Positions 1 through 64,000 of a stretch of 64,000 nt of DNA are shown here, one piece after another. The notes under the pieces are model-generated. The model had not been told where the DNA came from, made no database searches, and saw only the letters and a program-made list of their open reading frames with translations. A program made the position numbers and the translations under genes. This stretch comes from Cytobacillus firmus (GTDB lineage: Bacteria; Bacillota; Bacilli; Bacillales; Cytobacillaceae), in NCBI RefSeq assembly GCF_023657595.1, contig NZ_CP098323.1:644001-708000 (forward strand), written 5' to 3'. How positions within the stretch are numbered: position 1 is the stretch's first letter; each line of letters starts with the position of its first letter.

Positions 1-209
1 ATGAAATTTTTAATCTCTTTAATAGGCATTCCGGTGGCTTTCAGGCATTCAATCACTTTTAGAGCGCTAAGATCGGATTCTTTAAATAAACGGTTCCCGC
101 TGGGGGTCCGTTCTACAAAGGGCATCAGACCTTCCTTATCGTAGTAGCGCAGGGTATATACTGTCAGATTCAATTCCTTTGCCACTTCGCTGATCGTGTA
201 TGTCTTCAT
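1..209 (-). CDS. MerR-family transcriptional regulator (C-terminus outside window)
   Basis: Reading leftward from the ATG at 209-207, the translation begins MKTYTISEVAKELNL and continues with an LRYYDKEGLMPFVER segment. This is the winged-helix DNA-binding start typical of MerR regulators (helix-turn-helix at about residues 1-25, then the TLRYY signature). An AGGAG ribosome site lies at about 217-221. The gene runs off the left edge after about 69 residues, so the effector-binding part is unseen. It is divergent from a zinc alcohol dehydrogenase, and the space between them has two copies of the same palindrome, one within a promoter with the 19-bp spacer typical of MerR activation. Control of the dehydrogenase, and autoregulation, are therefore likely by inference. 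AdhR-type aldehyde sensors have this arrangement, but orthology is not shown. Confidence 0.88.
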   Translation of the reverse strand, partial: MKTYTISEVAKELNLTVYTLRYYDKEGLMPFVERTPSGNRLFKESDLSALKVIECLKATGMPIKEIKNF

Positions 210-235
210 TATTTATCTCCTATTATCAAAGATAT

Positions 236-262
236 AGACCTAGAGTTAACTATAAGGTATGA
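236..262. promoter_or_regulatory. Palindromic operator copy near the MerR gene
   Basis: GACCTAGAGTTAACTATAAG occurs here and again at 337-356. The core AGTTAACT is a perfect palindrome. This copy lies just upstream of the leftward MerR gene, where it could mediate autoregulation. The sequence match between the two copies is direct; the function is inferred. Confidence 0.6.
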
Positions 263-333
263 CGTGAGATTATCATGGTATTTTATAAATGTCAAAGACA
301 TTTTATCGGGAATAAAAAAATTATATTAACCAC

Positions 334-364
334 TTGACCTAGAGTTAACTATAAGCCTTAACAT
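334..364 (+). promoter_or_regulatory. MerR-type promoter of the alcohol dehydrogenase gene
   Basis: A TTGACC -35 box (334-339) and a TAACAT -10 box (359-364) are separated by 19 bp. The AGTTAACT palindrome is centred in the spacer. A long 19-bp spacer with a central dyad is the hallmark of promoters activated by MerR-family proteins through DNA distortion, which fits the divergent MerR gene. Confidence 0.75.
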
Positions 365-451
365 GGTGGTGAAAAGAGATAAATGATGGGAACTTAATTG
401 AGTTCTATTAAAATCTATCATTCTCTTAAAATATTTCAGGAGGGTTTATTC

Positions 452-1492
452 ATGATAACTGCTAAAGCGCGGGCCGTTGACGGTCCGGACAAGCCGTTTA
501 GAGCGGCTGAGATTAAAAGGCGCAATCTGGATTTGCATGATGTTCTGATTGAAATTAAATATGCTGGCATATGCCATTCTGACATCCATACTGCACACGG
601 GGAGTGGGGTCCTGTGAACTATCCGCTTGTACCCGGGCATGAGATTGCAGGAATTGTTGCAGAAGTAGGAGCTGAGGTTACAAAGTACAAAGCAGGAGAC
701 CGGGTAGGAGTCGGATGTATGGTTGACTCCTGCGGCGAATGTGAAAACTGCCGTAAAGGAGAAGAACAATACTGCCTTAAGGGAAATATCCAAACCTACG
801 CTGGTGTTGACAAATACGGCGAACCAACTCAAGGCGGGTATTCAACGCACATTGTAGTACAGGAAGAATTCGTACTCAGCATACCTGATAGCATTGGGCT
901 TGACGCTGCAGCACCGCTGCTTTGTGCGGGGATTACTACTTATTCGCCGCTAAATCATTGGGAAGCTGGCCCGGGCAGGAAAGTAGCGGTTGTCGGTATG
1001 GGCGGCCTTGGCCATATGGCTGTCAAAATTGCACATGCCATGGGTGCAGAAGTGACTGTCCTTTCGCAAACATTGAATAAAAAAGAAGACGGCCTGCAAT
1101 TTGGCGCAGACCATTACTTTGCCACAAACGACCCGGAAACGTTCAAAAAACTTGCCGGAACGTTTGATTTAATTATTAACACGGTAAGTGCGAAAATCGA
1201 CATAGATGCTTACTTCTCGCTGCTCACGCTTGATGGAACATTGGTTAACGTGGGTGCTCCAGCAGAGCCATTGTCAGTCAATGTGTTCTCACTCATCGGC
1301 CATCGCCGTTCCTTTGCGGGCTCTATGATTGGGGGCATACGTGAGACGCAGGAAATGCTGGATTTCTGTGCAAAACATAACATCTCTCCAAAGATAGAAG
1401 TCATTACAGCTGATCAAATAGATGAAGCTTATGAACGAGTTTTAGCTTCAGATGTGAAGTATCGATTTGTGATTGATATCAGCACTATGTAA
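452..1492 (+). CDS. Zinc-dependent alcohol dehydrogenase (cinnamyl-alcohol dehydrogenase/AdhA type)
   Basis: A 346-residue medium-chain dehydrogenase, probably converting an aldehyde and an alcohol with NAD(P)H in the cytoplasm. The ATG at 452 is chosen because AGGAGGG sits about 7 nt upstream; the frame is open from a TTG at 398 without a good ribosome site. Visible motifs are GICHSD (catalytic zinc Cys), GHEIAG (zinc ligands), a Cys cluster [15 protein letters not shown] for the structural zinc, and the Rossmann motif GMGGLGHMA. These match the YahK/AdhA branch. The divergent MerR regulator and 19-bp-spacer promoter suggest induction by reactive aldehydes or a related stress (inference). 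A hairpin with a T run follows the gene. Confidence 0.92.
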
Positions 1493-1501
1493 ATAGTTCA
1501 A

Positions 1502-1541
1502 AAATGTCCTGAAAGCCTGGCTTTTGGGACATTCTATTTTT
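1502..1541 (+). terminator. Rho-independent terminator after the dehydrogenase
   Basis: The outer arms AATGTCC and GGGACATT enclose an inner AAAGCC/GGCTTT pairing, and a short T run follows. Confidence 0.8.
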
Positions 1542-1584
1542 AATTGGGTTTGGTTAGGGTCATACAAAGATAGGTGGTTAAAAA

Positions 1585-2166
1585 ATGAACATGGAAGACT
1601 TTATAGATTTTTGCCGAAAGGGAAATCCCATTTCAGGTGAGGACAAGGAATTGCATGGGCTTTTGACTCAATGCAGTTATGAAGCTCAAAGGATCACTAT
1701 GGAATTGAATAATTCGTATCATTCAAAAGAGGAAATAGCTGAGATTTTCAGAGAACTGACAGGCAGCAAAGTTGATTCTTCATTTATGTGTTTTCCGCCA
1801 TTTTATACCGACTTCGGCAAGAATATCTCGATTGGCAAAAACGTTTTTTTAAACACTGGGTGTTCCTTCCAGGACAGGGGCGGGATTCGTATTGGAGACG
1901 GCACCATGATCGGTATGAATGTCACGATTGCTACACTGAATCATGGGTTATCCTTAGAAACAAGAAACACAACATATCCCTCCCCAGTTATCATTGGCAA
2001 AAACGTCTGGATTGGTTCAAACGCAACCCTCCTGCCTGGTGTGACGATTGGTGAAAACTCTGTGGTTGCGGCAGGAGCCGTTGTCACTAAAGATGTTCCT
2101 GAAAATACTGTTGCTGCGGGAGTACCTGCGAAAATTGTGAAGAGGATTAATGATGGTTTAGAGTGA
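1585..2166 (+). CDS. Sugar O-acetyltransferase, maltose/galactoside acetyltransferase type
   Basis: A 193-residue left-handed beta-helix acetyltransferase. The N-terminal helical cap precedes isoleucine-rich hexapeptide repeats (IGKNVFLN, IRIGDGTMIG, IIGKNVWIG, VTIGENSVVAAGAVV). The NHG motif at about residue 112 supplies the probable catalytic His that transfers acetyl from acetyl-CoA to a sugar hydroxyl. The C-terminal VAAGVPAKIVK is typical of the family, and the length is normal. A GGTGG ribosome site precedes the ATG. It stands alone between a terminator and the LysE gene, so its natural substrate is unknown. Confidence 0.9.
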   Translation: MNMEDFIDFCRKGNPISGEDKELHGLLTQCSYEAQRITMELNNSYHSKEEIAEIFRELTGSKVDSSFMCFPPFYTDFGKNISIGKNVFLNTGCSFQDRGGIRIGDGTMIGMNVTIATLNHGLSLETRNTTYPSPVIIGKNVWIGSNATLLPGVTIGENSVVAAGAVVTKDVPENTVAAGVPAKIVKRINDGLE

Positions 2167-2295
2167 TTTTAGTGTTATTAAAACTTTCTTCCATAGATAC
2201 AGCTTTTCTACTGCTGCCTCTGCAATAATATACTATCAGCCGCTTAATCCTAAGATGTATATTTATGTGAGAATACCCTGAAAGGAGTTTTCTTC

Positions 2296-2871
2296 ATGAA
2301 TATTACATCTTTTTTAGTATATTGTTTTATTGTTACGTTTACGCCAGGCCCGACGAATATCGTCATATTATCCACTGTCCATAATATTGGGACAAAAAAG
2401 GCGATGGAATATACGTATGGTGCTACGATTGCTTTTGGTCTGCTGCTTATGATTTCAGCTATGCTGAATACGATCCTTATGGAGGTCATACCAAAAATCT
2501 TAATCGTCATGCAGTTAATCGGCAGCTTTTATATTTTCTATCTCGCTTATAAAATTTTTAAGTCAGACACATCAAAGCCAGCTGCAATCCAAAATGGCAC
2601 CTTTATGTCAGGCTTCCTGATGCAGTTTTTAAATCCAAAGGTCGTTTTATTTACAATGACTGTTATTCCCAGCTTCATCATGCCGTATTATACGGAAGTG
2701 CCGGCTGTGACAATGAGTGTTCTCGCCATCACGATTATTGGATTTTTAGCATTTATTACATGGGTGCTGTTCGGTACCATTTTCAAGGCGTTTTTACAGA
2801 AGCATGATAAAATTGTGAATATAGTCATGGCCATATTTTTAGCTTATTCCGGCGTGATGATCTGGATGTAG
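2296..2871 (+). CDS. LysE/RhtB-family amino-acid exporter
   Basis: A 191-residue inner-membrane protein with about six hydrophobic helices. It has the family signature TPGPTNI near the N-terminus (residues about 15-21) and NPKVVLF in the middle. Such proteins export amino acids or derivatives by proton exchange. AAAGGAG lies just upstream of the ATG. The AraC-type regulator starts 24 nt after its stop, a frequent pairing that suggests the regulator responds to the exported compound (inference). Confidence 0.9.
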   Translation: MNITSFLVYCFIVTFTPGPTNIVILSTVHNIGTKKAMEYTYGATIAFGLLLMISAMLNTILMEVIPKILIVMQLIGSFYIFYLAYKIFKSDTSKPAAIQNGTFMSGFLMQFLNPKVVLFTMTVIPSFIMPYYTEVPAVTMSVLAITIIGFLAFITWVLFGTIFKAFLQKHDKIVNIVMAIFLAYSGVMIWM

Positions 2872-2895
2872 GCATGCTGTTAAGGGGTGAGTCCA

Positions 2896-3672
2896 ATGGA
2901 CAAATTTATCTATAAAAAATCGGCAGGGATTACTGCGTTGTCAGCAAGTATTTCTGAATTTGCTTATAAAAAGCATGCTCACGCTGAATATGCAATAGGT
3001 GTGACGCTGCGCGGCATTCAGCATTATACCCTGGATGGCGGTCTGCAATTATCCTATCCTAATGGCGTTATGCTTTTTAATCCGGAACAGGCACATGACG
3101 GAATGGCGCATGATGAGACCGGTCTTGACTATGTGATGTTATATATTGACCCTCAGCTGATTTCAGATGTCAGCGGGACAAAGGATATCGTCCGTTTTTC
3201 AAATCCCGTTGTGTATGATGATCTGCTTGAACAAAAAATATTGACTCTTTCTCATGCTATATTAAGCGAAAAAGATGAAGCACTATGCAGTGAATTGCTT
3301 TTATCTCTCACAGATCATCTCATTCAAACTAAACTTTCATCATATGATAAGAAAGATAATGCTCTAATTAGAAAGGCGAAGAATATGGTTCATGGGAGCT
3401 TGGAGAATGTACTTAAACTGGACGACATATGTAAAGAGCTGAATTTATCAAAATACCAGTTTATCAGATTATTTAAGGCTCATACCGGAATTTCACCATA
3501 TCAGTATTTTCTCAACTGCAAGATTGAACGCGCCAAGCAGGTAATCGAAAAGAATAAAGACATCTATGCAGCTGTTACTGAATGTGGTTTTGTTGATTTA
3601 ACTCACTTAAATAAGCACTTTAAAAGCGTATATGGGACGACAGCATTTGAATATATTTCACATTTAAATTGA
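2896..3672 (+). CDS. AraC-family transcriptional regulator
   Basis: A 258-residue protein with an N-terminal AraC cupin (ligand-binding) domain (about residues 10-140) and a C-terminal pair of helix-turn-helix motifs (about 160-255), ending in the signature GFVDLTHLNKHFKSVYGTTAFEY. The ATG at 2896 is preferred over the in-frame GTG at 2887 because that GTG overlaps the AAGGGGTGA ribosome site. It follows the LysE exporter closely and probably forms one unit with it. Confidence 0.9.
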   Translation: MDKFIYKKSAGITALSASISEFAYKKHAHAEYAIGVTLRGIQHYTLDGGLQLSYPNGVMLFNPEQAHDGMAHDETGLDYVMLYIDPQLISDVSGTKDIVRFSNPVVYDDLLEQKILTLSHAILSEKDEALCSELLLSLTDHLIQTKLSSYDKKDNALIRKAKNMVHGSLENVLKLDDICKELNLSKYQFIRLFKAHTGISPYQYFLNCKIERAKQVIEKNKDIYAAVTECGFVDLTHLNKHFKSVYGTTAFEYISHLN

Positions 3673-3695
3673 GGTTAAATTAAGGAGGTTGAGCT

Positions 3696-4661
3696 TTGGA
3701 TATTATTTTTTTTGAAAGAAAGTTTCCAAGTGCGAATATGATTCTGATCAAGGATGAACTTCCAATCCTTATTGATACTGGATTTGGCAGTGATGTCAAA
3801 GAAACTGAGCAATTAATAAAAGAAGCAGGCGTTTCACCAGAAGAACTGCACCTTATAGTCAACACGCACTACCATAGTGACCATGCGGGAGGCAATTTTC
3901 ATTTTCAAAAAAATTATGGTGTTAGGATTGCTGCTCATAAATGAGAAGCGGAATTAATTAACTCTTGTGATCCCGAAGCCTGCAGTGCAGAATGGCTGGA
4001 TCAGTCTGTAGAACCTTATCGTGTTGATACTAAACTTTCAGATAAAGATGAAATTCAGACAGGAAGCAGAACCTTTAAAGTCCTGCATACACCTGGACAT
4101 ACATTAGGGCATATTTCTTTGTATGAACCTGAAGAAGAGGTATTAATTTGCGGGGATCTTTTTCACCAAAATGATATCGGATGGTTGAATATCTTTCGTG
4201 AGGGTGTTTCATCAATCCAGCGATCGATGGAAAGTCTGGAACGGCTGTCGGAACTCCGGATCGGGCAGGCCTATTCAGGACATGGGCCTCAAATCGAGGA
4301 TCCTCTGGCTGCCATTGATACAGCAAAGAGACGGTTTGAAAAGTGGCTTAAGGCGCCAGAAAAAGTGTCATGGCATGCCTGCAAGCGGATTTTTTCATTC
4401 ACCTTAATCATGAAAGATGGATTGGCTAAAGAAGAGATCAGCGACTACCTGCTAAAGTGCGGATGGTTCCAGGATTTTGCACGCTATTCTTTCCAGCTGC
4501 AGCCTGAAGAATTTATTCCAGTCCTGCTCGATGAAATGATTCGTTCCGGAGCAGCAAGCTGGCACAATAATCATTTGGTCGCCAACACCCCATACCAGGC
4601 ACCGCAAAAGGAATGGGTGAATAAGGATATAAAGCCAAAATATTGGGAATTTGATACATAA
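3696..4661 (+). pseudogene. MBL-fold metallo-hydrolase interrupted by one in-frame TGA
   Basis: The frame is continuous over 322 codons apart from a single TGA at 3942-3944. Before it lies the metallo-beta-lactamase core with the metal motif THYHSDHAGG; after it come HTPGHTLGHIS and CGDLFHQNDIG, the later metal ligands, and a C-terminal winged-helix-like region ending PKYWEFDT. Reading frame and homology continue across the stop, so it looks like a Trp (TGG) to TGA change within HK-x-EAELI rather than a gene end. It could be a recent nonsense mutation, a sequencing error or a read-through site. The start is a TTG at 3696 with TAAGGAGG upstream, 24 nt after the AraC gene. Confidence 0.8.
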
Positions 4662-4765
4662 ACAGCAATTAAAAACTGGGCTAATAAGATGAATACCGTT
4701 GATAATTATTGTAATATTCAGTCGTTAATTGATATATTGTTTTAAGCCTTCGGAGGGAGATTAAT

Positions 4766-5146
4766 ATGCTTTTAAAAGTAGGGAACATGATTACATTTGA
4801 ACGGACTTTTACAAAAAGGGATGTTGAATTATTTACAGAAATATCAGGTGATGAAGGAATTCACCATATAACCCCGGATGAACAAGGGAGGCTTGTAGTC
4901 CAAGGATTATTAACGGCCACACTGCCAACCAAAGTGGGCGGAGACGCAAACGTGTTGGCCCGTACGATGAATTTTGAGTTTTTGAGACCTGTCTTTACAG
5001 GAGATACAATCATATGTGAAGTAACGATCGATAAATATGAAGAGCAAGATCATAATAGAATGGCCATTGCTGCCTCTTTCCTTTGTACGAACCAGAATAA
5101 GAAACAAGTACTAAGAGGGAATTTTGCGGGTGTGATATTATCTTAA
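4766..5146 (+). CDS. MaoC-like hotdog-fold dehydratase
   Basis: A 126-residue single hotdog domain. The segment FTKRDVELFTEISGDEGIHH matches the hydratase motif of MaoC/(R)-specific enoyl-CoA hydratases, in which Asp and His act on a thioester. The later part (NFEFLRPVFTGDTIICEVTI) is also characteristic. A typical PhaJ has NPxH where this has GIHH, so the substrate is open. A CGGAGGGA ribosome site precedes the ATG and a GCTGCC/GGCAGC terminator follows. It appears monocistronic. Confidence 0.82.
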   Translation: MLLKVGNMITFERTFTKRDVELFTEISGDEGIHHITPDEQGRLVVQGLLTATLPTKVGGDANVLARTMNFEFLRPVFTGDTIICEVTIDKYEEQDHNRMAIAASFLCTNQNKKQVLRGNFAGVILS

Positions 5147-5165
5147 ATGGTGCATATATTGAGCA

Positions 5166-5193
5166 GCTGCCGAGTAAGGCAGCTTTTTCTTTT
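5166..5193 (+). terminator. Rho-independent terminator after the MaoC gene
   Basis: GCTGCC-GAGTAA-GGCAGC followed by a T-rich run. The stem is the same as the hairpin core of the family A repeats further right. Confidence 0.85.
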
Positions 5194-5274
5194 TGTGCTA
5201 AACAATATTAATATTGCAAAATATGGAACTTCTGAAAATGGAATTCGTAATAGTATGAAAGAAGGAGGGATTAC

Positions 5275-6162
5275 ATGGTCTGGTTACTCCTGTTAGCAGT
5301 GGTTATCTGGTTTAGTTTCTTTTTGCGCAAGAAACTCTCATTTAAATTTGGTTTATCTCCCAAATCTTTAGACATAAAACCGATTAAAGGGTTAAAAAAG
5401 CTAAGTGATCACCTGGAGAAGTCTCTTAGTAAAAGTTATATGGGAAACGTAGAAGAGAGGGTAATGAAAGAAATTAAGCTAAAAGAAAATGAGTACAGCT
5501 GGCGTCTGCTGGATTTAAAACGCTACTTTATTTTGACTTCTCTTTTAAAGGAGTCCCCTATGTTCAGTGAAAAAGTCGATGATCTGTGGCATCATATGCT
5601 CATGTTTACCCGTGAGTATGATGATTTTTCAAAAGAATATTTAGGAAGCACTCTTCATCATAGTCCCAATCTAAAGAAGTCACCTGAACCCGATGTACGC
5701 GGATTTTTTGATTGGGTGTATGGTGAGCTCTTTTTCATAAGAAAGGAAAATATCAAACTTTATAAGGGATTTTACAGATTCCCTGTACCTCCAAATATAA
5801 TTGATGATTTTAAGTGTTTGCCGGAAAATGAACTAATTGAGCTCTATTTTAAGCGTGATAGCCAATATATGGCTACTGTGCTCTCGCTTATTTCTGCTAT
5901 GAAAAAAACTGCAAAGAAAGTAAAAAACTATGAAAAAAGCGTCATACAAGAAATGATGAGAAAAAGGAAAAATCAGCAAAACTATAACGCAATGCTGGTT
6001 CCTTTTTTATCTGTATCGTATTTTCATTATGATGATTTTGCCAGTTACATGAAAATCAGCTGCAAGATCTCATCAAGCTGTACAAGCTGCGGGTCGGGCA
6101 GCTCCTGCAGTTCCTGCTCATCCTGCAGCTCCTGCTCAAGCTGCGGCGGGGGAGGAGATTAA
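5275..6162 (+). CDS. Membrane-anchored glycine-rich-domain-like (DUF1399-like) protein with Cys-rich tail
   Basis: A 295-residue protein of unknown function. One N-terminal transmembrane helix (about residues 2-16) is followed by a basic stretch and a soluble region. At about residues 95-130 the pattern VDDLWHHMLMFTREYDDF then LHHSP resembles the WH..M...Y...C motif of glycine-rich-domain (DUF1399) proteins; this family assignment is tentative. The last 34 residues are almost only Ser, Cys and Gly, with repeated SCSSC units and a GGGGD end: nine to ten Cys that could bind metal or form disulfides. A GGAGGG ribosome site precedes the ATG. Confidence 0.75.
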   Translation: MVWLLLLAVVIWFSFFLRKKLSFKFGLSPKSLDIKPIKGLKKLSDHLEKSLSKSYMGNVEERVMKEIKLKENEYSWRLLDLKRYFILTSLLKESPMFSEKVDDLWHHMLMFTREYDDFSKEYLGSTLHHSPNLKKSPEPDVRGFFDWVYGELFFIRKENIKLYKGFYRFPVPPNIIDDFKCLPENELIELYFKRDSQYMATVLSLISAMKKTAKKVKNYEKSVIQEMMRKRKNQQNYNAMLVPFLSVSYFHYDDFASYMKISCKISSSCTSCGSGSSCSSCSSCSSCSSCGGGGD

Positions 6163-6167
6163 TAAGG

Positions 6168-6201
6168 GCTGTCCCGCACAATTATGCGGGACAGCTTTTT
6201 T
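6168..6201 (+). terminator. Strong rho-independent terminator
   Basis: GCTGTCCCGCA pairs with TGCGGGACAGC, followed by six T. An almost identical hairpin occurs at 17096-17128. Confidence 0.92.
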
Positions 6202-6224
6202 GTTTTGGAATTTACTTAAGTTCT

Positions 6225-6299
6225 AAAGGGGCCAATACATATAAAGCAGTAGAAAATTTCAACCATATTGTGGACGGAAAATGGATCAGTTACTGGTAA
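6225..6299 (+). pseudogene. Possible 25-codon remnant of a gene end
   Basis: A frame ending in TAA at 6297 reads ...ENFNHIVDGKWISYW. The protein-like tail (DGKW..YW) resembles the C-terminus of small NTF2/SnoaL-like proteins, but there is no start or ribosome site. It is perhaps the last piece of a deleted gene. Confidence 0.25.
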
Positions 6300-6335
6300 A
6301 TTAATGCTAAGAAAATGAAGGACAGGGGTTAAAAA

Positions 6336-6791
6336 ATGATTAATGGACTGTATGAAGCACATTTACCAGTAAGTAATATCAATAATTCGATTGAGTTTTA
6401 CAGGGGCTTGGGGCTGGCTTTAGCAATAAAATACGAAAAAACGGCATTTTTTTGGATCGTTAAGAACGAAAGCTGGCTGGGATTATGGGAATGTGACCAA
6501 GCAAAAATGAACTATCATCCTTCCATCAGACATATTGCATTTAGAGTAGATTTAGAAGATCTGAAGAATGCAAAAGAGTGGCTTGAAATGCGAGGCATTG
6601 AAATGCGTGAAGAATTCGGCTTTAAACCTCTTGAACCCATTGTACTGCCAGACCAGACGCATGCTATGGTCTATTTTCATGACCCAGATGGAAATTCATT
6701 AGAATTTATCTGTAAATTATCATCTGAGCCTGAAGATAAACCTAAGATGTATCTAAGCGAATGGGAAAAGTATTTGGAGAATAAAAATTAA
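6336..6791 (+). CDS. VOC-family (glyoxalase/bleomycin-resistance fold) protein
   Basis: A 151-residue vicinal-oxygen-chelate protein. It opens with the beta strand LYEAHLPVSNINNSIEFYRGLGL and closes with HDPDGNSLEFIC, which carries the metal-ligand Glu. His at HLPV and RHIAF are further candidate ligands. The family includes dioxygenases, isomerases and antibiotic-binding proteins, so the substrate cannot be told. The ATG has a GACAGGGG ribosome site. Confidence 0.88.
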   Translation: MINGLYEAHLPVSNINNSIEFYRGLGLALAIKYEKTAFFWIVKNESWLGLWECDQAKMNYHPSIRHIAFRVDLEDLKNAKEWLEMRGIEMREEFGFKPLEPIVLPDQTHAMVYFHDPDGNSLEFICKLSSEPEDKPKMYLSEWEKYLENKN

Positions 6792-6890
6792 ATTTTTTCT
6801 TTGTTAGACGAAATGGGCAGGGTAGAGGAACAAGGGTTATAATGAAAGAAAAAGCTTTATTGAAAACTTGTACAAAAAAGGGTGCGTCTC

Positions 6891-8279
6891 ATGCCGATTA
6901 ATTCTTTTGAAAACTATCCTATGACCTGGAAGCCATCCCTTGATAAAAAAGAAAAGCCCATTTATCAAGCGCTGGCAGGGCAATTGGAAAAGGATATTTT
7001 AAACGGAGTGTTATTGCCCGGAACCAGGCTTCCTCCACAGCGGGAACTGGCCGATTATTTAGATTTAAATGTGAGCACCATTTCAAAAGCATTTAAAGTG
7101 TGTGAGTTAAAGGGGTTATTAAGTGCAACGGTTGGAAGCGGCACATTTGTGTCCTATGATGCTCTATCGAATGCGTATTTACTTGAAGATACGAAGCCGA
7201 AGCACTTAATTGAAATGGGAGCAACCCTTCCGGATAATGCTTCTTTCGAGCCGCTGATTCTCCAGCTGAAAAGTATGCTGCAAGAGACCGATTATGAAAA
7301 ATGGTTTGGCTATGGCCGGGGAGGCGAAAGCCATTGGCAAAAGAATGCAGCGGTAAAGCTTATCCGCAGAGGCGGGTTAGAAACAACTGCTGATCACATT
7401 TTATTTGCGAATGGCGGTCAAAATGCTATTGCTGCTGCACTGGCAAGTCTATGTAAGCCCGGAGAGCGCATTGGAGTTGACCAGCATACATACCCTGGCT
7501 TAAAAACGGCCGCAGCGATGCTTAGTGTGCAGCTGGTGCCAATAAAAACAGACAACTATGAAATGAGTCCGGCGTCTTTTGAATATGCGTGTAAAAATGA
7601 AAATATTAAAGGTATTTACTTGATTCCGGATTATCATAATCCGACAGCTTCCTTTATGTCGGTTGGGAATCGAAAAATGATCGCAGCCATTGCCAAAAAG
7701 TATAATCAGTTCATTATCGAAGATGCATCATACCATCTTCTAAGCAAAGAGCCGCTGCCGGCAGTCGCATCCTTTGCACCAGAACAGGTCATCTATATTG
7801 CAAGCTTATCTAAATCATTTGCACCGGGCTTGCGGCTGGCCTATACAGCAGTGCCGAGTCAATTCAAGGAATCAATTTCAAGGGCGCTTTATAATTTAAA
7901 TGTTTCCGTTTCTCCATTACTGGCAGAACTTGCAGCACGTACAATTGTATCGAATCAATTTGAAGCCTTAATTGAGGGACATCAGGAGCAGACGATCCTC
8001 AGAAATCAACTCGTTAACCGATATTTGGCAGAATTTACGTGTCTAGGCGCTGAAACAGGCATTTTTCGCTGGCTGCTATTGCCAGGAAAGATTACAGGTG
8101 CTGAATTTGAAACGCTGGCTAAGCAGCATGGAGTACAGGTGTTTGCAGCTGAACGTTTTGTAGTTGGAAATAGTTGTCCGGAGAGGGCTGTAAGAGTTTC
8201 TGTTTGTGCACCGGAAACGCTTGAAGAGCTTGAGAGAGGTTTGATCATCCTTAAACGCCTGTTAAACAATCATATCTAA
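6891..8279 (+). CDS. MocR/PdxR-type regulator (GntR helix-turn-helix plus aminotransferase domain)
   Basis: A 462-residue two-domain protein. Residues about 20-95 form a GntR winged helix (ILNGVLLPGTRLPPQRELA, then LNVSTISKAFK). From about residue 120 there is a class I aminotransferase fold with the PLP-binding Lys in SLSKSFAPGLRL. Family members are transcription regulators sensing PLP or amino compounds. The ATG at 6891 is used rather than the GTG at 6882, which lies in the AAGGGTG ribosome site. The MFS transporter and a second aminotransferase follow on the same strand, so it probably governs their uptake or degradation pathway (inference). Confidence 0.9.
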   Translation: MPINSFENYPMTWKPSLDKKEKPIYQALAGQLEKDILNGVLLPGTRLPPQRELADYLDLNVSTISKAFKVCELKGLLSATVGSGTFVSYDALSNAYLLEDTKPKHLIEMGATLPDNASFEPLILQLKSMLQETDYEKWFGYGRGGESHWQKNAAVKLIRRGGLETTADHILFANGGQNAIAAALASLCKPGERIGVDQHTYPGLKTAAAMLSVQLVPIKTDNYEMSPASFEYACKNENIKGIYLIPDYHNPTASFMSVGNRKMIAAIAKKYNQFIIEDASYHLLSKEPLPAVASFAPEQVIYIASLSKSFAPGLRLAYTAVPSQFKESISRALYNLNVSVSPLLAELAARTIVSNQFEALIEGHQEQTILRNQLVNRYLAEFTCLGAETGIFRWLLLPGKITGAEFETLAKQHGVQVFAAERFVVGNSCPERAVRVSVCAPETLEELERGLIILKRLLNNHI

Positions 8280-8288
8280 TATTGTTCG

Positions 8289-8321
8289 CCATACAATTAT
8301 AATATTGTATGGTTTTTTTTT
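8289..8321 (+). terminator. Rho-independent terminator after the MocR gene
   Basis: CCATACAAT pairs with ATTGTATGG across a 6-nt loop, followed by nine T. Confidence 0.9.
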
Positions 8322-8382
8322 GCGTGTTAAGATGATTGAAATCTAGTTGGAATATTATGAAAATAAAAAGGGAGGTGAGTTT

Positions 8383-9681
8383 TTGTTACCGTTAGACGCG
8401 CAATCTGCCTGGCTGCAAAGCTACATAAATTCTTCAGAAAAACAGAAGCAACTATACAAAAGAACATTAATTGTCATTGTCATATCCCAAATTTTTGGAG
8501 GAGCAGGACTTGCAGCAGGAATTACAGTAGGAGCACTTCTCGCGCAAAACATGATGGGGACAGATAGTGTAACAGGAATTCCAACCGCGTTATTTACTTT
8601 AGGGTCAGCAGGTGCTGCGCTGCTGGTGGGACGGCTTTCTCAGCGGCTTGGACGCCGTCCTGGACTTGCGGTAGGATTTTTGGCTGGAGGCATAGGTGCC
8701 ATTGGAGTAGTGGTTTCAGCAATAACAAACAGCATTCTGCTATTATTTATTTCACTGCTCATCTACGGGGCGGGGACGGCTACAAACTTGCAGGCGCGCT
8801 ACGCTGGAACTGACCTGGCAAGCCCCGCACAGAGGGCAAAGGCTATTAGTATGGCCATGGTTTCCACCACATTCGGTGCTGTCGCAGGACCTAACCTGGT
8901 GGATGTAATGGGGGAGTTTGCTATATCCATAGGAATTCCTGCTTTAGCCGGTCCTTTTATATTAGCGGCTGCGGCGTATATACTGGCTGGATTTGTTTTA
9001 TTTTTGTTCCTTCGTCCTGATCCTTTTATTGTGGCAAAAGCCATATCAGATGCACACACTAAAGCCAATCATTTAGAGAAAAGCTCTATTTTGGCATCGA
9101 TAAACAGGCGAGGCACTTTTGCAGGAGCGGCTGTAATGGTTTTAACTCAATTTGTGATGATGGCCATTATGACAATGACCCCTATACATATGGGACATCA
9201 TGGACATGATTTGAATGAGGTGGGGCTTGTCATTGGATTTCATATAGGTGCGATGTTTTTGCCTTCATTAGTAACTGGTATTCTTGTTGATAAAATTGGC
9301 CGTGCGGCTATGGCTGCTGCTTCTGCTATTACGCTGCTTGCTTCTGGCATTTTGGCTGCAGCAGGACCTGGTGAGTCGATGCTCATACTCAATATAGCCC
9401 TTGTTTTACTTGGGCTTGGATGGAATTTTGGCTTAATCAGCGGCACTGCTATTCTGGTAGATTCAACTCATGCTTCTTCCCGGGCTAAAACTCAGGGTTC
9501 GATCGATGTATGGATTGCTTTGTCAGGAGCATTAGGAGGAGGATTATCCGGAATAGTTGTAGCACATTCCAGTTATGCAGCCCTTTCCATTGCAGGTGCT
9601 GTCCTTTCATTACTGCTCATTCCCATTGTAATATGGGCAGGTATCTATCAAAAAGAGAAAAGTATAAGCATTAGTGACTGA
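8383..9681 (+). CDS. MFS transporter, about 12 transmembrane helices
   Basis: A 432-residue major-facilitator protein. The cytoplasmic loop motif GRLSQRLGRRPGLA after the second helix is the classical motif A, repeated in a weaker form as DKIGRAAMA in the second half. The start is TTG at 8383, with GGGAGGTGA just upstream; the frame is open from 8347 without a suitable site. The substrate is unknown. It sits between a MocR regulator and an aminotransferase, so transport of an amino compound is possible (inference). Confidence 0.88.
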   Translation: MLPLDAQSAWLQSYINSSEKQKQLYKRTLIVIVISQIFGGAGLAAGITVGALLAQNMMGTDSVTGIPTALFTLGSAGAALLVGRLSQRLGRRPGLAVGFLAGGIGAIGVVVSAITNSILLLFISLLIYGAGTATNLQARYAGTDLASPAQRAKAISMAMVSTTFGAVAGPNLVDVMGEFAISIGIPALAGPFILAAAAYILAGFVLFLFLRPDPFIVAKAISDAHTKANHLEKSSILASINRRGTFAGAAVMVLTQFVMMAIMTMTPIHMGHHGHDLNEVGLVIGFHIGAMFLPSLVTGILVDKIGRAAMAAASAITLLASGILAAAGPGESMLILNIALVLLGLGWNFGLISGTAILVDSTHASSRAKTQGSIDVWIALSGALGGGLSGIVVAHSSYAALSIAGAVLSLLLIPIVIWAGIYQKEKSISISD

Positions 9682-9729
9682 ATTTTCAGTATTAAAACAA
9701 CTCCAAAAATAGAAAAGGAATGTGTATAA

Positions 9730-10935
9730 ATGGAACATAAATTTGCTGAGAGAGCTCGCTTTGTAACATCTTCTGAGACACGTGAAATATTAAAAGTAAC
9801 AGAAAGACCGGAAGTAATCTCTTTTGCGGGAGGACTGCCGGCTCCAGAACTGTTTCCTGTAGAAGCTCTGAAGGAAGTATGCAATGCTGTATTGAATGAA
9901 GAAGGTGCGGCTGCCCTTCAATATAGTACAACTGAAGGATATATTCCTTTGAGAGAAGCTATTTGTCAGAGAATGAAAAGTGCTGGGATTGACTCCAGCA
10001 TTGAAAATGTTCTTATTACATCAGGATCCCAGCAGGCAATCGACCTGACTGGAAGATTATTTATCAATGAGGGAGATACTATTATTTGTGAAAGCCCAAC
10101 TTATCTTGCAGCCATTAATGTATTCAAGTCATATAATGCAAAGTTTGTTGAAGTAGCCATGGATGATGATGGAATGGTAATGGAAGAGCTGGAGCAAATG
10201 CTGCGAGATCATCCTGATGCAAAATTTATTTATACGATTCCTGATTTCCAAAACCCTACTGGCCGCACCTTAAAACTCGAAAGACGAAAAAGAATGATTG
10301 AGCTTGCTAATCAGTATGATGTGCTGATTGTAGAGGATAACCCCTATGGAGCTGTAAGATTTGCTGGAGAGGAACTCCCGCCTGTGAAACATTTTGACAC
10401 AGAAGGCAGAGTCATTTATTTAAGCACTTTCTCTAAGATTTTCACTCCAGGTCTTCGGCTAGGATGGATTTGTGCAGACCAAACTTTCATTGATAAGTAT
10501 GTTGCTTTTAAGCAAACAGCTGACTTGCATACTGACAGCTTTGCTCAAAGAATTACCGCAAAGTATATGGAGCTTTACGATATCGAAGAGCACATAAATA
10601 AAATCAAAGCTGTTTATAAAGAAAGATGCACAGCTATGTTATGTTGCATTGAAGAATTTTTCCCAAAGAATTTGTCTTACAGTAAGCCAGAAGGAGGTTT
10701 ATTTATTTGGGTAGAGCTCCCGGAGGGCATTGATTCAGCACATATATTTAAAGAGTGCCTGAAAAACAATGTTGCTTGTGTTCCTGGTGTTCCTTTCTTT
10801 CCAAATGGCACACAAACAAATACATTGCGTTTAAATTACTCCAATATGTCTAAAGAGAAGATTATTGAGGGGATGAAGCGTATGGGAGAAGTATTGCACC
10901 GGGAAATACAAAATGATTCAATGCTGACAGTCTGA
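9730..10935 (+). CDS. PLP-dependent aminotransferase (2-aminoadipate/aromatic type)
   Basis: A 401-residue class I/II aminotransferase. Key features are ISFAGGLPAPELFP near the N-terminus, ITSGSQQAIDL, EDNPYG (Asp that pairs with the PLP nitrogen) and STFSKIFTPGLRLGW with the Schiff-base Lys. The close match to the LysN/2-aminoadipate branch suggests a broad-specificity enzyme using 2-oxoglutarate. It starts 48 nt after the MFS gene. A broken amine-oxidase end lies directly downstream, hinting that a larger amine-utilisation cluster once stood here. Confidence 0.9.
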   Translation: MEHKFAERARFVTSSETREILKVTERPEVISFAGGLPAPELFPVEALKEVCNAVLNEEGAAALQYSTTEGYIPLREAICQRMKSAGIDSSIENVLITSGSQQAIDLTGRLFINEGDTIICESPTYLAAINVFKSYNAKFVEVAMDDDGMVMEELEQMLRDHPDAKFIYTIPDFQNPTGRTLKLERRKRMIELANQYDVLIVEDNPYGAVRFAGEELPPVKHFDTEGRVIYLSTFSKIFTPGLRLGWICADQTFIDKYVAFKQTADLHTDSFAQRITAKYMELYDIEEHINKIKAVYKERCTAMLCCIEEFFPKNLSYSKPEGGLFIWVELPEGIDSAHIFKECLKNNVACVPGVPFFPNGTQTNTLRLNYSNMSKEKIIEGMKRMGEVLHREIQNDSMLTV

Positions 10936-10942
10936 AGAGACC

Positions 10943-11088
10943 TATATGGATGGCAGGAAAGAAGGTTATTATTGCTGGTACGGGGTTTGAATTCACAATT
11001 TGGCGGCCATCTTGAAGGTGCCTTTCTGTCAGCTGAACAGGCAGTTTTTGAAATCGTTAAATTAAATAATAACCTTTTTACGACATGA
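10943..11088 (+). pseudogene. Remnant of a flavin amine oxidase C-terminus
   Basis: One frame gives KKVIIAGTGFEFTI and, after a one-base shift near 10999, FGGHLEGAFLSAEQAVFEI up to a TGA at 11086-11088. The pair AGT...F plus GGHLEGA..SAEQA is the C-terminal FAD-contact signature of flavin mono-amine oxidases. The remaining 400 or so residues of such an enzyme are absent, so this is a decayed fragment. Confidence 0.65.
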
Positions 11089-11196
11089 AATTAAGCTAGA
11101 CAAAATTAAATCCAAAGATAAGTGGAGAGAGAAATCAGGATTGGAAAGATGTGGTATTTTAACAGTGTGAATACATGATTTCTCCATCACACCTTT

Positions 11197-12066
11197 TTAA
11201 TCCCTGTTTCTATATGATAAATATTCTAAAAACCTCTTGGATGCAAGAGAAAGTGATTTTTGGTCTCTCATAGCAATACCAATATTTCTAAAAGCAGGAA
11301 CTTCTAGCTCTTTCGCTATAATTTTGTGTGGAATACGCTGTAAAATCAATTCTGGTAATATACTGATTCCCAGCCCGTTTTCCACCATAGACATAATTGC
11401 ATAGTCATCCCAAGTTGTAAAATTGACTTGCGGAGAAATATGGTGCATCTCAAAAATTTCAGAGATCTCTGCTTTTGCTCCCTTTTCCAATAGCATAAAC
11501 GGACTGTTCAGTAAGCCGTTGATTGGAAACTTCTCGCAATTTACATGCGGATGATTTTGCGGAATTACAACCAGCAAACGGTCTTGCTCCAAAAAGATCG
11601 TTTCAAGTTCTGCTTTTGACGGCAGCCGCACAAAGCCGAAGTCCACACGTCCATCTAAAACCCATCTTTCAATTTCTGTATAATCACCAAGCAGAAGTTC
11701 AAAATCAATCCTCGGGTAATCCTGCTTAAAAACTCTGATCATGTTAGGGAGCCAATGAGTCGCTACGCTGGAAAATGTCCCAATACGAATCATCCCGGAT
11801 TGTATATGGTGTAAGTCTTCGATCTGCGTCATTAAGATTTCATACTCATTGCAAATCCGCTTCAGTTGGGGCAGCAATTTTAAGCCATCAGAGGTTAAAC
11901 TGATACCCGCACGGCCTCTTTCAAAAAGGGAAACCCCCCATTCCGTTTCTAAATCGTTTATCATACGGCTGATCCCAGACTGTGTATAGTCCAGTACTTC
12001 GGCAGCTTTCGTGAAGCTGCCGAATTCTGCTGCTTTGACAAATGCCATATATTTTTGGATATTCAT
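11197..12066 (-). CDS. LysR-family transcriptional regulator
   Basis: A 289-residue regulator reading leftward. The N-terminal winged helix (MNIQKYMAFVKAAEFGSFTKAAEVLDYTQSGISR) is the standard LysR pattern, followed by a periplasmic-binding-protein-like effector domain from about residue 90. The start at 12066 (MNIQ) has GGAAAGGA upstream; a longer frame to 12141 lacks a site. It is divergent from a 40-codon small ORF and the EamA transporter and probably controls them. Confidence 0.92.
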   Translation of the reverse strand: MNIQKYMAFVKAAEFGSFTKAAEVLDYTQSGISRMINDLETEWGVSLFERGRAGISLTSDGLKLLPQLKRICNEYEILMTQIEDLHHIQSGMIRIGTFSSVATHWLPNMIRVFKQDYPRIDFELLLGDYTEIERWVLDGRVDFGFVRLPSKAELETIFLEQDRLLVVIPQNHPHVNCEKFPINGLLNSPFMLLEKGAKAEISEIFEMHHISPQVNFTTWDDYAIMSMVENGLGISILPELILQRIPHKIIAKELEVPAFRNIGIAMRDQKSLSLASKRFLEYLSYRNRD

Positions 12067-12191
12067 AGCTCTTTTCCTTTCCCATCTGGTTTTGTCATGT
12101 GTACCATGAGAAACATTCGTTTTTGTAATGTGTGACACCATGATATGTTATTACTATCAAAAATTCAAGACAGGAAAGGAGAACAAAAAAA

Positions 12192-12314
12192 ATGTTTTTT
12201 GTGAGTGAAATAATGAAAAAAGCACCGGTCTGCTTTAAGTCTCCGCCGCAAGAAAGGGGCGTCAATAACTTCCTAACCTATGCTAATCACATTCCGACTG
12301 AGATTGAAATGTGA
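12192..12314 (+). CDS. Small ORF (40 residues) divergent from LysR
   Basis: MFFVSEIMKKAPVCFKSPP starts a 40-residue frame with a good AAAGGAG ribosome site about 10 nt before the ATG. It ends 65 nt before the EamA gene. No family is recognised. Its place between a LysR gene and its probable target suggests either a leader peptide or the remaining start of a lost gene. Confidence 0.4.
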   Translation: MFFVSEIMKKAPVCFKSPPQERGVNNFLTYANHIPTEIEM

Positions 12315-12334
12315 AATTAAGCAAACATATTAAG

Positions 12335-12365
12335 AATCTGCGAAATACAAGCTGATTCGCAGATT
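12335..12365. promoter_or_regulatory. Inverted repeat between small ORF and EamA gene
   Basis: AATCTGCGAA and TTCGCAGATT are perfect 10-nt arms separated by 11 nt. The repeat lies directly before the EamA ribosome site and has no T run. It could be an operator or an RNA hairpin that affects translation of the transporter. Confidence 0.55.
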
Positions 12366-12379
12366 GGCAGGAGCAGACG

Positions 12380-13273
12380 ATGAATTCTAAAATTCAGTTT
12401 ATATTATCAATGATTACTTTCGGTACAATTGGTCTGGTGGTCCGGTACATTGACTTAGCTTCGAGCGAAAGAGCTTTACTAAGCAGTTTCCTGGGATGCA
12501 TATTTTTACTGTTGATATTCTTTATGATGAAGAAAAAAATATCATGGAGTTTAGTAAAAACGAATGCTTTTTTATTGATTCTTTCAGGCATTGCATTGGG
12601 AGGGAATTGGATTTTTCTTTATCAATCGTATGACTATACGACCATTGCCAATGCAACGCTGGGTTATTACTTTGCGCCTGTGCTTGTGATGATTCTTTCA
12701 CCGTTTGTACTTCGGGAACAATTATCCATTAAAAAAATGGTTTGTATTGGTGTAGCGATCATTGGTATGTTAATGATTGTAGGAGAAGGCATGAGTGCAT
12801 CGGAATCAGATGATATTCTTGGACTTTCCTTTGGATTAATCGCAGCTGCATTTTATGCTGCGTTATTACTATTAAATAAATTTATCAAAGAAATGGGAAA
12901 GTTAGAGCAGACCATTATTCAGCTTGGAACAACCACGTTACTGCTTATGCCATATGTTTTCCTTGCCGAAGGATTTGGCATCTTTGAAATATCGAGTTCT
13001 TCCATCCCTTATATGCTAATTTTAGGAATCGTCAACACAGGGATTGGGTTTTGGTTATTTTTCTCTGGTATGGAAAAATTAAATGGGCAGAGTATAGCTA
13101 TGTTAAGTTATGTAGATCCCTTTGTAGCTATATTGATTTCTGCAATTATTGTGCAAGAACACATGACAATTGTTCAAATGCTTGGTGGTGTATTGCTAAT
13201 AGGCTCTACACTTGTTAGTGAATTTAGATCAGTCAATTATTCAAAACAATTAATGAAAACACCTGCTGAATAA
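12380..13273 (+). CDS. EamA/DMT-family transporter
   Basis: A 297-residue membrane protein with about ten helices arranged as two EamA repeats. The first covers roughly residues 1-135 (ALGGNWIFLYQSYDYTTIANATLGYYFAPV) and the second 145-285 (ILGIVNTGIGFWLFFSG..., LSYVDPFVAILIS). Such proteins export metabolites or amino acids. The ATG has GGCAGGAG upstream. The divergent LysR gene is the likely regulator. Confidence 0.88.
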   Translation: MNSKIQFILSMITFGTIGLVVRYIDLASSERALLSSFLGCIFLLLIFFMMKKKISWSLVKTNAFLLILSGIALGGNWIFLYQSYDYTTIANATLGYYFAPVLVMILSPFVLREQLSIKKMVCIGVAIIGMLMIVGEGMSASESDDILGLSFGLIAAAFYAALLLLNKFIKEMGKLEQTIIQLGTTTLLLMPYVFLAEGFGIFEISSSSIPYMLILGIVNTGIGFWLFFSGMEKLNGQSIAMLSYVDPFVAILISAIIVQEHMTIVQMLGGVLLIGSTLVSEFRSVNYSKQLMKTPAE

Positions 13274-13277
13274 ATTT

Positions 13278-13314
13278 AAAACAGTGGGAAGCACTTGTTT
13301 CCCACTGTTTTTTT
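13278..13314 (+). terminator. Rho-independent terminator after EamA
   Basis: AAACAGTGGGAA pairs with TTCCCACTGTTT, then a T run. Confidence 0.9.
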
Positions 13315-13390
13315 GGGGGGGTCATAATCATAGAATTTGTGAAACCTTTAACTTTAAATTACCTTGTCAAGGTCGATAATACGTTTTTAC

Positions 13391-13495
13391 ATTGTGAAGA
13401 ATTGTACTTATTGTAACGGTAGTAATGTTCAGGATCAGCTGGCAAATCAGGCGGCTTTTTTTATTAACCAAGCAAGGCAGGTTTTGTGAAGAAGG
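13391..13495 (+). repeat. Family A intergenic repeat (diverged copy)
   Basis: TTGTGAAGAATTGTACTT, then CAGCTGGCAAATCAGGCGGC with a T run, then a degraded right part GCAAGGCAGGTTTTGTGAAG. It is the first copy in the window of the repeat that becomes dense after 28 kb. Confidence 0.7.
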
Positions 13496-13533
13496 AATTA
13501 CTTCTTTATATTGGAATTATTATTAAATGAATT

Positions 13534-13565
13534 AAAAATATCCCCCTCACAAAAATGAGGGGGAT
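13534..13565 (-). terminator. Terminator of the DUF3231 gene (leftward)
   Basis: ATCCCCCTCA and TGAGGGGGAT form the stem; on the minus strand a T-rich stretch follows. Confidence 0.85.
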
Positions 13566-13568
13566 AAC

Positions 13569-14573
13569 TTATTTATCCTGTGCAAGTTCTTTTCTATTGG
13601 GAGCAAGCGGCGGCTGTTCTAACCACTTGTTCTTCACCATAATGCCGAACCATTTTCGGGTGACTCTCAAGGATTTCAGAATTGCTTTTTCATAAGTTAA
13701 GGCCAGGTCTGTCCGCATGGATCCGGCCAGGCCTGTTCCGTAATATACTTGTGCAGTCTGCACCAGGAAACCCAGATGATATAACATTAATTTATCGGAA
13801 AACGGAGAGTCCTTTGACGTTGTAACTTCTGATTCCCACGACATTGGGACTGGCAAGTTATCCTTGTGCAATATTTTTGAAAGAGCCTGGAGGTTTTCAT
13901 CGGCTGTTTTTTCTAATTCCTCAAAAAACTTCCTTATATCTTTCGATTCTGTGACTTGGCTGAATCCGATGGAAAGTGCTTTTGCCATAACTCCCTTTTT
14001 AATGTTAAGGGAGATACTGATTATTTCTGTAGAAGATAAACGTCTTCCTTTTCCGAAAAATCCATCAGTAAAATCTGTTGCAGTAATAATTTCAGGGCTT
14101 TCGGCAGGATAAAAATAGGGATCTCTCTGAAAAACTCCTTTTTTCAGAAGCAGCTCAATGGTTAAATCGTACATATTTTTGGCATCATCTACACATGAGC
14201 TGTAAAACTCCCGTATGTCTTTTCTGACCGAAACACCTAAAGCGGTTGTATGACCTAACAAACCATGGATAGTCATAATATGTAAATAATTCAGGCAGAA
14301 TATGTCTGAAAACAATCTCTCAGCACCTTTATTGAGGTCGGACTCCGAAAAACCAATTGGAATTGGAAATCCATCCTTCTCAATGAAGGAGACAAGCTGC
14401 TTCTTTTGCTTTTCCCCTGTCTTAATTGCTATTTCAAAAACTTGTTTTATTTCTTCGTCTTCTATAATTGAATTCATATACCTATTTACAATCTCGGTCA
14501 TTGTTCCGTTTACATACTCCCCCCATAGGGTTCCTATTTCGGAAGATGTAAGCTTTAAATTATCATTTTCCAA
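13569..14573 (-). CDS. DUF3231 family protein
   Basis: A 334-residue protein made of two similar helical halves, each with the LTSSEIGTLW / LSSTEI start and a HxxxGLLGHT or YHLGFL segment, as in DUF3231 proteins of Bacillales (a ferritin-like bundle is suspected). The start is TTG at 14573 with GAGGTGA upstream. The function is unknown; family members are often spore- or stress-associated. It is divergent from the ArsR-type gene. Confidence 0.8.
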   Translation of the reverse strand: MENDNLKLTSSEIGTLWGEYVNGTMTEIVNRYMNSIIEDEEIKQVFEIAIKTGEKQKKQLVSFIEKDGFPIPIGFSESDLNKGAERLFSDIFCLNYLHIMTIHGLLGHTTALGVSVRKDIREFYSSCVDDAKNMYDLTIELLLKKGVFQRDPYFYPAESPEIITATDFTDGFFGKGRRLSSTEIISISLNIKKGVMAKALSIGFSQVTESKDIRKFFEELEKTADENLQALSKILHKDNLPVPMSWESEVTTSKDSPFSDKLMLYHLGFLVQTAQVYYGTGLAGSMRTDLALTYEKAILKSLRVTRKWFGIMVKNKWLEQPPLAPNRKELAQDK

Positions 14574-14708
14574 TTGTTCTCACCTCTTCCGTATTTTTTA
14601 CCAATACAGAATGATATATGCAGTTCTTTGGCTAAACCACTTGTTCTCGGTACTTACTTCCAAAATGGATACGGAATCTTTTTTTGTGCAACTTTTAAGT
14701 TGCGTGTG

Positions 14709-14738
14709 TTGACAAGCAACAAACGGGTTGCTTATAAT
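14709..14738 (+). promoter_or_regulatory. Promoter and operator of a leaderless ArsR-type gene
   Basis: TTGACA (14709-14714) and TATAAT (14733-14738) are 18 bp apart. The perfect inverted repeat AAGCAAC-N6-GTTGCTT (14714-14733) fills the spacer. The ATG at 14745 falls at the expected transcription start, so the mRNA is probably leaderless. Binding of the encoded repressor to the spacer palindrome would block the polymerase (inference). Confidence 0.75.
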
Positions 14739-14744
14739 CATAAT

Positions 14745-15023
14745 ATGAATTGGGACAAAGACGCTATATTCAAAGCACTTGGTGATTCGACCCGGCGGCT
14801 TATATTGGACGAACTGTCCGAACGCAAAGAGATGACGCTATATGAACTGACGGCTCGTCTCATTATGAAGCACGGCCTTTCCATTTCGCGGCAGGCAATA
14901 GCTAAACATCTTTCAGTATTGGAAGATGCACAGCTCATTAGATCCGAACGAAAGGGAAAATATCGGGTAATTATTTTTAATAACCAGCCACTTAAGAATC
15001 TGCTGGAAAGATGGCTGGAGTAA
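14745..15023 (+). CDS. ArsR-family winged-helix regulator
   Basis: A 92-residue ArsR-type repressor. IFKALGDSTRRLILDELSER is the N-terminal signature, and SISRQAIAKHLSVLEDAQLI is the recognition helix with the beta wing after it. No metal-binding Cys pair is seen, so it belongs to the non-metal branch often paired with VOC or SRPBCC enzymes. No ribosome site precedes the ATG; the promoter places the transcript start at or next to the ATG. The VOC gene follows by 87 nt and is probably its target. Confidence 0.88.
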   Translation: MNWDKDAIFKALGDSTRRLILDELSERKEMTLYELTARLIMKHGLSISRQAIAKHLSVLEDAQLIRSERKGKYRVIIFNNQPLKNLLERWLE

Positions 15024-15110
15024 CCTTACTAAAAGCGGAATAAGGATTCATACAGAGGTACGTGTGGGCTTTGCTGGAAGCCCGTTACAATTATCAAAGG
15101 AGGCAAATAC

Positions 15111-15497
15111 ATGTTGAAAGTTATTGTTACCAGTATCTTCGTCCAGGATCAGGAGAAGGCATTGAAATTTTATACCGAAACGCTGGGGTTTGTAAAAAAG
15201 CATGACATCCCAGTCGGGGAACACAGGTGGATCGCCCTGGTTTCTCCCGAAGATCAAGATGGGACGGAGCTTTTGCTGGAACCTAATGTACATCCGGCTG
15301 CCACAGAATATCAAAAGAAGATTTTTGCAGAAGGAATTCCGGCCACAATGTTTGGCGTTGCTGATCTTCACGAAGAGTATAACCGATTAATAAACCACGG
15401 AGTGAAGTTTACTATGGAGCCGACAGTAATGGGGGATGTCACATTGGCTGTATTCGATGATACATGCGGCAACCTTATTCAAATAGCGCAGAAGTAG
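15111..15497 (+). CDS. VOC-family (glyoxalase-like) protein
   Basis: A 128-residue vicinal-oxygen-chelate domain with the start VIVTSIFVQDQEKALKFYTETLGF and the end FDDTCGNLIQIAQ, where the usual DPDGN is DTCGN. It belongs to the subgroup often cotranscribed with a small ArsR regulator. The ATG has AAAGGAGG at good spacing. Substrate unknown; detoxification of a small electrophile is a reasonable guess. Confidence 0.88.
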   Translation: MLKVIVTSIFVQDQEKALKFYTETLGFVKKHDIPVGEHRWIALVSPEDQDGTELLLEPNVHPAATEYQKKIFAEGIPATMFGVADLHEEYNRLINHGVKFTMEPTVMGDVTLAVFDDTCGNLIQIAQK

Positions 15498-15544
15498 CTT
15501 TATAAAATAAAAGAAATTCTTGTCTGTAAGTAAGGCGGTGAACA

Positions 15545-16090
15545 ATGGACAGACAGCTGAAAGTGGAATTTCAAAGATCAAAGTCAGGCGATAAAGATGA
15601 GCGTTATGAAGCTTATCAGCACATTTTAAATGCTACTGACAAAGAAGTTGATTGGGCGTATGAAGTATGGGATCAGCTAGTAGAGGACTTGACTCATAAA
15701 GATAACCATCAACGCTCCCGTGCAGCTCAATACTTAGCTAACCTGGCTAAAAGCGATCCAGAGATGAGAATTATGAGGGATTTCCCTAAGCTGTGGGAGG
15801 TAACAAAAGATGAAAAGTTTGTTACAGCCAGACATAGCCTTCAATCTATATGGAAAGTCGGGATTTCCGGTACACCCCAAAAAGAAATGGTCATGGAAGT
15901 AATGGCTGAACGTTTTATTAATGGAACAAATGAAAAAAATTACACGTTAATCCGTAATGACATCCTTCAAAATATGAAAAATTTATATGATCGTCTGAAT
16001 GATGAGGCTATCAAACAAACAGCTTTAGATTTGATTGATACTGTTGATGACAAAAAATACAAGAAAAAGTACTTGGATATATGGAAATAG
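15545..16090 (+). CDS. HEAT-repeat-like helical protein
   Basis: A 181-residue soluble, helix-rich protein. Segments such as DNHQRSRAAQYLANLAKSDPE and KFVTARHSLQSIWKVG look like HEAT/ARM repeat pairs, so a protein-protein scaffold is likely. AAGGCGGTGAAC precedes the ATG. It is followed by a terminator. No partner is apparent from the neighbours. Confidence 0.7.
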   Translation: MDRQLKVEFQRSKSGDKDERYEAYQHILNATDKEVDWAYEVWDQLVEDLTHKDNHQRSRAAQYLANLAKSDPEMRIMRDFPKLWEVTKDEKFVTARHSLQSIWKVGISGTPQKEMVMEVMAERFINGTNEKNYTLIRNDILQNMKNLYDRLNDEAIKQTALDLIDTVDDKKYKKKYLDIWK

Positions 16091-16098
16091 ATCAAATT

Positions 16099-16125
16099 GC
16101 TGAAGATAAAGGTCTTCAGCTTTTT
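16099..16125 (+). terminator. Rho-independent terminator
   Basis: GCTGAAGA pairs with TCTTCAGC, followed by TTTTT. Confidence 0.88.
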
Positions 16126-16286
16126 CTTATAATGTTGGGTAATATATACACAGACAAAATAGAATACATTATTGCAATATAATGGATGATAGAGGGACGA
16201 ACGTTGTGATTCTGTTTGCAACACTCGAATAATGTCAATTCCTCCCGAATTCTTTTATATCAAAGGAAATTGGGGAGGATTTAATA

Positions 16287-17087
16287 ATGTTATTGAGATT
16301 TAAAAACATGCTAATGGCCCTCGTGGCTGTGGTTCTCATGCTGGCTGCTCCTTCGTTTACAGAAGCGGCGCTCGGGGATCGTACACTTGCCAATGGATCA
16401 TCAGGGTCAGATGTGGCCGAATTGCAGGATTACCTGATGACAAAAGGGGTATTCCCTTACCATACTTCGACAGGATACTATGGAAGCATCACGGTGGAAG
16501 CCGTCAAGGATTTTCAGCGTAAGCGTAATCTGAAGGCTGATGGAATTGCCGGACCGCAGACTAACCACGCACTAAAAGTGCTTAGATACGGGGACATTGG
16601 AAAGCAGGTCATCCAAATTCAATATCAATTAAAGCAAGCAGGGCACTATAAATCTAATTTAGATGGTATTTATGGAAATGGCACAGTGAGCGCTATCAAG
16701 AGCTTTCAAAAACAGCAGGAACTGGCTGTGGACGGAATTGCCGGACCTGCCACAAGAGCAGCGCTCGATCGAAAGTCCCAACGTGGCACAGCGGCAGGCA
16801 AAACATTGACTGTGGAAAGCACAGCATATACAGCGAGTTGTGATGGCTGTTCAGGTGTGACCAGGATGGGACTTGATTTAAAGAAATATCCTGATGCAAA
16901 AGTGATTGCGGTTGATCCCGGTGTCATTCCGCTTGGCTCCATCGTGAAAGTGGAAGGCTATGGAACTGCAATAGCAGCAGACATTGGCGGGGGCATAAAC
17001 GGAAGTTCAATCGATGTGTTCATTCCAAACCAGGGCGATGCCCTTCAGTGGGGGAGAAAAAGAGTTCGTGTGGAAATAATCGAATAG
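16287..17087 (+). CDS. Secreted cell-wall protein: two peptidoglycan-binding domains plus a 3D domain
   Basis: A 266-residue exported protein. A signal peptide (about residues 1-27, cleaved near TEAA) is followed by two PG_binding_1 repeats (LANGSSGSDVAELQDYL... and LRYGDIGKQVIQIQYQL..., each ending in DGIAGP.T). The C-terminal 3D domain (about 175-266) contains VIAVDPGVIPLGS, AAADIGG-like and IDVFIP, carrying the three conserved Asp of Rpf/MltA-like lytic transglycosylases. It resembles YocH/Cwlo-family 3D autolysins that cut or bind peptidoglycan. GGGGAGG precedes the ATG. Confidence 0.9.
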   Translation: MLLRFKNMLMALVAVVLMLAAPSFTEAALGDRTLANGSSGSDVAELQDYLMTKGVFPYHTSTGYYGSITVEAVKDFQRKRNLKADGIAGPQTNHALKVLRYGDIGKQVIQIQYQLKQAGHYKSNLDGIYGNGTVSAIKSFQKQQELAVDGIAGPATRAALDRKSQRGTAAGKTLTVESTAYTASCDGCSGVTRMGLDLKKYPDAKVIAVDPGVIPLGSIVKVEGYGTAIAADIGGGINGSSIDVFIPNQGDALQWGRKRVRVEIIE

Positions 17088-17095
17088 GTATGGGA

Positions 17096-17128
17096 CTGTC
17101 CCGCACAATCATGCGGGACAGCTTTTTT
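17096..17128 (+). terminator. Strong rho-independent terminator
   Basis: CTGTCCCGCA pairs with TGCGGGACAG plus a T run; nearly the same hairpin as at 6168-6201. Confidence 0.9.
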
Positions 17129-17263
17129 GTTTTAAAAAACTCTAAAGCAATGGGCCGGGGTATATGGGCAAAATCTCACCAGAGGAAGAAGGACAGCGTG
17201 AAATTGAAATTGGTCCAAACCGGTGTGCGATCAGGTAGAAAATAGAGGTTCCGGGAATTCCTT

Positions 17264-17305
17264 AGCAACAAGATCCTGATACGCATCAGGATCTTGTTGC
17301 TTTTT
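17264..17305 (+). terminator. Long-stem terminator before the iron importer
   Basis: AGCAACAAGATCCTGAT pairs fully with ATCAGGATCTTGTTGCT around a 4-nt loop, then TTTTT. With the hairpin at 17096 it insulates the iron operon; the 130 bases between them hold no convincing gene. Confidence 0.9.
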
Positions 17306-17416
17306 ACATAGATTTATAGTGATTAATCTGAATAAAACATTTCATTTGACAAATTTATTATTTTCATAGCAAAAGAATGTTGACGAAATGAATATTAATA
17401 TATAGAATTAACTAAG

Positions 17417-17431
17417 TGATAATAATTATCA
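17417..17431. promoter_or_regulatory. Fur box
   Basis: TGATAATAATTATCA is an exact 7-1-7 inverted repeat matching the Bacillus Fur consensus. It lies 35 bp before the ferric-iron binding-protein gene and predicts iron-repressed expression. Confidence 0.92.
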
Positions 17432-17465
17432 TTTTCAAATACATATATAAAGGTGGAAAGAAAAC

Positions 17466-18545
17466 ATGAACTTATCGAGATTACTAAAGCCTTTTATTGC
17501 CACAACAGCTCTAGCTCTGGCTCTTGCCGGGTGTGGGGGAGAAGGCACATCTGAAGGTGAAAAAGAAAAAGACACCGCTTCCAAAAAGGAAGAGCAGGTG
17601 GTCAATGTCTATACTGCCAGACATTATGAAGCAGATGAACAAGTCTACAAAGATTTCACAGAAGAAACCGGCATTAAGGTTAATGTCGTTAAAGGGGAAG
17701 CGGAAGAGCTGATTGAGCGACTGAAGCGTGAAGGCGAAAGCACGGAAGCCGACTTATTTATTACAGTGGATGGCGGTGTCCTTGCACACGCGAAAGATAA
17801 TGATATTCTTCAGCCGGTTGAATCCGACGTGATCAGCGAAAATGTTCCTGAGAACATGCGTGATAAGGAAAACAAGTGGATTGGAATGGCGACCAGAGCA
17901 CGTGTCATCGTGTATTCAAAGGATAGAGTTTCACCTGATCAATTATCAACTTATGAAGATTTAACAAGTGATAAGTGGAAGGGCAAAGTGCTTGCCCGTT
18001 CTTCAACAAGCCTTTACAACCAGTCTTTGCTTGCTTCTTTCATTGAGTTGAATGGTGAAAAAGCGGCTGAAGAATGGTCAGAAGGCATTGTGAAAAACTT
18101 CGCTCGTCAGCCGGATGGCGGTGACCGCGATCAGGCGAAGGCTATTGCAGCCGGCACTGGTGATGTAGGGATTATGAATACGTACTATGTGGGATTGCTT
18201 GCCAATTCATCAGACCCTGAAGAAGTGAAAGTGGCAGAAGTTCTTGGTGTATTCTTCCCTAACCAGGAAACAAACGGCACACACGTGAATATCAGCGGAA
18301 TTGGTTTAACGAAGCACAGCAAAAACCCTGAAAATGCAACGAAACTAATCGAATACATGACTGGAAAAGAAGCTCAGGAATATTTATCAGCAAACAACTA
18401 TGAGTTCCCGGTTAACCCTGACGCAGAAAAGCCTGAAATCCTTAAGTCATGGGGCGACTTTAAAATGCAGGAGCTTGACTTTGATACTTTAGGAAAGCAT
18501 AACCAAAAAGCGATTGAAATTTTTAATAAAACAGGCTGGAAATAA
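17466..18545 (+). CDS. Ferric-iron ABC transporter substrate-binding lipoprotein
   Basis: A 359-residue extracellular binding protein. A signal peptide with lipobox LALAGC leads to a Cys-anchored lipoprotein, then an acidic/lysine linker and a type II periplasmic binding fold (VVNVYTARHYEADEQVYKDF...) as in FbpA/FutA proteins. Tyrosines such as YYVG in NTYYVGLL are the expected Fe(III) ligands. It is the first gene of a three-gene operon with permease (2 nt later) and ATPase. A perfect Fur box upstream supports ferric iron as cargo. Confidence 0.93.
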   Translation: MNLSRLLKPFIATTALALALAGCGGEGTSEGEKEKDTASKKEEQVVNVYTARHYEADEQVYKDFTEETGIKVNVVKGEAEELIERLKREGESTEADLFITVDGGVLAHAKDNDILQPVESDVISENVPENMRDKENKWIGMATRARVIVYSKDRVSPDQLSTYEDLTSDKWKGKVLARSSTSLYNQSLLASFIELNGEKAAEEWSEGIVKNFARQPDGGDRDQAKAIAAGTGDVGIMNTYYVGLLANSSDPEEVKVAEVLGVFFPNQETNGTHVNISGIGLTKHSKNPENATKLIEYMTGKEAQEYLSANNYEFPVNPDAEKPEILKSWGDFKMQELDFDTLGKHNQKAIEIFNKTGWK

Positions 18546-18547
18546 AC

Positions 18548-20194
18548 ATGAATACGGAATCTGTTAAACATTTTTTTCGAAAAGATTTTAACGGATGGTG
18601 GCTGGTAAGCTTGATTGGGGCTGCAATTATTTTGCTGCCCATCTTGTTTATCTTTTTTTCTATTTTCCAGGAACCGAATGAAAACTGGTTTCAGATTAGG
18701 GAATATCTATTAAAAACTTATGCTGCCAATTCGATTATTCTTGTAGTGCTGACAGGGCTATTTACAGCCATACTAGGGGTGAGCCTGGCCTGGCTCGTTG
18801 CCGCATACGATTTCCCGCTGAGGTGCTTTTTTAGCTGGGGGCTTATTCTCCCGCTGGCCATTCCTCCCTATATCGCTGCTTACACCTATCGGACGATGTT
18901 AAGCTACACAGGGGTCGTACAGGTTACATTAAGGAACAAGTTCGATTATCAGATCAATCCGGAGTGGCTGTCAATCTCCTCACTGAGAGGGGCCGTATTT
19001 ATATTTACGATCTTTCTTTTTCCGTATGTATACATTATCTGCAGAGCGTTTCTTGAAAACCAGAGCTCTTCTTTCCTTGAAAATGCAAGGCTGCTGGGAA
19101 GAAAGCCTTTTTCGATTTTTGTAAGAATTGTCCTGCCGCTCTCCAGGCCGGCAATCGTGGCCGGCGCTGTGCTTGTCATTTATGAAGTCTTAAGTGATTA
19201 CGGAGTAACAAGCTATTTTGGCATCCATACGATTACGACAGCCATCTTCCAGACATGGTTTGGCATGTATGATGCAGATTCAGCCATGAGGCTGGCGGCA
19301 TGGCTAATGGTCATTATCGTTGGATTATTTTTTATAGAAAAATTGCTCAGGCAGGGGAGACGCTATAATATCAGCAGCAAATCAAGGCCTCTGGTCCGCA
19401 AAAAGCTAAAGGGGCTTCAGGCAGCAGCGGTGTTCAGCTATTGTTCGGCCATCTTCCTGCTCGGGTTCTTTATACCTGTGGTACAGCTGCTGGCATGGAC
19501 CAGGCTGACCTTCGCAAAGGTATGGAACGACACGTTCTTTACCCTGTTAAACCAGACTGTTTTTGTTGGGATGATCTCTACGGCGCTGATACTCTTATTT
19601 GCTGTGATTATCGCCAATGTAACGAGGTCGCATTCGAACGGAGCCTATGTCTTATCCAAGCTCGCAACAGCCGGCTACTCGATTCCAGGGGCGATTATTG
19701 CGATTGGCATCCTTGCGTTATTTATTGAACTTGATTCTTTGCTTGCGCCATTTTATGCTTATATGGGATGGGGAAAAGCTCCCCTTATCTTAAGTTTATC
19801 TCTGGCTATGCTCGTAATTGGCTATACCATCCGTTTTATGGCAACAGGCTATAATGCTGTTGAAATCGGATTTGAAAAAATCGGGCCAAAATACACTGAG
19901 GCATCCAGAATGCTCGGGTTCGGTGTCACCAAAACCTTTTTCAAGGTGGATTTACCGCTGATCAAAGGAGCTTTATTCAGCGGGTTTATTTTAACATTTG
20001 TAGAGATTATTAAGGAACTGCCTTTGGCTTTGCTGCTCAGGCCGTTTAACTTTGATACCCTTGCCACGAAGACCTATCAATACGCAAAAGATGAGATGAT
20101 TCATGAAGCAGCCATCCCTTCTCTCATGATTATCCTCATAAGTGTTTTATCTGTTGCAGTGTTCCAAATGATTGATAAGAAGGTGAAGAAATGA
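18548..20194 (+). CDS. Ferric-iron ABC transporter permease (fused double permease)
   Basis: A 548-residue membrane protein with about 12 helices in two homologous halves, as in FbpB/SfuB/ThiP permeases. Each half has an EAA-type loop that contacts the ATPase: ENARLLGRKPFSIFVRIVLP in the first and TEASRMLGFGVTKTFFKVDLP in the second. It begins 2 nt after the binding-protein gene and overlaps the ATPase start by 4 nt (ATGA), indicating translational coupling. Confidence 0.93.
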   Translation: MNTESVKHFFRKDFNGWWLVSLIGAAIILLPILFIFFSIFQEPNENWFQIREYLLKTYAANSIILVVLTGLFTAILGVSLAWLVAAYDFPLRCFFSWGLILPLAIPPYIAAYTYRTMLSYTGVVQVTLRNKFDYQINPEWLSISSLRGAVFIFTIFLFPYVYIICRAFLENQSSSFLENARLLGRKPFSIFVRIVLPLSRPAIVAGAVLVIYEVLSDYGVTSYFGIHTITTAIFQTWFGMYDADSAMRLAAWLMVIIVGLFFIEKLLRQGRRYNISSKSRPLVRKKLKGLQAAAVFSYCSAIFLLGFFIPVVQLLAWTRLTFAKVWNDTFFTLLNQTVFVGMISTALILLFAVIIANVTRSHSNGAYVLSKLATAGYSIPGAIIAIGILALFIELDSLLAPFYAYMGWGKAPLILSLSLAMLVIGYTIRFMATGYNAVEIGFEKIGPKYTEASRMLGFGVTKTFFKVDLPLIKGALFSGFILTFVEIIKELPLALLLRPFNFDTLATKTYQYAKDEMIHEAAIPSLMIILISVLSVAVFQMIDKKVKK

Positions 20195-20889
20195 ACATCC
20201 TTACCATTCAAAATCTGACATTTTCATTTCCAAAATCCCGTGTTCCTGTAATTGAGAATTTTTCTTTTAGAGTGGACGAGGGGGAAATCGTTGGCATACT
20301 CGGACAGAGCGGCAGCGGTAAAAGCACGCTGCTCAGATTGATTTCAGGTCTTGAAATTCCGAGGTCGGGAAGAATTGAAATCGCAGGCACGGAAGCAGCT
20401 GGAGAGAAGACGTTTATACAGCCGGAAGCCCGCGGAGTGGGCATGGTATTCCAGGATTATGCCCTGTTTCCTCATATGTCAGTAAAGGATAATCTTTTAT
20501 TTGGCTTATCACGCCTCCCGAGGAAGGAAAGATATCCTCGTGTCAGGGAGATGCTTGAGCTTGTTCAGATGACAGAGTTTGAGAAACGATATCCGCATGA
20601 GCTAAGCGGCGGTCAGCAGCAGCGGATTGCTCTGGCAAGGGCTCTGGCTCCCAAGCCCAAGCTGCTGCTGATGGATGAGCCATTCAGCAATTTGGATGCG
20701 AATTTAAAAGGATCGATAAGGGATGAGCTTCTGATGATACTGAAAAAGGCAAACATGACCTGTATCATGGTGACGCATGATAAAGAAGATGTGGAAGCCA
20801 TCTGCGGCAGAAGCATCGTATTTGGAAAAGCGGAAGGCAGACCAAGTGAAGCTCATGGGAAGGAAAGTAAACTTACGTTTGTAAGGTAG
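20191..20889 (+). CDS. Ferric-iron ABC transporter ATP-binding protein
   Basis: A 232-residue ABC ATPase with Walker A GQSGSGKST, Q-loop VFQDYALFPHMSV, signature LSGGQQQRIALARALA, Walker B LLLMDEPFSNLD and switch His in VTHDKED. It is shorter than typical FbpC (about 350 residues) because the C-terminal regulatory domain is missing. It completes the Fur-controlled operon. Confidence 0.93.
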   Translation: MNILTIQNLTFSFPKSRVPVIENFSFRVDEGEIVGILGQSGSGKSTLLRLISGLEIPRSGRIEIAGTEAAGEKTFIQPEARGVGMVFQDYALFPHMSVKDNLLFGLSRLPRKERYPRVREMLELVQMTEFEKRYPHELSGGQQQRIALARALAPKPKLLLMDEPFSNLDANLKGSIRDELLMILKKANMTCIMVTHDKEDVEAICGRSIVFGKAEGRPSEAHGKESKLTFVR

Positions 20890-20897
20890 CTCTGTAA

Positions 20898-20923
20898 GGC
20901 CCGCTAAAGAAGCGGGCCCTTTT
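20898..20923 (+). terminator. Terminator of the iron-import operon
   Basis: GGCCCGCT pairs with AGCGGGCC, followed by CTTTT. Confidence 0.88.
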
Positions 20924-21030
20924 GCTGTTCTGCCAGACACTTTATTTTGGAAGCTTTCATAAATTGTTCATATTTATTTGCTATAGTACTTTGGTATAGT
21001 AAGAGAAGAAGACAGAATAAGGATGTGAAA

Positions 21031-21561
21031 ATGATGAAGATCAAATTGGTTCTTGCTGCTTCACTGATTTCTATGGCATTAGCTGGATGTGGACAAGCAG
21101 ATTCCAAGGATGATGCTGTTTCAGAGACTGAAGACATCAAAGCATTAGTGAAGGATTACAGCGTTGGAAACATAAAGACCGGATCTGCCTCCATTAGCTC
21201 AGAGCAGCTGATCGTTAAAGAATCGGACGGAGAAGAATTATCCTATGATCTGCCGGAAGAAGAGTTCTTCGTATCGATTGCCCCTTACGCTAATGAAACG
21301 CACCCTTGAACGAATCATAGCTTGACAGGTTGTCAAGGTGAACTGGCTGAAAAAGAGTTTGATGTATATATTGAGGATTCGGAAGGCAATGTGATTTTGG
21401 ATGATACGATCAAAACCCAGGCTAATGGATTTTTCGATTTATGGCTTCCAAGAGACAAAACTTATCAAATAAAGATTAAGCATGATGGAAAAGCATCAGA
21501 ATCGGAAATTTCAACGTTTAAGGATGACGCTACTTGCATTACCACGATGCAATTAACATAA
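21031..21561 (+). CDS. cueP: CueP-family copper-binding lipoprotein with in-frame TGA at the first conserved Cys
   Basis: The frame is open for 177 codons except a TGA at 21307-21309. It has a signal peptide with lipobox ALAGC and the CueP body with THP-x-TNHSLTGCQGEL and a C-terminal TCITTMQL. CueP of enterobacteria has three conserved Cys (96, 104, 172; from memory). The spacing here is identical: 8 residues from the TGA to the TGC Cys and 68 from there to the last Cys, so TGA stands where Cys96 belongs. Eleven nt after the TGA is a perfect 17-nt hairpin CTTGAC-AGGTT-GTCAAG. This may be a nonsense mutation or, less likely, a selenocysteine codon. AAGGATGTG precedes the ATG at 21031. Confidence 0.8.
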
Positions 21562-21592
21562 AAGGATCTGCTGCAGGCTATTACCTGCTATC

Positions 21593-21619
21593 GAGCTGCC
21601 ATTAGGCGGCTCTTTTTTT
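21593..21619 (+). terminator. Rho-independent terminator after cueP
   Basis: GAGCTGCC-ATTA-GGCGGCTC followed by seven T. Confidence 0.88.
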
Positions 21620-21651
21620 GAGAAATCGTATTCCTTTTTCTGGATATTATG

Positions 21652-21680
21652 TATAATAATATTCAAATGTATATTTGAAT
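21652..21680 (+). promoter_or_regulatory. Promoter -10 box and ArsR/CzrA-type operator
   Basis: TATAAT at 21652-21657 is followed by ATTCAAAT-GTAT-ATTTGAAT (21661-21680), a perfect 8-bp inverted repeat. It resembles operators of ArsR/SmtB-type metal sensors such as CzrA and CadC. It sits at the expected transcription start, so a bound repressor would block the flavoprotein gene. The cognate regulator is not in the window. Confidence 0.65.
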
Positions 21681-21701
21681 GTAACGCGGGGAGCGATGGC
21701 C

Positions 21702-22751
21702 ATGAAAAAGTATGAAGCTGTCATTATTGGCGGTGGTCAAGCCGGATTAGCGATGGGATATTTTTTTAAAAAAGAGAAGGTATCCTTTGTGATAATAGAA
21801 AAAAACGGTGGGATTGGGGACTCCTGGAGACAAAGATACAATTCCCTTGTTTTATTTACTCCGCGCCAGTATAGCGGTCTGCCCGGACTGCAAATGAGAG
21901 GTCCATCAGAGGATTTTCCGACGAAGGATGACATAGCAGATTATCTGAATGACTATGTGACGCATTTTGATCTTCCGGTCATGCTGGATACGAACGTCAC
22001 TCAGTTGAATAAGCTGCCAGACGGTTCATTTATTATAGAGACTAACAGCGGTATCATTAAAGCTCAACAAGTTATCATCGCAGCTGGTGCATTTCAAAAA
22101 CCTTATATACCTCCTCTTATTAAAGATGGAACAGGTGCTTTCCAGCTTCACTCTTCAGAATATCGATCCCCGGAAGAAGTGCCAGGTGGTGAAGTATTGA
22201 TTGTGGGTGGCGGCAATTCAGGTGCGCAGCTTGCTGTGGAGCTGGCCAAAGCTCGCAAAGTCACAATAGCTGCTGGACATCACATGAAATTTTTACCCTT
22301 AACAATACTGGGGAAAAGCATTTTTTATTGGCTGGAAAAACTCGGGCTGCTGTTTGCGGGGAAAGATACGATTAAAGGCAGCTGGTTTCAGAAACAGAAG
22401 GACCCGATTTTTGGAAAAGAGCTGAAAATACTCATTCAGAATAAAAAGGTTGATGTAAAGCCAAAAGTTTTACAGGTCAGTGGTACAGAAGTTCTCTTTG
22501 GAGATGGGACTCAGAGGAACTTCGAAAGTATCATCTGGACTACGGGTTTTGTTCCCTCATACGATTGGATTCATATAGATGGTGTGGTCTCTGCTGAAGG
22601 AAAACCGGTACATAAAAGGGGAGTGACTGAAATATGTGGGCTCTATTTTATAGGTCTGCCCTGGCAATATCAGCGAGGATCCGCTTTGATTTGTGGAGTT
22701 GGGAAAGATGCGGAATATTTGCTTAGTGTAGTGCTTTTTAATAGAACATAG
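21702..22751 (+). CDS. Flavin-containing NAD(P)-dependent mono-oxygenase/oxidoreductase (CzcO/TrkA-like)
   Basis: A 349-residue flavoprotein with the FAD Rossmann motif GGGQAGLAMGY near the N-terminus, a second dinucleotide motif GGGNSGAQLAVELA in the middle, and the late TTGF (ATG-type) motif. The size and layout match Bacillus CzcO-type proteins, which accompany the CzcD cation exporter. The ArsR/CzrA-like operator upstream fits metal control, but no czcD is present here. The ATG at 21702 has GGGGAG at a proper distance; the earlier ATG at 21696 is too close. Confidence 0.82.
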   Translation: MKKYEAVIIGGGQAGLAMGYFFKKEKVSFVIIEKNGGIGDSWRQRYNSLVLFTPRQYSGLPGLQMRGPSEDFPTKDDIADYLNDYVTHFDLPVMLDTNVTQLNKLPDGSFIIETNSGIIKAQQVIIAAGAFQKPYIPPLIKDGTGAFQLHSSEYRSPEEVPGGEVLIVGGGNSGAQLAVELAKARKVTIAAGHHMKFLPLTILGKSIFYWLEKLGLLFAGKDTIKGSWFQKQKDPIFGKELKILIQNKKVDVKPKVLQVSGTEVLFGDGTQRNFESIIWTTGFVPSYDWIHIDGVVSAEGKPVHKRGVTEICGLYFIGLPWQYQRGSALICGVGKDAEYLLSVVLFNRT

Positions 22752-22803
22752 AATGATTAAGTCATATAAACTATAACAAAATGAAGAGAGGACAGCGCCT
22801 ATC

Positions 22804-23190
22804 ATGGAAAACGTATCAAATGCAGTTAAATTGGAATCCATCAAATCCTTTCAATCGACAATCGGTAAACTTGGAAAGGCCCTGACTCAGATGACTGAGA
22901 AAGGTGCCAATACTACTCTGGTAGAAAAGCGGTACAAAGCATGCTGCATCGGCTTGGCTGTCCTGGAGAATGTATGGAATCAGCGGCCCCATCCTTATAA
23001 CGGGGAGGATTTAGCAGAAGCCAGCAAAGTTCTTAGTGGTTTAATACCTTCAATAGAGAGCGCTTATGCCAAATTAAAAGATGGAAGTCCCCAGAGGATA
23101 CTTTTGGAAAGAAGAATAAAAGCGTTAGAGCTGGCTGCAGAAGCACTTGAGGATTTTCATGAAAGAAATAGCACTAATAGTGTTGAATAG
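22804..23190 (+). CDS. Conserved hypothetical helical protein
   Basis: A 128-residue protein, mostly helical, with no signal peptide or membrane segment. The sequence (MENVSNAVKLESIKSFQSTI...) contains a CC pair at about residues 47-48 and a repeated LEKR/LERR pattern at two places, suggesting two similar helical hairpins. No family is recognised. GAGAGGACAG precedes the ATG, and a Nudix gene begins 32 nt downstream. Confidence 0.65.
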   Translation: MENVSNAVKLESIKSFQSTIGKLGKALTQMTEKGANTTLVEKRYKACCIGLAVLENVWNQRPHPYNGEDLAEASKVLSGLIPSIESAYAKLKDGSPQRILLERRIKALELAAEALEDFHERNSTNSVE

Positions 23191-23222
23191 TTATCGAAAG
23201 TAAGAAATATGGGGGAGTTAAA

Positions 23223-23630
23223 ATGCAAAAGTGGCTTGGCTCGGCGGGAGTTTGCATTAGAGGGGATAAGGTTTTAATGGTATTGCAGGGGGCAGCAGAC
23301 GAACCGAAACGATGGTCTGTTCCTTCAGGCGGTTTGGAAGAAGGAGAAACGTTTGAGGAATGCTGCATCAGGGAAGTAAGGGAAGAAACAGGGTTTGAGG
23401 TGAAGGTTATACAGCCTATTTTCAATAAAGTGAGCTGCAGCGGGGAAGTAAGATATTTTGAAGTGGAGATTATTGGAGGAAAAGCAGCCATTCAGGATCC
23501 TGATCAACTAATTTATGACATTGACTGGAAGAGTCTCGAGGAATTAAGAACCTTAGAGTTATCCTTCCCCGAAGATCGAGATTTTTTAATTACTCTATTT
23601 TCTTTTACTTTCTGTAGAGAAGATTATTGA
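23223..23630 (+). CDS. Nudix hydrolase
   Basis: A 135-residue single-domain protein with a canonical Nudix box, from GGLEEGETFEEC to REVREETGFEV (G-x5-E-x7-REVxEExGF), binding the divalent metal that helps cleave a nucleoside-diphosphate-linked substrate. The substrate is not evident. GGGGGAG precedes the ATG. Confidence 0.92.
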   Translation: MQKWLGSAGVCIRGDKVLMVLQGAADEPKRWSVPSGGLEEGETFEECCIREVREETGFEVKVIQPIFNKVSCSGEVRYFEVEIIGGKAAIQDPDQLIYDIDWKSLEELRTLELSFPEDRDFLITLFSFTFCREDY

Positions 23631-23769
23631 GTGGAATTATAAAAGTGCTGGATCTTATGAAATATAAGAAAGATGTAAATCCAGTTAATAAAAGTAAGGT
23701 AATTTGATTCTAATGAAAAACACAGCTGCAGCGTTCAGTCTGGCAGTTATTAATATAAAGATTCGCAAA

Positions 23770-23832
23770 CCCAGAAACAGCTGCTTAACCAGGCAGCTTC
23801 TTCTTTAAAACTCAAAGTCCAGGTTGGCTAAA
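23770..23832 (+). repeat. Family A repeat, degraded copy
   Basis: ACAGCTGCTTAACCAGGCAGC, T-rich, then AAGTCCAGGTTGGCTAAA. It keeps the hairpin core and a weak right part. Confidence 0.5.
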
Positions 23833-23835
23833 AAG

Positions 23836-23871
23836 GAAAAAGGATGAATGTAAATCCATTTATCCTTTTTT
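23836..23871 (-). terminator. Terminator of the leftward membrane-protein gene
   Basis: AAAAAGGATGAATG and CATTTATCCTTTTT form a near-perfect stem at the end of the minus-strand gene. Confidence 0.75.
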
Positions 23872-24432
23872 GTATTTAGCCTCTGTCCACAAAAACACAC
23901 TCATGATAAATTTAGCTATCGTTATGACAATTAAATAACCAGCAAATAGATAGATATAATTTGTGTTTCCATAAAGCCTCATTAGCCCTATTGCGAACAG
24001 AACCGGCTTAAAGATAAATGCCATAACCGCAGAGGTAATGATCATATACAGATAGTAATTCTTTTCCCGGTTTATCGTCCATTGGTAAACAAGCATAAAA
24101 GTAACAGGAACGAAACTCGAATCAAGGGTTAACCCTGGCAGCATGGGGATCACTGGGAAAGGATAATTTAGATATCCTGAATTTTTTGAGAACAAATCGA
24201 TATATCCAAATATTACATGAATACTGTAACCATAGAAACCAAAGAAAAATATTTTGTTTTTATCAATTTTAAAAAATAGGTAGATAAGAGGGCCTATAAG
24301 AAGAGATGCCATTAACCAGTATTCAAATGAAGTATAAAGCTCAAAATCTAACCAATACTTATTTAAAGCCTCTTGTCCCTCTTTTCCCATTCTCACTATA
24401 TGATCAAATTGCTCAAGTCGCTTATCCGGCAT
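23860..24432 (-). CDS. CBO0543-like integral membrane protein
   Basis: A 190-residue protein with about five transmembrane helices, reading leftward. The pattern LDSSFVPVTFMLVYQW in the middle and a charged amphipathic N-terminus recall the CBO0543 family of spore-forming Firmicutes. The function is unknown, and the family call is from pattern memory only. A GGGTGA site lies about 10 nt before the ATG. It is convergent with the Nudix gene. Confidence 0.6.
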   Translation of the reverse strand: MPDKRLEQFDHIVRMGKEGQEALNKYWLDFELYTSFEYWLMASLLIGPLIYLFFKIDKNKIFFFGFYGYSIHVIFGYIDLFSKNSGYLNYPFPVIPMLPGLTLDSSFVPVTFMLVYQWTINREKNYYLYMIITSAVMAFIFKPVLFAIGLMRLYGNTNYIYLFAGYLIVITIAKFIMSVFLWTEAKYKKG

Positions 24433-24606
24433 TTACCGAGTCACCCTTATAAAGTATATTTAAGGATATTTTAGCTCTATAATAGGAAAATATTCACAAG
24501 AATTCATAATGTCGGAAGACTCTTGAGTATATAATGTATTTTGATATTTTTAATAAAACAACAGTTTTCGGGAGTGTGAAAGAGAAGAACGTAAAAAAGA
24601 TTGAAA

Positions 24607-24650
24607 TACACTTTAAGTAAAGGGTGCTTTACTTTAAAAACGTTGCAGCA
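24607..24650 (+). repeat. Family A repeat, left part only (degraded)
   Basis: CTTTAAGTAAAGGGTGCTTTACTTTAAA resembles the left part of family A as seen at 49345. The hairpin and right part are missing. The rest of 24433-24705 shows no gene. Confidence 0.4.
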
Positions 24651-24705
24651 AGTATTGTGGGAAAATAAAGCGTATTAAAAATATTTAGAGCTTAGAAATA
24701 TTTAA

Positions 24706-24734
24706 TTGACAATTTGATCTATATAAATTATTAT
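24706..24734 (+). promoter_or_regulatory. Sigma-A promoter of the SAM-riboswitch operon
   Basis: TTGACA (24706-24711) and TATTAT (24729-24734) with a 17-bp spacer; the transcript would begin about 28 nt before the aptamer. Confidence 0.75.
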
Positions 24735-24768
24735 CACTTTAAATAATTAAAAAGCTGAATAGTTTTTT

Positions 24769-24874
24769 CTTCTTATCCAGAGAGGTGGAGGGACTGGCCC
24801 TTTGAAACCTCGGCAGCAGGTTCTGATGAATACTGTGCCAATTCCAGCAAGCGCATCGCTTGAAAGATGAGAAG
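24769..24874 (+). ncRNA. SAM-I (S-box) riboswitch aptamer
   Basis: The conserved S-box blocks are present in order: AGAGAGGTGGAGGGA, CTGGCCC, TGAAACC, CGGCAGCA and GTGCCAATTCCAGCAAGCG, closing with GAAAGATGAGAAG. The P1 helix pairs CTTCTTATC (24769-24777) with GATGAGAAG (24866-24874). When S-adenosylmethionine is bound, P1 forms, the downstream terminator forms and transcription stops. Without SAM the 3' strand of P1 pairs forward with ACTCTCTTC. The operon it controls should therefore be made when sulfur amino acids are scarce. Confidence 0.96.
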
Positions 24875-24883
24875 AGAGTATAA

Positions 24884-24913
24884 AAAACTCTCTTCTTTGG
24901 AGGAGAGTTTTTT
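24884..24913 (+). terminator. Riboswitch-controlled intrinsic terminator
   Basis: AAAACTCTC pairs with GAGAGTTTT, then a T run. The 5' arm overlaps the sequence that can pair with GAAGAGAGT at the end of the aptamer, giving the alternative antiterminator. Confidence 0.9.
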
Positions 24914-24981
24914 AGTTGTTTGTAAATCCTACTTAAATGATAAGAAAAGTAGATATTTGAAAGATAGGGAGAGAAAGAAAA

Positions 24982-26031
24982 ATGAAATATGGTTTCTGGC
25001 TGCCGATTTTTGGAGGATGGCTGCGGAATGTCGAAGATGAAAGTATGCCGCCAACCTTTGAGTATGCTAAAAACGTCATTCAGTCGGCAGAAGAATGGGG
25101 ATACTCGACTACGTTAATCGCGGAATTATATTTAAATGATATTAAAGGACCGGGCCATGATTCTCTTGAAGCCTGGTCCACGGCTGCCGCGCTTGCCGCA
25201 GTGACAGAGAAAATTGAAATTATGACCGCGATTCGTCCCGGTTTTCATAATCCGGCAGTAGCAGCAAAAATGGCCGCTAATATTGATCAAATCAGCAATG
25301 GCCGTTTTACCCTTAACGTTGTTTCTGCCTGGTGGGCCGAAGAAGCGCGCCAGTATGGCGGTGTTTTTACAGAACATGATGAGCGTTACGCCCGCACCGA
25401 GGAGTTCATTGATGTGTTAAAAGGGTTATGGACAGAAGATACCTTCAGTTATTCCGGCCAATTTTACAACTTAAACGATACAAAGCTTGCTCCTAAGCCT
25501 GTTCAGCGGCCTAATCCGATTCTGTATGCAGGCGGTGAAAGTGAAAAAGGCAAGCAGACCATTGCCGAAAAATGTGATGCTTATGTGATGCACGGCGGAA
25601 CGGTAGAAGAGATTGAGACAAAAATAGCCGATATGAAGGCGAGGCGTCAACAAGCGGGCAATGTGCCATTCAGCTCATTCGGAATGGCAGCGTATGTTAT
25701 TTGCCGTGAGACAGAAGAAGAGGCACTCGCTGAGCTTGAAAAAATCACGACTGTGAAGGATTCCAGCGGTTATGCCGGCTTTAAGGACTTCACGACAAAG
25801 TCACATCTGGAGCAGCAGATTCAGCTGCAGGATTACTCTGTTTCCAATAGAGGTCTGCGTCCAAATCTAGTAGGAACACCAGAACAAATTGCTGATCGGA
25901 TCCTGCAATATGAAGAAGTTGGGCTGGACCTGCTGTTGCTGCAATTTTCACCTCAGCTGGAGGAAATGGAACGCTTCGCAAAGACCGTTATGCCGTTAGT
26001 GGAACAAAAACGCAGTTTAATAAAGAGCTAG
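24982..26031 (+). CDS. FMN-dependent luciferase-like mono-oxygenase, SsuD/SfnG sulfur-scavenging type
   Basis: A 349-residue LLM-class flavoprotein. The N-terminus FWLPIFGGWLRNVEDE, the NGRFTLNVVSAWW segment and EHDERYARTEEFI are close to alkanesulfonate (SsuD) and dimethylsulfone (SfnG) mono-oxygenases, which use reduced FMN and O2 to split C-S bonds and release sulfite or sulfinate. Control by the SAM riboswitch agrees with a role in sulfur supply. The ATG has AGGGAGAG upstream. No flavin reductase or transporter is next to it; instead an ATP-grasp gene follows by 15 nt. Confidence 0.88.
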   Translation: MKYGFWLPIFGGWLRNVEDESMPPTFEYAKNVIQSAEEWGYSTTLIAELYLNDIKGPGHDSLEAWSTAAALAAVTEKIEIMTAIRPGFHNPAVAAKMAANIDQISNGRFTLNVVSAWWAEEARQYGGVFTEHDERYARTEEFIDVLKGLWTEDTFSYSGQFYNLNDTKLAPKPVQRPNPILYAGGESEKGKQTIAEKCDAYVMHGGTVEEIETKIADMKARRQQAGNVPFSSFGMAAYVICRETEEEALAELEKITTVKDSSGYAGFKDFTTKSHLEQQIQLQDYSVSNRGLRPNLVGTPEQIADRILQYEEVGLDLLLLQFSPQLEEMERFAKTVMPLVEQKRSLIKS

Positions 26032-26046
26032 AAAGGGGCCTGAATA

Positions 26047-27003
26047 GTGAGCAAGGTATACGTTATACATGAAAATAGTGAGTGGACAGTCCATTTGACA
26101 AAAAGATTGGAGGAACTGGGTGTTCCTTATGAAGAATGGCATTTAGACGAAGGAACGTTGGATTTATCGGCAGAACCGCCGGAAGGTATTTTCTATAGCC
26201 GTATGAGTGCTTCTTCTCATACACGTGATCACCGTTTTGCGGCTGAATTTTCCGGACAAGTATTGGCCTGGCTTGAAGCACATGACCGTGCGGTGATTAA
26301 TGGAACGAACGCTTTAAAGCTGGAAGTAAGTAAGGTTTTACAATACTTGGAGTTAAATAAATCTGGTGTGAGGACTCCAAAAACTATTGCAGCGGCTGGA
26401 AAACAAAATATCCTAAAGGCAGCCGAAGCATTTGCCGGACAGCCGTTTATCACAAAGCATAATCGTGCCGGCAAAGGTCTGGGTGTTCAATTATTCCATA
26501 GTATTGAAGCTTTAAAATCTTATGTGGAAGGCCCTTCCTTCGAAGAACCGGTAGATGGCATTACTCTTATTCAGGAATATATTCAATCACCTGAAAGCTA
26601 TATCACGCGCTGCGAATTTGTTGGGGGCAGATTTGTTTATGCTGTCCGGGTTGATACTTCTGAAGGATTTGAACTTTGTCCGGCGGATACCTGCCAGATT
26701 GGCGACTTATTTTGTCCCGTAGGAGAAGAGGTTGAAGAAAAGCCTAAGTTCCAGATCATTGATGAATTTGAAGACGAAACTTTGGAAAAATATAAAGAGG
26801 TTCTGGCCAGGAATGATATTCAAGTCGCTGGAATCGAATTTATCAGAAATGCTGAAGGTGACATTTTTACATATGATATTAATACAAACACAAACTATAA
26901 TTCAGATGCGGAAGCGAAAGCCGGTAAGTATGGCATGCTCGAATTAGCTGCTTTCCTAAAGAAGATACTAGAAGAAAAATACGCTGCAGCAGCATCTGTA
27001 TAA
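26047..27003 (+). CDS. RimK-like ATP-grasp ligase in the SAM-controlled operon
   Basis: A 318-residue ATP-grasp enzyme. QPFITKHNRAGKGLGVQLF is the glycine-rich ATP loop, IQEYIQSPESYITRCEFV the central strand, and FTYDINTNTNYNSDAE the metal-binding end. Such enzymes join a carboxylate to an amine or thiol through an acyl-phosphate. The start is GTG at 26047 with GAAAGGGG upstream. It shares the riboswitch promoter with the mono-oxygenase, so it should act in sulfur acquisition, perhaps on a sulfur-containing conjugate. The substrate is unknown. Confidence 0.8.
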   Translation: MSKVYVIHENSEWTVHLTKRLEELGVPYEEWHLDEGTLDLSAEPPEGIFYSRMSASSHTRDHRFAAEFSGQVLAWLEAHDRAVINGTNALKLEVSKVLQYLELNKSGVRTPKTIAAAGKQNILKAAEAFAGQPFITKHNRAGKGLGVQLFHSIEALKSYVEGPSFEEPVDGITLIQEYIQSPESYITRCEFVGGRFVYAVRVDTSEGFELCPADTCQIGDLFCPVGEEVEEKPKFQIIDEFEDETLEKYKEVLARNDIQVAGIEFIRNAEGDIFTYDINTNTNYNSDAEAKAGKYGMLELAAFLKKILEEKYAAAASV

Positions 27004-27016
27004 ATTGAATTTCAAA

Positions 27017-27048
27017 GATCGGCTGTTCATTACAGCCGATCCTTTTTT
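27017..27048 (+). terminator. Terminator of the SAM-controlled operon
   Basis: GATCGGCTGT pairs with ACAGCCGATC, followed by a run of T. Confidence 0.92.
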
Positions 27049-27177
27049 AACCAATCGGGAAGCTTAAATGAAAAGGGAAGTCATGAATAGGGTGGCGGTA
27101 AATACGAATAGTTTATAAAATGAATATACGATTTATAATAGATAATACAGGATTAGACTAGGATTGGAGGAATTATC

Positions 27178-27468
27178 TTGGCAGCAGGTAAAAGTTTAAG
27201 GATTTGTGAAAAGGGACATAAATTTTACAAAACTAGTGAGTGTAAAAGCTGCCCTGCCTGTGATAAAGAGAATAAACCCAAAAGTGGCTTCCTTTCAAAA
27301 CTCAGTGCTCCTGCAAGGAATGCATTGGTATTCGAAGGAATAGATACATTGGAAAAACTATCAAATTACAAAGAAAAAGAAATATTAAAACTTCATGGTA
27401 TTGGACCAGCTTCCCTGCCTATTATGAGAACCTCCTTAGAAGAAGAAGGGCTATCATTTAAAGAATAA
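27178..27468 (+). CDS. Small protein with zinc ribbon and helix-hairpin-helix domain
   Basis: A 96-residue protein with a TTG start and a TTGGAGGAATT ribosome site. Residues 10-32 have Cys at CEKGHKFYKTSECKSCPAC, a probable zinc knuckle. Residues about 40-95 resemble the C-terminal domain of RNA polymerase alpha, a helix-hairpin-helix fold (ALVFEGIDTLEKLSN, LHGIGPASLPIM). Nucleic-acid binding is likely; the precise role is unknown. Confidence 0.75.
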   Translation: MAAGKSLRICEKGHKFYKTSECKSCPACDKENKPKSGFLSKLSAPARNALVFEGIDTLEKLSNYKEKEILKLHGIGPASLPIMRTSLEEEGLSFKE

Positions 27469-27489
27469 ATCGCTGGCTCTTATTTTTCA

Positions 27490-27540
27490 GGGTACGAAAG
27501 CTCATTATTCTATGGAACCCAGAAGTTATGGAGTGAATTG
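27490..27540 (+). pseudogene. Fragment duplicated from an alpha/beta hydrolase gene
   Basis: About 51 bases (GGTACGAAAGCTCATTATTC...) match 29333-29384 inside the intact hydrolase gene, with about six differences and one deleted base. It is a remnant of a second hydrolase copy, separated from the intact one by a GNAT gene on the other strand. Confidence 0.7.
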
Positions 27541-27628
27541 AATAGTGGGCTGCAACATTATGAGTGAAAAAAATAACAGCCGGAACCTCTTGTTAAAATT
27601 CCAGACTGCCATATTTTTGTTTAAGTAT

Positions 27629-28522
27629 TTAAAAATGGCAAGAGTAACACACAAAGCCTTCTGCCTCTTTAAATCCTTCTTGTAAATACAATGATTTTGC
27701 TTGCTCATTTTCTCCATTTACAGATAAATATATTTGTTTGTATGACTGGTCTAATCCAAACTGCAGAGCTTTCCGCAGGAGCATTCTTCCTAATCCTTTA
27801 CCTTGGTACTCTGGAATCAAGGCAAGAGACCCGATATTCATCGTCTGAATATCATCATATTCATCGTCGGAACATTTCACCACTCCAACCGGCCTTTCAT
27901 AATGGTAGAGTATCATGGCCCCGCCATCGAGATAGTCATCAGAAGCCATCATTTTCTTTACTTGGTCCGGGCTCATTGGTGTTTCGCTCCCTTTAAGCTT
28001 AGCGAAACCAGTGTTTCGGACCATACACCAGATTTCTTCGTCCTTCCCTGATTCATAACTTTTGATTTCATAGTTTTCCGGAAAATTTACTGACGCAACC
28101 GGTGAATGATCTCGTAAAAGGATAAACGAATACCGTTCTGCTGTAAATTGTAATTGTGATACATTGCTTTGCAGCTTCTTATTATCAAGTGGTATAAATA
28201 TAAAATATTTATCGTAGCCTTCTTTATACTTCAACAATTGGTTCATTAAGCCTTTATAAACATCAATATCTTCAATCTCAGAGTGGAAAATGCGGAATCT
28301 TGATTTCCGCCCGCGTTTCGCATATTCATCCATAATCAAGGAAGCGGCTGCTTTTACTTTCCCGTTTTCATCAATTGCTAAATAGGCTGGGTTCTCTTCA
28401 GTATTCTGAAATTGTTTTAAATCATCTTCATATAAATAGGAAGAATCGACTGCTCCTTTATGAAGCCTGCAGTAATTTAAAAAATCTTCTACTCTTCCAT
28501 TTGATAAGCGCTCAATTTTCAT
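27629..28522 (-). CDS. GNAT N-acetyltransferase, tandem-domain
   Basis: A 297-residue protein with a degenerate N-terminal GNAT half and a canonical C-terminal GNAT domain, whose acetyl-CoA loop is LALIPEYQGKGLGRMLL (Q/R-x-x-G-x-G/A), followed by NEQAKSLYLQEGF. GGGGAGG lies before the ATG. The substrate is unknown. It reads leftward in a region otherwise mostly rightward. Confidence 0.88.
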   Translation of the reverse strand: MKIERLSNGRVEDFLNYCRLHKGAVDSSYLYEDDLKQFQNTEENPAYLAIDENGKVKAAASLIMDEYAKRGRKSRFRIFHSEIEDIDVYKGLMNQLLKYKEGYDKYFIFIPLDNKKLQSNVSQLQFTAERYSFILLRDHSPVASVNFPENYEIKSYESGKDEEIWCMVRNTGFAKLKGSETPMSPDQVKKMMASDDYLDGGAMILYHYERPVGVVKCSDDEYDDIQTMNIGSLALIPEYQGKGLGRMLLRKALQFGLDQSYKQIYLSVNGENEQAKSLYLQEGFKEAEGFVCYSCHF

Positions 28523-28667
28523 TTACACATACCTCCCCTTAAATAAAATAATACACATGAACGAAAGAAAATGAATAGGTATACAGCAGCACAATAAGCA
28601 GCCTTTACTTAAAATAAGTGCCTTAAGCTTTAAAGTCGGTGGGGGACCAGACATCATTCATTAAATA

Positions 28668-28728
28668 TTAAGCTGCCAAGCCAGGTGGCTTTTTGTTATG
28701 TTACTAACGGGGAGGATCGTTGAATAAT
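28668..28728 (+). repeat. Family A repeat
   Basis: AAGCTGCCAAGCCAGGTGGC with a T-rich tail, then ACTAACGGGGAGGATCGTTG and AATAATAG. The left part is not clear. Confidence 0.7.
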
Positions 28729-28787
28729 AGTTTCAGTATTGTTAAATTTTAACTAATGTTAGTTGGCAAAATGAGAGGAATGAACCG

Positions 28788-29510
28788 ATGGATAAGGAAA
28801 TGTTTATACCTATAAGTAAATGTAAACTATACGCTAGATTAATGGGAGAAAATAACGGAAAACCAACAGTCATAATGGATGCCGGATACGGAGACTTTTC
28901 TAAGACCTGGAATTCAGTATTAAGGGAGATTTCAATGCTTTCTAGTATACTAATTTATGATAGAGCTGGACTTGGGAAAAGTGAATCAAGCTCTAACCCC
29001 AGAACCAGCCGTGAAATGGTAAAAGAATTAAAGGAAATGCTTAATGAAGCCAAGATTAAGCCTCCCTATATTTTAGCAGGTCATTCCTTTGGCGGAGTTA
29101 ATATGCGGATGTTTGCTGCAGAATATCCAAATGAAGTTTGTGGACTAGTCTTGATTGACTCTACTCCCGAAGATTACAGAGAACGATTTCTCCCTGCTAT
29201 GTCACAAGATTTTCAGCAAGCATATAACAAGCAATTCGTTTACGAAGGAAATTATGATGAATTTATGGAAAGTTTAAAGCAGTTAAAAGACACTAGGCAA
29301 AAGTTAAATGTACCATTAATTGTTCTTTCAGCGGGTAAGAAAGCTCATTATTCCATGGAATCCCAAAAGTTATGGAATGAATTGCAGAGAGAGATTCTTA
29401 AAATATCCTCAGATGGCGAATTGGTCATTGCTGAAAACAGTGCCCACTACATACAAAATGACGAACCGGAATTGGTGGTCTGGGCGATAAAAAAGTTAAT
29501 TGAGAAGTAG
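28788..29510 (+). CDS. Alpha/beta hydrolase
   Basis: A 240-residue hydrolase. The nucleophile elbow is AGHSFGG (Ser at about residue 99). The oxyanion loop region VIMDAGYGDFSKTW and YDRAGLGKS lie before it, and the catalytic His is in ENSAHYIQNDEP. The acid is probably Asp in LIDSTPED or a later Asp. A FIPISK..LYAR start suggests a cytosolic esterase/peptidase-like enzyme. GAGAGGAATG precedes the ATG. Confidence 0.9.
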   Translation: MDKEMFIPISKCKLYARLMGENNGKPTVIMDAGYGDFSKTWNSVLREISMLSSILIYDRAGLGKSESSSNPRTSREMVKELKEMLNEAKIKPPYILAGHSFGGVNMRMFAAEYPNEVCGLVLIDSTPEDYRERFLPAMSQDFQQAYNKQFVYEGNYDEFMESLKQLKDTRQKLNVPLIVLSAGKKAHYSMESQKLWNELQREILKISSDGELVIAENSAHYIQNDEPELVVWAIKKLIEK

Positions 29511-29513
29511 TTC

Positions 29514-29580
29514 AAGTTAAGCTGCTAATCAGGCAGCTTTTTTTCTATTTAAACAATCGAGGGAGATTGTTGATAAATAA
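29514..29580 (+). repeat. Family A repeat (hairpin and diverged right part)
   Basis: AAGCTGCTAATCAGGCAGCTTTTTTT, then AACAATCGAGGGAGATTGTTG and ATAAATAA. It lies directly after the hydrolase stop and would end its transcript. Confidence 0.65.
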
Positions 29581-29721
29581 AAGTAAATTAAAAGTGTTTT
29601 AGTAATAAAATTAGAAACAAATTGGAGTTCAAATAGATGGTTGTATTTTTTATCAAAAATGAAACTTTCAGATTTTAATTCCGTATATTTGGAAGATACT
29701 GTTTTTTCTGAGGTGAATAAT

Positions 29722-30606
29722 ATGCTTAGATTTAGAGTCATCTGTCTCATATCAATATTTTTATTAACAGCATGCACTCGAGATGCAGCTGTTCCTGAAG
29801 AAAAAGTAAAAAAAGAAAAAAATGAAGAAAATATCGCCGTTACAGCAGATGGTAAAATAACCTTTCAGATTTTTAATACAGTAAAGGTTCCACAAGAAAA
29901 AGTAGAATCTATAAAAGAAGAACTCCTTGATGCATATGATGATGTTCAGAACTCAATTCATACTAACTATGCTCCATCCGAGCGAATAAATGTATTTCTT
30001 AATAAAGGAAACCAAGCATCATGGGGGTTAAGATCGGAACTCAAACTTTATTCCGTTAAGGAAAATCAATATCCCCTTGTCCATGAATTGACCCATTCCT
30101 TACTTGGTTATGGGAATAACTTTGATTCAGGTATGGGCTATTTGACACAAGAGGGTTTTGCTACTTATATGGAAGATAAGTATGGGAAACAAAAATCACA
30201 CTCTCATAAGATTATGAAGTACTTTTTCGACATCAATAAAACAATTCCAATTAGTAAATTGATCGATCTAAACCAAGACGATGCCTACTTTCGTCCCCCG
30301 CTTACAAACCAAGAAGAGTACACCCTTCAATGGATGAGCTATATACAATCAGCTTCTTTTGTCACCTATTTAATCGATACATATGGATTGGAAAAGTTTG
30401 AGGGAATCTACAACAAAGAAGACTTAGCTTCTAAAATAGAAGAAGTATACGGAAAGAATATTAGTGAGATTGAAAATGATTGGATAGCTTATGTAAAAGA
30501 AAGTCAAACGGAACTAACATATGGAGATAAGCTTTATATGAGGTATTTTTATGATGCTGCTTCTGTGATTGACCAAATTGATCCTAAGTTTTTTACCAGG
30601 GAATAA
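29722..30606 (+). CDS. Lipoprotein with HELTH zinc-peptidase motif
   Basis: A 294-residue exported lipoprotein. The start at 29722 is chosen because GAGGTGA precedes it and a signal peptide with lipobox LLTAC follows. The middle has LVHELTHSLLGYG (the HExxH zinc motif), then GFATYMEDKYG, whose Glu can be the third ligand, as in gluzincin peptidases. A C-terminal region (ASFVTYLIDTYGLEKFEGIY) is the usual partner of such domains in Bacillus. The predicted role is surface proteolysis; the target is unknown. Confidence 0.82.
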   Translation: MLRFRVICLISIFLLTACTRDAAVPEEKVKKEKNEENIAVTADGKITFQIFNTVKVPQEKVESIKEELLDAYDDVQNSIHTNYAPSERINVFLNKGNQASWGLRSELKLYSVKENQYPLVHELTHSLLGYGNNFDSGMGYLTQEGFATYMEDKYGKQKSHSHKIMKYFFDINKTIPISKLIDLNQDDAYFRPPLTNQEEYTLQWMSYIQSASFVTYLIDTYGLEKFEGIYNKEDLASKIEEVYGKNISEIENDWIAYVKESQTELTYGDKLYMRYFYDAASVIDQIDPKFFTRE

Positions 30607-30680
30607 TTTATTTCTAATAATAGAGGCTAGCCCCGCTGTTTGATATTATTTCTTCGGTGTTCAAAAGAAAGGGTGTGTTT

Positions 30681-31145
30681 ATGATGTTCAATTCTATTAA
30701 AGTCACCATTGAACATATCGATACAATAATCAATTTACGCTTGGCATTACTAAAGGAATTAGACGAGTTGAGTTCTCCTCAAGAAGAACAACTTATGGAA
30801 ACTGCAACAAGGAAGTATTTACAGAAAGCATTATCAAATAATGATTTTATATCCTATATGGCAGAGATAAATGGAGAACCTGTAGGTATCAGTAGTATGG
30901 TTCTGTTTAAAAGACCACCATATTTAGAAAATCTTAAAGGGATTGAAGCCTACATTCTTAATATGTATACCATCCCTGAGTATCGTGGTAAAGGTTTGGC
31001 AAAACATCTGCTTGAACATTGTATTAATGAATGCAAAAGAAGTGGGGTTAAACGCATCTGGCTGCACGCATCTGAGGAGGGCAAACCTCTTTATAAAAAA
31101 ATGGGTTTTACTAATAAGGAAAGTGAAATGGAACTTTTTCTATAA
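30681..31145 (+). CDS. GNAT-family N-acetyltransferase
   Basis: A 154-residue GNAT domain with the acetyl-CoA loop MYTIPEYRGKGLAKHLLEH and the C-terminal HASEEGKPLYKKMGF. The ATG at 30681 has AAAGGGTGTG upstream. The family A repeat follows within a few bases. Substrate unknown. Confidence 0.9.
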   Translation: MMFNSIKVTIEHIDTIINLRLALLKELDELSSPQEEQLMETATRKYLQKALSNNDFISYMAEINGEPVGISSMVLFKRPPYLENLKGIEAYILNMYTIPEYRGKGLAKHLLEHCINECKRSGVKRIWLHASEEGKPLYKKMGFTNKESEMELFL

Positions 31146-31149
31146 AGCG

Positions 31150-31247
31150 TTTTGTTATTAACCCAGCGGGTGCTTTCCTTAAAGATCCTGGCTGCAAAAA
31201 ATACAGCCTTTTTCTTATTCGGCTAACGGGGGCAGTATTGTTAAATA
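31150..31247 (+). repeat. Family A repeat
   Basis: AGCGGGTGCTTTCCTTAAAG (left), GGCTGCAAAAAATACAGCC plus T run (hairpin), GCTAACGGGGGCAGTATTGT and AAATAAG (right). Confidence 0.75.
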
Positions 31248-31306
31248 AGAAGGTGAAATTTTTATTTTTGTAGAAATAAGTAAAATAAAATGAGAGGGGT
31301 AATTTA

Positions 31307-31705
31307 ATGAACCTAACAATAATTAAGAGTGTTAGAACTAATAATTTTAAAGATGAAACTATTGTGCATAAGATTACAGAAATGTGGAAAGAGGCATCAA
31401 GTATTTTGAGGAATCAGGATGAGGTTAAATATGGTTTGTATTATGATTACGAGACTGATTATAAAGGCGATTATACATTAAGTGTAGCAATAGAAAGTAG
31501 TGATAACGATTCCATGGTTAAAATTCCAAACACAAGTAAATATGAAATTTTTGAAGTGGATACATTAGATGAATTTGGGGTACTTAACGCTTGGAAGGAG
31601 ATATGGGGTCGTGAAGAGAAGGAAGATTTGATTAGAGCTTATTCATTTGACTTTGAAAAATATTATCCTAATGGTCAAATTGAGATTCACATAGCAATTA
31701 AATAG
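31307..31705 (+). CDS. GyrI-like small-molecule-binding protein
   Basis: A 132-residue protein resembling the GyrI-like (SHS2) domain without a helix-turn-helix: MNLTIIKSVRTNNF, YGLYYDYETDYKGDYTLSVAI and a C-terminal DFEKYYPNGQIEIHIAIK. Such domains bind hydrophobic ligands, and some alone protect gyrase or hydrolyse cyclopropanoids. GAGAGGGGTAA precedes the ATG. Confidence 0.8.
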   Translation: MNLTIIKSVRTNNFKDETIVHKITEMWKEASSILRNQDEVKYGLYYDYETDYKGDYTLSVAIESSDNDSMVKIPNTSKYEIFEVDTLDEFGVLNAWKEIWGREEKEDLIRAYSFDFEKYYPNGQIEIHIAIK

Positions 31706-31712
31706 TTTACAA

Positions 31713-31853
31713 TGTTAATAAAAAACGGATGCATTACTTCACTAATAATCTTCAAGCGAGGGTTGGAAAAACATTTCCTACTATAAAAAAAGGATTAATT
31801 TAAAAGTAGAAGGACATATGATTTTAGTTATATAAAATATGTAATGTCCTTTT
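31713..31853 (+). repeat. Family B intergenic repeat (hairpin element), copy 1
   Basis: ATGCATTACTTCACTAATAA..., ending in GGACATATG, TTTTAGTTATATAAAAT, ATGTAATGTCC and a T-rich tail. The same order of blocks occurs at 34215-34347. The final hairpin can act as a terminator. The first block is like the left part of family A. Confidence 0.7.
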
Positions 31854-31894
31854 ATTTACTATCTTTTTTTAATTCAGGTCTTGATAACACCTTA

Positions 31895-32003
31895 GCTGGC
31901 CGCTGCTGCAACTGCGGTAATTCTCATTTAAATCAAAAGTTAGAAATGGTGAATTTGGTTGTAACATTTGTAAGCATCAAAGAAAATTAGACTTTAATAA
32001 TAT
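31895..32003 (+). pseudogene. Possible frameshifted zinc-ribbon remnant
   Basis: One frame reads CCNCGNSHLNQKLE and, after one shifted base, GEFGCNICKHQRKLDFNNIL. Two CxxC pairs separated by about 20 residues suggest a decayed small zinc ribbon. No start or ribosome site is seen. Confidence 0.3.
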
Positions 32004-32017
32004 ACTGAGGAGTAAAT

Positions 32018-32716
32018 ATGGCGGAAATATGGATTGTAGAAGAACCAGTTTCAAACGAGTTTCTCGATGATTTGGGACATTATATGAGCCTGGACGGAAA
32101 ATTGGATTCTGCCTATTTTATTAGTGCTGATGGGGAAAATTATGTGGATGAAAATAAAAACTTTTTACTGGAATTTTTATTTCACCAAAATAGGTATCCA
32201 TTATTTATTACCTTTATTGTTTATGAGGAACAAACTGAAGAATATATCACTTTTTTAAAACAGAATAATATCGATTTTAGGCTAAATATACTTGAAGAAA
32301 AGCGAACTTATTATGATTTCTCTGGGAAACACCAATATCACCCGCCTTGCTTTACTGCTAAGATTTATGATCCGGATTCTTTAGCTCAATTAATAAATGA
32401 AACATATTGGCTTCCAACTCAAAATGAGTTTTATTCAATTTCCTTTTCCGACAATTTAAGGTTCAAAGCTGAGGAAGTTATTGAGTGGTTAAGAAAAAGG
32501 AAACGGTCCATCCCGATCTTCAAAATAGAAGCAGAAACAGAAACTAGTTTTATTACTGTTTTTCACGATGGAGCTGGCTTTTATTTATTTTCAAACGAGG
32601 AAAAATATTTTCCGCATGATCAATTTATTGCGAACTTACCAAAAGGAACTGTCATAACGCAAATAAACGATACATTGGTTGAAGGTGATGACATGAAGAA
32701 GAATAATGCTTATTAA
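32018..32716 (+). CDS. Hypothetical protein
   Basis: A 232-residue cytosolic protein (start MAEIWIVEEPVSNEF) with no recognised domain. It is rich in aromatic and acidic residues and contains the paired phrase ISADGENYVDEN and a basic helix EWLRKRKRSIPIFK. CTGAGGAG precedes the ATG. It is followed at once by a family A repeat. Confidence 0.6.
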   Translation: MAEIWIVEEPVSNEFLDDLGHYMSLDGKLDSAYFISADGENYVDENKNFLLEFLFHQNRYPLFITFIVYEEQTEEYITFLKQNNIDFRLNILEEKRTYYDFSGKHQYHPPCFTAKIYDPDSLAQLINETYWLPTQNEFYSISFSDNLRFKAEEVIEWLRKRKRSIPIFKIEAETETSFITVFHDGAGFYLFSNEEKYFPHDQFIANLPKGTVITQINDTLVEGDDMKKNNAY

Positions 32717-32803
32717 GCTAACTGTTTCATATATTTAGAACAGCTGCCAAACTAGGCGGCCTTTTTTATTTAACAAAAGGGGCAGGTTTGTTGAAGAAGA
32801 AAT
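32716..32803 (+). repeat. Family A repeat
   Basis: CAGCTGCCAAACTAGGCGGC and T-rich tail, then AACAAAAGGGGCAGGTTTGT and TGAAGAAG. The left part is weak. Confidence 0.8.
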
Positions 32804-32835
32804 GATAAAATAGAGATGAAAAAGGTGATGGTACA

Positions 32836-33210
32836 ATGCCTATATTTCCAGAAGAGAACGACTTTCTTTCTTTATTTGAATGTGAACCAACATTATTAGA
32901 TACTACTTCAAAAGACTTACCATTCTATTATAATGAAGCCACATACCGATTCTCTAATGGAGAGGAGGACTTTATTGTTAAGCTTTCCCCTTCCTATAGT
33001 GAAGTTGAAATACAAGTAACTCAAAGTATTTCAAATAGATTGTTATCAATTCTAGACCTAAAACGGGTCAAAAAATTTGAAATTACAGCAGATAAAAAAG
33101 AACGTGCCAGTATACTATTAACAGTTATTAATGAGGACTCTCAACAAAGTATTGAAATTGATTTTAAGCCGTATTTCAAACAGATCTTCAAAGAACAATT
33201 AACTCAATAA
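32836..33210 (+). CDS. Hypothetical protein
   Basis: A 124-residue protein (MPIFPEENDFLSLFECEP) without signal peptide or membrane helix. The middle (FIVKLSPSYSEVEIQVTQ) and end (IEIDFKPYFKQIF) look like an antiparallel sheet. No family recognised. AAAGGTGATGG precedes the ATG. Confidence 0.6.
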   Translation: MPIFPEENDFLSLFECEPTLLDTTSKDLPFYYNEATYRFSNGEEDFIVKLSPSYSEVEIQVTQSISNRLLSILDLKRVKKFEITADKKERASILLTVINEDSQQSIEIDFKPYFKQIFKEQLTQ

Positions 33211-33211
33211 G

Positions 33212-33318
33212 CATAACTTCTAGCTAAATATACCAGTGCTTATAATCAAGACCAGCTGCCGAACCAGGCAGTTTTTTTCTTATTTAACAAACGGGGCAGG
33301 TTAGTGGAAGAAAGGTAT
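33212..33318 (+). repeat. Family A repeat, well conserved
   Basis: Left part CAGTGCTTATAATCAAGACC, hairpin CAGCTGCCGAACCAGGCAG with T run, right part AACAAACGGGGCAGGTTAGT and GGAAGAAAG. It lies between two single-gene units. Confidence 0.9.
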
Positions 33319-33384
33319 TCTTGCTAAGGAAAGGGAATATTCATTTACAAAAGGAAAAGGCATAACACGTTAGGAGGTGTTATA

Positions 33385-33534
33385 TTGAAAAAGGCTAATA
33401 AGAATGAAGAAAAAAGCAAAATAGAGACCAATGACGGTTGGAATAGGGCATTTTATGGCAGTCCTACAATCGGTGGATTAATTGTAATTGGATTAATTAT
33501 TGCTTTTATTATTTATAACGTCTTCTCAAAGTAA
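33385..33534 (+). CDS. Small membrane protein (49 residues), DUF6366-like
   Basis: A TTG start with a strong TAGGAGGTG ribosome site. The first 30 residues are charged (MKKANKNEEKSKIE, then DGWNRAFYGSPTIG); residues 30-46 are one transmembrane helix (GLIVIGLIIAFIIYNVF). The layout recalls DUF6366 proteins of Bacillus, but that is tentative. A terminator hairpin begins a few bases after the stop. Confidence 0.65.
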   Translation: MKKANKNEEKSKIETNDGWNRAFYGSPTIGGLIVIGLIIAFIIYNVFSK

Positions 33535-33539
33535 CTTGT

Positions 33540-33569
33540 ACGATTCTTCATTACGGAAGAATCGTTTTT
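33540..33569 (+). terminator. Rho-independent terminator
   Basis: ACGATTCTTC pairs with GAAGAATCGT, followed by TTTT. Confidence 0.88.
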
Positions 33570-33647
33570 CTTTACCCTTGAGCAGGGAGTATCATATTTG
33601 GCACATAATGAGGGTAAATTAACCAAAAGAATTGTTAGAGGTGCTTT

Positions 33648-34100
33648 ATGAAACGATTTATTTTAAGTGTATTTATCATTTCAACCTTTTGTATTTATCC
33701 TATACAATCAAAGGCAGCAACCTTACCTTGCAGTATGGTCTTGGAACCAACTGATGAAAAACTTGAAAATGCGAAGGGTACAGCATTAATTTATAAAGTG
33801 CAGTTACGTCCGCCTAGTTTTGCACGAACTAATATAAGTATCCTTGGAGTTCACCTTCCTGAACCATCCTCTTTTGGCAATTACGACAGTTATGAAGGAT
33901 TCGCTTTTAAGCCGAGTGAAATAAGTTGGCGTTTCAGACTATATCCTACTCCAGAAATAGATAGTCCGACTTGGGCAGGAAGATTTGATGTGATAACAGC
34001 AAAGATGGAAAATGTAGAAGTGCAGGTTCGTCTTTCTAATTCAAAAAATGAAAAATTGGGCCCACCAATTCTAAGAAGCAGTATCAATAAGTGTAAGTAG
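33648..34100 (+). CDS. Secreted hypothetical protein
   Basis: A 150-residue protein with a clear signal peptide (MKRFILSVFIISTFCIYPIQ, cleaved near SKA). The mature part has two Cys (TLPCSM and the last INKCK), which could form a disulfide between the ends, and a beta-rich body with many prolines. No known family. AGAGGTGC precedes the ATG. Confidence 0.65.
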   Translation: MKRFILSVFIISTFCIYPIQSKAATLPCSMVLEPTDEKLENAKGTALIYKVQLRPPSFARTNISILGVHLPEPSSFGNYDSYEGFAFKPSEISWRFRLYPTPEIDSPTWAGRFDVITAKMENVEVQVRLSNSKNEKLGPPILRSSINKCK

Positions 34101-34192
34101 CTATATCTAAGGTGAATTACTTCAACAATGATGTAATGCCTTTTTTAGTATTAGACAAACCATCACGACAACAGTTTTTATGAAAAGTTTCT

Positions 34193-34233
34193 ACATTGTG
34201 AAGTATTGCACTTAACCTATAGGGTGCATTACT
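34193..34233 (+). repeat. Family A repeat, left part only
   Basis: TTGTGAAGTATTGCACTTAA, CCTATAGGGTGCATTACTTC. It is directly continuous with a family B element, so the two families are joined here. Confidence 0.7.
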
Positions 34234-34347
34234 TCAATAGGCATCTTGAAGTGAGTGGTGAAAAACATCTCGTACTTTAAAAGAATGATTATTAAAAGTA
34301 AAAAGGGCATTACATTTTAGTTATATAAAATATGTAATGTCCTCTTA
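34215..34347 (+). repeat. Family B intergenic repeat, copy 2
   Basis: GGTGCATTACTTCAATAGGC..., ending GGGCATTAC, ATTTTAGTTATATAAAAT, ATGTAATGTCC. The last 38 bases are almost identical to the end of the copy at 31713-31853. The stem GGACATTAC/ATGTAATGTCC is a terminator-like hairpin that could also end the leftward gene at 34380. Confidence 0.75.
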
Positions 34348-34379
34348 TATAGATTTCTTTACAAACTTCTCAAAGGCAT

Positions 34380-34628
34380 CTAAATTTCTTTAATATCCAT
34401 GTTTGAGGGCTTATATTTGCCCTCTGGTAATTTCTTTACCAACTGAAATTCAATAAGTTTCTTAAGTGATAAATTACAATAAGAAGCCGCATCATATTTT
34501 TCTCTTCCCAGATTAATTCCAATCTGACTTGGCCCTACTCCAGATTGACTTTCCTTGTATAGTTTATAAAGTGCACTATATATTTCCTTATCTTTTTCTG
34601 TAATTCTTTTCTTATTATGATGTGACAT
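34380..34628 (-). CDS. Small winged-helix-like hypothetical protein
   Basis: An 82-residue protein reading leftward (MSHHNKKRITEKDKEIYSALYKL). The SGVGPSQIGINLGREKYDAASYCNLSLKKLIEFQLVKK segment has the look of a winged helix with recognition helix and wing, so DNA binding is possible. AGGGGGAA precedes the ATG. Confidence 0.6.
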   Translation of the reverse strand: MSHHNKKRITEKDKEIYSALYKLYKESQSGVGPSQIGINLGREKYDAASYCNLSLKKLIEFQLVKKLPEGKYKPSNMDIKEI

Positions 34629-34828
34629 AAAATTCCCCCTAAAAAAATTATTTTCAAGGCAACCTTATACAAACTAATTCCCGAATTCAAAAATTTAGTA
34701 AAAATACCAATTAAAAAAGGTAAATTTACTCAATATTATTCCTTGAAATAGAAATCATAAAGAGATCTTAAAATTAATACTATTTTCTAGGTGATTCGAG
34801 TAAAGAATTAATAATAGAGGGATTTCAT

Positions 34829-34885
34829 TGATCTATTTAATTACTGGACCGATGGTAAGTGGTAAAACTACTCTTGCATATTGAT
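34829..34885 (+). pseudogene. Truncated start of a P-loop protein
   Basis: A TTG frame reads MIYLITGPMVSGKTTLAY then stops. GPMVSGKTT is a Walker A loop, as at the start of AAA/zeta-toxin-like kinases. Only 18 codons remain, so it is a fragment. The surrounding 34630-35010 has no other supported gene. Confidence 0.4.
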
Positions 34886-35010
34886 AATAATATAGAACAA
34901 CTCATGAAACAGTTGAACACATTATGCCTAATTTGGGGATTGCCTAAATGACTGCTGTGCTTTGTCTTATACGAACCTAGTTAACATCAAGCTATATTAT
35001 AGGAACCGAG

Positions 35011-35058
35011 CCATTTCAGAAACCCAGTATATCAGGGTTTCTGAAATGGTTTTTTTTC
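35011..35058 (+). terminator. Strong terminator before the duplicated pair
   Basis: CCATTTCAGAAACCC pairs with GGGTTTCTGAAATGG, followed by nine T. Confidence 0.9.
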
Positions 35059-35086
35059 TAACTATTAACCTCCTTCATAAGCACAG

Positions 35087-35114
35087 ACAGCTAGTCCAGT
35101 ATGTTCATAGAATA
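35087..35114 (+). promoter_or_regulatory. Sigma-K-like promoter, copy 1
   Basis: AC (35087-35088), 17-bp spacer, CATAGAATA (35106-35114) matches the mother-cell sigma-K pattern AC-N16/17-CATAnnnTA. It lies about 140 bases before the ATG at 35253. Confidence 0.5.
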
Positions 35115-35252
35115 TAGGAGGGAGTCCGACAAACTACAGATTTAGTACGTTAAGATATTGTGAGGCTTTTTAATAAACATAAGCAATAAGCATTGGCATA
35201 CATCCTCACTTTTCTTCTCCCCTAAATTCTATTCAAAGAGGTGATGTATAGT

Positions 35253-35924
35253 ATGGCTATTGAACCTTTTCAAAGGCTCACCAGTAATACAACTACTGTA
35301 TTTTTTGGTAACAACATGGCTCAAGCTGCATTCAATGCCGCAAACGATATAAATGGTGGAAATCATCCAGACCCTGTTCCCCGAGTAAATGTATGGCCAT
35401 CATTAAAAAAATTTGGTAATGATACAACGACCCAACCTTATTCCCCCTTTGGCGGTGTTTCTAACCCTGAGTATATTTGGAATCAGCCGACATCAGATGG
35501 TCAAACGGTAGCTTTTGCAGTTGCTTCTGGCGCATTTGTAGTTATCCCTGGTGAAATTTTGTCATTTGGTGTTTTTTTGAATGCTTTTGCTGATAATGCC
35601 ATGCAAGCCAAAATTGAACTTTTTGAATTTGCTGGAGGCACATTTGGAAAAGCATTCCCTCAGCCGACAGGTTTGGATGAGTTTTTATTAGTGGCAGGCG
35701 AACCCAATACACCGGCTGAAGGATTAACGGAGACACAACCGTATAACTGGCAGGACATTCGCATGTATTCCACTCGTTTTTCTGCTCCTATTGCAACCAC
35801 TAGCTCTAGGACTTTTACAATTGTTGTATCATTTGAGGTCACCAATTACCTGATTCAACCCAATAGACCCAATCCAGCAGGGTTACAATTTATCTGCGAT
35901 ATCTATAGTGATTTAGACACCTAA
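35253..35924 (+). CDS. Hypothetical protein, possible late-sporulation protein (duplicate 1)
   Basis: A 223-residue protein starting MAIEPFQRLTSNTTTVF at the ATG 35253 (AAAGAGGTGATG upstream). It has no signal peptide, Cys are almost absent, and it is rich in Asn, Pro, Thr and aromatic residues with a beta-sheet look (TFTIVVSFEVTNYLIQPNRP). No family recognised. The sigma-K-like promoter and the tandem paralogue suggest a spore coat or exosporium protein; this is inference. A terminator follows. Confidence 0.65.
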   Translation: MAIEPFQRLTSNTTTVFFGNNMAQAAFNAANDINGGNHPDPVPRVNVWPSLKKFGNDTTTQPYSPFGGVSNPEYIWNQPTSDGQTVAFAVASGAFVVIPGEILSFGVFLNAFADNAMQAKIELFEFAGGTFGKAFPQPTGLDEFLLVAGEPNTPAEGLTETQPYNWQDIRMYSTRFSAPIATTSSRTFTIVVSFEVTNYLIQPNRPNPAGLQFICDIYSDLDT

Positions 35925-35951
35925 ACTAAAGTGTATATTCTATAGCAAATG

Positions 35952-35991
35952 AAAGAGGTTGAGTATATTTTAGATACTCAACCTCTTTTTT
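35952..35991 (+). terminator. Terminator after duplicate 1
   Basis: AGAGGTTGAGTAT pairs with ATACTCAACCTCT, followed by TTTTTT. Confidence 0.9.
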
Positions 35992-36038
35992 GTAAGAACT
36001 AAGTTTTTTTCTAATTTGAAATTCCTTCATAAGCACAG

Positions 36039-36066
36039 ACAGCTAGTCCAGTATGTTCATAGAATA
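36039..36066 (+). promoter_or_regulatory. Sigma-K-like promoter, copy 2
   Basis: The same AC-N17-CATAGAATA arrangement as at 35087-35114, conserved in the second unit. Confidence 0.5.
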
Positions 36067-36203
36067 TAGGAGGGAGTCCGACAAACTGCAGGTTTAGTAC
36101 GTTAAGATATTGTGAGGCTTTTAATGAACATAAGCAATAAGCATTGGCATATATCCTCTCTTTTCTTCTCCCCTAAATTCTATTCAAAAAGGTGATGTAT
36201 AGT

Positions 36204-36889
36204 ATGGCTATTGAATTTTTTGAAAGGCTTACTAGTAATACAACTACTGTATTTCTTGGTGCTACCATGGCTCAAGCTGCATTCAATGCTGCAAACGATA
36301 TAAATGGTGGAAATCATCCAGACCCTGTTCCCCGAGTAAATGTATGGCCATCATTAAAAAAATTTGGTAATGATACAACGACCCAACCTTATTCCCCCTT
36401 TGGCGGTGTTTCTAACCCTGAGTATATTTGGAATCAGCCCACATCAGATGGTCAAACGGTAGCTTTTGCAGTTGCTTCTGAAAGGATTAATGCTAATCCA
36501 GGTTTTATTCGATCATGTAGTGTTTTTTTGGGTGCCTTTGCTGATAATGCCATGGAAGCAAAAATTGAACTTTTTGAAGACATTGGAGGTGGTGGAGATG
36601 GTCCCTATGCGAAGGCATTTCCTCAGCCGGGAGGATTAGATGAGTTTTTATTGATCTCAGGTGATCCCGATACGCCGGCTGTCGGATTGACGGAGATGAA
36701 ACCGTATAACTGGCAGGACATTTGCATGTATTCGACTCATTTTGAAGTTCTTAATACAGAAGTTTTTTAAGGTTTTTTAGAATTGTTGTGTCATTTGAGG
36801 TAACTAATTACTTGATTCAATCCGATGGATCAAATCCGGCAGGTTTACAATTTATGTTCGATATTTATACTGATGAAGAAACAGCATAA
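36204..36889 (+). pseudogene. Duplicate 2 of the possible spore protein, frameshifted near its end
   Basis: It starts MAIEFFERLTSNTTTVF and is almost identical to duplicate 1 from MAQAAFNAAND to FAVAS. The frame stops at 36770, but the homologous tail (IVVSFEVTNYLIQSDGSNPAGLQF...) continues in another frame to TAA at 36887. A single indel near 36735-36765 explains this. Without the tail the product would be 188 residues. It may be inactive or altered. Confidence 0.75.
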
Positions 36890-36915
36890 ATGATTATGGG
36901 GTAGCACTCCGAAAA

Positions 36916-36986
36916 TGTGGATTTACAAAGGTAAGCTACAATATTGAATGTATAAGGATTCCTTTCTTTATCGTTGTAAATCCGCA
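36916..36986. repeat. Long inverted repeat (family C)
   Basis: TGTGGATTTACAA (36916-36928) and TTGTAAATCCGCA (36974-36986) are 12/13 complementary around 45 bases. The right arm with its flank (ATCGTTG-AATCCGCA, TCCTGA) reappears at 51361-51383. It may be a small hairpin-forming mobile element. Confidence 0.5.
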
Positions 36987-37002
36987 TAATCCTGAGTTGA
37001 CC

Positions 37003-37395
37003 CCCTTCTGATGAAGTTGAGTTTTGGAGAGGAAAAATTTTTGCTTTTATACACGAAACTTACCGTGCCGTTATGAGGGATGAAATATATTATGCTTTAT
37101 CTAACTTAGATAGAGTACGTTGGTTAATTGTTTTAGGTTGGTATATGGAAATGGAACAGCATTTGGATAGCCCTTTGGTGTTTGGTCCAAAATTGAAGGG
37201 AAAAGAAGTAAATTGAAAGATTGGCAATTATCACTTTTGGAAAGTTGGGATTGCGGTCAGAATACTAATCAAATTATGAAAACAATGGTTAGTATGGCAT
37301 CAGAAATTCTTAGGCTGAATAAATACCTAAGTAAGCAAGTTAATATCGAAGAAAATGAAGACCAAATCAAAAAAATAATAGAAATGGCCTTCTAA
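37003..37395 (+). pseudogene. Frameshifted gene fragment of unknown family
   Basis: A frame without a start reads DEVEFWRGKIFAFIHETYRA... through PLVFGPKLKGKE to a TGA at 37214. An overlapping frame from 37213 continues as KDWQLSLLESWDCGQN... to 37393. The two parts look like one protein of at least 127 residues split by one base. The W.GK...YRA.MRDEI pattern slightly recalls nucleotidyltransferase C-termini, which is only a guess. A terminator hairpin follows. Confidence 0.5.
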
Positions 37396-37410
37396 TATAA
37401 AAAAATTTAA

Positions 37411-37442
37411 AGAGAGGTGTATGTAATTTAGTACACCTCTCT
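37411..37442 (+). terminator. Hairpin after the fragment
   Basis: AGAGAGGTGT pairs perfectly with ACACCTCTCT; the T run is short. Confidence 0.65.
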
Positions 37443-37768
37443 TGTTCAACTATCAGGTGCGTGATCCAAAAGGATTAACCGCCTTTTTTGTGTTTCCAAC
37501 TATTGATAAAAGAGTAATTAAAGAGTATGGGGGCGATACCCTTTTTGACTGGCAATGGCAAAGAATCGTCGGTATAAATTACAATGACAATCATTCTTAT
37601 GATGTTGCCGTAAGAATTCTCATTCCTTCTAAAAATAATGATAATGATAAAGAAGATTTAGTTAAGGTAAGAGTATCCCCATCCTGTGACAGTGGAAAGC
37701 TTAATAAGCTGAAATGTAATCATGATTTTAAGATTGAAATATTAGATTACAAACATTTGTCTCAATAA
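37442..37768 (+). CDS. Hypothetical protein, probably lacking its true start
   Basis: The frame (108 codons from a TTG) reads NYQVRDPKGLTAFFVFPTIDK..., beta-rich with CNHDFKIEILD at the end. No ribosome site is seen, because a hairpin occupies the upstream bases, so this may be the 3' part of a truncated gene. No family recognised. A family A repeat follows. Confidence 0.4.
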   Translation: MFNYQVRDPKGLTAFFVFPTIDKRVIKEYGGDTLFDWQWQRIVGINYNDNHSYDVAVRILIPSKNNDNDKEDLVKVRVSPSCDSGKLNKLKCNHDFKIEILDYKHLSQ

Positions 37769-37778
37769 GAGGTATTAC

Positions 37779-37874
37779 CTTATTCAACAAACTGTGCATT
37801 ACTTAAAGAACCAGCTGCCATCTCAGGCGGCTTTTCTTATTTTCCTAAAGGGGCAGGTTTATGGATGAATAATT
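37779..37874 (+). repeat. Family A repeat
   Basis: CTGTGCATTACTTAAAGAAC, CAGCTGCCATCTCAGGCGGC, T-rich, CTAAAGGGGCAGGTTTATGG and ATGAATAA. Confidence 0.85.
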
Positions 37875-37969
37875 CTCGGATGAAGAGTATTAAACCAGCT
37901 TTTGTAGTTTAACTATGTGTTGGAATCAAACTATATTACCTGGTCATCCTATACTTAGGAGGGATGACC

Positions 37970-39190
37970 TTGATTGTTAGAGTTTTACTATTATTAATCT
38001 TTATGTGTTTTCAACTTTCCCAAATGGTAAGTGCATCTTCACTTCAGGCCGCCTTTATCCGTGATCACCAGTTATGGATAAAAAAGGGAGACCAAGAAAT
38101 TCAAATTACAAAGGATCGTTACGTTTATTCCCCGAAATGGTCCTATGACGGACGGTTTATTGGTTATATAGATGGAGACGAGCAGGGTGGAAAATCAGAT
38201 TTATTCATTTATGATACGGTGAAAAAAGAAAGTTATCAGCCGTATGTAAGAGTTGAAACATCTGACTTTAAATGGTCGCCTGTCAAAAATCAATTAGCAT
38301 ACAATGACCGGGGCTTATTAAATGTTACAAAAACAAAGAACAGCCGTCCTGAAGGGTTCGAGAACGTTTCTTTAGGTGTCAGCGGCTTTGAATGGTTTCC
38401 TAATGGAAAAGAATTTATCGTTTCCTCACAAGCGAGTATACGTCCTACTGGATGGGGTCCTATACCTCTTTACAGAGTTCCGGTTGATGCCAATCTTAAT
38501 GCTGATAAAATAAAGACTTTCTATACTATTCAAACAAAGGAACCAGATTTATTTGCGATAGATGCTGACTACTTTAAGTGGAGTGCTGATGGAAACTGGG
38601 TCAGATTCTTAGCGATACCTACTGCTTCCTGGGCAAATGATAGCAATACATTATGCGTTTTATCCTCAGAAGGAAAAAATTTTCAAGTTGTGGGGAAGAT
38701 GCTGTGGTACAAAGACTGGATAAAGTGGGCACCTAAAGCTAATCAACTAGCCTACATCTCAGGAGAAGGAAGATTTTTCGTCGAAAACAAGAAAACAAAG
38801 ATTGCTGACATTCCGATTTCCAGGCAGCAAAAAGAGTTCACACCAAAAGGTTATGTTGACCTTGATTTGGAGTGGTTCTCCCCGGATAAAGTAATTGTTG
38901 CTCGTGCAAAGGAGAACAAGGAGTGGAATGAAGGGTCTGTTCCCACAATGTATACATCCCTATTTACAATCAACATTAAAACGGAAGAACAGACTCAGAT
39001 TACCTTTCCTAAAGATAATGAACTCGATGAGGATCCTGTAGTTGTGGGTTCCAATCTTACTTGGTTTCGTAATAAAGGAAAAGCCCATTCAGGAGTTGTA
39101 TGGGTAAGGGATGGTTTAAACGGACAACAATATGTATGGATAGAAAATGTTGATTCTGCCCCTGTATTTTTCCAACTTAGCAAAAATTAA
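37970..39190 (+). CDS. Secreted TolB-like beta-propeller protein
   Basis: A 406-residue protein with a signal peptide (MIVRVLLLLIFMCFQLSQ, cleaved near VSAS). Repeated blades have the TolB/PD40 look: YSPKWSYDGRFIGYIDGDE, FKWSPVKNQLAYNDRG, FEWFPNGKEFIVSS, IKWAPKANQLAYISG. The start TTG 37970 is at a proper distance from AGGAGGGATGA; the ATG at 37964 overlaps that site. Such propellers bind partner proteins or peptidoglycan; function unknown. It precedes the two permeases but is separated from them by repeats. Confidence 0.8.
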   Translation: MIVRVLLLLIFMCFQLSQMVSASSLQAAFIRDHQLWIKKGDQEIQITKDRYVYSPKWSYDGRFIGYIDGDEQGGKSDLFIYDTVKKESYQPYVRVETSDFKWSPVKNQLAYNDRGLLNVTKTKNSRPEGFENVSLGVSGFEWFPNGKEFIVSSQASIRPTGWGPIPLYRVPVDANLNADKIKTFYTIQTKEPDLFAIDADYFKWSADGNWVRFLAIPTASWANDSNTLCVLSSEGKNFQVVGKMLWYKDWIKWAPKANQLAYISGEGRFFVENKKTKIADIPISRQQKEFTPKGYVDLDLEWFSPDKVIVARAKENKEWNEGSVPTMYTSLFTINIKTEEQTQITFPKDNELDEDPVVVGSNLTWFRNKGKAHSGVVWVRDGLNGQQYVWIENVDSAPVFFQLSKN

Positions 39191-39204
39191 GGTGTTAACG
39201 GGAA

Positions 39205-39240
39205 AAGGTGTTGCCTCTCATTGGCAGCACCTTATATTTT
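39205..39240 (+). terminator. Terminator after the beta-propeller gene
   Basis: AAGGTGTTGCC and GGCAGCACCTT form the stem; a T-rich tract follows. Confidence 0.65.
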
Positions 39241-39251
39241 CAACTTTATAA

Positions 39252-39365
39252 AAAAAACGGGGCAACGTTCCTGTAATAAAGCTAAGTTTGTGAACAAATG
39301 TACTTAAACAATAGGGTGCTTATGTTCAAGATCAGCTGCCGACCAGGCGGCTTTTTTGTGTAGCT
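39252..39365 (+). repeat. Two joined family A repeats
   Basis: A lone right part (AAAACGGGGCAACGTTCCTG, TAATAAAG) is followed at once by a full left part (TTGTGAACAAATGTACTTAA, ATAGGGTGCTTATG) and hairpin CAGCTGCCGACCAGGCGGC with T run. The unit between the two would be almost empty, as if a gene had been lost. Confidence 0.8.
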
Positions 39366-39465
39366 TAAGGATTGTTTGTAGAATCTGAAATGGAAAATAA
39401 AAGGATTGTAGAAGTCTTTGGAGAATAACTTCAAGAATCTCAATTTAAAAAGGAGAAAAGGATAG

Positions 39466-40362
39466 TTGTATTCTTTTAAAAGTTTAATCAAGCAACTTAT
39501 CGGTTTTTTTCTATTGCTCATATTAGCAGCAATTCCTTTGGTTTTCCATAATACAGGGGATCCCTTACAGTCTCAACAACAAATTACATTTCAACCCCAA
39601 CAGATTGTAATTCTAATAAAAGCTTTTATGGCAGGAATTTTTTCATTGGACGCTTTTTATTATAAAACTGGTAGCAATACAAGGTTTTTTCCAGCTGATA
39701 TTGTTGCCTATTTTAAATCGTCTTATTTTTATTTAACCTCGTCTGGATTGATTGTGATAACTATATCTTTTCTGTTTGGAATTTGGTTGTGGAAGATAAG
39801 TGTCAAGTACCTGAACGGTGCGTTGAGTTTTCTGGGGATGATCCCTGACTTTATCTTTATTTTACTAATGCAATTAATGGTAAATTTTATTTATAAAAGT
39901 ACAGGGTTCAAGACTGTGAAGGTAGCTTCGCTCAGCATGGATGATCCGGCATTATTTCTTCCGATTGTTACCCTTGTCCTTATCCCCCTTATTTACTTTA
40001 TCAGGGCTCTGAATGAACATACACATGAAGTGATATCGGAAGATTATATTCTAACCGCAATAGGAAAAGGGTTAAGTAAGCCGAGAATATATTTATATCA
40101 TGTAACAACCAATGTACTCCCTTATTTAAAAGCAGATTTGCAAAAAATTACGGGGATTATGATCAGTAATCTTTTCGTGGTTGAATATCTGTACAATACT
40201 AGGGGAATTACAACCATGCTTTTTCAGATTCAAGTGAAGTTTGGATATCAGTACAATTTAGTTGTTCTTTGCTTAATAAGCATAATGCTTCTTTACATTT
40301 CCGTTTTATATACTTTTAAACTGTTAATATATATCGTCGAGAGGATCCTGAGGCATGCTTAA
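39466..40362 (+). CDS. ABC transporter permease, OppB/DppB type
   Basis: A 298-residue membrane protein with about six helices. The cytoplasmic loop SEDYILTAIGKGLSKPRIYLYHVTTNVLP is the EAA motif region of peptide/nickel permeases (AxxGxxxxxxxxxHxxxN). The start is TTG at 39466 with AGGAGAAAAGG upstream. It overlaps the partner permease by 8 nt. No ATPase or binding protein is nearby, which is unusual for this class. Confidence 0.82.
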   Translation: MYSFKSLIKQLIGFFLLLILAAIPLVFHNTGDPLQSQQQITFQPQQIVILIKAFMAGIFSLDAFYYKTGSNTRFFPADIVAYFKSSYFYLTSSGLIVITISFLFGIWLWKISVKYLNGALSFLGMIPDFIFILLMQLMVNFIYKSTGFKTVKVASLSMDDPALFLPIVTLVLIPLIYFIRALNEHTHEVISEDYILTAIGKGLSKPRIYLYHVTTNVLPYLKADLQKITGIMISNLFVVEYLYNTRGITTMLFQIQVKFGYQYNLVVLCLISIMLLYISVLYTFKLLIYIVERILRHA

Positions 40363-41275
40363 CAAAATGAATGCAAAGTTAGTCCTTGGTGTTCTATTAT
40401 TTGGCAGTTTTATTCTGATTTCATTAATAGGGCCACTGATTGCTCCATATGAAGTTGACTACAATAAGAAGATTGGATATATCCAGACTGCAGATAGCCA
40501 GCAATTGGTTTCCTCTCCATTCCCGCCCTCCCAGGAATTTATACTCGGAACAGATAAATGGGGATACGATATTTTGACACTAATGCTTCACGGTGCGAAA
40601 TATACAGTACTCGGAACCTTATTAATAGCGATCGCAAGAGTTTTCCTTGGGGGTATTGCAGGAATATTAATGGGTCTTTATAAAAAGGAAAGAACACTTA
40701 GGAAAGCGACAATTTCAGTTTGGTCAGGCATACCAACCTTTGTTATTATCTATTTCATTATGGTTGGTATTAATATTAATTCCAGTATTCCTATATGGGG
40801 ACTGGTTCTGATTCAAAGCGTATTAATGATTTTCCTGGGAGTAAGCAGCATTTATAACGTGATCTTTTCGAAAACAGCTGAATTAAAAAAAGAATTATAT
40901 GTCGTTGCTTCAAAAACCCTTGGGGCGTCGAACAGCCATTTAATGGTGAAGCATATTTTGCCCGCTTTAAAAGGGAACGTGATGATTATCTTAATAAACG
41001 AATCTATTCTCGTATTACATTTAATTGGGCAATTAGGCATATTCAATTTGTTCTTTGGAGGCACTGCTCAGCAATTCTTTCCCACAATTTACCTGTCAGT
41101 AACACACGAATGGTCTGGTCTAATTGGTCAGGCGAGAGGCTTTATGTACCATTCTCAATGGATCATCTTATTCCCTCTTCTTGCTTACATTATGTTTTTG
41201 ATCTCCCTATACCTTATTTCGTCAGGAATAAGTGATATACAGTTCAAAAAAGTTAGGAAAGCAAGCTTGCTATAA
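40355..41275 (+). CDS. ABC transporter permease, OppC/DppC type
   Basis: A 306-residue membrane protein. The N-terminal segment with LGTDKWGYDILTLMLHGAKYTVLG is the OppC signature (LGTDxxGRDxxSRxxxGxR) with Tyr and Thr changes. The loop VASKTLGASNSHLMVKHILPALKG is the EAA motif. It is translationally coupled to the upstream permease and together with it forms a hetero-dimeric channel that must borrow an ATPase from elsewhere. Confidence 0.85.
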   Translation: MLNKMNAKLVLGVLLFGSFILISLIGPLIAPYEVDYNKKIGYIQTADSQQLVSSPFPPSQEFILGTDKWGYDILTLMLHGAKYTVLGTLLIAIARVFLGGIAGILMGLYKKERTLRKATISVWSGIPTFVIIYFIMVGININSSIPIWGLVLIQSVLMIFLGVSSIYNVIFSKTAELKKELYVVASKTLGASNSHLMVKHILPALKGNVMIILINESILVLHLIGQLGIFNLFFGGTAQQFFPTIYLSVTHEWSGLIGQARGFMYHSQWIILFPLLAYIMFLISLYLISSGISDIQFKKVRKASLL

Positions 41276-41291
41276 ATTTCATGGTATGGGC

Positions 41292-41333
41292 CATCATCAG
41301 CTAACGGGTCAGGTTAGTATAATAAAGGATATT
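41292..41333 (+). repeat. Family A repeat, right part
   Basis: CAGCTAACGGGTCAGGTTAGTA and TAATAAAGG directly after the permease pair. Confidence 0.75.
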
Positions 41334-41379
41334 TGAAGTTGACTGGGAATATATTCATAAAAAGAGTGGAGTGGTGTTT

Positions 41380-41868
41380 ATGTTAAAAAAAGGTTTTGTT
41401 TCAATTATTTCGATTATTGTTATCTTAACTACTGTAGGGTGTATAAATAAGAATAAGGAAGCCATAACTACAAATGTGGAAAATAATAATCTAGCACAAA
41501 AATGGAATCAAAGCCCTCTATTCAAATCTGGTAATTATACAATGATTGGTGAAAAAGGGCGCTTAGGTTTCATTTATGATGATAGTGAGGTTGTTAGATT
41601 TTATCCAAATAAAACTCAAAAATATATGTGGCATTTTTGGGGAGAAGAACAAGAGTTTAACGGAAATCTTAAAGTAGTTGCTATACATGAGAATGATGAA
41701 GAAGAGCAAATAACTGTGGCAGAAGGCGGACTAGGTGGTGATAATAACGGAGCAGACCGACACGCCCCATCTAATATGTCATTACCAAAGAGTGGTATGT
41801 GGAAATTAGATGCTTATATTGGAGATAAACTATTCGGAAGTGTGTATGTTAAGGTCCATAAGAAATAA
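41380..41868 (+). CDS. Lipoprotein, DUF4871-like
   Basis: A 162-residue lipoprotein with lipobox TTVGC. IGEKGRLGFIYDD, NKTQKYMWHFWGEEQEF and SGMWKLDAYIGDKLFGSVYVKV match the pattern of DUF4871 proteins (YhfM-like) of Bacillus, an immunoglobulin-like extracellular domain. The ATG at 41380 has GGAGTGGTG upstream. Function unknown. Confidence 0.75.
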   Translation: MLKKGFVSIISIIVILTTVGCINKNKEAITTNVENNNLAQKWNQSPLFKSGNYTMIGEKGRLGFIYDDSEVVRFYPNKTQKYMWHFWGEEQEFNGNLKVVAIHENDEEEQITVAEGGLGGDNNGADRHAPSNMSLPKSGMWKLDAYIGDKLFGSVYVKVHKK

Positions 41869-41921
41869 ACTTCTAAAAAAAATGGTCGTTGTAGTTTTTA
41901 AAAAAGAAATTTAACTTCAAC

Positions 41922-42006
41922 TAATGGGTGCACTGCTTAAAGAACGGCTGCCATTACAACTGTCCTTTTTATTCAACAAAAGGGGCAGTTTTGTGGAATA
42001 AGGATT
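41922..42006 (+). repeat. Family A repeat
   Basis: ACTAATGGGTGCACTGCTTA, GGCTGCCATTACAACTGTCC (weak hairpin), AACAAAAGGGGCAGTTTTGTG and GAATAAGG. Confidence 0.8.
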
Positions 42007-42159
42007 TTTTTTAAATTTATAAAAAGCAATTTTTGAACCTATTTGATAATAAGTAATACTTAGGAAGGAAACAAGCTTCACAATAATAAACATAATAATG
42101 ACAAAATTGAAACAATTTAGTGTTTTATTCGTATAGTTAGTAAAAGGGAGGTTTGGGTT

Positions 42160-42453
42160 TTGAAGTATCTGGCTATTGGAATTGTTTTATCAATAACTGG
42201 TGTTTTGTTATCATTGGGTTTTTGGGAATTAAGTAAGGCTTACTTGGTGACAGGAGCAATTGGATTATTTTTTTTAGCAATTTCTGTGCTTATGTCAGGT
42301 TCTATAGTTGGTACCCACCGTGTGAGGGCTGGTTTAGAAGCACCTGATTCTCCTGACGAAAGACAGAAGCGAAAAAGATCAAGTATTGGCTCAGTTTTTA
42401 TTGGATTACCAAATATTATAACTGCGTTCCTTCTTTATTTCTTTCTTAACTAA
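42160..42453 (+). CDS. Small membrane protein, DUF5316-like
   Basis: A 97-residue protein with three hydrophobic helices (about 3-22, 28-50, 76-96) and a charged loop EAPDSPDERQKRKRSS between the last two. The layout fits the DUF5316 family of Bacillales. TTG start with AAAGGGAGG upstream. Function unknown. Confidence 0.7.
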   Translation: MKYLAIGIVLSITGVLLSLGFWELSKAYLVTGAIGLFFLAISVLMSGSIVGTHRVRAGLEAPDSPDERQKRKRSSIGSVFIGLPNIITAFLLYFFLN

Positions 42454-42477
42454 TAGGGTAAATCTAATTATTTAGAT

Positions 42478-42540
42478 TGATCTGCTGCCAGTATAGGTGG
42501 CCTTTTTTTTGACTAAAGGACAGGTTAGCTATAAATAGCA
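42478..42540 (+). repeat. Family A repeat
   Basis: ATCTGCTGCCAGTATAGGTGGC, eight T, then ACTAAAGGACAGGTTAGCTA. Confidence 0.75.
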
Positions 42541-42615
42541 TAGATTCCTTTTTACTTGTTATAATTTAAGTTTGTATCTTTTGTTTTATTTTAGCTGTAA
42601 TCGGAGGCCATTTGT

Positions 42616-43236
42616 ATGATAAGAAGGTATAAAGCATATTTCTTGGTAATTTTATTAATCATTGCAGCTTTAGCTATCTTTGATAGTATAAACAGTTCAA
42701 ATGTTGCGGAAGATGTCCGAAAGGAAAAGGATAAGTTAGCTTCTAAAGTTACAAGGTTAGAAAAAGAAAATGAAAATAGGTCTAATCTATTCGTTGAGGT
42801 AAGAGAGGAAAAGGAGGACTTAGAAGAAAACCTTTCTCAAATGGAAGAAGAAGTTGAATCTTTAAGATCTGCCTTTGAATATCAAGAATTTACTGCGGCA
42901 ATAGATACTATTGAGTCTTACAAAGCTTCACAATCATTTCAGGAAGCAACTAAATTTATGGCCTTTAAGGCTGGACAGGGTTACTTTACAACAGACAAAG
43001 CAGGGAACTGCCCTTGTGGCTTTGGCTTTAATGGCAAAGGATTTGAATGGATACCAAATGCTGTTCTGGATCTTAAGGAATTCAGAATTGAAAAAGATAA
43101 AGTATACCTTACCTATAATACTGTCGAAGATATCAAAAACAATTATCAATTTGTTATGACTAAGGCGATAGGAAGGTATGATAGTGTGAAAAAGTGGAGA
43201 ATAGAAGACATTAAACTTGTAACAAAGGAAAAATAA
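42616..43236 (+). CDS. Membrane-anchored coiled-coil protein
   Basis: A 206-residue protein. Residues 7-25 form a transmembrane helix (YFLVILLIIAALAIF), residues about 30-85 a strong heptad coiled coil (DKLASKVTRLEKENENRS..., LEENLSQMEEEVESL), and the C-terminal 110 residues a globular domain with a CPCG motif (GNCPCGFGFNGKGF). It is probably extracellular. CGGAGGCC precedes the ATG. No family recognised. Confidence 0.68.
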   Translation: MIRRYKAYFLVILLIIAALAIFDSINSSNVAEDVRKEKDKLASKVTRLEKENENRSNLFVEVREEKEDLEENLSQMEEEVESLRSAFEYQEFTAAIDTIESYKASQSFQEATKFMAFKAGQGYFTTDKAGNCPCGFGFNGKGFEWIPNAVLDLKEFRIEKDKVYLTYNTVEDIKNNYQFVMTKAIGRYDSVKKWRIEDIKLVTKEK

Positions 43237-43247
43237 AAAATACAAAC

Positions 43248-43352
43248 TATATTGTGAAGAACTGTACTTAAACTATAGGGTGCGTTAGTTTAAGAACGGA
43301 CTAAATAAAGGACCACACATTTTAGATATGTCTAATATGTGCGGTCCTTTTA
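43248..43352 (+). repeat. Family A left part fused to a family B-like hairpin
   Basis: TTGTGAAGAACTGTACTTAA, CTATAGGGTGCGTTAGTTTA, then GGACCACACAT, TTTAGATATGTCTA, ATATGTGCGGTCC and a T run. This is the same A-left plus B-hairpin joint seen at 34193-34347. Confidence 0.75.
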
Positions 43353-43795
43353 TTATCAACTGTTTTACCTATCTAACCTAAATCAAACATTGGTTATACC
43401 CGTTTATGCGAGATAATGACAATGATAGTATGGTAGGAGAGTAAGCATCTAAAACTTTGAGGAAGCCTTATTTCCAATTAGATTATTTGTTTAGGAGGCC
43501 ATAGTTTAATAGCGCTTTCACGTTCAATGTCAATAATGTATAAGATAGTGAGTTGAAGATCCACCAGGGTGCGGTAAAGGGGCGCGATGCATATATGCTA
43601 GGTCGTTGAACTATGATTGCTTTGCTTCAATATGAAGCAAAGTATTTTTCTTTTTCAGCTAACGGAACAGGAATTTCTTTCAATCAATCGAAATACCTCA
43701 TTATTGTGAAATTAGAACCGACATTTTTAGGCAATAGATGTCGGGCAGCAATGCCTGCTTTCTTCTAAAATAATTAATGGAAAGGGATGGAATAG
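43353..43795. other. 440-base gap without a supported gene
   Basis: It contains one terminator hairpin (43620-43650, CTTTGCTTCA/GAAGCAAAG), a degraded family A right part (about 43657-43680, AGCTAACGGAACAGGA) and no coding frame with a ribosome site. The GC-richer stretch 43560-43600 before the hairpin could be the end of a small RNA, but nothing proves it. Confidence 0.5.
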
Positions 43796-44642
43796 TTGGA
43801 TTGGCTGGAAAAAATGAATAACGTATTGGATTATATTGAACAAAACCTTGATAGTGAAATTGACTATAAAAGGATGGCAGCAATTGCATATACTTCGGAG
43901 TTTCATTTCTCAAGGATGTTTTCATCTATTTCTGGTATATCATTATCAGAATACATTAGACGAAGACGTCTAACAGCTGCAGCTTTTGATATTCAAAAAA
44001 GTGATATGCGGATAATAGATATAGCAGCAAAATACGGTTATGATTCTGTTGATTCATTTACCCGGGCTTTTAAAAAGACACATGGAATGACGCCTTCTGT
44101 TGCCCGTAAAAATGGAATACAATTAAAAAGCCTTTCCAAGAATCTCTTTTCAAATTTCTATTAAAGGAGATGTGGAAATGGAGTACAGATTAGAGAAAAT
44201 CGACTTTGAACTAAGAATTGTTGGAAAGGGAAGTCCGGTAAAAACTAGTAGAGCATTCAAAACCATACCTTCAATATGGAATACTGCGAAAAAGGATGGA
44301 TTTATGCAAAGGCTAATAGATATGTCATGGGAAAATCCAAAATGTACACTTGAAGGTCTATTGGGGATTTGCGGTAATGAAGCTGCTATTACAGATGAAG
44401 AGTTTGAGTATTTTATGGGGGTGAGATATGAGGAGGAACTCCCGAAGGATCTAAGAACAATTTGTATACCTCCAAGTACATGGGCTGTCTTCCCCAATAT
44501 ACCTAATGCATGGAAAAGGTTGTATTCAGAATGGGTTCCGACTTCTGGCTATGAGTTAGCAAATTTGCCTTGTATTGAATGTTATTACGGACCAAAGCAT
44601 CAACCAAGGCATGAGTTATGGGTTCCAGTGAGATCAAGATAA
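43796..44642 (+). pseudogene. AraC-GyrI regulator split by a one-base frameshift
   Basis: The first frame (TTG 43796) gives an AraC helix-turn-helix domain (WLEKMNNVLDYIEQNLD, SGISLSEYIRRRRLTAAAFDI, GYDSVDSFTRAFKKTHGMTPS). It then goes off into LSKNLFSNFY and stops at 44164. If one A is removed from the A5 run at 44125-44129, the frame reads AFPRISFQISIKGDVEMEYR and joins the GyrI-like domain that otherwise starts at the ATG 44178. The AFPRISFQISIKG linker is standard in this family, so this is one gene of about 280 codons with an indel, or a sequencing error. Confidence 0.82.
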
Positions 44643-44720
44643 AAGAACGTTCTATAATTGAATTCCTTATTAAGGTAAAGGGGGGAGTGGAATAAGCCAT
44701 ATTGAAAATCAAGTGAGGGT

Positions 44721-44816
44721 GTTATTACTTATATAGACCAAGATGAAGAAGCCTACTTCTATTCTGATGAAGAAGAGGGCTGCTGCGTTTGTTGTACCAA
44801 CGAGGGTAGTTGTTAA
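44721..44816 (+). other. Short Cys- and acid-rich frame without a normal start
   Basis: It reads TYIDQDEEAYFYSDEEE then GCCVCCTNEGSC to TAA. There is no ATG, GTG or TTG in frame after the previous stop, although GAGGGTG lies just before an ATT. It may be a small metal-binding peptide with a rare start, or a relic. Confidence 0.25.
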
Positions 44817-44960
44817 ATAAGAAAAGGTTTTTTATAAAAGGAGAATTCACCCAAAATCGGAAATCCAAATTTATGGAGTGCAGCCTTAAAGAAAAAAGGA
44901 GGAGGTAATCTTATTAAAAGGGAGAATGTTAATAAGCATATTATTGAGAGGAGTTTGAAG

Positions 44961-45485
44961 ATGTATCATAGTTTAAGCGATTTTTATACATCTTGGGAAT
45001 TTGAGGCAGGAGCTACAAGCAGGATTCTTAAAAATCTCACGGATGAATCATTAAATCAAGAAGTCACTCCAAATCAATGGTCTTTAGGACGTATTGCGTG
45101 GCATACGGTCACTTCTATTAAAGTGATTAGTTCACAGGCAGGATTAAGGTTTGACGCTCCTGATGAAGACTGGTCTGTCCCATCATCTGCTAATTTCATT
45201 GCTGAAAGCTATATTAAATCTTCACATGAATTTGTTGAGGCTTTGAAAACTCAATGGACTGATCAGACCCTATTGGAACAAATTAATTTCTTTGGCATAA
45301 ACATGACAAAGGGAAGTCTTTTATTATTTTTAAGCCAACATCAAACTCATCACCGGGGACAAATGACTATTCTAATGAGACAAGCAGGAATTAGTGTTCC
45401 AGGGATTTACGGTCCTTCAAAAGAAGAATGGGCACAATTTGGAATGGCTGAACCAAAACAGACTTTATTTGACAAAAATTTTTAG
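44961..45485 (+). CDS. DinB-family protein
   Basis: A 174-residue four-helix bundle. The three metal-binding His positions of DinB/YfiT proteins are visible as RIAWHTVTS near residue 45 and QHQTHHRGQMTILMRQAG near residue 130. The ATG at 44961 is used because the AGAGGAG site is too close to the TTG at 44955. Family members are thiol-dependent metalloenzymes or stress proteins. Confidence 0.88.
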   Translation: MYHSLSDFYTSWEFEAGATSRILKNLTDESLNQEVTPNQWSLGRIAWHTVTSIKVISSQAGLRFDAPDEDWSVPSSANFIAESYIKSSHEFVEALKTQWTDQTLLEQINFFGINMTKGSLLLFLSQHQTHHRGQMTILMRQAGISVPGIYGPSKEEWAQFGMAEPKQTLFDKNF

Positions 45486-45539
45486 AGACTGTATTGCATC
45501 TAGATATTTAATCAATTCACTATTATACAAAGCGTAGCC

Positions 45540-45625
45540 CCCTAATAAATGACTTATGAACCAGCTGCCATCTAAGGCGGCTTTTCTTAATGGGCTAACG
45601 GGGCAGGTTACTTGAATAAAGAGCT
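45540..45625 (+). repeat. Family A repeat
   Basis: CAGCTGCCATCTAAGGCGGC, T-rich, GGCTAACGGGGCAGGTTACT and TGAATAAAG. Confidence 0.88.
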
Positions 45626-45693
45626 AGTAGTATGGAATTATTAGAAGTATAATATTAGAATACATATATTATTTAGATGTGGGGGATGAAATA

Positions 45694-46173
45694 TTGCAAA
45701 TTCGTGAAATTGAAAAAAAGGACAATCAAACAATGGAGCAAATTATAAAACGCTCATTGGAATCATTTAACTTAAATATTCCAGGAACAGCATATTTTGA
45801 CCCCCAACTGAGCAGTCTAGCACAATTTTACAAGCAACAATCGAATGGAAAATATTGGGTTGCGGTGAATGAACAAGATGAAGTAGTAGGCGGTGTGGGT
45901 ATTGCAGCATTTGGACAGAAGACAGGGATTTGCGAGTTGCAAAAGCTATACATTGCACCTGAAGCTCAAGGTATGGGTCTGTCGAAGGTGCTTATGAAAG
46001 TAGCACTCGACTTCGCCAAGGAACACTATACACACTGTTACTTAGAAACACTGAAGAAACTCAAAGCAGCTAATCTCCTTTACATCAAATTAGGTTTCCA
46101 ACAACTTGAAAGACCACTAGATGGTTCAGAGCATAATGCTATGGACGCTTGGTATATAAAAGAATTATCGTAA
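45694..46173 (+). CDS. GNAT-family N-acetyltransferase
   Basis: A 159-residue GNAT domain with the loop LYIAPEAQGMGLSKVLMK and a C-terminal LKAANLLYIKLGFQQLE. The TTG at 45694 is preferred because GGGGGATGA lies 5-13 bases before it; a GTG at 45679 overlaps that site. The N-terminus QIREIEKKDNQTMEQII is close to Bacillus YitI-like acetyltransferases. Substrate unknown. Confidence 0.88.
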   Translation: MQIREIEKKDNQTMEQIIKRSLESFNLNIPGTAYFDPQLSSLAQFYKQQSNGKYWVAVNEQDEVVGGVGIAAFGQKTGICELQKLYIAPEAQGMGLSKVLMKVALDFAKEHYTHCYLETLKKLKAANLLYIKLGFQQLERPLDGSEHNAMDAWYIKELS

Positions 46174-46251
46174 AGGAAGGTAATAAGATAAGAAATAAGA
46201 CAATTAGATTTTACTGATGCTGATAGATAAAATCTAGTAGAGATTGTGATG

Positions 46252-46326
46252 ATATATACTTAAACGAAACAGCGCATTATCTTTTTATGCAACTATAGGG
46301 GCAGGTGTTTATTCAATAAGAATCTA
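46252..46326 (+). repeat. Family A repeat, diverged
   Basis: ATATACTTAAACGAAACAGC (left), no clear hairpin, then ACTATAGGGGCAGGTGTTTA and TTCAATAAG (right). Confidence 0.6.
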
Positions 46327-46383
46327 TGCTGTTATATCACATTTGACATATAATGTGAAACAATACAGAGCAATACAATAAAC

Positions 46384-46914
46384 TTAGGAACATTGAGTAA
46401 TAGTCACGGATGTTGGAGGAACATTGGCTGCTGCTCCGAGAAAGAGGTTGAAACTATAATCCCATAGTGCAATATCTACGCTATCTTGTCCACCTGTTAA
46501 GCTGTGGCTAAGGTTCATTTGACCAATTACTAGCTGGGGATTTCCAACAGTTGGTTTATAAATTCCAGCAAAATTTATACCTAGGGTTATTCTATTGTCA
46601 CTTTGGCTACATCCACTCGGTTCTATAGAAACTGGAGATACTCTAAAACTCTGGTCTCCTTCGGATAAGTCTAAATCGGTAAAGCTTATAAAAAAATTAC
46701 TGGTATCATTATTACAATTAGGGCAGATGCTGCCGATTACTGTTAAGATTCCTGATTTATTTCCCACTGGGAAAATACTTACTTGAGTTTTTGTTTTGAT
46801 TTTAAATGAGGCAGAACATGTGCAAGGGACATTTGGATTTATAGGACCAAAAGGTTCACATGGATTACAATGAGGACAGTCAACCTCATTACATGAGCAA
46901 CTATTATTTCTCAA
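46384..46914 (-). CDS. Hypothetical Cys-rich-N-terminus protein (possible spore-surface protein)
   Basis: A 176-residue protein reading leftward from a TTG at 46914 (GAAAGGATT upstream). The first 35 residues are packed with Cys (NNSCSCNEVDCPHCNPCEPFG, then VPCTCSASF); the rest is beta-rich with a further CPNC pair at about residue 70 and a final QCS. No signal peptide. The composition recalls coat/exosporium proteins of Bacillus, but no family is certain. Confidence 0.6.
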   Translation of the reverse strand: MRNNSCSCNEVDCPHCNPCEPFGPINPNVPCTCSASFKIKTKTQVSIFPVGNKSGILTVIGSICPNCNNDTSNFFISFTDLDLSEGDQSFRVSPVSIEPSGCSQSDNRITLGINFAGIYKPTVGNPQLVIGQMNLSHSLTGGQDSVDIALWDYSFNLFLGAAANVPPTSVTITQCS

Positions 46915-47014
46915 TATTAATCAATCCTTTCTCGTTTTTTAATATTATATTAAATAGAACAAATCATTGATTGGACAAACATTACATTTGCAATGAATAG
47001 TACGATCAAAATAT

Positions 47015-47120
47015 GTACTAACGGAAAAGTTGGTTATTCAACTTAGGGGTGCTTATTTTCAAGATCAGCTGCCGGATTGGGCAGCTTTTTTTATTCAACA
47101 AAAGGGGAAGTTTAGTTCAT
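47015..47120 (+). repeat. Family A repeat with an extra right part in front
   Basis: ACTAACGGAAAAGTTGGTTA and TTCAA come first (a right-part relic), then TTAGGGGTGCTTATTTTCAAG, CAGCTGCCGGATTGGGCAGC with T run, and AACAAAAGGGGAAGTTTAGT and TCATTAAG. Confidence 0.85.
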
Positions 47121-47187
47121 TAAGACAAAGAGGGAATTCAAATGGTTTATCGAATATTGGTAAAAAAAATTAGAGGGGGAGACATGA

Positions 47188-47738
47188 TTGAAGCACGCAT
47201 TAGTTGTTGGTGGTACTGGTATGTTATCAAGAGTTTCGCTTTGGTTAATAGATAACGGCTATCATGTTTCTATTATTGCTAGAAGCGCTGAACGAATGAA
47301 GCAACTACTACAAAAGACCAGTTCGAATAGTGATGTAACTCCATTATTAGTTGATTATAGAAATAATGACGAATTAATAGAGAAAATAAACCTAACAATT
47401 AAGCAAAATGGAGATATTGATATTGTTGTGGCATGGATTCATTCAATTGCAGAAAATGCTCTTCAAATTATTGCCAATGAGGTTTCAAAAGGTAAAAATG
47501 ATTGGGAACTATTTCATATATTAGGGAGTAGTTCAAACTTAGAAGAAATCAAGAAAAAGACTGCAGCACCTGCCAGTTTTGTATATTATCAAGTTCAACT
47601 AGGTTTTAAATCTGAAGGTACCCAGTCAAGATGGTTAAAAATAAGGAAATTTCTGAAGGTGTAATTGAAGCTATTCAGAAGAAAAAGAAAGTGCTGATTA
47701 TTGGTCAAATTGAACCTTGGGAAAATCGCCCTAATTAA
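47188..47738 (+). pseudogene. Short-chain dehydrogenase-like protein with a frameshift near the end
   Basis: It starts at TTG 47188 (AGAGGGGGAG upstream): KHALVVGGTGMLSRVSLWL is an NAD(P) Rossmann start, followed by IIARSAERM, LLVDYRN and VAWIHS. The frame stops at 47662, but one additional A at the A5 run near 47639 restores NKEISEGVIEAIQKKKKVL, IIGQIEPWENRPN to TAA 47736, a natural ending for this family. An indel or sequencing error in a homopolymer is therefore likely. About 183 residues if intact. Confidence 0.78.
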
Positions 47739-47804
47739 CAATTAATAACGTTATGAAGGGAAGTAGTTAAAAGAGGGTGCAAAAGTTAAGAAAATGGGCT
47801 GTTT

Positions 47805-47908
47805 GTGAAGAAATGACTTATAACGGGTGCTATATTCAAGATCAGCTGCCGATTCAGGTTTCTTTCTCTTTTTAAACAAACGTGGCAGTTTAGTAAAATA
47901 ACTAAAAT
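47805..47908 (+). repeat. Family A repeat
   Basis: TTGTGAAGAAATGACTTATA, ACGGGTGCTATATTCAAGAT, CAGCTGCCGATTCAGGTTTC (hairpin spoiled), AACAAACGTGGCAGTTTAGT and AAAATAAC. Confidence 0.8.
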
Positions 47909-47963
47909 TGTAAAACAGTATAGAAATAATAAACGTTATACTAAAAGAAAGGTGGGATTTGGA

Positions 47964-48352
47964 ATGGAAAGAATTATTTTATTTGATGGAAAGTGTATTT
48001 ATTGTGATCAAAGCGTTCAATTTATCATCAAAAGAGACCCAAAAGGACACTTAAATTCGCTTCGTTACAAATTTATTTAGGAAAAGTATTATTGAATAAG
48101 CATAATGCTCCAGAGGACATAGATAGTTTTGTTCTTATAGAAGATAACAATTGCTGCTTTAAATCATCGGCAGCACTTCGAGTTTGCAAAAACTTGAAAG
48201 GAGCATGGAAGATACCTTATGTCCTGGTAGTTATCCCAAAACCCATCAGAGACTTCTTTTATGGGCTTATAGCTAAAAATAGATATAAATGGTTTGGCAA
48301 AAAAGAGAGCTGTATGTTACCTTCCCCTGAAGAAAGAAAACGGTTCTTATAA
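47964..48352 (+). pseudogene. DCC-family thiol-disulfide oxidoreductase (DUF393) with a frameshift
   Basis: The ATG 47964 frame reads MERIILFDGKCIYCDQSVQF with the DCC-family CxxC, then IIKRDPKG. It then leaves the family sequence at HLNSLRYKFI and stops. A second frame gives KFASLQIYLGKVLLNKHNA and continues IDSFVLIEDNNCC... to FGKKESCMLPSPEERKRFL. The two parts form one complete protein of about 129 residues if one base is inserted near 48050-48055. It is probably inactive or carries a sequence error. Confidence 0.78.
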
Positions 48353-48431
48353 TACTTGAAGAAATTGCTTGAGTATTACTATGGGGAGGCTAAGTAAGAA
48401 GCCGACTTATAAAACAGACTGGAGTTTTTTT

Positions 48432-49316
48432 ATGAAAAAAGTAGTTTTAGCAGGTGGAACAGGCTTTATTGGTGAATATTTTAAGAGCAAATTTAAGGAA
48501 TTAGGATATGAGGTACATATCATATCAAGGCAAAAGCAACATATTTCTTGGAAAGATAAATTGAGTGTTAAAGATGCGTTAGAAGATGCTGAACTTCTAA
48601 TCAATCTTGCGGGGAAATCTGTGAATTGTCGATACAATGAAGCAAATAAGAATGAAATTATGAATTCAAGGATAAGGACTACTAAAATACTTGGAGAAGC
48701 TATCCAGGCGTGTACTAATCCACCTGCCACTTGGATGAATTCCAGTACGGCAACTATTTATCGGCACGCAGAAGATCGTCCAATGACTGAAGAAACAGGA
48801 GAAATTGGTTCAGGATTCTCGGTTAATGTTGCAACAAACTGGGAGAAAACCTTCTTTTCCTTTGACTTACCTAAAACAAGGCAGATCGCCTTACGCATAG
48901 CTATTGTATTAGGTAAGGACGGTGGAGTTATGACACCTTATCGAAATTTAGTGAAGTTTGGACTTGGAGGAATTCAGGGTACGGGAAACCAAAAGTTTAG
49001 TTGGATACATATCGACGATCTGTTTCAAATCGTTCTCTTTTTGAAAGATAATGAAGAGCTAAGTGGTGTTTTTAACTGCTCTTCACCACACCCTGTAAGT
49101 AATCATGAATTAATGAGAGAACTAAGAAAAACGATGAAGGTTCCATTCGGTTTACCTTCGCCCAAATGGATGTTGGAGATTGGCTCACTATTCATTAAAA
49201 CAGAAACAGAATTAGTGTTAAAAAGTCGGTGGGTTCTTCCAGAACGGTTAGAACGTGAAGGTTACACGTTTACTTTTAAAACGCTTGATAAGACCTTGCA
49301 AGACATTCTAAAGTAA
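48432..49316 (+). CDS. TIGR01777-family epimerase-like SDR protein (YfhF-like)
   Basis: A 294-residue atypical short-chain dehydrogenase. KKVVLAGGTGFIGEYF is the NAD(P) motif, LINLAGKSVNCRYNEANKNEI and MNSSTATIYRHAEDRPMTEE are conserved family blocks, and the C-terminal DUF1731 ends SRWVLPERLEREGYTF. The ATG at 48432 has CTGGAG upstream. Function unknown; related proteins affect cell division or sugar metabolism. The broken DCC gene upstream may be cotranscribed. Confidence 0.88.
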   Translation: MKKVVLAGGTGFIGEYFKSKFKELGYEVHIISRQKQHISWKDKLSVKDALEDAELLINLAGKSVNCRYNEANKNEIMNSRIRTTKILGEAIQACTNPPATWMNSSTATIYRHAEDRPMTEETGEIGSGFSVNVATNWEKTFFSFDLPKTRQIALRIAIVLGKDGGVMTPYRNLVKFGLGGIQGTGNQKFSWIHIDDLFQIVLFLKDNEELSGVFNCSSPHPVSNHELMRELRKTMKVPFGLPSPKWMLEIGSLFIKTETELVLKSRWVLPERLEREGYTFTFKTLDKTLQDILK

Positions 49317-49331
49317 TGAAATGTTCTATAG

Positions 49332-49442
49332 ATAAAGATTGTGAAGGGTTACACCTAAAGTAAAGGGTGCATTAATTAAAGATACGGCTGCCAAATTTGG
49401 CGGTCTTTTCTTATTAAACAAAAGGGGCAGGTTAGTTAAAAA
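49332..49442 (+). repeat. Family A repeat, full length
   Basis: ATTGTGAAGGGTTACACCTA, AGTAAAGGGTGCATTAATTA, GGCTGCCAAATTTGGCGGTC, T-rich, AACAAAAGGGGCAGGTTAGT and TAAAAAAG. Confidence 0.88.
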
Positions 49443-49511
49443 AGGAGAACCTTTTTATCTGAAAAGAAGTTTTTCTTTTCTGGATAGGTGAAAACTGTGT
49501 AGGAGGACTTT

Positions 49512-49574
49512 ATGAAGGAATTGTGTAAGTTGTTAGAAAATAAATTTCATATAGAGGTTGAATTATATGCCTAA
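49512..49574 (+). CDS. Leader ORF (20 residues) overlapping the WYL regulator start
   Basis: MKELCKLLENKFHIEVELYA follows a perfect AGGAGG site, and its TAA (49572) lies past the ATG of the next gene (49567), an 8-nt overlap. This suggests translational coupling of the regulator to a short peptide, or the relic of a longer gene. Confidence 0.45.
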   Translation: MKELCKLLENKFHIEVELYA

Positions 49575-50529
49575 AATTGACAATATGTTAGCAATTCTAT
49601 GGATGCTTCGTTCAGGTGAAAAAATTACTGCAAAACAAATTTCAGAAAAGTTAGAGATGAATATAAGAACTGTGTATCGTTATATTGATACCATTTCAAC
49701 AAGTGGCGTACCTATAATTTCAGAACCAGGACATAACGGTGGATACACTTTATTGAACAACTTTATTGAGGCTCCTCTTTTTTTTGATTTTGAGGAGCAA
49801 ACTTCACTATTTCACGCTGCTGTTTTTGCAGAAGAAGCCGGATATTATGGAGGTGAAGCACTAAATAGGGCCATTTCAAAACTAAGTAAATACTCAAATC
49901 AAGAGCAGGAAACAAAGATAAATCAACATTTAACTAGTCTTGAAGTAATAAGTCGATTAAGTTCACTCTCTATGGAACCTTTTTTGAAGGAGTTGGAGCA
50001 GGCCGTTGCTGACGGGTACTCAGTAAAAATTCTTTACCATAAAAGTGGTGAAAAGCAATTAAATTATAGATTGGTCGATCCGTACAGAATTATCTATTGG
50101 AATAATAAGTGGTATGTGATTGGATTTTGTCATCTTAGGAATGATATCCGTAGTTTTAGAGTAGATCGAATTGAAAGTCTAATGCTAACCGAAAATAAGT
50201 GTAACCGGCCAGAAAATTTTTCAGCACGTGACTTTTTTATAAAAAACCTTCTTCCAACTATAGAAGATAAGGAAGGGATTATTCCTTTGGTTATTAATGG
50301 AGTTAAAAGTGTATTGGCTGATATTTGCCAACATTGGTTTTTAGGACATTATTTACAAGAACGGACTTCAAATCAAGCAGTTTTTCTTCTTGAAGAAGAT
50401 ATAATACATACATATGTACCTTATTTACTTTTACCGTACAATAAATCTATTAAAGTTATTGAGCCTATAAGTCTTAAGAAAAGACTTATTGAAGTTCTGT
50501 CGGAATTAATAAAATTTCATCAAGAATGA
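49567..50529 (+). CDS. YafY-type transcriptional regulator (HTH plus WYL domain)
   Basis: A 320-residue protein. Residues 1-65 are a DeoR-like winged helix (MLAILWMLRSGEKITAKQIS, MNIRTVYRYIDTISTSGVP, GHNGGYTL). Residues about 150-235 form a WYL domain, with the motif as KWYVIGFCHLRNDIRSFRVDRI. Such proteins sense small ligands or single-stranded DNA. The ATG at 49567 has AGAGGTTGA upstream. The DJ-1/PfpI gene downstream may be its target. Confidence 0.9.
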   Translation: MPKIDNMLAILWMLRSGEKITAKQISEKLEMNIRTVYRYIDTISTSGVPIISEPGHNGGYTLLNNFIEAPLFFDFEEQTSLFHAAVFAEEAGYYGGEALNRAISKLSKYSNQEQETKINQHLTSLEVISRLSSLSMEPFLKELEQAVADGYSVKILYHKSGEKQLNYRLVDPYRIIYWNNKWYVIGFCHLRNDIRSFRVDRIESLMLTENKCNRPENFSARDFFIKNLLPTIEDKEGIIPLVINGVKSVLADICQHWFLGHYLQERTSNQAVFLLEEDIIHTYVPYLLLPYNKSIKVIEPISLKKRLIEVLSELIKFHQE

Positions 50530-50530
50530 T

Positions 50531-50568
50531 AACTTCCCTGACGTTAACTGTCAGGGAAGTTATTTTAT
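50531..50568. terminator. Terminator after the WYL regulator
   Basis: AACTTCCCTGAC pairs with GTCAGGGAAGTT; a T-rich tract follows. Confidence 0.8.
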
Positions 50569-50604
50569 AATTGCTATATAAATTGTGATTGGGAGTGTTG
50601 TTGG

Positions 50605-51237
50605 ATGCAAACAAAAAAAGTTTTTCTATATGTATTTAATTCAATGTCGGACTGGGAATATGGATATTTAATTGCTGAACTAAACTCAGGAAGATACTTC
50701 AAAAAAGATTTAGCACCTTTAAAAGTAATTACTGTAGGAGCTAATAAAGAAATGATTATTACTATGGGAGGACTGAGCATAAAACCAGATATTTCCCTTG
50801 ATGAATGTACTCTTGAAAGTAAAGATCTTTTAATTTTACCGGGAGGGACTACTTGGAGTGAAGAAATTAACCAACCTATCTTGGAAAGAATAGGCCAAGC
50901 TTTAAAGTTTGGCACTGTTGTTGCTGCAATTTGTGGTGCAACTGAGGCCCTGGCGAATATGGGATACTTAGATACTAGAAAGCATACAAGTAATAATTTA
51001 GAATACACAAAAATGGTATGTCCTAACTATAAAGGAGAAAGGTTCTATGAGGTGGGATCTGCGGTAACTGATGCGAATTTAGTTACTGCATCAGGAATAG
51101 CTCCTCTGGAATTTGCGAAGGAAGTACTGAAAAAATTAGATGTACTTGCACCAGATACATTACATGCCTGGTATAACCTAAATAAGACTCATAAATCTGA
51201 ATACTACTTCCAGTTAATGAATTCAATAAATAGCTGA
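50605..51237 (+). CDS. DJ-1/PfpI-family protein (type 1 glutamine amidotransferase-like)
   Basis: A 210-residue DJ-1/PfpI domain. The nucleophile elbow is VAAICGATEAL (Cys at about residue 111). LLILPGGTTWSEE is the preceding loop, and VTASGIAPLEFAKEVL the late conserved helix. Bacillus relatives (YdeA/YoaZ) are stress proteins of unclear activity. GGGAGTG precedes the ATG. Confidence 0.88.
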   Translation: MQTKKVFLYVFNSMSDWEYGYLIAELNSGRYFKKDLAPLKVITVGANKEMIITMGGLSIKPDISLDECTLESKDLLILPGGTTWSEEINQPILERIGQALKFGTVVAAICGATEALANMGYLDTRKHTSNNLEYTKMVCPNYKGERFYEVGSAVTDANLVTASGIAPLEFAKEVLKKLDVLAPDTLHAWYNLNKTHKSEYYFQLMNSINS

Positions 51238-51296
51238 GCTAAAAAATCTACTTAGCAGTTTTATATTAGTTCAAATAAAAATAATGAAGTAACTGA

Positions 51297-51342
51297 AAAG
51301 CTCACTTTCTCTATTTTGTTTTGCAGAGAAGTTGGGCTTTTT
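51297..51342 (+). terminator. Imperfect terminator after the PfpI gene
   Basis: AAAAGCTCACTTTCTCT and AGAGAAGTTGGGCTTTTT pair with two mismatches. Confidence 0.6.
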
Positions 51343-51475
51343 AATTTGGAGTTTCCATATCGTTGTTAATCCGCATTTTCCTGACGCTACCCGTTATTGA
51401 AGTTACGTTCAATATTCCTGAAAGAAGTTTGTGAACGGGTGCGTTAGTTAAACAAAGGGGAATTGAAAAAGAAGT
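51343..51475 (+). repeat. Family C arm and family A left part
   Basis: ATCGTTGTTAATCCGCATTT, TCCTGA copies the right arm region of the inverted repeat at 36916-36986. TTTGTGAACGGGTGCGTTAG, TTAAACAAAGGGG is a short family A piece just before the VOC gene leader. Confidence 0.5.
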
Positions 51476-51569
51476 AGAAATAGTAGGTTAGGTAATTGAT
51501 TATTTGATAAGCAGCTATCATAGCAGCTTATTTTTATTTTGGAATGTTTATTCAGCAGGAGGTGTGTAT

Positions 51570-51968
51570 TTGTCAAAGGGGCTGCTCCATCATATCGAGC
51601 TGTACGTATCAAATTTGGAAAGGTCATCCGAATTTTGGGGGTGGTTTCTCGAGGAGTTAGGATATGTATCTTTTCAAAAGTGGGAATTCGGACAAAGCTG
51701 GAGACTAGGTGAAACCTACATTGTCTTTGTGCAGGCAGAGGAACGCTTTCTTGAAATTCCATATCACAGATGCCGAGTGGGGCTGAATCATCTGGCATTT
51801 TATGCTGAATCACGGCTTCACGTTGATGAAATAACGAATGTATTAGAGGCTAAAGGGGTCAATATTCTTTATAAAAACAAGCATCCTTTTGCAGGAGGAA
51901 CTGCTCATTACGCAGTCTATTTCGAAGATCCTGATCGAATTAAAGTTGAATTAATTGCTCCTTTATAA
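51570..51968 (+). CDS. VOC-family protein
   Basis: A 132-residue vicinal-oxygen-chelate domain: LLHHIELYVSNLERSSEFWGWFLEELGY at the start (first metal-ligand His), VGLNHLAFYAES in the middle and YFEDPDRIKVELIAP with the ligand Glu at the end. The TTG at 51570 has AGGAGGTG upstream. It is followed closely by a Nudix gene. Substrate unknown. Confidence 0.9.
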   Translation: MSKGLLHHIELYVSNLERSSEFWGWFLEELGYVSFQKWEFGQSWRLGETYIVFVQAEERFLEIPYHRCRVGLNHLAFYAESRLHVDEITNVLEAKGVNILYKNKHPFAGGTAHYAVYFEDPDRIKVELIAPL

Positions 51969-52025
51969 AACGTGGTCTGCTTCTATTTATTATGGAAAGT
52001 GAAATTTATGAGCGGGAGGCTTAAA

Positions 52026-52454
52026 ATGTTTATTGTAAATGTAGAAGGAGCTATAAGGAAAAATGACAAGTGGCTCATTGTTGAAAGAAGTAAAAAAGAG
52101 GAACATGCAGGTGGTTTGCTTTCCCTTGTTGGAGGAAAGGTGGATTTAGAAGGAAACTCATCAAATATTTTAGAAAGAACTGTAAAGCGTGAAATTTTAG
52201 AGGAAGTCGGTGTAAAAGTAAAAGACCGTTTAATTTATGTACACAGTACTTCTTTCGTAACAGATACTAATCAAAATGTAGTCGATATTGTTTTTCTTTG
52301 CGAATATGAATCTGGTGATGCATTACCTTTATGTTCCGATGAGGTAGAAGAGGTGCTTTGGTTAACAACTAAAGAGATTTTACATCACCCGAAAGCGCCT
52401 GTTTACTTAAAAGAAAGTATTAAATGTGCTGAAGCCTTGATTCCGGTCCATTAG
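52026..52454 (+). CDS. Nudix hydrolase
   Basis: A 142-residue Nudix domain. GGKVDLEGNSSNILERTVKR followed by EILEEVGVKV contains the REx2EExG core; the loop before it is longer than the strict G-x5-E-x7-R spacing. The ATG at 52026 has CGGGAGG upstream, better than the earlier in-frame ATG at 52008. It is probably cotranscribed with the VOC gene, and its start is in the same leader. Confidence 0.85.
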   Translation: MFIVNVEGAIRKNDKWLIVERSKKEEHAGGLLSLVGGKVDLEGNSSNILERTVKREILEEVGVKVKDRLIYVHSTSFVTDTNQNVVDIVFLCEYESGDALPLCSDEVEEVLWLTTKEILHHPKAPVYLKESIKCAEALIPVH

Positions 52455-52490
52455 TAGCAGGGGTCTATTAATCTCGTAATTGTAAAAAAA

Positions 52491-52536
52491 GCAGCCCAAT
52501 TTTTCATTAATAATTATTGAGAAATTGGGCTTTAAA
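52491..52536 (-). terminator. Bidirectional-looking terminator
   Basis: AGCCCAATTT and AAATTGGGCT arms around an AT-rich loop, between the rightward Nudix gene and the leftward hydrolase; T/A tracts flank both sides. Confidence 0.75.
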
Positions 52537-52556
52537 CTTTTCTAACTATTATTTTA

Positions 52557-53396
52557 TCAGGAACTATGCTTTTTAACAGAATCTATAATCTGATTCCAGT
52601 CTTCACTATGAATCTCATGTCCAGTTCCATCAAGTGTCACCATTTCAGAATGCGGGATGGCTTTCTTAAGGGCAAGTCCGTGCTCGTATGGGAGGGCCGG
52701 GTCTTCTGTTCCATGAATAATGAGAACTGGTACGCGGATCTCATCCATTCTATCGTAATATTCTTCTCCGCCTTGCAGCAGGGCATGGTTAAATCTGCTC
52801 GGCAGATGATTGGCACGGTCTGCTTCTCGTGCTGCGAGTTTATACATTCTTTCCTGCTCGAAAGGTTTGGAGCCGGCTAATGTTTTCCATCCGCCCGCGA
52901 GATAAGGAATAGCCGCATTCCGATCCGACCAATCGATGGAAGCGCTCATCGCGTGGTAATCCAGGATGTTCTGATCCATTGGCGGCAGTTTTTCCATCTC
53001 AGTTCCAAATACACTTGATGCGATAAGCGTAAGTGTCAATACACGTGCCGGATATCTTAAGGCAAGAATCTGTCCGGTCAATCCGCCCATGGACATGCCG
53101 ACGATATGGGCCCGGTCAATGTGATAAGCATCCAGTACGCCTGCCGCATCGTCAGCCAAGTCCGTTATTGTATAATTGGAAGTCCCGGGTTCATAAGTGG
53201 TCGATCTGCCCAGATCCCGATGATCGTACCGAATGACAAATCTCCCCTGATCAGCCAGACGGAGACAGAAATCTTCGTCCCACCAGTCCAGTGAAGACAT
53301 TGCGCCCATGATCAAAAGAATTGCTGGATCCTTGGAGTTTCCAAAGCTCTCTGTACATATATCCACATTATTTATTTTCATTATTTGTTCACTCAT
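52557..53396 (-). CDS. Alpha/beta hydrolase
   Basis: A 279-residue hydrolase reading leftward. The elbow VGMSMGG (Ser at about residue 101), RYDHRDLGRST before it, the acid in IIHGTEDPALP and the His in GTGHEIHSEDW are all present. The pattern fits the 3-oxoadipate-enol-lactonase/epoxide-hydrolase-like group common in Bacillus. ACGGAGG precedes the ATG. Confidence 0.92.
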   Translation of the reverse strand: MSEQIMKINNVDICTESFGNSKDPAILLIMGAMSSLDWWDEDFCLRLADQGRFVIRYDHRDLGRSTTYEPGTSNYTITDLADDAAGVLDAYHIDRAHIVGMSMGGLTGQILALRYPARVLTLTLIASSVFGTEMEKLPPMDQNILDYHAMSASIDWSDRNAAIPYLAGGWKTLAGSKPFEQERMYKLAAREADRANHLPSRFNHALLQGGEEYYDRMDEIRVPVLIIHGTEDPALPYEHGLALKKAIPHSEMVTLDGTGHEIHSEDWNQIIDSVKKHSS

Positions 53397-53399
53397 ATT

Positions 53400-53840
53400 T
53401 TACCTCCGTATAATCGTATATATCGCAGATCAGATTGTTTCCGGAGCATTTAGGCCTGCCCCAGTTCATTATCTGTGCCGAATCCACTTGATAATCATGA
53501 TGGGCCTCCTTAAAAAATTTTTTTAACAAGGGACACATCCCTATATGTATTACCCTAACATATCTCTAAGTACCTTAAAGCCAAAATTTCCGGTGGTTTC
53601 TTCTTTAGACTGAATGTGGAGAAATGGGCATCTGGATTAAAATAGACATAAAAAGAGCCGTATTTACGCTAAAACTGTAAATACGGCTTTTTTTTATTGA
53701 TTAATCCATTGAAATAAATGAATTACTGTGGTAAATTTATATAGATGCGCATTATGTAAATAAAGTTAAGTATATTATCCCTATCTTAATTATATAATGC
53801 AATCGATTCGTTTGTCAACCTTTTTATAAATTTTTTTAAG
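53400..53840. other. 440-base gap between divergent genes
   Basis: It holds the terminator-like hairpin at 53656-53696 and AT-rich DNA with possible promoters for helD (TATATAATG near 53790). On the minus strand an AAGGAGG site at about 53509-53515 precedes a 9-codon frame that is too short to call. No other gene seen. Confidence 0.5.
53656..53696 (+). terminator. Terminator hairpin upstream of helD
   Basis: AGCCGTATTTAC pairs with GTAAATACGGCT, then seven or more T. No gene ends just before it, so it may end a small RNA or be a leftover. Confidence 0.75.
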
Positions 53841-53851
53841 GAGTGTTTGCT

Positions 53852-56188
53852 ATGAATTTAAAACTTCAGCAGGAGCAAAAACGATTGGATGGTGTAATGG
53901 AGACGATTACGGAGGAAGTCCGCAGATTGGAAGAAGAAACCTCCAGGCGTAAAAACGAAGTGGTTCATATCCGCAAACACTTTTGGGATGAAGTCAAGGT
54001 GAATACGGATACCTTTGATGATTATTTGGAGACCATTATTGGTTTGAGGCAGGAGGCACAGGCTCTGTCTGTCAGCCAGAGTACCCATCGGCATGCTTCC
54101 AAGCGCTTGTCTGCCTTGCGCAGGATGGAGGAGGTGCCCTATTTCGGCCGGATCGATTTTATGGAAGAAGGCTCTTCGGAACAGGAGCCTGTTTATATTG
54201 GCATTTCTACGCTGAGGGATCAGAGCGGCGAGAATTTTCTTATTTACGACTGGAGGGCGCCGGTTTCGAGTGTGTACTATGATTGCCAGCCGGGACCTGC
54301 TAAGTATGAAACACCCGGAGGCACAATTAAGGGCACATTGGAGAAAAAGTGGCAATATTTGATCCGCCGCGGAGAACTTCAATCCATGTTCGATACGAGT
54401 CTGACCATTGGGGATGAAATTCTGCAGCAGGTTCTCGGCAAGGGAACTGATAAGCATATGCATAATATTGTGGCGACCATTCAACAGGATCAAAACCGGA
54501 TCATCCGTCATGATCAGGGAAGGCTGCTTATTGTTCACGGTGCTGCCGGTAGCGGCAAGACGTCAGCTGCCCTGCAGCGGATTGCTTATCTGCTTTATAA
54601 GTACCGGGAAAATCTGAATGCAGATCAAATCATCCTGTTTTCACCTAATAGGATGTTTAACAGCTATGTATCCAATGTGCTGCCGGAGCTGGGGGAAGAG
54701 AACATGCAGCAGGTTACCTTCCAGGAATATTTGGATCATCAGCTGGGTAAAGAGTTCGCCGTAGAAAATCCATATGAGCAATTGGAGTATGTTTTAACTG
54801 CTGCGAAAACCCCTGAGTACAAATCAAGGGTTACGGGCATTAAATTTAAAGCATCTGCCCGTTTTTTTGAGGCGATTAATGCCTACTTGAAGTCGCTTGA
54901 ATTGTCGGGAATGGTATTTAAGGAAATAACTTTTAGAGGAAAGCCAATTGCTGCTGCTCAGCAAATGGCAGATCAATTCTACAGCAGAGGCACTTCAATT
55001 CGTTTTCATAACAGACTTGAGAAGCTGGCGGATTGGCTTATTAAGCAAATTAATGAAGCTGAAAAAGCTGAACGGTCCAAGGAGTGGGTACAGGAGGAAA
55101 TCGAGCTGCTCAGCAATGAGGAATACCATAAGGCGCATGCCTACCTGGCGAAAAAACGCGGCTTTTCAGGGGATTCGATTCATGATTATGAAATCGAGCC
55201 TGAAGCATTAGCCCGCCTGATTGTCCGGAAAAAATTCAAGCCGCTGCGAAAACAAATCCGGGCCATGCGTTTCATTGATTTTAAGGCGATATACAAGCAG
55301 CTTTTTGCAGATCCCCAGAAAATCCGAGAGTGGATGGAAGAGGAGATGCCGGCAGAATGGGCTGCTATCTGTCAGTCGACTCAGGAAATGCTCGATGAAG
55401 GCAGATTATGTTATGAAGATGCTACTCCATTTTTATATGTGAAAGAGCAAATTCAAGGCTTTCAGACAAATAGTGCGATTAAACATATTGTGGTGGATGA
55501 GGCACAGGATTACTCTCCGTTTCAATTTGAGTTCTTAAAGCGTTTGTTTCCTGCATCCAAGATGACGGTGCTCGGTGATTTTAACCAGGCGATCTTTGCC
55601 CATGCCAGCGAAACAGCTGATTTTCACACACTCACCAGCCTGTATGGACCGGATCAGACAGAACTGATTAATTTATCGAGGAGCTACAGGTCGACTAAAC
55701 CGATCATCGAATTTACACGAAGACTGGTTCCTAACGGGAAAGAGATCATCCCATTTGACCGTGATGGAAAGCTGCCTGAGCTGAAGCGATTGTCCGATCA
55801 AACCGAACTGCACAGCTTCATTGCCTCCAAGGTTGCTGACTGGAGAAGCCAGGGGCTTAACAGCATGGCCATTATCTGTAAGTCTGCAGAAGAAAGTGCA
55901 CAGGCCTATGAAGCCTTGTCCGGCATCGAGGGAATAAAACTCCTGAAAAGCAACTCGACCGAATATGAAGAAGGAGTAGTTGTCGTACCTTCGTATTTAT
56001 CCAAGGGCATTGAATTTGATGCCGTTATTATTTATGATGCATCGGAAAGTGTATATGGTGATGAAAGCCTGCGAAGAGTGTTTTATACCTCCTGCACGAG
56101 AGCGATGCATGATTTGCAGCTCTGCAGCGTGGGTGAACCGAGTCCCTTCTTGCAGGATGTTTTACGGGAAGGTCTTATTCAGGTCTGA
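53852..56188 (+). CDS. helD: HelD: RNA-polymerase-recycling UvrD-like ATPase
   Basis: A 778-residue protein that removes stalled RNA polymerase from DNA or RNA. The N-terminal coiled-coil prong (about 1-70, QQEQKRLDGVMETITEEVRR) enters the polymerase secondary channel. Superfamily 1 motifs follow: Walker A VHGAAGSGKTSAAL near residue 225, DEAQDYSPFQFE near 548 (Walker B), LGDFNQAIF, and LSRSYRST. The ATG at 53852 has TTAAGGAG upstream; the frame opens slightly earlier. Size and order match Bacillus HelD. Confidence 0.93.
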   Translation: MNLKLQQEQKRLDGVMETITEEVRRLEEETSRRKNEVVHIRKHFWDEVKVNTDTFDDYLETIIGLRQEAQALSVSQSTHRHASKRLSALRRMEEVPYFGRIDFMEEGSSEQEPVYIGISTLRDQSGENFLIYDWRAPVSSVYYDCQPGPAKYETPGGTIKGTLEKKWQYLIRRGELQSMFDTSLTIGDEILQQVLGKGTDKHMHNIVATIQQDQNRIIRHDQGRLLIVHGAAGSGKTSAALQRIAYLLYKYRENLNADQIILFSPNRMFNSYVSNVLPELGEENMQQVTFQEYLDHQLGKEFAVENPYEQLEYVLTAAKTPEYKSRVTGIKFKASARFFEAINAYLKSLELSGMVFKEITFRGKPIAAAQQMADQFYSRGTSIRFHNRLEKLADWLIKQINEAEKAERSKEWVQEEIELLSNEEYHKAHAYLAKKRGFSGDSIHDYEIEPEALARLIVRKKFKPLRKQIRAMRFIDFKAIYKQLFADPQKIREWMEEEMPAEWAAICQSTQEMLDEGRLCYEDATPFLYVKEQIQGFQTNSAIKHIVVDEAQDYSPFQFEFLKRLFPASKMTVLGDFNQAIFAHASETADFHTLTSLYGPDQTELINLSRSYRSTKPIIEFTRRLVPNGKEIIPFDRDGKLPELKRLSDQTELHSFIASKVADWRSQGLNSMAIICKSAEESAQAYEALSGIEGIKLLKSNSTEYEEGVVVVPSYLSKGIEFDAVIIYDASESVYGDESLRRVFYTSCTRAMHDLQLCSVGEPSPFLQDVLREGLIQV

Positions 56189-56238
56189 CTTGGCTGGGTG
56201 TATCATCTATAGTTAACTTAGAAAGAAGGATTGATCGA

Positions 56239-57759
56239 ATGTCGCAGCAAACCAATACGGATCAAAACAAACCGCCATATGGCATGATCGCCATTTTATT
56301 TATCGGGGCTTTTGTCGCGATATTGAATGAAACATTGTTGAACGTTGCTCTCCCATCCATTATGGAAGAATTTGATGTGAATGCAACTGCCGTACAATGG
56401 CTGTCTACAGGCTATATGCTTATTAACGGGATTTTAATTCCAGCGAGTGCATTTTTCATTCAGCGATTTTCCGATAAGAAATTATTCATTACAGCCATGT
56501 CACTGTTTACTTTGGGAACATTCCTGGCCAGCATTGCGCCTGCATTTGGTGTGTTATTAGGGGCTCGGATGATTCAGGCTTCAGGATCCGCGATAATGAT
56601 GCCCCTATTAATGAATGTCATGCTTACCGCATTTCCGGTCGAAAAAAGAGGGGCAGCAATGGGGATGTTTGGTCTTGTCATGATTACAGCTCCAGCAATT
56701 GGGCCGACTCTTTCCGGATGGCTGATTGAACATTACAGCTGGAGAATGTTATTTGACCTTGTTCTGCCAATTGCCCTGCTAACAGTAGTTTTTGCAGTCT
56801 TCAAGTTAAAAGATATCACACCGCAGAGAGCGATTAAGCTTGATTTCATCTCGCTGGTTTTATCAAGCATCGGGTTTGGCGGCCTGCTTTATGGCTTTAG
56901 TTCAGCAGGGGAAAAAGGATGGGATAATCCCCTCGTGTACGGCACGATTGTGATTGGGGCACTTGCTTTACTTACCTTTGTACTCCGTCAGCTTCGGATG
57001 GATGATCCTATGCTTGAATTTCGCATCTACAAATATCCGATGTTTGCCCTGTCATCAGCCATTTCAATCGTGATCGCCGTTGCCATGTTTTCAGCGATGA
57101 TTTTGATGCCCATCTATGTACAGACCATCCGCGGAATTTCACCGATGGACTCAGGCCTATTAATGCTTCCGGGAGCAATTGTAATGGGAATCATGTCTCC
57201 CATTACAGGGAAACTCTTTGATAAGTATGGGGCCAGAGTTTTAGCGGTGATTGGGCTGACCATTACCGTTGTAACATCTTATTATTTCAGCAGAATTGGC
57301 ATGAATACGGCCTATTCAACCCTTGTTCTGCTGTATACTTTTCGAATGTTCGGGATGTCAATGGTTATGATGCCTGTCATGACAAATGGATTGAATCAGC
57401 TGCCGCCGATCAGCAATCCGCATGGAACCGCCATGAATAATACACTGCAGCAGGTATCCGGCGCCATTGGCTCCGCGCTGCTGATTACCGTCATGAATAA
57501 CCGTACAAAAGAAAAAGCAGAGGAGCTGGCTGCTGACACACTGGCCAATATGAGTGCAAGTGCAGCTCAGCCATCTGCACAGGCCGCAGCTGACATGCAG
57601 CAGCAAATCATGAATGAAGCGATGCTGCATGGCATTAATTTCACTTTCTTCCTTTCTGCATTGATTGCGGTCATCGCACTTATACTTGCTTTCTTTATTA
57701 AGAGAGTGAAACCTCATCATGAGAATCAGACAGGTGAGGAATTGGCTGTTAAAGAGTGA
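56239..57759 (+). CDS. DHA2-family multidrug exporter (14-helix MFS, LmrB/EmrB type)
   Basis: A 506-residue transporter with about 14 helices. LNETLLNVALPSIMEEF (family motif D1 region), QWLSTGYMLINGILIP, RMIQASGSAIMMPLLM and GPTLSGWLIEHYSWRMLF (motif C, antiporter) are the DHA2 signatures. Close in layout to LmrB of B. subtilis. AGAAAGAAGGA precedes the ATG. It starts 50 nt after helD; HelD homologues elsewhere affect rifampicin response, but a link between the two here is only suggestive. Confidence 0.92.
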   Translation: MSQQTNTDQNKPPYGMIAILFIGAFVAILNETLLNVALPSIMEEFDVNATAVQWLSTGYMLINGILIPASAFFIQRFSDKKLFITAMSLFTLGTFLASIAPAFGVLLGARMIQASGSAIMMPLLMNVMLTAFPVEKRGAAMGMFGLVMITAPAIGPTLSGWLIEHYSWRMLFDLVLPIALLTVVFAVFKLKDITPQRAIKLDFISLVLSSIGFGGLLYGFSSAGEKGWDNPLVYGTIVIGALALLTFVLRQLRMDDPMLEFRIYKYPMFALSSAISIVIAVAMFSAMILMPIYVQTIRGISPMDSGLLMLPGAIVMGIMSPITGKLFDKYGARVLAVIGLTITVVTSYYFSRIGMNTAYSTLVLLYTFRMFGMSMVMMPVMTNGLNQLPPISNPHGTAMNNTLQQVSGAIGSALLITVMNNRTKEKAEELAADTLANMSASAAQPSAQAAADMQQQIMNEAMLHGINFTFFLSALIAVIALILAFFIKRVKPHHENQTGEELAVKE

Positions 57760-57772
57760 TCAATATACTGAA

Positions 57773-57816
57773 AACCGGGTGATGTCCAGTTTCTGGCACC
57801 GCCCGGTGTTTTTAAA
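57773..57816 (+). terminator. Terminator after the drug exporter
   Basis: ACCGGGTG and CACCGCCCGGT pair imperfectly, followed by TTTTT. Confidence 0.7.
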
Positions 57817-57849
57817 AGATAAGAAAGTATAAACTTTGAACGTCGATAA

Positions 57850-57975
57850 CTGTCTAGCTCCAGCGCCTACCCCCTCGAGGTCACAAGACGATCCTCCCAA
57901 AAAGGCAAAGGACGCCTTTCCGTGAGGCTCGTCTTGTGCTTGTCGGGGGTGGGCAAGGCGCTTGCGCTTTTCTTT
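57850..57975. repeat. Common Bacillus dispersed hairpin repeat (bcr-like)
   Basis: It begins TGTCTAGCTCCAGCGCCTAC and ends GGCAAGGCGCTTGCGCTTTT. Long complementary parts lie inside (ACAAGACGA/TCGTCTTGTG, AAAGGC/GCCTTT). This sequence family is widespread between genes in many Bacillaceae and unrelated to families A-C. Recognised from memory; function unknown. Confidence 0.8.
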
Positions 57976-57983
57976 TGCTGCCG

Positions 57984-59759
57984 CTATTTTTTTAATAAAA
58001 AAGGGGCAGTTGCAATTACACCAATCACATACAAAAGCAATGCGAAGTAAGCAGGAAGCAGGTGGATGAAATCCGTATAGTTAATAAAAAAATGAGTTAT
58101 AATTCCAGCGGCGAATGCCGGAATGGCTCCAATGGTGAAGGTCCACCACACCCACCTTTCCCCCTCGCGGATTCCCCATAAAGCCAGCATCAAGACGAGC
58201 AAGCCCACACTTAAAAGAGCACTTCCAAATCCTGCACGGTCATGTGCGATCACAGGAATTAACCGATCGTTAAACTCATTAAGAGCTTCCGGAGTCAGGC
58301 AAAGATAAGCAAGGTCAGTTGGTACAAATACATGTGAAGCTCCAATGAAGGAAATGACCATCCCGCCAATAGCTAATGAAAAGCCCAGTATTACAAAGCA
58401 AAGCTGGCCGGCTAAACTCAGCTTCCACTGAGCACTGTTGAAAAGGTTTGAACTGACGGGGGATGCATTTGCTGTTCTTGATTTTAAATATCCCAAAATA
58501 AACAAGGGCAGTAAAATAAGCCAAAACAGCCCATGGAGCCAATCGAAATAACCATAGCCAATAAACAGGACAATTCCCAGGAAGCCGATGGTTCCTGCTA
58601 TATTTACTGCTTTTCTTGCCCAGTGGAGGCCATTTCTTATTCCATGCCTGGCAAGCTGCATATAGATGATTCCGCCTGAAATCATCGTTCCTGAAAGGGT
58701 CATTCTGTCATGTGCCATAAAGTATAAAATGGCAGGGTTAAAATAAAGAATATCTTTCCTGAAGATCCCCAGGAATCTCTCATCATATGGAAGGACCACC
58801 GAAGTCATGCTGAAAAACAGCGCAATAAACCCTGCAATGGCAATAGCCAAGCCAAACAGCCAATACCATCGCCATCCCTCCGCTTTTACAGGCTCCATCG
58901 GAAATGTGCTGGTATAGGCTTCATTAATCCTCTTTGGCAATCCAGGTCCAGTAAAAATGTACTCATCGCCTAACATGATTAAAGAAGCTCCGCTTTCCAG
59001 CAGTTTAGTAGCATCTGAAGGCTCTTTTACCCAGCCTGACGTGATGATGGGCAAATCTTCGCTGAATACTTCCCTGAGAGCCACAAGCCTATGAATGAGT
59101 TCTTCCTGTGAATCATAGCCTGTAAGAAGAATGCCGTCCGGGCGATAGTCCAGGCTGAGAGGATCATTTTTTGGAGAAGTAAGGATGATAGGTTTATTTA
59201 ATTCATATTTAAATTGATTAAATTGGCTCTCTGATTGAAAGGTCTGACTGTCCAAAATAAATCCGTCACTAAAAGGCAGCAATTCTTCACAAATTTGCAT
59301 GGCTTCCCGATAAGTTCCTTCCACATTAATGAGGAAAGGAATTTTCTTTTTCTTTAGAGAAAGCAGCTGTTTCTTAGCAGCCGTTAACTCCATAGAAGCG
59401 TCAGTTAATCTATGTATCTTCTCTTGTTTCGGGTCCATATATAGTTCTTCTGCTGACCCTCGAATGGAAACAGGCCCGATCTCAATAAAACCAAACCCCA
59501 AATTCTGAAAAGCCTTCGTCCCCGTTAAGTGAGGGTCAATCCTGCCGCTTAGTCCGACTGGAGCGGAAAAATGAACGCCAAATATATTTTTCGCAAGCTT
59601 GCCGGAGGGTTCCATATGACCAAGAAACTCGATTACTCCTTCCCCTATACGGGTGGATGAAATCATGCTCATTCCGCGATGGATAAACTCCCGGCTGAAG
59701 GAAGTTGGAAGCTTCTGAAGTATGGGCTTGAAAATAGGATGATACGACCAATCCGGCAA
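57984..59759 (-). CDS. Dihydroorotate-dehydrogenase-like barrel fused to a multi-helix membrane domain
   Basis: A 591-residue protein reading leftward. Residues about 1-300 form a PyrD-like FMN barrel: KNIFGVHFSAPVGLSGRID, GFGFIEIGPVS and SGWVKEPSDATKLLESGASLIMLG. Residues about 305-590 have some eight or nine transmembrane helices, with a second half resembling a quinone-type or small-molecule membrane domain. Ordinary PyrD ends after about 310 residues. The start is taken as TTG 59759 because GGGAGGTG lies just before it and the ATG at 59774 overlaps that site. Function unknown; a membrane dehydrogenase passing electrons to a quinone is plausible. Confidence 0.82.
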   Translation of the reverse strand: MPDWSYHPIFKPILQKLPTSFSREFIHRGMSMISSTRIGEGVIEFLGHMEPSGKLAKNIFGVHFSAPVGLSGRIDPHLTGTKAFQNLGFGFIEIGPVSIRGSAEELYMDPKQEKIHRLTDASMELTAAKKQLLSLKKKKIPFLINVEGTYREAMQICEELLPFSDGFILDSQTFQSESQFNQFKYELNKPIILTSPKNDPLSLDYRPDGILLTGYDSQEELIHRLVALREVFSEDLPIITSGWVKEPSDATKLLESGASLIMLGDEYIFTGPGLPKRINEAYTSTFPMEPVKAEGWRWYWLFGLAIAIAGFIALFFSMTSVVLPYDERFLGIFRKDILYFNPAILYFMAHDRMTLSGTMISGGIIYMQLARHGIRNGLHWARKAVNIAGTIGFLGIVLFIGYGYFDWLHGLFWLILLPLFILGYLKSRTANASPVSSNLFNSAQWKLSLAGQLCFVILGFSLAIGGMVISFIGASHVFVPTDLAYLCLTPEALNEFNDRLIPVIAHDRAGFGSALLSVGLLVLMLALWGIREGERWVWWTFTIGAIPAFAAGIITHFFINYTDFIHLLPAYFALLLYVIGVIATAPFLLKK

Positions 59760-59923
59760 ATAAACACCTCCCATTTTTATCTATTTTAGCATATGCGTTT
59801 GGATGGATAGGTTGTTTATTAGGTGAAAGAGTGCTCTTTTTATTGGCTTTTTTCACATAGATTGTTGTTTTTTCCCGATGCTAATAGGACCTTAATATAA
59901 TTGCGTTCTAGGAGGCGGTAAAA

Positions 59924-60280
59924 ATGTGGGAAAGTTTATTCCAGGGATTCTCAGAACTACCTAAATCAGAACAATTTAAGTTATATAATGCGATTAAGTT
60001 TCTATTGTTTCCGGCAGATCAAGGAGACGTAGCAAAGATAATTAAGGATATCCTTGCAGCAGAAAAAGGGCTAAAGCACGAAATTGTGAATATTCGAAAG
60101 GGAATTTACGTCAAGAAGTCAATTTACCATATCCAACACGTCAATGCTTATCACGCTCAGCTCAAGAAATTTATGCAAAGGTTTCAAGGTGTGGCGACCA
60201 AGTACTTGGATAACTACCTTTTCTGGTTCAAATATATTAACCAAACAAAACAAAAACTATTGCCAAATCTGAACGGGTAA
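59924..60280 (+). pseudogene. Internally deleted IS1595-type transposase
   Basis: The 118-codon frame joins an N-terminal piece (WESLFQGFSELPKSEQFKLY, typical of the start of IS1595-like transposases) to the C-terminal tail HIQHVNAYHAQLKKFMQRFQ, GVATKYLDNYLFWFKYIN. That tail is the end of IS1595-family transposases. The DDE catalytic core of about 200 residues is absent. A TAGGAGGCGG ribosome site precedes the ATG. It is a relic of an insertion sequence. Confidence 0.78.
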
Positions 60281-60447
60281 AACAACTCCTCTTAGGTTCT
60301 TGCCGGAATTCCAACCATTCTACAGTGGAGATATTAAGAACAGCTTAAAAATTACGTTTTTGATGGTATATTTGGTGTGCAAAAATTTGAAATAAGCCGG
60401 AAACCTCTTTAAGAACTTATGTTAAAATTAGAATAATCGAAATAAAC

Positions 60448-60487
60448 TTGTTTTACTAACGGGGCAGGTTAGTGAAAGAAGAAGGAG
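60448..60487 (+). repeat. Family A repeat, right part
   Basis: TTTTACTAACGGGGCAGGTTAGT and GAAAGAAGAAG, before the small gene at 60514. Confidence 0.8.
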
Positions 60488-60513
60488 CTAAATTATGCAG
60501 GTTGAGGTAGTGG

Positions 60514-60729
60514 TTGAATCAATTGGATAAGACAGTCACTTTTTCATTCAGTAGCACAAAATATGAAGGTACAGAGGCGACAGAAACATTTAATTTTAAA
60601 GAATTAGGTATTGATGAGGATTTGGATAATGAAGCGCTAAAAATAGAAATAGATAGGATTTTTCAAGCTTGGGTTTGGGAAAAACTCAATATTTCTTTTA
60701 GTATTGTTATAAACAAGGACAAACGTTAG
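60514..60729 (+). CDS. Small hypothetical protein
   Basis: A 71-residue protein from a TTG at 60514 (GAGGTAGTGG upstream): NQLDKTVTFSFSSTKYEGTE, then ATETFNFKELGIDEDLD and a closing strand SFSIVINKDK. Beta-hairpin then helix. No family recognised. It lies exactly between two family A repeats. Confidence 0.6.
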   Translation: MNQLDKTVTFSFSSTKYEGTEATETFNFKELGIDEDLDNEALKIEIDRIFQAWVWEKLNISFSIVINKDKR

Positions 60730-60744
60730 TACAGATAACAAACG

Positions 60745-60848
60745 AGAAACATATTAATATTGCACTAAAGGGCTTATATTTAAGATCAGCTGCCGAACCA
60801 GGCAGCTTTTTCTTATTTAACAAAAAAGGCAGGTTAGTTCAATAAAGT
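60745..60848 (+). repeat. Family A repeat, well conserved
   Basis: TTGCACTAAAGGGCTTATATTT, CAGCTGCCGAACCAGGCAGC, T run, AACAAAAAAGGCAGGTTAGT and TCAATAAAG. Confidence 0.9.
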
Positions 60849-60894
60849 AACTGTAATAGTCGTAATGTTATACTGTTGGAAAGGTTGGAAATTA

Positions 60895-61188
60895 ATGATA
60901 TTGGAAGCTGTTATGCTACAAGTTAAGGTAGGTATGGAAGCAGAATATGAAGAAGCATTTCGTGGGGCATCCAAAATTATTTCTTCAATGAAAGGCTACA
61001 TATCTCACGATCTTCAACGATGTATGGAAGTTGAGTGAAAATATTTACTACTGGTTCAATGGGAATCATTAGAAGACCATACAGTTGGATTTAGACAATC
61101 CAATGAGTATCAACAATGGAAAAAGCAATTACATCATTTTTATGACCCATTTCCAATAGTTGAACATTTTGAGAAGGTTCAACTTTAA
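60895..61188 (+). pseudogene. Antibiotic-biosynthesis-monooxygenase (ABM) domain protein interrupted by TGA
   Basis: The frame is continuous for 98 codons apart from a TGA at 61036-61038. MILEAVMLQVKVGMEAEYEE and KGYISHDLQRCMEVE lie before it; KYLLLVQWESLEDHTVGFRQ, SNEYQQWKK and HFYDPFPIVEHFEKV lie after it. This is a full dimeric alpha-beta-barrel ABM sequence; relatives often have Gly or Asn at the stop position, so GGA to TGA is a simple explanation. Probably inactive, unless read through. Confidence 0.8.
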
Positions 61189-61195
61189 TTAGTGT

Positions 61196-61290
61196 TTTTA
61201 AACTATCAGAGGCATTGATCCAAGAAGGATTGATGCTCTTTTTGTTGAACTTATTGAACTAACGGGGCAGCATTCCTGTAATAACTGAAA
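61196..61290 (+). repeat. Family A repeat next to the IS110 element
   Basis: ATCAGAGGCATTGATCC/GGATTGATGCTC hairpin with T run (altered core), then ATTGAACTAACGGGGCAGCATT and TAATAAC. The IS110-type element begins directly after it. Confidence 0.7.
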
Positions 61291-61308
61291 ATGCGGTTTG
61301 AATGAAAA

Positions 61309-61381
61309 AAGACCTCTTGATAAGATGAATGTGTCCTGAGCTGGCCAGCTAAAAGGGACAAAACATCTACTCGGAGGTCTT
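61309..61381 (+). promoter_or_regulatory. Stem-loop that hides the transposase ribosome site
   Basis: Nested arms: AAGACCTC (61309)/GAGGTCTT (61374), GATG/CATC, TGTCC/GGACA and the self-complementary AGCTGGCCAGCT (61339-61350). The CGGAGG ribosome site lies in the right outer arm. Transcripts that enter from outside would fold and block translation, a known way of limiting transposase (inference). Confidence 0.75.
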
Positions 61382-61384
61382 ACC

Positions 61385-62680
61385 ATGAATTATAACCAAA
61401 ATCATAAAATAGCTCAAATTACACCTAATACCCTAATAATCGGGATTGATATTGCCAAGCATCATCATGTAGCTAGAGCACAGGATTATCGTGGGATGGA
61501 GCTAGGATCGACTTGCTTTTTTGATAATACCCAAGAAGGATTTAGGGCATTTATTAATTGGATTAATCAAATAAAAGAGTCATACGAAATGGAGTCTGTC
61601 ATTACTGGAATGGAGCCAACAGGCCATTATTGGCTTAATTTAGCTCATATTCTAAAGGAGGAACAGATTAAGTTCGTAACGGTCAACCCTTTACACGTCA
61701 AGCATAGTAAGGAGCTAGACGATAACTCTCCAACAAAAAATGATGTAAAAGACGCAAAAGTCATTGCACAACTAGTTAAAGATGGTAGATACGCCGAACC
61801 AACAATACCACAAGGAGTTTTCGCGGAACTGCGTGTGGCTAAGAAATTACGCGATTTATTAAATGTAGACTTACAAATTGTGCAGGGACAGGTACACAAC
61901 TGGATTGATCGATACTTTCCAGAGTTCTTTACCGTTTTTAAAAGTTGGGAAGGGAAGGCAGCTCTTCATTTATTAAAGCTTGAAGCATTACCGGATGAAT
62001 TGGTGAGTTATACAGACGAAGGATTACTAGAATACCTTAGGCAAGCAGTGAAACGTAGTATAGGCATAAAGAAGATTCAGGCCTTAAAGGAAGCAGCCAA
62101 TCGGTCGATTGGCATTCGTCAGGGCGCCATGATGGCTAAAATGGAATTAAGAGCGTTAATTCAAAAGTATGAACTCATTCAAGCCAAGTTCGAAGAGCTT
62201 GACCAAACTCTGGATACACTCCTTCAGGATATTCCAGGCGTTGATCAAATGTTAGACATAACAGGAATTGGACGCGATACAGTGGCGGGTTTCTTCGCTG
62301 AAGTAGGAGATTTGAGGGAGTATAATCATCCCCGTCAAATAACCAAGCTGGCAGGACTCAGCTTAAAAGAAAATACATCAGGAAAGCATAAAGGAAGAAC
62401 GAAAATCACGAAACGGGGTCGAAAGAAATTACGAGCCTTATTATTTCGGGCATCTATGATTCTAGTAGCGAAGAATAAAGCCTTTAAAACTCTACATCAT
62501 CATTACACAACAAGGCCTGACAATCCGTTGAAAAAGATGCAGTCTTTAATTGCTTTGTGTAATAAGCTTATACGCATTCTCTTTTCTATTGGGAAGAAAC
62601 AGTTTGTGTTCCAGGAAGAGAAGATGTTGAAGGATATCCCCCATATGCATGCATTTATTCAAGAACCAATAGCAGCTTAA
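61385..62680 (+). CDS. IS110-family transposase (DEDD/RuvC-like)
   Basis: A 431-residue transposase. The N-terminal RuvC-like domain has the DEDD residues in IGIDIAKHHH, TGMEPTGHYW and NDVKDAKVIAQLVKDGRY. The C-terminal Transposase_20 region has DITGIGRDTVAGFFAEVGD and LAGLSLKENTSGKHKGRTKI, with the likely catalytic Ser. IS110-type enzymes are guided by a bridge RNA encoded in the element. The ATG follows CGGAGG at the end of a stable stem. The coding region looks intact. Confidence 0.93.
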   Translation: MNYNQNHKIAQITPNTLIIGIDIAKHHHVARAQDYRGMELGSTCFFDNTQEGFRAFINWINQIKESYEMESVITGMEPTGHYWLNLAHILKEEQIKFVTVNPLHVKHSKELDDNSPTKNDVKDAKVIAQLVKDGRYAEPTIPQGVFAELRVAKKLRDLLNVDLQIVQGQVHNWIDRYFPEFFTVFKSWEGKAALHLLKLEALPDELVSYTDEGLLEYLRQAVKRSIGIKKIQALKEAANRSIGIRQGAMMAKMELRALIQKYELIQAKFEELDQTLDTLLQDIPGVDQMLDITGIGRDTVAGFFAEVGDLREYNHPRQITKLAGLSLKENTSGKHKGRTKITKRGRKKLRALLFRASMILVAKNKAFKTLHHHYTTRPDNPLKKMQSLIALCNKLIRILFSIGKKQFVFQEEKMLKDIPHMHAFIQEPIAA

Positions 62681-62689
62681 TCACTATCA

Positions 62690-62885
62690 AACTGACTTTT
62701 AACGAGTAGATTTGGACGGTTAAACAGACAAGATCAGCATGGGATTAGTCGGCAACGCAACTAACGTAAGGACCTAGATCCTGTAGGGCAGCATGACCGA
62801 CATCCACCTTATGGAAAGGTTGAACGAAGGAATGTAGGAGCGTAGACTCTGTGAGACTTGGGAGGGTAGACCCCCATAAGATATG
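62690..62885 (+). ncRNA. Candidate bridge-RNA region at the IS right end
   Basis: The non-coding stretch after the transposase is richer in GC than its surroundings and can form several helices: GTCGG (62748)/CCGAC (62797), CCTT (62807)/AAGG (62816) and CTTGGG (62857)/CCCATAAG (62873). In the IS1111 group of the IS110 family the bridge RNA is encoded at this place. No target or donor loop was assigned, so the call rests on position and structure only. Confidence 0.45.
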
Positions 62886-63074
62886 TGGATATCCATTGGT
62901 GCGTACATACCTATTTATCCAATTTTTTGGAAATTAACCGAAGGTTGGCTAGTTTCTTGCGCTCATTTTCTTCTTAAACTGCTTGATTGTGTTCTTTTCG
63001 TACTTATCAACTCTATAAAGTTAAACAAGCTGGATAGCGATATTGAGAAAAACCGCGTATTTAAGAGATAAGTG

Positions 63075-63110
63075 TTTGTTTATTGAGGGAGGTTAGCTCA
63101 ATAAAGATTT
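63075..63110 (+). repeat. Family A repeat, right-part relic
   Basis: TTATTGAGGGAGGTTAGCTC and AATAAAG just beyond the IS110 element. Confidence 0.6.
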
Positions 63111-63184
63111 TCCCTAATTATACAGATTTGTTCTAAAATGAGTTGTCTTAGGTACTATCGAGGCAGGAAAGGAAAAACCATAAT

Positions 63185-63206
63185 AAAAAAAGACCAATAA
63201 GGTCTC
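63185..63206 (-). terminator. Terminator of the leftward secreted-protein gene
   Basis: On the minus strand AGACC-TTATT-GGTCT is followed by seven T. Confidence 0.8.
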
Positions 63207-63629
63207 TTAAAGGGAAAATTCTAAAGTATTCAATAAAGAATCAATTTTTGTATTAAAAGTAAAAAAATAAGGATTGTTTTCATCATCAAAGGTAACCAAA
63301 TAGGGATCCTCCTGTTTAGGAATTATAATTATAATTTCATCAATTAAAGTGTTTATCCATTTATTTTCCAAAAGGTAAGACGGTTCTAAAGGGATTTTAA
63401 CCATATAACCTTGGTTTGGAATAGGCTCAAATTTTTTCACAACACCATCTATCCCTTTTATTATTTTTTCAGTTTCTAATTGAACGTTAGAATTTGTTGG
63501 GGTTGTTTTTATTATTTGATTCTTTTCAATATCAAACAGCTTAGCAATATTATTTCCCTGGGCGTTTACAGTAGATAAGTTAAATTGAAACAGAGCAACA
63601 AAAATTAAAATTATTCCTTTACGAAACAT
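63207..63629 (-). CDS. Secreted hypothetical protein
   Basis: A 140-residue protein reading leftward. The ATG at 63629 has AAGGTGG upstream; the GTG at 63638 overlaps it. Signal peptide MFRKGIILIFVALFQFNLST, cleaved near VNAQ. The mature part is beta-rich and Ile-rich (IDEIIIIIPKQEDPYLVTFDD), without Cys. No family recognised. Confidence 0.65.
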   Translation of the reverse strand: MFRKGIILIFVALFQFNLSTVNAQGNNIAKLFDIEKNQIIKTTPTNSNVQLETEKIIKGIDGVVKKFEPIPNQGYMVKIPLEPSYLLENKWINTLIDEIIIIIPKQEDPYLVTFDDENNPYFFTFNTKIDSLLNTLEFSL

Positions 63630-63705
63630 ATTATCCACCTTAGCTAGGCGTTATTTTAAGATTATTTTTAGATTATGCCCTATTGATCTAAAGAGTATTA
63701 CGTAT

Positions 63706-63750
63706 TGATTCCTTCCAATTGAACAAACGGGGCAGGTTAGTGGAATAATG
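63706..63750 (+). repeat. Family A repeat, right part
   Basis: AATTGAACAAACGGGGCAGGTTAGT and GGAATAATGG. It lies about 80 bases before the end of an IS3-type element. Confidence 0.85.
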
Positions 63751-63834
63751 GCTTTCATATATCTGGTACACACTTAAAGGAGATTTGGAATACTCCTTTG
63801 AAAAACAAAAAAGCTACCGTAACTTGGACTGACC

Positions 63835-64000
63835 CGCGGTTTTGAGACTTAGAAAAACACCTATGCTGCCTGTCCTCTATATTCAATAGGGGACAGGTAG
63901 TTTAATTTTGCCTGAATGCGTATCTCGTTATAATAACTCATATATAGATTTACGATATTTACTAACTTACAATGAGAAAGAGAAGATCTTTTTTGATCTT
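63835..64000 (-). mobile_element. End of an IS3-family element, including the transposase C-terminus
   Basis: From the stop codon (minus-strand TAG, 63863-63861), reading upstream, the frame gives YYNEIRIQAKLNYLSPIEYRGQAA. This is the classical C-terminal end of the orfB transposase of IS3/IS150-type elements (YNNxRxxxKLxxLSPxEYR). The outer end shows TGGACTGACCCGCGG near 63825-63839, similar to IS150-group termini. The element continues beyond the right edge. Confidence 0.85.

Follow-up and report, generated by a model that had tools for sequence, protein, structure and literature searches.

A predicted selenocysteine form of CueP, conserved among Cytobacillus firmus and its relatives

The cueP gene found at positions 21031-21561 of the DNA analysed here (64,000 nucleotides from Cytobacillus firmus, positions 644,001 to 708,000 of contig NZ_CP098323.1 in assembly GCF_023657595.1, hereafter the window) is almost certainly a selenoprotein gene, in which an in-frame UGA would be decoded as selenocysteine (Sec) under the direction of a SECIS hairpin, giving a probably lipid-anchored CueP with its selenium at a copper-type site. 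Judged by its sequences, Sec-CueP, the selenocysteine form of CueP, is a conserved bacterial selenoprotein because the codon and the hairpin are both conserved, and because the UGA form co-occurs with SelB; by the same kind of evidence, insertion of selenium into CueP in vivo is very likely. In the proposed mechanism, (i) the UGA at 21307-21309 would be read as selenocysteine by SelB carrying Sec-tRNA(Sec), (ii) an mRNA hairpin 11 nt downstream, i.e. a bacterial SECIS, would direct this decoding, (iii) SelA and SelD would supply the Sec-tRNA and (iv) Sec93 would form, together with Cys101, Cys169, His91 and His96, the site that binds copper in Salmonella CueP.

The frame, which like the other mapped features of the cueP locus lies on the + strand, runs from an ATG at 21031 to a TAA at 21559-21561 with a single in-frame TGA at 21307-21309, and encodes 176 residues when UGA is read as Sec. 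Direct reading of the sequence bears out the initial annotation, which had described a frame intact on either side of the TGA and two further motif Cys lying 8 and 68 residues beyond it. The UGA specifies residue 93, which corresponds to the first Cys of the motif HPCxNHSLxGC, and the two others are Cys101 (TGT, 21331-21333, within the hairpin) and Cys169 (21535-21537, the third residue of the motif triad). This 93/101/169 arrangement matches 96/104/172, which we take to be the numbering, and hence the Cys spacing, of Salmonella CueP. A fourth Cys, residue 20, ends a LAGC sequence (residues 17-20, 21079-21090) that we assume to be a lipobox; C20 is conserved in at least 90% of 53 aligned proteins and, since the motif resembles a lipobox, the protein is probably lipid-anchored outside the cell membrane.

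All family, structure and fold comparisons were made with U replaced by C. The window protein scores 193 bits against NF038094 (NCBIfam CueP_fam, cut-off 60) and 151 bits against PF21172 (Pfam CueP, cut-off 27), and does not reach the cut-off of NF038095, the model for CueP sensu stricto or Salmonella-type metallochaperone (137.7 vs 195 bits). In its alignment with the Salmonella CueP structure (PDB 4GQZ, E 1.1e-28), the first Cys of THPC-x-NHSL-x-GCQGE is opposite the TGA and both other Cys are matched as well, and an AlphaFold2 model computed from 53 window and relative sequences (out of 60 picked), with a mean pLDDT of 82.6, reproduces the 4GQZ fold (Foldseek E 7.4e-15). His91, position 93 (where C stands for either Cys or Sec), His96, Cys101 and Cys169 are invariant in the 53-protein alignment. 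The three motif Cys/Sec and the His are thus conserved and the fold is that of CueP, which places the protein in this family. What it has in common with Salmonella CueP (NF038095, 4GQZ), a periplasmic copper-binding protein, is the fold, the HPC-x-NHSL-x-GCQGE motif and a C-terminal TC; what sets it apart is the Sec in place of the first Cys, the lipobox-like start (a motif looked for in the window protein, not in its Salmonella counterpart) and the sub-threshold NF038095 score.

The closest records to the window gene come from C. firmus (98%), and TGA-containing homologues are present in other organisms, most of these matches having exactly one internal stop. Among the 235 loci that reach the site (from a set of 237, in which L177 and L178 fall short of it and the repeats L256 and L258 are excluded), the codon is TGA in 151, TGT in 62, TGC in 21 and TAC in one, while TAA and TAG are found in none; the same species sometimes appears twice in this count, where two collections overlap. 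These loci yield 123 distinct TGA reading frames and 74 distinct Cys reading frames. At the level of the family, 107 of 193 genomes have a CueP match (87 with a TGA copy, 16 with only Cys copies and four with only fragments). An even sample of the order has CueP in 88 of 397 genomes, with TGA in 42 of these 88, and an even sample of the phylum in 9 of 398, its two TGA genomes being the window's own and one other member of the family. Searches of plasmid and phage collections returned only distant CueP relatives (23 and four records, respectively, all below 60% identity), and most of the plasmid rows (21 of 23) bear the annotation CueP family metal-binding protein.

The Cys version occurs in many lineages and the phylogeny implies several Sec/Cys swaps. 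A tree of 190 proteins, in which 27 of 187 inner branches are well supported (L092, L096, L156, L176, L236, L240 and L241 were left out), calls for at least 21 Sec/Cys changes, five of which are forced by well-supported branches. In the five independent Sec/Cys pairs available on well-supported branches, the hairpin follows Sec in four and shows no difference in one, which is too few for significance. Some genomes have several copies, with three TGA copies in G182. The Cys-CueP of related Bacillaceae-type genomes belongs to the same family and has the same motif, and the two forms sometimes share a genus or even a genome (G044 and G224 have one TGA and one Cys copy each); it differs by its TGT or TGC codon, by variable codons, by the rarity of the AGGTT hairpin (2 of 74 frames) and by the frequent lack of a SelB match (SelB in 23 of 62 genomes). 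The one locus with Tyr (TAC) at the Sec site, L236 (C1:355500-356400 of G350), is a second and damaged cueP copy, in which the next Cys codon is TGA and one more stop, a TAG, is present, located about 17 kb from the intact copy in a genome without SelB match.

Immediately after the TGA comes an 11-nt spacer (21310-21320), equal in length in all 123 distinct TGA frames, followed by the 17-nt hairpin CTTGAC-AGGTT-GTCAAG at 21321-21337, exactly where the initial annotation had put it. The published model of bacterial SECIS elements stipulates a loop of 3-9 nt, a stem of 4-16 bp, a G in the first two loop bases, a distance of 16-37 nt from the UGA and a minimum free energy at or below -7.5 (PMC13188914 section 5). 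The cueP hairpin fits it throughout, including the rules on loop G and UGA-loop distance that had been singled out at the start: its loop is AGGTT (GGU when A-U pairs) and lies 17-18 nt after the UGA, its stem is 6-7 bp and the folding energy of 21307-21345 is -8.8 kcal/mol. Taken alone, this energy is unremarkable (z -1.46; 12 of 200 shuffled sequences match or exceed its stability), and the case for a SECIS therefore rests on conservation. The minimal E. coli fdhF SECIS is likewise a short hairpin after UGA, from which that of cueP differs in stem sequence and coding context (HSLTGCQ). Closer to home, the SelD gene of the window genome (L180) has a hairpin after its own TGA with AGGUU spanning the apex as in cueP, but partly paired; the stem sequence differs, and the apical loop stands about 33 nt from the UGA vs 17-18 in cueP.

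All six stem pairs, the AGGTT loop and the 11-nt spacing are found in 123 of 123 distinct TGA reading frames, while among the Cys frames six pairs form in 10 of 74, and six pairs with AGGTT in two (the count covers 197 of 198 distinct frames, fragments included, L236 with its TAC being left out). The comparison with close relatives that had been proposed thus finds both TGA and hairpin kept, with compensatory and synonymous-site evidence in addition. Every stem variant in the TGA forms preserves pairing, either by two-sided changes (T-A to C-G, A-T to G-C) or by G-T wobbles: pair 1 is C-G in 121 frames and T-G in two, pair 2 is T-A in 110 and C-G in 13, and pair 5 is A-T in 118, G-T in three and G-C in two. 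The best tree of the 190 proteins has poor resolution; on it, pair 2 has changed at least five times and pair 5 at least four times. At the Thr and Gly codons that form the loop, synonymous entropy is 0.00 in TGA forms vs 1.60 and 1.85 in Cys forms. Immediately outside the hairpin, Gly 10 and Leu 12 vary in both forms (TGA-form entropy 1.45 and 1.83); lower diversity in TGA than in Cys forms is also seen at some outside codons (0.28 vs 0.86 at His 3, and 0.32 vs 0.84 at codon 15). In 2000 random synonymous recodings that kept the frames' own codon usage, stem and loop survived in 1.0 of 123 frames on average and in no more than 6. Identity among the TGA proteins goes down to 43% (median 63%), so conservation of the hairpin goes beyond what recent common descent alone would leave.

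An ordinary nonsense mutation (i.e. a pseudogene) or a sequencing error, accompanied by a hairpin arising by chance from the codons for L-T-G-C-Q, which the initial annotation had retained as the plain alternative, is rejected as wildly improbable: although UGA is a stop in translation table 11, the z-score of the hairpin is only -1.46 and a few relatives have broken copies (L236; L096/L176, L092/L156, L240), the error or mutation is refuted by a codon that is the same TGA in 151 of 235 loci and never another stop, by most TGA matches having one internal stop, by the ubiquity of the hairpin in TGA frames and by the recoding null, which disposes of chance pairing as well, since Cys forms mostly encode the same residues yet rarely form the hairpin.

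The machinery for decoding is in place. Absence of selB or selC had been named as grounds for abandoning the Sec reading, and a search of the window genome (one contig, 4,981,461 bases, i.e. 4.98 Mb) recovered the complete set: tRNA-Sec (58 bits above the Rfam gathering score, and also called by ARAGORN, which gave the anticodon TCA), SelA (547 bits), SelB (370 bits) and SelD (425 bits, with one in-frame TGA of its own), with the genes dispersed at 1.90, 2.07, 2.14 and 2.21 Mb. A lack of Sec machinery is thereby refuted. Family-wide, 170 of the 193 genomes have a SelB above the cut-off and 172 have tRNA-Sec.

The distribution of SelB follows the form of CueP: of the 117 genomes with TGA-CueP, 115 have SelB, vs 23 of the 62 with Cys-CueP (86 of 87 vs 7 of 16 within the family, and 29 of 30 vs 16 of 46 in the order outside it), with a combined Fisher p of 8e-21 that ignores kinship. 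The family figures cover the 87 TGA and 16 Cys genomes among the 107 with a match, the four fragment-only genomes being dropped and the codon read in all, and the SelB-negatives itemised for the 193 family genomes include every CueP-bearing one, three other negatives being left unitemised. The order figures cover 30 TGA and 46 Cys genomes (76 further genomes); the codon was read in 36 of these 46, and the other ten were called Cys from a match without stop alone. Genomes with damaged cueP copies were counted as TGA (G055, G069 and G537), and G350, with its intact and broken copies, as Cys. The two TGA genomes without SelB match are G078, which is 66% complete and has no tRNA-Sec match either, and G389, which is in 480 contigs and belongs to the same genus as G364, which has SelB. 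Within a single genus, g134, two genomes combine TGA with SelB (G459 and G555) and one has Cys and no SelB match (G518).

This distribution bears on a second alternative, namely that the UGA is read as another residue (Trp or Cys via a suppressor) or acts as a regulated stop. UGA readthrough is known in bacteria in general, and Sec at residue 93 is predicted here from sequence, but homologues have Cys at the site, SelB tracks the TGA form, the hairpin obeys the SECIS rules and the SelD of the same genome combines an in-frame TGA with a downstream hairpin bearing AGGUU at its apex, all of which makes this alternative very improbable. The selenocysteine reading first put forward is instead supported, by the presence of the Sec machinery and by relatives that keep both TGA and hairpin.

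What else in these bacteria would use selenocysteine? In the window genome, none of the six formate-dehydrogenase-like matches contains a stop codon. Formate dehydrogenase matches without in-frame stop were recorded at C1:3180970, 2530111 and 3209273 of the C. firmus genome G000 (L261-L263). Of the 36 genomes of the genus, 13 have a formate dehydrogenase match (E 1e-180 or better) with one in-frame TGA, and the enzyme is apparently a Sec/Cys mosaic there. Seven of the 23 Sec-CueP genomes of the genus (G055, with its damaged cueP, included) are among these 13; the remaining 16 have no such match, which makes CueP and SelD candidates for chief Sec users, in a comparison that covers CueP, SelD (in the window genome only) and formate dehydrogenase. 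If genuine, Sec-CueP may help explain why the Sec machinery persists in some of these bacteria in which formate dehydrogenase has no UGA.

As for function, the published accounts of Salmonella CueP describe a protein that binds copper, supports copper tolerance, helps metallate SodC and is handed copper by the Scs thiol-reductase proteins (PMC13201067, PMC7558416), and whose C104S variant lost copper protection (PMC13201067). Sec93 stands eight residues before Cys101, the equivalent of Cys104. From the family, the fold and this Salmonella precedent, we infer that Sec-CueP would bind copper too. The selenolate of Sec93 could then be a soft Cu(I) ligand or the fast, oxidation-tolerant half of a Se-S couple with a Cys, a redox partner that would reduce Cu(II) or survive oxidation outside the cell. 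A bolder possibility, somewhat less likely than not, is that Sec93 is a direct copper ligand, forming a natural Cu-selenolate site in an extracytoplasmic copper chaperone, and that CueP (with SelD) is a main reason for the Sec machinery being kept in the C. firmus clade, whose formate-dehydrogenase matches show no in-frame UGA.

A tblastn search for four copper-island genes, covering up to 3 kb of flanking sequence at 50 named-contig loci, found none beside Sec-cueP in 28 TGA loci, while the flanks of 22 Cys loci contained genes for a P-type ATPase (nine loci), a CcdA-like protein (eight), a TlpA-like protein (eight) and a four-helix Cys-rich protein (six). In these flanks the four genes occur beside Cys forms only, and no conserved copper operon was found around Sec-cueP. 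L064, L079 and six similar loci have Cys-CueP near P-type ATPase, TlpA-like and CcdA-like genes, with the four-helix protein in six; these names, like that of a multicopper-oxidase-like frame also seen at L064, are our presumptive assignments from sequence.

A rather unlikely alternative is that CueP is a selenoprotein in which the task of Sec93 is redox chemistry (selenenyl-sulfide exchange, or reactions of peroxides or thiols) and not copper binding. A 2026 review regards redox functions as likely for most uncharacterised selenoproteins (PMC13188914 section 7), the Salmonella residue whose change (C104S) abolished copper protection is Cys104 and not the equivalent of Sec93 (PMC13201067), and a CcdA-like and TlpA-like thiol-reductase pair flanks 8 of 22 Cys loci vs none of 28 Sec loci. 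The absence of this pair beside Sec loci would fit a Sec that needs less outside help. However, the eight Cys loci resemble one shared island and may represent a single event, and the CueP-family scores, the invariance of residues 91, 93, 96, 101 and 169 and the 4GQZ fold all point to a copper site.

No report of a selenoprotein form of CueP was found in the literature searched. Table 1 of a 2026 review, which catalogues 119 prokaryotic selenoprotein families and subfamilies (PMC13188914), has no entry for CueP, PF21172 or NF038094, and the word CueP is absent from its text; a term search of the main text of the deep-Sep paper and of Peng 2016 did not find CueP either, and the NCBIfam description line of the CueP family makes no mention of selenium. 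The metal-related selenoproteins in that table, i.e. CopZ-like (2Fe-2S) forms, a P-type ATPase with UxxC, the SO_0444 Cu/Zn efflux transporter and a putative mercuric transport protein, have metal handling in common with Sec-CueP, and are families set apart from CueP by their domain identifiers (PMC13188914 Table 1). If genuine, Sec-CueP would add a selenoprotein family to the catalogue and tie selenium to the extracellular handling of copper. In the order sample it occurs in 42 of the 88 genomes with CueP, and where UGA is taken for a stop codon it is likely to be mistaken for a truncated gene. Its repeated natural exchanges of Sec and Cys would also offer, within a single small protein, a way to ask what selenium does for a metal site.

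Finally, terminator-like hairpins, both from a consensus scan only, follow the upstream ABC-transporter gene (20898-20918) and cueP itself (21593-21612), which suggests that cueP is transcribed alone; a Pfam scan of five neighbouring window proteins revealed no copper gene. Among 18 upstream regions that were aligned, no operator motif common to all was seen. In six of them, those of the C. firmus clade, a TTCATA direct repeat with 11-base spacing (20956-20972) is kept, possibly as a response-regulator site. Further along the window, positions 28001-52000 have a G+C content of about 0.34-0.37, compared with 0.38-0.44 elsewhere except in the last 4 kb, and are perhaps an acquired region.
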